Assembly: GCA_002298695.1 (NCBI GenBank)
Contig: DBLB01000070.1
Coordinates: 1-13,384, forward strand
Origin: Clostridiales bacterium UBA735
Lineage (GTDB): Bacteria; Bacillota; Clostridia; Oscillospirales; Oscillospiraceae
Direction of reading: 5' to 3'
DNA length: 13,384 nt
Shown here: piece by piece, positions 1 to 13,384 of the stretch
Layout of the letters: each line of letters begins with the position of its first letter
How positions within the stretch are numbered: the first letter of the stretch is position 1
The notes under the pieces: generated by a model
What the model was told of the DNA's origin: nothing
What the model saw: only the letters and a program-made list of their open reading frames with translations
Database searches by the model: none
Translations under genes and position numbers: made by a program

Positions 1-123
<123 letters not shown>

Positions 124-139
124 TACATGAATACAATGA

Positions 140-164
140 GAGCGGCGATCGACAGGATCGCCGC
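140..164. repeat. 25-nt palindromic repeat, copy 1 (no T-run)
   Basis: A 9-bp perfect inverted repeat (GCGGCGATC / GATCGCCGC, loop GACAG) lies 19 nt after the ligA stop. The same 25 nt recur at 328-352. This copy has no T-run behind it, so it is a hairpin but not a standard terminator on its own. It could help end ligA mRNA or protect its 3' end; that is inference. Confidence 0.6.
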
Positions 165-327
165 AGAGACTGGCTAAAAACGATGATATGCACCTCTGCG
201 ATAGGGCAGCGGGGGAAGAGTGAAGTGGGCAAAAAGCCCCCTTCGCGTTCAATCAAGCAGTTTTCTGGACTTTTTAAGTTCAGAAAACTGGACAGGCAGC
301 GGGGCGAAAAGACTTTTTCGACACGCT
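165..327. other. Noncoding spacer between ligA and cotJ with a long stem-loop
   Basis: I see no credible gene between ligA and the cotJ start. The stretch holds a 10-bp perfect inverted repeat, CAGTTTTCTG at 258-267 and CAGAAAACTG at 281-290, whose loop can pair further (GACTT against AAGTT with one mismatch). No T-run follows it. The leftward open frame that crosses the region has no family resemblance and overlaps cotJ antisense, so I treat it as chance. Confidence 0.45.
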
Positions 328-329
328 GA

Positions 330-359
330 GCGGCGATCGACAGGATCGCCGCTTTTTTT
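330..359 (+). terminator. Rho-independent terminator, palindromic repeat copy 2
   Basis: GCGGCGATC at 330-338 pairs with GATCGCCGC at 344-352 (loop GACAG) and is followed at once by seven Ts (353-359). This is a standard intrinsic terminator for rightward transcription and probably ends the ligA transcription unit. The hairpin is the second copy of the one at 140-164. Confidence 0.8.
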
Positions 360-434
360 GCACGTTTTTCGCGGTGGATTCATAGAGTGATGCAGGGTAA
401 AAACCCAGTCGAATGACGAAAGGAGACACATACC

Positions 435-902
435 TTGAACCAGACTATGAACTACGAGGGACAGGAGACGCAGGCTGCAGCCTGTGAGGCCGGACAGGGG
501 AAACTCCCTGCCTGTGCGCCGCTGGCCAATCCCTATGTGCCGTTTCAGCCGGAAGCGCCGGAGCGGTATCAGCCGAACTGCGCGATGATCCGCGGAACGC
601 TGTTTCCGGGACTGGATCTGCCGCTGTCCGGTCAGGAAAATACGGCAGAGCTGTCTCAGACGGCGCGTCACACATTACAGGAATACGCCTTTGCAATCAA
701 TGAACTTGGTCTCTATCTTGACACCCACCGCAGCGATACGGAGGCTGTGGAGCTTTATAATCAGTACGTCGAGCTCTATGAGCACCAATTGCAGCAATTT
801 GAGCAGGACGGCGGATTTCTGACGCAGATGGAGTCCGCCGGAGACGGTACCTACCGCTGGCCGGATGAACCGTGGCCGTGGGATTACGAGCAGGAGGGCT
901 GA
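435..902 (+). CDS. cotJA-cotJB: Spore coat CotJA-CotJB fusion protein
   Basis: This 155-residue protein carries both CotJA and CotJB signatures in one chain. Residues 34-64 contain the CotJA core (YVPFQ, then YQPNCAMIRGTLFPGLDLPL). Residues 81-150 match CotJB: LQEYAFAINELGLYLDTH, an acidic helix, and the C-terminal WPDEPWPWDYEQEG. In Bacillus subtilis these are separate genes of about 80-90 codons in the cotJABC operon, made in the mother cell under sigma-E; the products join the spore coat. The two parts here share one frame with no internal stop. The TTG start is chosen because AAAGGAG ends 10 nt upstream; an ATG four codons later sits too far from it. cotJC follows 4 nt after the stop. A sigma-E promoter was looked for in 360-430 but none is convincing. 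Confidence 0.85.
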   Translation: MNQTMNYEGQETQAAACEAGQGKLPACAPLANPYVPFQPEAPERYQPNCAMIRGTLFPGLDLPLSGQENTAELSQTARHTLQEYAFAINELGLYLDTHRSDTEAVELYNQYVELYEHQLQQFEQDGGFLTQMESAGDGTYRWPDEPWPWDYEQEG

Positions 903-906
903 GAGA

Positions 907-1020
907 ATGTTTGTATATGAAAAGAAATTGCAGTATCCGGTCCGGATCGCGAACGTCAACCCGAAGCTGGCGGCGATTGTAATCAGCCAGTATGGTGGGC
1001 CATACTCCATCTTACTATGA
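907..1020 (+). pseudogene. cotJC: cotJC (spore coat manganese-catalase-like), 5' fragment cut by prophage insertion
   Basis: The ATG at 907 follows AGGAGGG by 8 nt. The translation begins MFVYEKKLQYPVRI and continues VNPKLAAIVISQYGGP, the N-terminus of CotJC, a ferritin-like manganese-catalase family coat protein of about 190 residues. In the family, QYGG(P/A) is followed by a conserved GELxAAxRYLxQRY-type stretch. Here the frame instead runs into YSILL and a TGA at 1018-1020. Homology is lost exactly at the palindrome 989-1006, next to a serine integrase gene. The rest of cotJC should lie beyond the right end of the prophage. The gene is non-functional unless the prophage is excised, as happens for sigK with the skin element of B. 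subtilis; excision here is inference. Confidence 0.85.
989..1006. other. Putative attachment site attL (host cotJC / prophage junction)
   Basis: AGTATGGTGGGCCATACT is an imperfect palindrome with 7-bp arms (AGTATGG/CCATACT) around TGGG. It sits where CotJC homology ends and 15 bp before the end of the integrase gene. Large serine integrases use imperfectly symmetric att sites with a central dinucleotide crossover, which this fits. The precise crossover bases cannot be fixed without attR or an uninterrupted cotJC from a related strain. Confidence 0.6.
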
Positions 1021-1021
1021 T

Positions 1022-2467
1022 TCAGAGCGTGAGCTTATAGGAGACCGACAGGAGCATCCGGGATTTATCGAAGGTGCAGCGGTCAATGATGGTCATGGCG
1101 GACTCGTATTTCTGGGCAATGGAGGCGGTGGGGCTGCGGAGCGTTTCGAGAACGGCGGCGATGGCCCGGCGGAGCAGCGCGGCGGTATCGACAGCGGGGA
1201 CGGAGACGGCGGAGGCGATCTGCGCGTCGAGGGCGTCCAGCTGCACCTGCATCTGCTGCCGGGCGGCTTTGTAGCTCTCCAGGGTCTCGATGCCGTCCAG
1301 ATACGAGTCGCGCAGGCGCTCCATGCGGGCGGCAAGGCGGGCGCGCTGCTGCCGGAGCGGCTGTGCCGTTGGAGCGGGCTGCGCGGTCCGCACAGCGCAG
1401 GAGAGCGATTCGGCGAAGGTCAGGTCGTGCTGGAGCTGCGCAAGGAAGGATTCTTCCAGCAGCTCGACGGCGACATGCTGGGCGGTCGTGCAGCGGCCGC
1501 GGACGAAGTTGTTGCACTTCATGAAATGCGGATTCGACCAGATGAGCGTCGCGCCGCAGGTCGGGCAGCGGACGATACCGCACAGCCAATGCTTGCGCTC
1601 GGAAGATGGTTTTCCGTAACGCTTATAGGATTTTTTCAGCTCGGCGCAGCGGGTCTGCGCCGCTTCCCATGTTTCGGCGTCAATGATCGGTTCGTGCTGT
1701 GCATCGGCGATGATGCTGTCCTCGTTCCTGAAATTCCGGCGCGTCCTGCCGGTCGGCGTCCAGCGGAGCTTGCCGAGGTAGACGGGGTTATTCAGGATAT
1801 AATCAATGGTGCGGTTTTCAAACGGATTGCCGCGATGCGTGCGGACGCCCCGCGTGGACAAGTCCTTCGCAATGGCGAACATGGCATCCCCGGCGATGAA
1901 GCGGCGGAAGATCTCCCGGACGACTTCGGCTTCCTCCGGCACGATGACGAGGCGGCGGTCTTCGGCGCGGTAGCCGAAGGCGGGCGTGGCTTGCAGGCTG
2001 CCCTTCTTTGCGTTGACCGTCATGGAGCGCTTTACCTCTTCGGACAGGCGGATGGAATAAAATTCGTCCATCCACTCGATGATGCGCTCGATCAGGCTGC
2101 CGAAGGGACCGGCGGTCAGCGGTTCGGAGACGGAGACGACATCGACCCTGCATTTGCTGCGCAGGATGGATTTATAGAAAATGGATTCCTCCTGATTGCG
2201 GGCGAAGCGGGAAAATTTCCAGACGATGATGACGTCGAACGGATGCGACGGGTCTTTGGCGGCGGCGATCATCTGCTGGAAGCCGGGGCGCTTTTCTGCG
2301 GCGCGGCCGGAAATGCCGTCGTCGTGGAAGATGTATTCCGCCGGCAGGAGCAGATCGTTCTTTGCGGCGTATTCCCGGATCTTCTCCATCTGGGAATCCG
2401 GGGACAGCTCCATCTGGTCGTCGGTCGAGACGCGGATATAGGCCGCGGCCATGCGGAGATCAGACAT
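1022..2467 (-). CDS. Large serine recombinase (phage integrase)
   Basis: This 481-residue protein has the full large-serine-recombinase layout. The N-terminal resolvase domain carries the nucleophile Ser14 in YIRVSTDDQ, with Arg12 and the KFSRFAR motif (84-90) supplying active-site arginines. The recombinase domain spans about 155-275. A zinc ribbon follows (Cys301, Cys304, Cys318, Cys326), and a coiled coil runs about 365-415. Such enzymes join attP to attB and, with a directionality factor, excise the element. The ATG at 2467 is chosen because AGGAGG lies 8 nt upstream; a TTG two codons earlier is only 2 nt from it. The gene's 3' end is 15 bp from the attL palindrome, the usual place for an integrase. 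Its start faces hicAB, transcribed the other way. No directionality factor is recognisable in the window. Confidence 0.95.
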   Translation of the reverse strand: MSDLRMAAAYIRVSTDDQMELSPDSQMEKIREYAAKNDLLLPAEYIFHDDGISGRAAEKRPGFQQMIAAAKDPSHPFDVIIVWKFSRFARNQEESIFYKSILRSKCRVDVVSVSEPLTAGPFGSLIERIIEWMDEFYSIRLSEEVKRSMTVNAKKGSLQATPAFGYRAEDRRLVIVPEEAEVVREIFRRFIAGDAMFAIAKDLSTRGVRTHRGNPFENRTIDYILNNPVYLGKLRWTPTGRTRRNFRNEDSIIADAQHEPIIDAETWEAAQTRCAELKKSYKRYGKPSSERKHWLCGIVRCPTCGATLIWSNPHFMKCNNFVRGRCTTAQHVAVELLEESFLAQLQHDLTFAESLSCAVRTAQPAPTAQPLRQQRARLAARMERLRDSYLDGIETLESYKAARQQMQVQLDALDAQIASAVSVPAVDTAALLRRAIAAVLETLRSPTASIAQKYESAMTIIDRCTFDKSRMLLSVSYKLTL

Positions 2468-2488
2468 GGGCAAAACCTCCTTTTGTTC

Positions 2489-2517
2489 AGTATAGAAAAA
2501 AGCCGGGGCGGTTGCAA
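2489..2517 (-). promoter_or_regulatory. Promoter of the integrase gene
   Basis: Read leftward, TTGCAA (2517-2512), a 17-nt spacer and TATACT (2494-2489) form a good sigma-A-type promoter, with the -10 about 22 bp from the integrase ATG. It looks like a housekeeping promoter rather than a sigma-E or sigma-K one. Confidence 0.65.
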
Positions 2518-2551
2518 TTTGGAATGTTATACAAAAAATGCGGGACAGCTC

Positions 2552-2580
2552 TTGACATACGTGATATTACGTATTACAAT
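2552..2580 (+). promoter_or_regulatory. Promoter of hicAB
   Basis: TTGACA (2552-2557), a 17-nt spacer and TACAAT (2575-2580) lie just upstream of hicA. This is a near-consensus sigma-A promoter. The spacer contains a near-perfect 16-bp palindrome, described separately. Confidence 0.75.
2558..2573. promoter_or_regulatory. Putative HicB operator
   Basis: TACGTGATATTACGTA is a palindrome with one mismatched pair, placed between the -35 and -10 of the hicAB promoter. HicB-type antitoxins with a DNA-binding C-terminus repress their own operon by binding such sites, so this is the likely operator. The binding is inference. Confidence 0.55.
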
Positions 2581-2600
2581 GAAGAAGTGGAGGGGGAAGG

Positions 2601-2792
2601 ATGAAGTACAGCGAGCTATATCAAATATTACGGAAGGCAAGATGCAGGATCGAACGAGAGGGCGCTGGGCACACGATCTGGTTCAGCCCAATCACAGGGA
2701 GAAAGTTCACCGTACCGCGGCACAAGAATGAGGACGTTCCGAAGGGGACGCTGCATTCGATTTTGAAAGCGGCAGGCATTGAGGAGGTTTGA
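2601..2792 (+). CDS. hicA: HicA-type toxin (mRNA interferase)
   Basis: A 63-residue protein with the HicA fold pattern (double-stranded RNA-binding-like). It has the N-terminal helix YSELYQILRKA, the catalytic His24 in GAGHTIWF, and the VPRHKNEDVPKGTLHSILKAAGI tail typical of the family. HicA cleaves mRNA and stops translation unless bound by HicB. The length is normal for the family. GGAGGGGGAAGG lies directly upstream of the ATG. The stop is 2 nt before the hicB ATG, so the two are co-transcribed from the promoter at 2552. In a prophage the pair may stabilise the element or act against other phages; that role is inference. Confidence 0.92.
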   Translation: MKYSELYQILRKARCRIEREGAGHTIWFSPITGRKFTVPRHKNEDVPKGTLHSILKAAGIEEV

Positions 2793-2794
2793 CA

Positions 2795-3190
2795 ATGGCA
2801 AAGTATGTGTTCCCGGCTGTTTTCACAGAAGAGGAAGAGGGCTACAGTGTCCGGTTCCCGGATGTGGACGGATGCTTCACGAGCGGAAGCAGCTTGCAGG
2901 AGGCGTTGGAGATGGCAAGTGACGCGCTGTGTTTGATGCTGTACGATATGGAGGAGGACGGCGTAAAAATTCCGGCGGCCTCCAATGTGAACGATGTGCA
3001 GACGGAACCGGGGGAATTCGTTTCGCTGGTCGCCTGTGACACGCTCGAATACCGGAAACGGTACGGCGCAAAGGCTGTCAAAAAGACGCTGTCCATTCCG
3101 TCGTGGCTGAACGACGCGGCAGAGCGGGCAGGCGTGAATTTCTCGAACGTCTTGCAGGATGCGCTCAAGCAGCAGCTGCATATGGGATAG
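2795..3190 (+). CDS. hicB: HicB-type antitoxin
   Basis: A 131-residue antitoxin. Residues 1-60 form the HicB domain, a degenerate RNase-H-like fold (YVFPAVFTEEEEGYSVRFPDVDGCFTSG, then SLQEALEMASDAL). Residues about 92-128 (KKTLSIPSWLNDAAERAGVN and the following helix) look like a ribbon-helix-helix DNA-binding domain. The first part binds and inhibits HicA; the second probably represses the operon through the palindrome at 2558-2573. The ATG at 2795 is preferred to a TTG at 2789 because AGGAGG ends 7 nt before it. A terminator hairpin follows. Confidence 0.92.
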   Translation: MAKYVFPAVFTEEEEGYSVRFPDVDGCFTSGSSLQEALEMASDALCLMLYDMEEDGVKIPAASNVNDVQTEPGEFVSLVACDTLEYRKRYGAKAVKKTLSIPSWLNDAAERAGVNFSNVLQDALKQQLHMG

Positions 3191-3204
3191 CGGAATAGAA
3201 AAAG

Positions 3205-3237
3205 CACCCGAAGCGGAATTGCCGCTTCGGGCGTTTT
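3205..3237. terminator. Bidirectional terminator between hicB and yafQ
   Basis: CCCGAAGCGG (3207-3216) and CCGCTTCGGG (3222-3231) form a 10-bp perfect stem with loop AATTG. Rightward it is followed by CGTTTTCG, leftward by GCTTTTTC. It separates the convergent hicAB and dinJ-yafQ operons and probably serves both. Confidence 0.75.
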
Positions 3238-3239
3238 CG

Positions 3240-3515
3240 TCAGAACAGGTCGCTGTGTGTGCCGGTGCGATAGAGCGTCAGAATCAGGATTTCTTCGGTG
3301 ATCTTATAGACGAGCAGCCAGTCCGGCTTGATGTGACATTCCCGGTAGCCGGTATAATTGCCGCCGAGAGAATGATCGCGGTATTCCGGCGGGAGCGTTA
3401 CGCCGTCTGCAAGAAGCTGAACGACTTCTTTCAGACAGGTCATATCACAGCCACGCTTGACCGCCAGTTTGTAGTCTCGCTTGAATTGGGTGGTTCGTTC
3501 AATTTCGTATTTCAT
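3240..3515 (-). CDS. yafQ: YafQ-family mRNA interferase toxin (RelE/ParE superfamily)
   Basis: A 91-residue protein with the YafQ pattern: basic N-terminal helices, then LPPEYRDHSLGG, YRECHIKPDWLLVYK and the ending LYRTGTHSDLF. The histidines that matter in Escherichia coli YafQ have equivalents here (His48, His61 and His87, with Asp65). The toxin cleaves mRNA in the ribosomal A site. Its ATG overlaps the dinJ stop as ATGA, with GGAGG 5 nt upstream inside dinJ, so translation is coupled and the antitoxin is made first. The gene runs leftward, against hicAB. Confidence 0.9.
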   Translation of the reverse strand: MKYEIERTTQFKRDYKLAVKRGCDMTCLKEVVQLLADGVTLPPEYRDHSLGGNYTGYRECHIKPDWLLVYKITEEILILTLYRTGTHSDLF

Positions 3516-3787
3516 TCGGCCTCCAAGTCCGCAAAGAGGTCATCCACAGAAGAAAAACGCTTTGCCTTCGGATCGGCCAGCATTGCGTCGCCCTCGGCCA
3601 GTGCGGCGCGGGTGGTTTCGTTCGGAACGTCGCGCTGCGGCGTGAAGGGGAAGCCGTGGACGTAAAGGCTCTGACGCAGGAAAACATTGACCGCCGTGGA
3701 AAGGTCAAGGCCGAGATCGGCGAAAAGCGCCTGCGCCTGCGGCTTGATGTCGGCATCGAGGGAAAGTGTGGTTGGAACTTTTGCCAT
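3512..3787 (-). CDS. dinJ: RelB/DinJ-family antitoxin
   Basis: A 91-residue protein. The N-terminal ribbon-helix-helix domain (TTLSLDADIKPQAQALFADL, then GLDLSTAVNVFLRQSL) is typical of RelB/DinJ. The acidic C-terminus, ending FSSVDDLFADLEAE, would wrap the toxin. It neutralises YafQ and represses its own promoter. The start ATG at 3787 has AAGGAG about 10 nt upstream. A consensus promoter (3810-3838) lies just ahead, with an imperfect palindrome around its -10 box (near 3803-3821) that could be the operator. Confidence 0.92.
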   Translation of the reverse strand: MAKVPTTLSLDADIKPQAQALFADLGLDLSTAVNVFLRQSLYVHGFPFTPQRDVPNETTRAALAEGDAMLADPKAKRFSSVDDLFADLEAE

Positions 3788-3809
3788 TTGAAATCATCTC
3801 CTTATGTAT

Positions 3810-3838
3810 AGTATACGCATAACATAATAAAATGTCAA
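3810..3838 (-). promoter_or_regulatory. Promoter of dinJ-yafQ
   Basis: Read leftward, TTGACA (3838-3833), a 17-nt spacer and TATACT (3815-3810) make a near-consensus promoter. The -10 lies in an imperfect inverted repeat with TATG/CATA ends, a likely autoregulatory site. The -35 begins right after the T-run that follows the upstream repressor gene. Confidence 0.8.
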
Positions 3839-3847
3839 GAAAAAGAG

Positions 3848-3884
3848 CACCGGGAGCGGGTCAACCGCTTCCGGTGATTTTTTT
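3848..3884. terminator. Terminator overlapping the repressor stop codon
   Basis: A 12-bp stem (3848-3859 with 3865-3876, one G-T pair) is flanked by seven Ts rightward (3878-3884) and by CTCTTTTTC leftward. The repressor's stop codon lies in its loop. It probably ends leftward repressor transcription and can also stop rightward readthrough. Confidence 0.75.
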
Positions 3885-4232
3885 CGCGTATTCGAGGATG
3901 CTGTCCCAGAACTCAGGGGGCATATCGAGGGCGGTGGCGATGCCGCGCTTGCGGGTGGATTCGTCGGCTTCGGCCAGCACGTCGTTGAACAGCATGGCCA
4001 TGCGCTCGTTCTCGCTGCGCTGGACGTACATCGGCTCCGTGCCGTCCCGCAGCCATGCGAGGGAGATGTTGAACTCCCGGCAAATGAGATTGACAAAAGC
4101 GTCGTTGGGTGTGGTCAGGCTTCCTTCGATGTTCGTAATAACACCGCGCGTCGCGCCGAGACGTTCGGCAAATGCGGTTTGTGACAAATGTTCAGATTTG
4201 CGGATGGCTTTGATCCGCTCGTTAATTGTCAT
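3861..4232 (-). CDS. Cro/CI-family phage repressor (XRE helix-turn-helix)
   Basis: A 123-residue protein. Residues 1-58 form an XRE helix-turn-helix domain: INERIKAIRKSEHLSQTAFAERLGATRGVITNIEGS, with SQTAFAERLG and TRGVITNIE as the two helices. The remainder is helical, with no visible autocleavage or peptidase motif. Its place next to divergent promoters with repeated operators marks it as the lysogeny repressor. The ATG at 4232 is chosen because GAGG lies 8 nt upstream; a GTG three codons earlier overlaps that site. With no cleavage domain visible, induction may depend on an antirepressor or another factor; that is inference. Confidence 0.88.
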   Translation of the reverse strand: MTINERIKAIRKSEHLSQTAFAERLGATRGVITNIEGSLTTPNDAFVNLICREFNISLAWLRDGTEPMYVQRSENERMAMLFNDVLAEADESTRKRGIATALDMPPEFWDSILEYAKKITGSG

Positions 4233-4251
4233 AGGTATCACCTCAAAATGC

Positions 4252-4281
4252 AGTATACACTTTCAACAAATGTTTTGTCAA
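4252..4281 (-). promoter_or_regulatory. Leftward promoter of the repressor
   Basis: Read leftward, TTGACA (4281-4276), an 18-nt spacer and TATACT (4257-4252) lie 20 bp upstream of the repressor ATG. The -35 overlaps the first TGTTTTGTC operator (4271-4279), so the repressor can control itself. Confidence 0.75.
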
Positions 4282-4394
4282 GACAGAATGGGGAAAAATA
4301 ATTTTTCTAGAATGTATTGACAAAACAAAAAGTAAGTGCTATTGTGTAGTCACAAGACATAAGATAATCAAAAAATGTTTTGTCGAAACAAAAC
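4271..4394. promoter_or_regulatory. Repressor operators: three TGTTTTGTC sites
   Basis: The 9-mer TGTTTTGTC occurs at 4271-4279 (+), 4319-4327 (as its reverse complement) and 4376-4384 (+). The third lies in an 18-nt palindrome, GTTTTGTCGAAACAAAAC (4377-4394). The first two lie over the -35 boxes of the leftward and rightward promoters. This is the layout of a phage immunity switch, with the adjacent XRE protein as probable ligand. Confidence 0.65.
4317..4345 (+). promoter_or_regulatory. Rightward early promoter (PR-like)
   Basis: TTGACA (4317-4322), a 17-nt spacer and TATTGT (4340-4345). The -35 overlaps an operator copy, so it should be shut off in the lysogen. Transcription from here would run through the 54-bp leader repeat and then the structured noncoding region at 4452-4810. 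Confidence 0.65.
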
Positions 4395-4448
4395 GAGTTC
4401 TCACCTACGATGAGAACTGGCGATTTGTCCTATTGACAAATCGAATGG
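4395..4448 (+). repeat. 54-bp leader repeat, copy 1 (two hairpins)
   Basis: This unit is identical to 5345-5398 except at one base (G4422/A5372), and the copies are 950 bp apart. It holds two inverted repeats: AGTTCTCA/TGAGAACT (4396-4403, 4411-4418) and CGATTTGTC/GACAAATCG (4421-4429, 4435-4443). Copy 1 lies just after the rightward promoter and abuts an operator palindrome. Read leftward, the first hairpin is followed by a T-rich tract, so it might act as an attenuator on that strand. Confidence 0.85.
4435..4448 (+). repeat. 14-bp direct repeat flanking the structured element, left copy
   Basis: GACAAATCGAATGG ends leader repeat copy 1 and recurs at 4827-4840, on the far side of the structured region, and at 5385-5398 in leader copy 2. 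What precedes the left copy and what follows the right copy both match leader copy 2. That is the pattern left by an insertion. Confidence 0.75.
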
Positions 4449-4451
4449 AAG

Positions 4452-4810
4452 CCACTGCCTGCAAAATTGAGTTACCCGGGGGGCGGCGAGATGACGCGAA
4501 CGCTTGCCTGCGAACGCGCCACCTCTGCCAGTTTGTGCGCACCGGTCAAAGGATGCCGTTTTCTGCGTTTTTCATGTGGGGCGACCACAACGGAAACCAG
4601 CCGAGGCGACGGCTGCTTTGTCCGGCTCCCTCACTTACGGAGCGACCCGGCTGCCATGGCGCTATGGCTTGGCGGCGACTGTGAGGAGCTTACGGCGCAC
4701 ACAGATCGAGGGATGCATGATGGAAGAAAAGATGCTCTCCATAAGGCAACACCCCCTTTCCGTGTAAAGGGTCCCGAACTGCCCGGGTGATTCAATTTTA
4801 CAGGCGGTGG
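4452..4810 (+). ncRNA. Candidate large structured RNA (or small non-autonomous element) closed by a 29-position stem
   Basis: No convincing gene lies between the rightward promoter and 4870. Positions 4452-4480 pair with 4782-4810 as a 29-position stem: one C-A mismatch, three G-U pairs if transcribed rightward (these become C-A mismatches on the other strand), and the rest Watson-Crick. The interior holds several hairpins: TGTGG/CCACA, GCTCC/GGAGC, GCCAT/ATGGC, CTGTG/CACAG, ATGGA/TCCAT and CCCTTT/AAAGGG. It lies directly downstream of the PR-like promoter. The G-U bias favours a rightward RNA of about 360 nt. The alternative is a MITE-like insertion with terminal inverted repeats, since 14-bp direct repeats flank it. 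Short open frames through it have no ribosome binding sites and no recognisable products. I cannot match it to a known RNA family. Confidence 0.5.
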
Positions 4811-4826
4811 GAGAAACCGTCAAGAA

Positions 4827-4840
4827 GACAAATCGAATGG
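4827..4840 (+). repeat. 14-bp direct repeat flanking the structured element, right copy
   Basis: Exact copy of 4435-4448. The bases after it (GGCATTTGAAAGGAG) resemble those after leader copy 2 (GGCATTGAAGGGAG), including a ribosome binding site. Confidence 0.75.
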
Positions 4841-4875
4841 GCATTTGAAAGGAGAGAGGCGAAAACAATATGTGG

Positions 4876-5307
4876 TCAGGAAAAGAAAAGTTCGATGATG
4901 CGGAAGAAGTATTCGACGAGGACGCCGAGCGCAAACGTGACGAGCGGCATTATTATCGCGATCTGATTCTGCGTTCGGTAGCGACGCTCGGCATCGGAAC
5001 GATCCTCAGTGCGTTCCTGCACGCGCTTGGATTCCGCGGATTCCTTGTCGCGCTGGCGCTTTGCGGATTTACGGCGCTCTTTATCCGCCATATCTAGCTG
5101 TTCGAGGCCGAGCGCGGTGACGGCCAGCTCGTCGAGATAGCGGGAACTGCCCTTCTTGCAGTGCAGCCAACCGCGAGAGACGAGCGTATTGATCGCGTCT
5201 TCGGTCTTTGGCTGGTCTGGAACACCGAAACGGTTCCAGATGGAGACGCGCTGGACAGAACCGCAGTCGCGGACATAGGACAGAATTTCGTAAAAAACTG
5301 AGTACAT
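4876..5307 (-). CDS. Winged-helix protein with C-terminal membrane anchor
   Basis: A 143-residue protein of unknown exact function. Residues 1-68 look like a winged helix-turn-helix (YEILSYVRDCGSVQRVSIWN, then TEDAINTLVSRGWLHCKKGS with a wing and a final helix). Residues 73-112 are a highly charged, probably coiled linker. Residues about 115-138 form one transmembrane segment (IAIIMPLVTFALGVLVEYFF). It may be a membrane-tethered regulator or a host-interaction protein; both are inference. The ATG at 5307 has AAGGAG 9 nt upstream. It runs leftward, against the flow of the early genes, and its start lies between the gene and leader copy 2. A rightward open frame (4870-5097) is its antisense in exact codon register and is judged the weaker choice. 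Confidence 0.7.
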   Translation of the reverse strand: MYSVFYEILSYVRDCGSVQRVSIWNRFGVPDQPKTEDAINTLVSRGWLHCKKGSSRYLDELAVTALGLEQLDMADKERRKSAKRQRDKESAESKRVQERTEDRSDAERRYRTQNQIAIIMPLVTFALGVLVEYFFRIIELFFS

Positions 5308-5344
5308 GATAGAGCTCCTTAGATGTTTTTGAGAGCAACAAAAA

Positions 5345-5398
5345 GAGTTCTCACCTACGATGAGAACTGGCAATTTGTCCTATTGACAAATCGAATGG
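5345..5398 (+). repeat. 54-bp leader repeat, copy 2
   Basis: Second copy of 4395-4448 with one base changed (A5372), which breaks one pair of the second hairpin. It is followed by AAGGGAGG and the start of the gene at 5423, so it forms that gene's upstream leader. On the other strand the first hairpin is followed by CTTTTTG and could act as an attenuator ahead of the leftward gene at 5307. Confidence 0.85.
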
Positions 5399-5422
5399 GC
5401 ATTGAAGGGAGGCGAAAATGAA

Positions 5423-5734
5423 ATGAATGTTCTGGATATAGAGGCTCGGCAGTGGATGCGCGAGGAAAGCATGCGGGAGATCGCGCCGAAGGCGCTGACG
5501 CTGGCCGAGCGGATATTGGAAGCGGCAGCCGAGCTGGACGCGACGCTGAAGGACATCGAGGACGCGCAGAATTATCTGAACTGCTGGGTGACAGAGTTCC
5601 GGGAGGGAACCGGAGCGCGGACGATCCGAGCGTATCGAAAGGACTTTCTTGAAGGGCCGAGGGCAGAGGAAGCGATGCGCTGCGTGTCGGAATGGCGTCA
5701 GTCAGAGGAAGCCAAAAGAGGCAGGCGTGGGTAA
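5423..5734 (+). CDS. Small helical phage protein of unknown function
   Basis: This 103-residue protein is not recognised. It is almost wholly helical and charged (EARQWMREESMREIAPKALT, then AERILEAAAELDATLKDIED), has no cysteine motif apart from two scattered Cys, and no membrane segment. The ATG at 5423 is chosen because AAGGGAGG (5405-5412) lies 10 nt upstream; the frame is also open from a TTG at 5402 that overlaps this site. It is the first rightward gene after leader copy 2 and so heads the early operon. Its last 37 bp overlap the end of the leftward gene 5698-5958. DNA binding or a recombination-accessory role is possible but unsupported. Confidence 0.65.
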   Translation: MNVLDIEARQWMREESMREIAPKALTLAERILEAAAELDATLKDIEDAQNYLNCWVTEFREGTGARTIRAYRKDFLEGPRAEEAMRCVSEWRQSEEAKRGRRG

Positions 5735-5958
5735 GTCTGCCGGAAGATGCGTTCCGCCCGGGAGCGGCAATCAAGACATTGCGAACTGTTGTTAGAGTTG
5801 TCGCAGACTGCGAACTCATAGGCGGGAGGCTTGGGGCTTTGCGTGAAGTTGAACCAGACCGTTTCTGTCCTGCCGTAAACAGGACAGAAAATCGGAATTG
5901 GTTTATCGATGGAACCGGAATACTGCATTTCCAATTTCAGTTTATCAAGAATATCCAT
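5698..5958 (-). CDS. Small Cys-containing protein, leftward, unknown function
   Basis: An 86-residue protein on the opposite strand from its neighbours. It starts MDILDKLKLEMQYSGSIDKP, continues with IFCPVYGRTETVWF, and has a later C-x(n)-CLDC cluster suggesting a small zinc-ribbon-like fold. I do not recognise the family. The support is good: AGGAG sits about 8 nt before the ATG, and a promoter (TTGTCA, 17 nt, TATTCT; 6017-5989) lies directly upstream. Being transcribed against the early operon from its own promoter suggests expression in the lysogen or independent control; that is inference. Its 3' end overlaps the convergent gene 5423-5734. Confidence 0.65.
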   Translation of the reverse strand: MDILDKLKLEMQYSGSIDKPIPIFCPVYGRTETVWFNFTQSPKPPAYEFAVCDNSNNSSQCLDCRSRAERIFRQTYPRLPLLASSD

Positions 5959-5988
5959 GAAAATCTCCTGCGCATCGCTTCCGTTACC

Positions 5989-6017
5989 AGAATAGCACGG
6001 GCGGCGCGGGATGACAA
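5989..6017 (-). promoter_or_regulatory. Leftward promoter for the gene 5698-5958
   Basis: Read leftward, TTGTCA (6017-6012), a 17-nt spacer and TATTCT (5994-5989) lie about 30 bp from the ATG at 5958. The -35 is just upstream of the rightward gene starting at 6034, so the two face away from each other. Confidence 0.6.
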
Positions 6018-6033
6018 GAGCGAGGTGAGGGAT

Positions 6034-6177
6034 ATGTCGGAGGAACAGACGAAGAAGGTCGAGGATGTGCTGCACGAGATGAAGCACATGAACGCACAGC
6101 AGATCGAGGTGATGATCGCCTACATGCAGGGCGTGGCCGCGGCGGCGAAGCTGATGCGCGCGAAGCAGGAACCGTAA
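6034..6177 (+). CDS. Very small helical phage protein
   Basis: This 47-residue protein is not recognised. It reads MSEEQTKKVEDVLHEMKHMN and then a helix (IEVMIAYMQGVAAAAKLMRA). GAGGTGAGG precedes the ATG. The same frame is open further upstream to 5692, but that part has no start with a ribosome binding site and lies opposite the leftward gene. Short proteins of this kind, one helical hairpin with a MxxYMQGVAAAAKL-type ending, are common in Clostridia prophage early regions. Confidence 0.65.
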   Translation: MSEEQTKKVEDVLHEMKHMNAQQIEVMIAYMQGVAAAAKLMRAKQEP

Positions 6178-6220
6178 GCGCTGCGGCGGAATAGAATACA
6201 CGGAAAAGGAGGGGGACGGC

Positions 6221-6424
6221 ATGCGGAAAAAGCCGGTGATCCGAACGGAAAGCTTTGTGACGAAGAACGGGCAGCTGGTCCGGTTTGACGATCTGACGCT
6301 GGAGGAAAAGCGCCGGGCGGCGACGGAGCTGAAGCTGCGCTACATGCGGGCGATGTTCCCGGGTGTGGAGTTCTATGTGACGAAAGAGAGGGAAGACGAT
6401 GGTCTACACGCTGCGGTTGAGTGA
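6221..6424 (+). CDS. Small phage protein of unknown function
   Basis: A 67-residue basic protein, not recognised. The middle contains FDDLTLEEKRRAATELKLRYMRAMFP, a helix-rich segment seen in small phage proteins that follow a defined pattern (LTxEERxxxxxxLxxRxxxxLFPG). AAGGAGGGGG precedes the ATG, a strong ribosome binding site. Its 3' end overlaps the next gene by 26 bp, showing a packed operon. Confidence 0.7.
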   Translation: MRKKPVIRTESFVTKNGQLVRFDDLTLEEKRRAATELKLRYMRAMFPGVEFYVTKEREDDGLHAAVE

Positions 6425-6599
6425 GCGGCAGCTTCAGGACCTCCTCGCGGCGATCTGCTGCGCGGAGGCCGAGGCGGCGGAGAACATCGAGCTGTTCCAC
6501 GACATCGACGGGCTGCGCGAGCGTGCGGCGGAGAGCCTGACGCGGCTGGGGAAGCTGCGGTATTACTTACAAAAAGAGAAGGAGCGGGACGAGGTATGA
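6399..6599 (+). CDS. Small helical phage protein
   Basis: A 66-residue protein, probably two helices (LRLSERQLQDLLAAICCAEA and a second from about 40 to 65), of unknown function. GAGAGGGAAG lies upstream of the ATG within the previous gene. Its stop overlaps the next start as ATGA, so translation is likely coupled. Early-region phage proteins of this size and pattern are often uncharacterised. Confidence 0.65.
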   Translation: MVYTLRLSERQLQDLLAAICCAEAEAAENIELFHDIDGLRERAAESLTRLGKLRYYLQKEKERDEV

Positions 6600-6799
6600 T
6601 CTCGAAGAAAGAACATGATGCTGCGCTGCGGCGGGTGCTGCGGCGGCTGGCGCTGGTGATGTGCGGGATTTTCATGATGGCGGCTGCATTTTATATGGCG
6701 TTTGGGATCGGACGGTGCGGCGCGCTGCTGGCGCTGGCGGCGATCGGGAGCTTCGGGTACGCGCTGGGCGGCAGCGAGGAAGACGGCGATGCGATATAA
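6596..6799 (+). CDS. Small membrane protein
   Basis: A 67-residue protein with a basic N-terminus and two hydrophobic segments (about 18-36 and 42-58). It ends in an acidic tail, GGSEEDGDAI. The positive N-terminus suggests both ends face the cytoplasm. It overlaps the preceding gene by 4 bp (ATGA) and the next by 11 bp. A holin has a similar shape, but the position in an early operon, far from lysis genes, argues against that. A host-takeover or exclusion role is possible and unproven. Confidence 0.65.
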   Translation: MISKKEHDAALRRVLRRLALVMCGIFMMAAAFYMAFGIGRCGALLALAAIGSFGYALGGSEEDGDAI

Positions 6800-7040
6800 C
6801 GAGGTGCCGGCAGACGGCAGGCCGGGAAAGCCGGGGATGATCTGGCAGCCGGGGTACAGCGGAAAGAAGTATTTCCGCGTGGAATACGCGGGGCAGGTCG
6901 CCGACATCCGGTGCGCCGACGAGACGGCGGCCCTGTTCCTCGCGGCGAAGCACTGGGGATTCAAGTGGACAAGGGCGGAATATCACCAGGAGGCGAAGGT
7001 CACGCTGCTGCGGGTGAACCCGGAGCTGGTGATCGGATAA
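6789..7040 (+). CDS. Small phage protein of unknown function
   Basis: An 83-residue protein starting MRYNEVPADGRPGKPGMIW, with aromatic and basic residues and a probable beta-rich middle (YFRVEYAGQVADIRCADETA) and a helix after it. I do not recognise it. The ATG at 6789 is chosen because GAGGAAG lies upstream and it follows closely on the previous gene; the frame is open further back but only as an overlap of the membrane-protein gene. The next gene starts about 10 nt after its stop. Confidence 0.65.
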   Translation: MRYNEVPADGRPGKPGMIWQPGYSGKKYFRVEYAGQVADIRCADETAALFLAAKHWGFKWTRAEYHQEAKVTLLRVNPELVIG

Positions 7041-7050
7041 GGAGGAGATG

Positions 7051-7503
7051 ATGGGCGGACTGCGATTTGAGAGCATGGCGGACATGCCTGCCGGGATGCG
7101 GGACCTTTACGCAAGGAAAGTGCTGGCAGAAATGCCAGTGGAACAGACGAAGCCGGAGAAGAAGGCGGCAAAATATCAGAACCAGAAGGCGGAGCGCGGC
7201 GGCGTCCGCTTTGACAGCCAGAAGGAGGCGCGGCGGTATGACGAGCTGCTGCTGATGCTGCGGGCCGGGGAGATACGCGACCTGCGTTTGCAGCCGCAGT
7301 TCACCATTCAGGAATCCTATGTGACGGAGACCGGGGAGCGGGTCCGCGCGATCCGGTACACGGCGGACTTTTCCTACATCCGGGAGGTATCCGGCGAGAA
7401 GATCGTGGAGGACGTGAAGAGCGGGCCGACGCGGACGAAGGAATATCTGCGGAACCGGAAATTCATACGGTCGGTCTACGGGATCGACGTGCGGGAGGTT
7501 TGA
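7051..7503 (+). CDS. DUF1064 phage protein, PD-(D/E)XK nuclease-like
   Basis: A 150-residue protein matching the DUF1064 phage family. Residues 52-70 (VRFDSQKEARRYDELLLML) give the first helix with Glu59. QPQFTI is at 81-86, YTADFSYI carries Asp106, and IVEDVKS at 118-124 supplies the D/E-x-K pair. Together E, D, (D/E)xK fit a PD-(D/E)XK endonuclease fold, and a DNA nuclease or resolvase role in phage replication or recombination is the accepted guess; the specificity is unknown. AAGGAGG ends 5 nt before the ATG at 7051; the ATG at 7048 is an equally possible start one codon earlier. Confidence 0.85.
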   Translation: MGGLRFESMADMPAGMRDLYARKVLAEMPVEQTKPEKKAAKYQNQKAERGGVRFDSQKEARRYDELLLMLRAGEIRDLRLQPQFTIQESYVTETGERVRAIRYTADFSYIREVSGEKIVEDVKSGPTRTKEYLRNRKFIRSVYGIDVREV

Positions 7504-7506
7504 ACT

Positions 7507-7713
7507 TTGAAGGTAACACCGCTGGAAAAGCTGGATCACTGCCTGCTTGGAAGAGACGCGAGATTTGCGGAATGCGCGATCGAATGCGCGCACTGCGGCT
7601 GGAACGACGAAGAAGCGGAGCGGCGGAGACACATTCCGCTGAAATGGTGTGAGGACGGACTGCGGCGGAAGGTTTTGCCGCCGAGACCGCGCGCCGATGA
7701 ACTGGGCAACTGA
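7507..7713 (+). CDS. Small Cys-containing phage protein
   Basis: A 68-residue protein with CAIECAHCGWN at about residues 23-33, a CxxxCxxC-type cluster that may bind metal, and CEDGLRRK nearby. Function unknown. The TTG start is chosen because GGGAGG lies 9 nt upstream, right at the end of the DUF1064 gene, only 3 nt from its stop. The pattern of a LEKLDHCL start and CxHCGW(N)xxEA motif recurs in small proteins of Clostridia prophages, by recollection rather than search. Confidence 0.7.
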   Translation: MKVTPLEKLDHCLLGRDARFAECAIECAHCGWNDEEAERRRHIPLKWCEDGLRRKVLPPRPRADELGN

Positions 7714-7740
7714 GCCGGAATTTCGTTTTATGGACGTATG

Positions 7741-8073
7741 CGCGGGCCGCGCCGCCATTCGCGGCCTGCGGAGGATCGACCGGCTTTTTTGCTGCGGCTG
7801 CCGGGCGGGAGGACAAGTCAGTCGGCCCGACCGCCCGGGGCCGTATGGACCGTGTGAGACGTGCGGGAGTGGAACGTCATCCAATGCGCCGCCGATCCAC
7901 GGCGCACGGCATTTGATGCCTCTTCCAAAGAGAAGCCGCGCGACGCAGATAGGCGCGGCTCGCCCGGACGATTTGGGAGAATCGGGTGCAGACGGGGCAG
8001 GGCTGTTTCTGCTGCCGCAGCACAGGGGCCTTCTGTGCTGCGGCATGAACCCATACAAAGCGCCTTCGGGCGT
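7741..8073 (+). ncRNA. Candidate hairpin-rich structured RNA in a gene-free stretch
   Basis: Between the stop at 7713 and the GTG at 8097 there is no convincing gene; a rightward frame is open but has no start with a ribosome binding site and an implausible product. The stretch holds eight successive inverted repeats: 7741-7751/7760-7770 (11 pairs, one G-U), 7801-7808/7831-7838 (8), 7885-7891/7900-7906 (7), 7908-7912/7916-7920 (5), 7934-7941/7953-7960 (8), 7969-7973/7980-7984 (5), 8013-8025/8033-8045 (13 perfect), and 8061-8064/8069-8072 (4, with a TTCG tetraloop). So many side-by-side stems suggest a folded RNA, perhaps processed from the early transcript. A DNA role (origin, packaging site) is the alternative. 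High GC makes short hairpins common, so the longer ones carry the weight. No known family is recognised. Confidence 0.4.
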
Positions 8074-8096
8074 GAAAAATAAAGGAGGACAAGGCA

Positions 8097-8447
8097 GTGG
8101 GCAGGATCATGGATGTATTTGATGCGGAATTCTTAGATTTCAGTGAGCTGTGCGGAGACTTGGATCTGGCTGCGGAGGCAAAGTGCAATCAATATCCGCC
8201 GCAGATGGTCGTCACAAGGCCAGAGAATCTGTTTGATGCAGCAGCTGACAAACCGGAAGAAACAAAAATCGTGATCACGGGCGGGCTTGAACCGGAAATT
8301 ACGGTCAAGGGCGTGTTTTCGCTGCGAAAAAAGGAGATGGATTCCATTATTCGAAAGGCCGTGAACGTGCTGAATATCTATCTGCACGCCTATGTGCAGG
8401 ATCACTTGGAATACGAGGCGGCCAGAGAAAGGGGCCGGGAAGCATGA
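8097..8447 (+). CDS. Phage protein of unknown function
   Basis: A 116-residue protein with an acidic N-terminal half (IMDVFDAEFLDFSELCGDL), a beta segment (KIVITGGLEPEITVKGVFSL) and a helical C-terminus (MDSIIRKAVNVLNIYLHAYV and a charged tail). I do not recognise it. The GTG start is chosen because AAAGGAGG ends 8 nt upstream; an ATG four codons later is too far. It is the first gene after the hairpin-rich stretch, and its TGA overlaps the next ATG (ATGA). Confidence 0.7.
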   Translation: MGRIMDVFDAEFLDFSELCGDLDLAAEAKCNQYPPQMVVTRPENLFDAAADKPEETKIVITGGLEPEITVKGVFSLRKKEMDSIIRKAVNVLNIYLHAYVQDHLEYEAARERGREA

Positions 8448-8746
8448 AGTGCAGGCAGTGCGGCAGGGAGTTCGGAAGCTGGGCCGCGAAGCGCACGGTC
8501 TTTTGCAACAATGCGTGCGCGCAGAAATGGGCACAGGAAGGAACGGACGAGGAAGTGACGGTGATGGTGGTCAAAGTACCGCCGATCTGGCCGGAGCTGC
8601 GGCCACGGCTTGGCGAAGTGCTCCGCGCGACGCGGAGAAAGGGATATACCAGCACGGCGTACATCTTCGAGCAGGCCGGGAAGCGAGTGCTGCTGCGGGC
8701 CGATGAGGTCGTGGAGGTCAATACGATTCAGGAGGCAGGACAATAA
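8444..8746 (+). CDS. Small zinc-finger-like phage protein
   Basis: A 100-residue protein. The N-terminus has a C-x2-C...C-x3-C cluster (Cys3, Cys6, Cys21, Cys25) in KCRQCGREFGSW and VFCNNACAQKW, a treble-clef-like zinc finger typical of small nucleic-acid-binding phage proteins. The second half is a beta-rich segment (WPELRPRLGEVLRATRRKGY, then YIFEQAGKRVLLRADEVVEV). Function unknown. It overlaps the gene before it by 4 bp and the next by 1 bp, so the three are translated as a group. Confidence 0.7.
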   Translation: MKCRQCGREFGSWAAKRTVFCNNACAQKWAQEGTDEEVTVMVVKVPPIWPELRPRLGEVLRATRRKGYTSTAYIFEQAGKRVLLRADEVVEVNTIQEAGQ

Positions 8747-9810
8747 TGGAAAACGGGATCATGAAAACCATGGAACAGGACATGCAGCTGCCGGAGACGG
8801 GGCCGCGGACGGCGGAGACCATTGGCAGCGAGATCCGCTATCTATCGCATCAGGCCAAGTGCATGACGGTGTGGTTCGGTGTAGAGATCGGCAAGCGCCT
8901 TGCCGAGGCAAAAGCCATGGTCGGGCACGGCGGCTGGCTGGATTTCCTGAAAAACGAAACGGAGTTTTCGCAATCTTCGGCCAACCGTTTTATTAGAATT
9001 TCCGAAGAATACGGGGAAAAATCAAATCAGTCAACGTTGACTAATTTGAGCGTATCCAACGCGCTGCGGCTGCTCGCGGTGCCCGCCGAAGAGCGCGAGG
9101 AGTTTGCCGAGGCGGTCGATGCGGAGAATCTTTCCGCCCGCGAGCTGGAACAGGCCATCCGCGAGCGCGACGAGGCGCGGCGACAGCTGGAGGCCGAGCG
9201 CGTGGCCAGCGAGGGCGCGGCTTTGAAGCTGGCGGACGTCGCCTCCGCCCTCGACGCGGAGAAGGAAAAGACGGCGGCGCTCCGGGAGCGCACCGACGCG
9301 CAGGCCGCGAAGATCACAGAGCTGGAAAATCGGCCCGTCGAGGTCGCCGTGCAGGCGGCAGACCCGGCGGAGATCGAAAAGGCCGTCGCGGATGCGCTGT
9401 CCGAGGCAGAGGCAAAACACAAGGCCGACGTCGCTGCGCTGGAAAAGCAGCGCAAGGCGGCCGAGAAGAAACAGGCGGAGCTTCAAGCCGAGGCCGCGAA
9501 GGCCATGGCAGACCTGAAAAGCAGCACAGGCCGTGCCGATGAGCTGAAACACCGCGTTGAGCAGCTGCAATCCGAGCTTGAGGCCGCAAAGGCCAACGCC
9601 GAGAAGCTTCAGAAGGCCGGCGCGATCCAGTCCGACGCGGACATTGCTGTCTTTCAGAGCTTCTTTCAGGCGGTGCAGGAGAATTTCAACCGCGCCTGCG
9701 GCCTGATGCAGAAGGTCAAGGCCCGCGACGCGGAGAAGGCCGCGAAGCTGGCCCGGTTCAGCCGGGACGCGCTGGCAAAAATGGCGGCGCTGGTCGAAAA
9801 GGAGGCGTGA
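8746..9810 (+). CDS. DUF3102 family protein with long coiled coil
   Basis: A 354-residue protein. Residues 20-95 match DUF3102: a helix around SEIRYLSHQAKCMTVWFGVE, IGKRLAEAKAMV, GHGGWLDFLKNETEFSQSSA and NRFIRISEEYG. Residues about 125-300 are a long, Ala/Glu/Lys-rich coiled coil, and the last 50 residues form another helical unit. The family is common in Firmicutes phages and mobile elements; its biochemical role is not established, and a link to DNA partition or replication is only guessed from neighbours such as PcfK and PcfJ. AGGAGG lies 9 nt upstream of the ATG, and the start overlaps the preceding TAA by one base. The very long open frame on the opposite strand reflects its GC-rich codons. 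Confidence 0.85.
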   Translation: MENGIMKTMEQDMQLPETGPRTAETIGSEIRYLSHQAKCMTVWFGVEIGKRLAEAKAMVGHGGWLDFLKNETEFSQSSANRFIRISEEYGEKSNQSTLTNLSVSNALRLLAVPAEEREEFAEAVDAENLSARELEQAIRERDEARRQLEAERVASEGAALKLADVASALDAEKEKTAALRERTDAQAAKITELENRPVEVAVQAADPAEIEKAVADALSEAEAKHKADVAALEKQRKAAEKKQAELQAEAAKAMADLKSSTGRADELKHRVEQLQSELEAAKANAEKLQKAGAIQSDADIAVFQSFFQAVQENFNRACGLMQKVKARDAEKAAKLARFSRDALAKMAALVEKEA

Positions 9811-9813
9811 CAG

Positions 9814-10137
9814 ATGGATGTATTTGAGAAGATCCGCGCGCAGCAGCCGGCGCAGCGCACGCCGGTCTGGATGGTCGGCGAGCAGCTGGCCGACATCATC
9901 CGGCATGACCCCGCCGCGCAGGAGATCGTCAGCCGCGACCTCGACGCGAAGGGCATGGGGCTTGCGGACTGCGAGAAGAAGATCAAGGCCTTCGCCGATG
10001 CGCACAAGACCGGAAGCTTCGCGTGTGTGATCCCGTCCGAGGCGGAAAAGATCATCCGCGAGTTTTACGGCATCGCCGAGCTTGGCGCGGCGTCCTCCGA
10101 GGAGGGCGTCGTGCTGAACCTCGAAGATTACTTCTGA
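9814..10137 (+). CDS. pcfK: PcfK-like protein
   Basis: A 107-residue protein resembling PcfK of the Enterococcus faecalis conjugative plasmid pCF10: a helical start (DVFEKIRAQQP), VGEQLADIIRHDPAAQEIVS, the CEKKIKAFADAHKTGSFACV segment and an ending of acidic and aromatic residues (LNLEDYF). The family's role is unknown; it is found in plasmids, conjugative elements and prophages, usually next to pcfJ, as here. AGGAGG lies 8 nt upstream. It follows the DUF3102 gene after 3 nt and precedes pcfJ by 12 nt. Confidence 0.85.
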   Translation: MDVFEKIRAQQPAQRTPVWMVGEQLADIIRHDPAAQEIVSRDLDAKGMGLADCEKKIKAFADAHKTGSFACVIPSEAEKIIREFYGIAELGAASSEEGVVLNLEDYF

Positions 10138-10149
10138 GGAGGGCACGGC

Positions 10150-11973
10150 ATGGATATTTTGGAGGATCTGGTGAATCGACTTCCCACAAAGCCGCGTGAC
10201 GGAATGCTTCAGGCCGTGGCATCTGACTACATCGACAGTGACCTTGGCGGCGAACTGCTGATCTACGCCCGCGAATCGTATTACCCGGATGAAGATGCTT
10301 TCCAAGGGTGGTTCGACGAACCCGCGCGGGGCCGCTGGGGTGCGCGATGCACCTGCACGGCCTGCTGCGAGGACTTCTGGGCCGGATGGATCAAGGGCGG
10401 CGGGATTGCGATGGTCGTCGGAGACGACGGAAGCGCGTGGCCGGGCATCCCGGACAAAGACAGCGCGGATGTGGTCGGCTGGATAGACGAAAACGACGAT
10501 CTTTACTGCCCAATGTGCGGTGCCTCCGTACATCCGGTGCATCGGAAGAAGCTGCGCAACGGACGCACCTATCAGCTGATGGCCGGCAGCATCGAGCGCG
10601 TCGGCGATCTCGCGGTCGCCATGAGCTGGATCATAGCACGGAACGTTGACGAGTTCGGCGTGTGGGACATGGGAATCCGGCCCTTCGGTGCAATGGTGCT
10701 GCTGCCAAATGGCCGTATGAAACGGTACATGCACGAGAAGGTCAACGCCTACGGAGGCATGACCAGCCTGCCGGATTGGCGGCTGGTGAGCAACCGCGAT
10801 GATCCGTATCAGGTCAAGTATTACAGTCACGAGGCCACAAATTCGCGTAAATTCGGCGCTGCAATGTGGCGCGACCTGCCAGATCTGACCGGCTCGACCG
10901 CCGAAAAGACGGGGCTGGCCGAATACATCCGCGCCGGCGGAGAAAGGCCGGTCGTGTATCTTGATCTCTGGAAGAAGCGTCCGACGGTCGAGAACCTGAT
11001 GAAATGCGGCATGGCACGCATGATCGTCGATCGGATCAACGACTGCGTCAACCAGGCCGCCAATTATGGATTCCGCAAGACGACCGTGGAGGTCGGCGAC
11101 CTTGCGGACTGGAACTTCAAAAAGCCGCGGGAGATGCTGCACTTCACGAAGGAGGAGGTCGCCGCCTGCGGCGGATGGAACTGGACGGCGGACACCGCCG
11201 CGCTCTGGATGCTGGGCGTCAACTTCGGCCTTTGGGGCACAGGGTGTGCGAGTGAGTTTGACCGGCTGCTCAAGAAGTTCGGGAAAGAGAACATCAGACG
11301 CTATGTGGGCGAGGTCACGAACGGATACGACTTCGAGCCGCTGCCGAAGTGGGAGGCGTACCTCGAAAAGCAGCTTGAAAAGCACAGACTTCCGCGCGGG
11401 ACTGGCTTTGGCCTGCTGATCGACTACCGCAAGGAGCTGGACGAACAGGTCGACCGTCCCGGCCCGGACGAGCTCTGGCCGCGCGATCTGCGCGCCGCGC
11501 ACGACCGCATCTTCGCTGCGAAAACGCAGCGGGAGGACAAAAACAGCGCGGCGAACTTCCTCGCGGTCGCAAAGAAGTGGGCGGCGCTGGAATGGTCGGA
11601 CGGCGAGATCTGCATCCGGCTGCCGCGCTGCAACGGCGATCTGGTGCGCGAGGGACACGTCCTGCATCACTGCGTCGGCGGCTACGGAAAGACGCACCTG
11701 ACCGGCCAGCTGGTTTTGTTTGTCCGGCACGCGAGGCGGCCGGAACGGAGCTGGTTCACGCTCAACATCGATGTCCGAGGCGATAAGCCGAAGCGCATCC
11801 AGCTCCACGGCTACGGCAACGAATGGGCGCACGGCGAGCGTCTGATCATCCCGCAGCGGGTGCTGGACTTCGTGGACCGCTGGGAGAAGGAAATTTTACT
11901 CCCGGCCTTCCGGCAGGTCAGGGCTGCGGAGCTGGCCGCGAAGCCGGCCAGACGGAAGCGGGGTGCGGCGTGA
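10150..11973 (+). CDS. pcfJ: PcfJ-like protein
   Basis: A 607-residue protein. The C-terminal part has the PcfJ hallmark HVLHHCVGGY at 503-512, preceded by IRLPRCNGDLVREG and followed by strands (LVLFVRHARR, SWFTLNIDV, RIQLHGYGN) typical of the domain. The N-terminal part has cysteines that may form a zinc ribbon (CTCTACC at 67-73 with CPMC at 120-123). PcfJ was named on plasmid pCF10; its biochemical activity is not established. GAGGAGGG precedes the ATG, 12 nt after pcfK. With pcfK and the HUH Rep downstream it forms a plasmid-like block. No frameshift is visible over its length. Confidence 0.88.
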   Translation: MDILEDLVNRLPTKPRDGMLQAVASDYIDSDLGGELLIYARESYYPDEDAFQGWFDEPARGRWGARCTCTACCEDFWAGWIKGGGIAMVVGDDGSAWPGIPDKDSADVVGWIDENDDLYCPMCGASVHPVHRKKLRNGRTYQLMAGSIERVGDLAVAMSWIIARNVDEFGVWDMGIRPFGAMVLLPNGRMKRYMHEKVNAYGGMTSLPDWRLVSNRDDPYQVKYYSHEATNSRKFGAAMWRDLPDLTGSTAEKTGLAEYIRAGGERPVVYLDLWKKRPTVENLMKCGMARMIVDRINDCVNQAANYGFRKTTVEVGDLADWNFKKPREMLHFTKEEVAACGGWNWTADTAALWMLGVNFGLWGTGCASEFDRLLKKFGKENIRRYVGEVTNGYDFEPLPKWEAYLEKQLEKHRLPRGTGFGLLIDYRKELDEQVDRPGPDELWPRDLRAAHDRIFAAKTQREDKNSAANFLAVAKKWAALEWSDGEICIRLPRCNGDLVREGHVLHHCVGGYGKTHLTGQLVLFVRHARRPERSWFTLNIDVRGDKPKRIQLHGYGNEWAHGERLIIPQRVLDFVDRWEKEILLPAFRQVRAAELAAKPARRKRGAA

Positions 11974-12009
11974 TGCTGCTGCGAAAAAGGGTAAATGACG
12001 GCTGAACGG

Positions 12010-12029
12010 AGCGCCGGGAGACCGGCGCT
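12010..12029. other. Perfect hairpin with GAGA loop ahead of the Rep gene
   Basis: AGCGCCGG / CCGGCGCT form an 8-bp stem with a GAGA loop in the 96-bp gap between pcfJ and the HUH Rep gene. HUH initiators often nick within or beside a hairpin, so this is a candidate origin element. A GNRA-type RNA hairpin or a weak attenuator are alternatives; the following bases hold only a short CTTTG, not a terminator T-run. Confidence 0.4.
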
Positions 12030-12069
12030 GCTTTGAACCGGCAGAAGCGAGGAGAAAAGGAGACTGAAG

Positions 12070-12843
12070 ATGCGCAGGATCAAGCAAAGGCTCTTCTGCG
12101 GCGCGGTTTGCGAGCAGATCGTATACAGCGTCCGGGACGGTGCGGACGTCAGGACGGCGAAGCCGAAAAAGCCGCGCTTTGAAAACGAGGAGGACCGGAG
12201 AGCGCACCGCGAGGCGATCAGCCGCCGGAAGAACGCGCAGCTCATCAATGCGAATTTTTCCCCGTCGTCGTTCTACTCGACGCTGACGTTTTCGCAGGAG
12301 GACGAGGTACATACCGTGGAGGAGTGCAAGCGGGAGCGGGACAACTACTGCCGCCGGATATTACGCAGATATCCGGCGGCGAAGGTCTATCTGGTCTACG
12401 GAAAGGGAAAGCACACGGGGCGGTTCCACCTGCATATGATCTCGGACGGCATGCCGGTGGAGGAGATCGGCAGGCTCTGGGGCCGGGGCAGCGTGCTCGA
12501 CTGCAAGCCGCTGCGCAGGCACAACTGGTACAAAAACGAGAGCGGGCAGCTCGTCGACCACGGGCAGGACTACACGGGGCTGGCGAACTACCTCTTTGAC
12601 CACTGGCGCGAGGAGTTCGGCGGGCACCGCTGGAAGGCAAGCCGGACCTGCCGGAGGCCGGAGGCGGAGACGCCGACCGAGGCCGTGCGCGAGTACAGCC
12701 CGAAGCGGCCGCCGGTGGCTCCGCGCGGGTATGTGCTGGTGGAGGCCAGGGCGACGAAGTACGGCTACCAGTATTATAAATATGTCCGGCTGCCGGAGAA
12801 GGAAGAACGGGAACACAAGCGGACGGAGCGCCGCTTAAATTGA
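12070..12843 (+). CDS. HUH rolling-circle replication initiator-like protein
   Basis: A 257-residue protein with the layout of a Rep_ORF2/G2P-type replication initiator. FYSTLTFS at 68-75 is Rep motif 1. RFHLHMIS at 118-125 contains the metal-binding HUH pair His120 and His122. YTGLANYLFDHW (168-179) supplies candidate nicking tyrosines Tyr168 and Tyr174. Such enzymes nick one strand and stay attached through tyrosine to start rolling-circle replication. AAAAGGAGA lies upstream of the ATG. It stands between pcfJ and the terminase, where a double-stranded phage usually has helicase loader genes. Whether it drives phage replication or is a captured plasmid gene is unclear; a relaxase is unlikely given the length. 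Confidence 0.82.
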   Translation: MRRIKQRLFCGAVCEQIVYSVRDGADVRTAKPKKPRFENEEDRRAHREAISRRKNAQLINANFSPSSFYSTLTFSQEDEVHTVEECKRERDNYCRRILRRYPAAKVYLVYGKGKHTGRFHLHMISDGMPVEEIGRLWGRGSVLDCKPLRRHNWYKNESGQLVDHGQDYTGLANYLFDHWREEFGGHRWKASRTCRRPEAETPTEAVREYSPKRPPVAPRGYVLVEARATKYGYQYYKYVRLPEKEEREHKRTERRLN

Positions 12844-12890
12844 GCCTTGTAAATGTGTAAAGTTTTACGACGAAGGGAGGGGCGGAGGCT

Positions 12891-13097
12891 GTGAGCGATT
12901 ACTGGCATCGGGCATATGTGTGCCCGTTCTGGGAGGCGGCAGGGAAAAAGAGCATCCGGTGTGAGGATGGGTGCTCGATCTGCTTCCGGGAGAGCTGCGA
13001 CACGGCAGAGTACATCAGCCGGTATTGCGCCAGCTTCGACTATCGGAAATGCAGCATTGCGGCGGCCAAGATGCGATATTTTGACCGGCAGGGATAA
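12891..13097 (+). CDS. Small Cys-rich phage protein
   Basis: A 68-residue protein with seven cysteines: VCPFWEAAGKKSIRCEDGCS, ICFRESCDTAEYISRYCASF and KCSIAAA. The spacing CPFW...C...Y...YC...C resembles small zinc-binding proteins found just ahead of late-gene regulators and terminases in Clostridia phages; the role is unknown. The GTG start is chosen because AGGGAGG (12874-12880) lies 10 nt upstream. The upstream gap carries GTAAA/TTTAC (about 12860-12870), a minor palindrome. Confidence 0.72.
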   Translation: MSDYWHRAYVCPFWEAAGKKSIRCEDGCSICFRESCDTAEYISRYCASFDYRKCSIAAAKMRYFDRQG

Positions 13098-13117
13098 AAA
13101 TACAGGAACAACAGGAC

Positions 13118-13142
13118 GCGCGCGGGGATGGCCCGGGCGCGC
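13118..13142. other. GC-rich hairpin upstream of the terminase gene
   Basis: GCGCGC at 13118-13123 and 13137-13142 pair, with an inner GGG/CCC and a 2-nt bulge. No strong T-run follows, so it is a poor terminator. It stands between the early genes and the packaging module and could be an attenuator or a packaging signal; neither is demonstrated. Confidence 0.35.
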
Positions 13143-13203
13143 TTCTGGCGTGGGGTGAAAAGTGAAAAGGCATGGTTTATGCTAAAAAGGGAGGTGATGC
13201 TGG

Positions 13204-13384
13204 ATGGGACGGAAACCGACATTCGCATCGGCAGAGGAAATGCAGGAGAAGATCGACGCGTATTTTGAAGGCTGTGAGGCGAAGCTGCTGCGGGACCGGA
13301 ACGGGGATCCGATGCTGAACAAAAACGGCGAACCGGTCTACATCGGCGGGAAGCCGCTGACGATGGCGGGGCTTGCGCTTGCGC
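13204..13384 (+). CDS. Terminase small subunit (3' end cut by window)
   Basis: The first 60 residues are visible and the frame is open to the window end. MGRKPTFASAEEMQEKIDAY, a helix that continues into CEAKLLRDRNGDPMLNKNGE, and PVYIGGKPLTMAGLALA match the N-terminal helix-turn-helix region of a common phage terminase small subunit family, which recognises DNA packaging sites and partners the large-subunit ATPase/nuclease. GGGAGGTGAT precedes the ATG. It opens the late packaging module, whose other genes are outside the window. A related DNA-packaging protein of the same family is the only real alternative. Confidence 0.85.
   Translation, partial: MGRKPTFASAEEMQEKIDAYFEGCEAKLLRDRNGDPMLNKNGEPVYIGGKPLTMAGLALA

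Follow-up and report, generated by a model that had tools for sequence, protein, structure and literature searches.

We analysed a stretch of 13,384 nucleotides (hereafter the window), whose left end is host chromosome and carries a cotJA-cotJB fusion upstream of cotJC (Table 1). In this cotJA-cotJB-cotJC operon context, cotJC was recognized by its match to PF05067, the Mn catalase family. Read from the start at 907, the match covers profile positions 1-32 of 284 (E 1.3e-7, above the cut-off). The first 32 residues of CotJC are encoded at 907-1002 and the homology ends there; the frame of this sporulation gene is cut after residue 32, at the att site. An earlier note had claimed that a prophage interrupts cotJC, and this was confirmed by the early stop of the match and by the phage with a serine integrase that lies beyond it. 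The order that the note described, a family-like start followed by a palindrome and the integrase, was also found, except that the integrase gene points its 3' end, not its start, towards cotJC. The window ends inside the phage and does not contain the 3' half of cotJC.

The promoter-like site ahead of the operon is one that we take to be of the mother-cell sigma type. A motif built on 68 cotJA upstream regions revealed a conserved CATAG-type promoter ahead of cotJA, and 60 of the 68 regions scored above 95% of the null when each was left out in turn.

Table 1. Features of the window, with strand and the evidence for each
Feature	Position	Strand	Evidence
cotJ operon promoter-like site, CAC ... 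CATAGAGTG	359..390	+	read from sequence
Fused CotJA-CotJB ORF	435..902	+	PF11007 E 2.3e-12, PF12652 E 9.5e-22
cotJC 5' part, putative crossover core included	907..998	+	PF05067 1-32/284; relatives break at same point
18-nt palindrome, a hybrid att site made of cotJC (left half) and phage attP (right half)	989..1006	.	relatives' junctions
Putative crossover dinucleotide GG	997..998	+	attL/attR comparison in relatives, applied by homology
Phage half-site of attL	999..1021	.	resembles relatives' element half-site
Large serine integrase, 483 aa	1022..2473	-	PF00239 and PF07508; phrog_95 integrase E 2e-107
Integrase promoter, sigma-A-like, TTGCAA-17-TATACT	2489..2517	-	consensus scan, 9 of 12
Phage-repressor-like HTH protein	3861..4241	-	PF01381, phrog_8
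Candidate recombination directionality factor, 67 aa	6221..6424	+ (opposite to integrase)	iterated HMM family
Phage Holliday-junction-resolvase-like/DUF1064 protein	7048..7503	+	phrog_190, PF06356
Phage replication initiation protein	12070..12843	+	phrog_3584 E 4e-36
Terminase small subunit, start only (window ends)	13204..13384	+	phrog_606 E 4.5e-5, PF16677

The large serine recombinase that adjoins the cotJC junction is the element's own site-specific recombinase. Its best two distinct NCBIfam relatives of interest are CcrB (E 1.3e-43), the cassette chromosome recombinase, and XisF (E 2.9e-29), the fdxN element recombinase. XisF acts in a differentiating cell. Membership in either family was rejected, since the scores were 149.5 bits against a curated cut-off of 900 for CcrB and 102.3 against 375 for XisF. 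Two toxin-antitoxin pairs, HicAB (2601-3190) and YafQ/RelB (3240-3787), lie immediately behind the integrase. The window holds a temperate-phage gene set of integrase, repressor and replication genes, with packaging represented by the partial terminase small subunit; a DUF3102 protein and a PcfJ-domain protein are also encoded in the phage part. Head and tail genes would be expected past the end of the window, whose sequence from the integrase onwards we read as a temperate phage's left arm.

The right end of this phage was not found through IMG/VR, a faecal phage record or 400 genomes of the family. The closest integrases in the protein collection share 84-91% identity (among the best 120 of 7787). 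These relatives were not reached as DNA in IMG/VR, where the best identity was 52% and the 21-mer at the window's junction had no match. The faecal phage record is collinear with about 12.0-13.3 kb of the window and carries no cotJC half. The search of the 400 genomes gave one close integrase (57%), likewise adjoining a cotJC 5' half.

The att site and its use by related integrases

To describe site use, we collected 100 integrase loci: 19 from IMG/VR, the best 80 of 552 from a one-genome-per-species profile search, and the window. They include near-identical pairs (L004/L005, L008/L009), and 8 with less than 150 bp after the integrase were unscorable. Most of this integrase clade uses the same site: among the 92 scorable loci of this set, a cotJC half broken at this codon adjoins the integrase in 75. 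The 3' half lies directly after the integrase on the same strand in 45 of the 92, and the 5' half lies after it on the opposite strand in 30, the window among them. No cotJC half follows the integrase in the other 17. Seven of these 17 (L003, L010, L011, L016, L018, L019, L084) carry, by eye, an unsplit palindromic attP, which suggests free or circular phage. In a related Lachnospiraceae integrase clade (L081, L091, L093, L097), the neighbour of the integrase is a different gene, of which only pieces are visible. They gave a weak match to SpoIID in L093 and L097 and a peptidoglycan-binding domain in L091. This target is possibly another sporulation-type gene.

The breakpoint in related loci is nearly constant. 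It falls in Gln-(Tyr or other residue)-Gly-Gly-Pro, in DNA GGN-GGN-CCN, with small variations, and half-sites of the same kind stand at both element ends in inverted order. In the window, the junction is the palindrome AGTATGG-TGGG-CCATACT. Taken alone, this palindrome is not rare: the window holds 34 equally self-complementary 18-mers, the palindrome itself counted, and perfect 7-nt arms with a 4-nt spacer occur at three further places. It gains its meaning from the relatives, in which these cotJC codons likewise border an element half-site of this kind.

The crossover point was approached by comparing attL with attR in 17 related genomes. Wobble-base differences flanking GG were found in 10 of the 17, and none contradicts a crossover at GG. 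They lie to the left of the second GG in two genomes (G003, G021), to the right in seven (G001, G002, G018, G024, G028, G030, G035) and on both sides in one (G036); the remaining seven show a difference on neither side. All 17 are consistent with an exchange within the second glycine codon, at its GG, provided that the crossover is common to all. A palindromic core dinucleotide, considered to account for the two orientations, was rejected because this comparison favours GG. Relative to int, the core of the unsplit attP reads by eye as GG or CC, a difference that would determine the orientation of the element.

On a quick tree of 73 site-A integrases, element orientation switched at least 19 times, and it differs even between near-identical integrases (L062, L065). 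The 5'-half label is spread over the tree nearly at random: it needed 23 changes, the shuffles averaged 24.9, and 121 of 500 shuffles needed no more than 23. The 3'-half label is less scattered, with 20 changes against 28.7 and none of 500 shuffles so low. These comparisons indicate that the conserved feature is the place of insertion, not its direction.

In silico rejoining of the split gene and selection on its halves

In B. subtilis, skin in sigK and SP-beta in spsM are removed by large serine recombinases in the mother cell, and the gene is restored. The explanation that we favour, at a probability of roughly 60%, is that the phage resides in cotJC at a fixed attB and is lifted out in the sporulating mother cell by its integrase and a small factor. 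On this account, the large serine integrase has placed a temperate phage in the 5' part of cotJC, at a fixed attB that encodes Gln-Tyr-Gly-Gly-Pro and has its core GG in the second glycine codon. Vegetative cells would keep the phage and a silent cotJC. The integrase, helped by a small directionality factor, would then excise the element precisely. Excision would take place in the mother cell during sporulation, where cotJC would be expressed and loss of the phage would not be inherited. Relatives without phage genes, which keep the integrase and the candidate directionality factor, would do the same with other cargo.

Both junctions were available in the 17 related genomes, with the two halves on one contig in 11 (inverted in G018) and on two contigs in 6. 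When the host flanks were joined in silico at GG, an open CotJC frame of 197-207 residues resulted in 13 of the 17. The other four rejoined frames run into a second cut site of the same gene; the far cotJC piece was found elsewhere in the genome for G020, G021 and G026, and was not found for G024. Cut sites in cotJC cluster at three places, the second near profile position 65 and the third near 150, and a different serine recombinase occupies the second site in several loci.

Ten loci (L002, L032, L037, L040, L041, L073, L076, L080, L083, L088) apparently have one cotJC with two tandem elements. The gene is cut again there about 33 codons downstream (between LLTDIGT and EE), with a second, different serine recombinase at the cut. 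In O. valericigenes (L101 1740-12114, genome G018), the integrase and cotJC3' are separated by about 10 kb from cotJA-cotJB-cotJC5', which is in inverted orientation. If this is not an artefact of assembly, recombination between the att sites would restore the operon by inverting the segment, not by excising it.

Most of the listed halves are open frames, as would be expected if the two halves worked as separate proteins or were joined at the RNA or protein level. We regard this as highly improbable, given that the 5' half encodes only about 32 residues and that three different cut sites exist.

We also searched with PF05067 75 genomes that contain integrases of the set described above, 63 of which carry a site-A element. 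No full-length match was found in 57 of the 63; among these 57, one match is frameshifted (G059) and one genome has no match at all (G053). The other six (G033, G043, G046, G047, G054, G057) have a full-length match, possibly a paralogue in some. The six full-length copies and the frameshifted Mn catalase of G059 weigh against the favoured explanation. Over all 75 genomes, nine have a full-length match and three have none.

A second survey sampled the Oscillospiraceae, to which O. valericigenes belongs, evenly with 120 genomes (requested completeness 90, with the values absent from the output). Counted by hand, 110 of the 120 have a match, and uninterrupted cotJC, which the earlier note had proposed to look for in relatives, is present at full length in 75 of the 110. 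The remaining 35 have pieces only; 7 of these 35 have a single piece, so that contig ends may account for some. A full-length copy stands beside a split or partial copy in four genomes (G098, G112, G159, G181). In G112, locus L128 (535-2454) is a 1.9-kb site-A remnant with a truncated integrase, and another full-length copy is present in the genome. Is this remnant decay where the gene is not needed?

The patchy occupancy in these 110 sampled genomes, the L128 remnant beside a full-length copy, and the unsplit attP, which points to usual phage excision, would suit an ordinary prophage in a dispensable gene. cotJC would then be a convenient conserved attB, lost in lysogens and restored only by induction or curing. 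We consider this unlikely, although it is the foremost competitor of developmental excision. It is opposed by the persistence of islands without phage genes in which the integrase frame stays open, and by strong purifying selection on the halves, at dS up to and beyond 1, in pairs of species that share an element.

This selection was estimated as NG86 dN/dS, values that are rough near saturation. One site-A element is common to three species (L036, L044, L046). Its L036 version includes a pilin-like gene (PF12892), together with an ORF that has no Pfam match and was taken by eye for an O-antigen ligase. The DNA identity of L036 with L044 is 71-79% in the element and 86-88% in the flanks; between L044 and L046, identity is 89% across element and cotJC. 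The shared element has diverged about as much as cotJC, or more. The dN/dS of the 32-codon 5' half is 0.040 (L036/L044), and the 3' halves of the three species gave 0.025, 0.026 and 0.017, at dS 0.4-1.1 for the halves. Their integrases gave dN/dS 0.09-0.16, with dS 1.9-2.5 in the two distant pairs and 0.33 in the near pair. Furthermore, the cotJC halves of O. valericigenes and O. ruminantium gave 0.015 and 0.024 at dS of about 1. At site B, the pair L134/L146, with collinear cargo, gave 0 and 0.024 at dS 2.3 and 1.0, and the pair L129/L130, with a recombinase and a pyrimidine-nucleoside phosphorylase, gave 0.074 and 0.084. A dead gene should approach a dN/dS of 1, so these low values argue for selection on the halves.

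Median pN/pS over all unsaturated pairs was 0.27 for A3, 0.245 for B3, 0.225 for B5 and 0.23 for intact copies. The 32-codon A5 half was higher (0.35), and the long halves resemble intact copies. Repeated loci were dropped from this count, as was L053 for a stop that sits on the element side of the junction.

Strong purifying selection on both halves in species that share a resident element suggests that their split cotJC is probably reassembled. For the phage-sized elements, repeated independent insertion into a cotJC that was whole until recently could also have occurred; for the collinear islands, common descent appears to be the simpler account. Site fidelity, frame and selection make a skin-like reading well supported for the family, with mother-cell timing as its predicted part. 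As the right junction lies outside the window, the reading is extended to the window by homology. The earlier note's proposal that the phage uses cotJC as skin uses sigK was supported in part, by site fidelity, by the halves in relatives, by in-frame rejoining in 13 of 17 genomes, by the 57 of 63 genomes without a full-length copy and by purifying selection; the sigma-A-like promoter of the integrase weighs the other way.

A candidate directionality factor and the possible timing of excision

Elements in cotJC range from whole prophages to islands of 3-10 kb with other cargo. Pseudoflavonifractor gallinarum has a 30-kb element in cotJC with terminase, portal, protease, tail and amidase genes, in the same orientation as in the window. 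We examined six complete small elements at site A, 3.7-9.8 kb in length, of which the O. ruminantium one is partly masked. Their cargo includes a polysaccharide deacetylase, a type III-like restriction-modification pair, a pilin-like gene and what by eye are esterase and MATE genes. At site B, the cargo is FeoB, a MATE protein or a nucleoside phosphorylase.

A family of small proteins of 60-90 aa, found by iterated HMM, recurs across these elements. It corresponds to no Pfam or NCBIfam family and has no PDB match under E 0.08; the member in the window has only a weak match to phrog_26314, of unknown function (E 0.0027). An AlphaFold model gave a hairpin and a helix (pLDDT 79). The gene lies on the strand opposite to the integrase in 46 of 46 hits in integrase-holding loci (41 distinct). 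It starts beside int in all six complete small site-A elements and about 2-7 kb away in larger ones. Retention beside int where phage genes are absent suggests that the small protein is a candidate recombination directionality factor. Among 55 site-A loci with at least 3 kb upstream, it was found in 28 and not found in 27, and the latter count against developmental excision by integrase and small factor.

The timing of excision was approached through promoters. The ordinary, sigma-A-like promoter of the window's integrase looks vegetative and counts against excision timed to sporulation; sporulation control would need to act elsewhere, for example on the directionality factor. In 18 of 41 cases, where 0.6 would be expected, the small protein has a CATAGGAC-like box ahead of it; the box was defined after inspection of the sequences and is absent ahead of the one in the window. 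With the full cotJ-promoter score, p<0.05 was reached in 4 of 13 elements with the small-protein gene beside int and in 7 of 28 others; in most cases, the search upstream of the small-protein gene revealed no full mother-cell promoter.

The same integrase promoter would suit continuous excision in a subpopulation (active lysogeny), in which cotJC is selected because only gene-bearing cells make good spores. Spontaneous circles are reported for phi027 in the available text of PMC11222575. We think such excision improbable, since islands without phage genes should be lost if they were excised before sporulation, yet related species share them. In favour of excision at sporulation, SpoIVA was found in 16 of the 16 tested genomes with split cotJC. 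A sigK-like gene is in two pieces in G020 (7 kb apart), G030 (15 kb) and G036 (two contigs); these may be skin elements in the same hosts, a tentative reading because no genome reached the curated sigK cut-off.

Known systems and a possible role of cotJC

Developmental excision from cotJC would resemble several described systems, as far as the available parts of the sources go. Like skin in sigK of B. subtilis and C. difficile, it would involve a serine recombinase element in a mother-cell sporulation gene that is restored by removal. In contrast to skin, the target here is a coat gene, and the element in the window is a phage with integrase, repressor and terminase genes. SP-beta in spsM of B. 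subtilis is likewise a whole temperate phage in a spore-envelope gene, with precise excision at sporulation according to the accessible text of PMC4191935; SprA/SprB are named in the title of a reference. Here the gene is another one, orientation varies, and elements without phage genes occur.

Intervening elements in sporulation genes are further described, in the text available, as gin in gerE (B. cereus), vfbin in spoVFB (B. weihenstephanensis) and yin in yabG (C. botulinum); gin, like the islands here, lacks phage genes. cotJC is not among these targets, and 'cotJ' is absent from the main text of PMC5595907 and PMC10747680. The prophage phi027 of C. difficile adjoins cotG, a CotJC homologue; in the available text, cotG is a 678-bp ORF downstream of attR, with no mention of a split. 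No report of cotJC as a target of a prophage or intervening element appeared in the available text of the literature searched, which included PMC5595907, PMC10747680, PMC10083194, PMC11222575 and PMC12122855, with most subscription journals and bioRxiv outside it.

A wider reading, which we put forward tentatively and hold somewhat less likely than not to prove correct in full, is that cotJC serves as a developmental docking gene in Clostridia, gut Oscillospiraceae among them. Phages and non-phage islands alike would be excised from the dying mother cell by serine integrases and a new family of small directionality factors. Elements would dock at three fixed sites, in either orientation and sometimes two at once, with restriction-modification, iron transport, nucleoside phosphorylase and a pilin-like surface protein as cargo. 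The cargo would be present in the germ line only, and a working coat gene in the soma only.

If this is true, programmed gene rebuilding at sporulation would be routine in a gut bacterial family, in which 35 of the 110 sampled genomes with a match lack a full-length cotJC, and not a curiosity of a few strains. It would explain the persistence of phages and cargo islands in a gene whose halves are still under selection, and it would supply a large clade of integrases with a family of candidate directionality factors. The named isolates Pseudoflavonifractor gallinarum and Oscillibacter ruminantium make the docking-gene reading testable. To call such coat genes broken would then be misleading.
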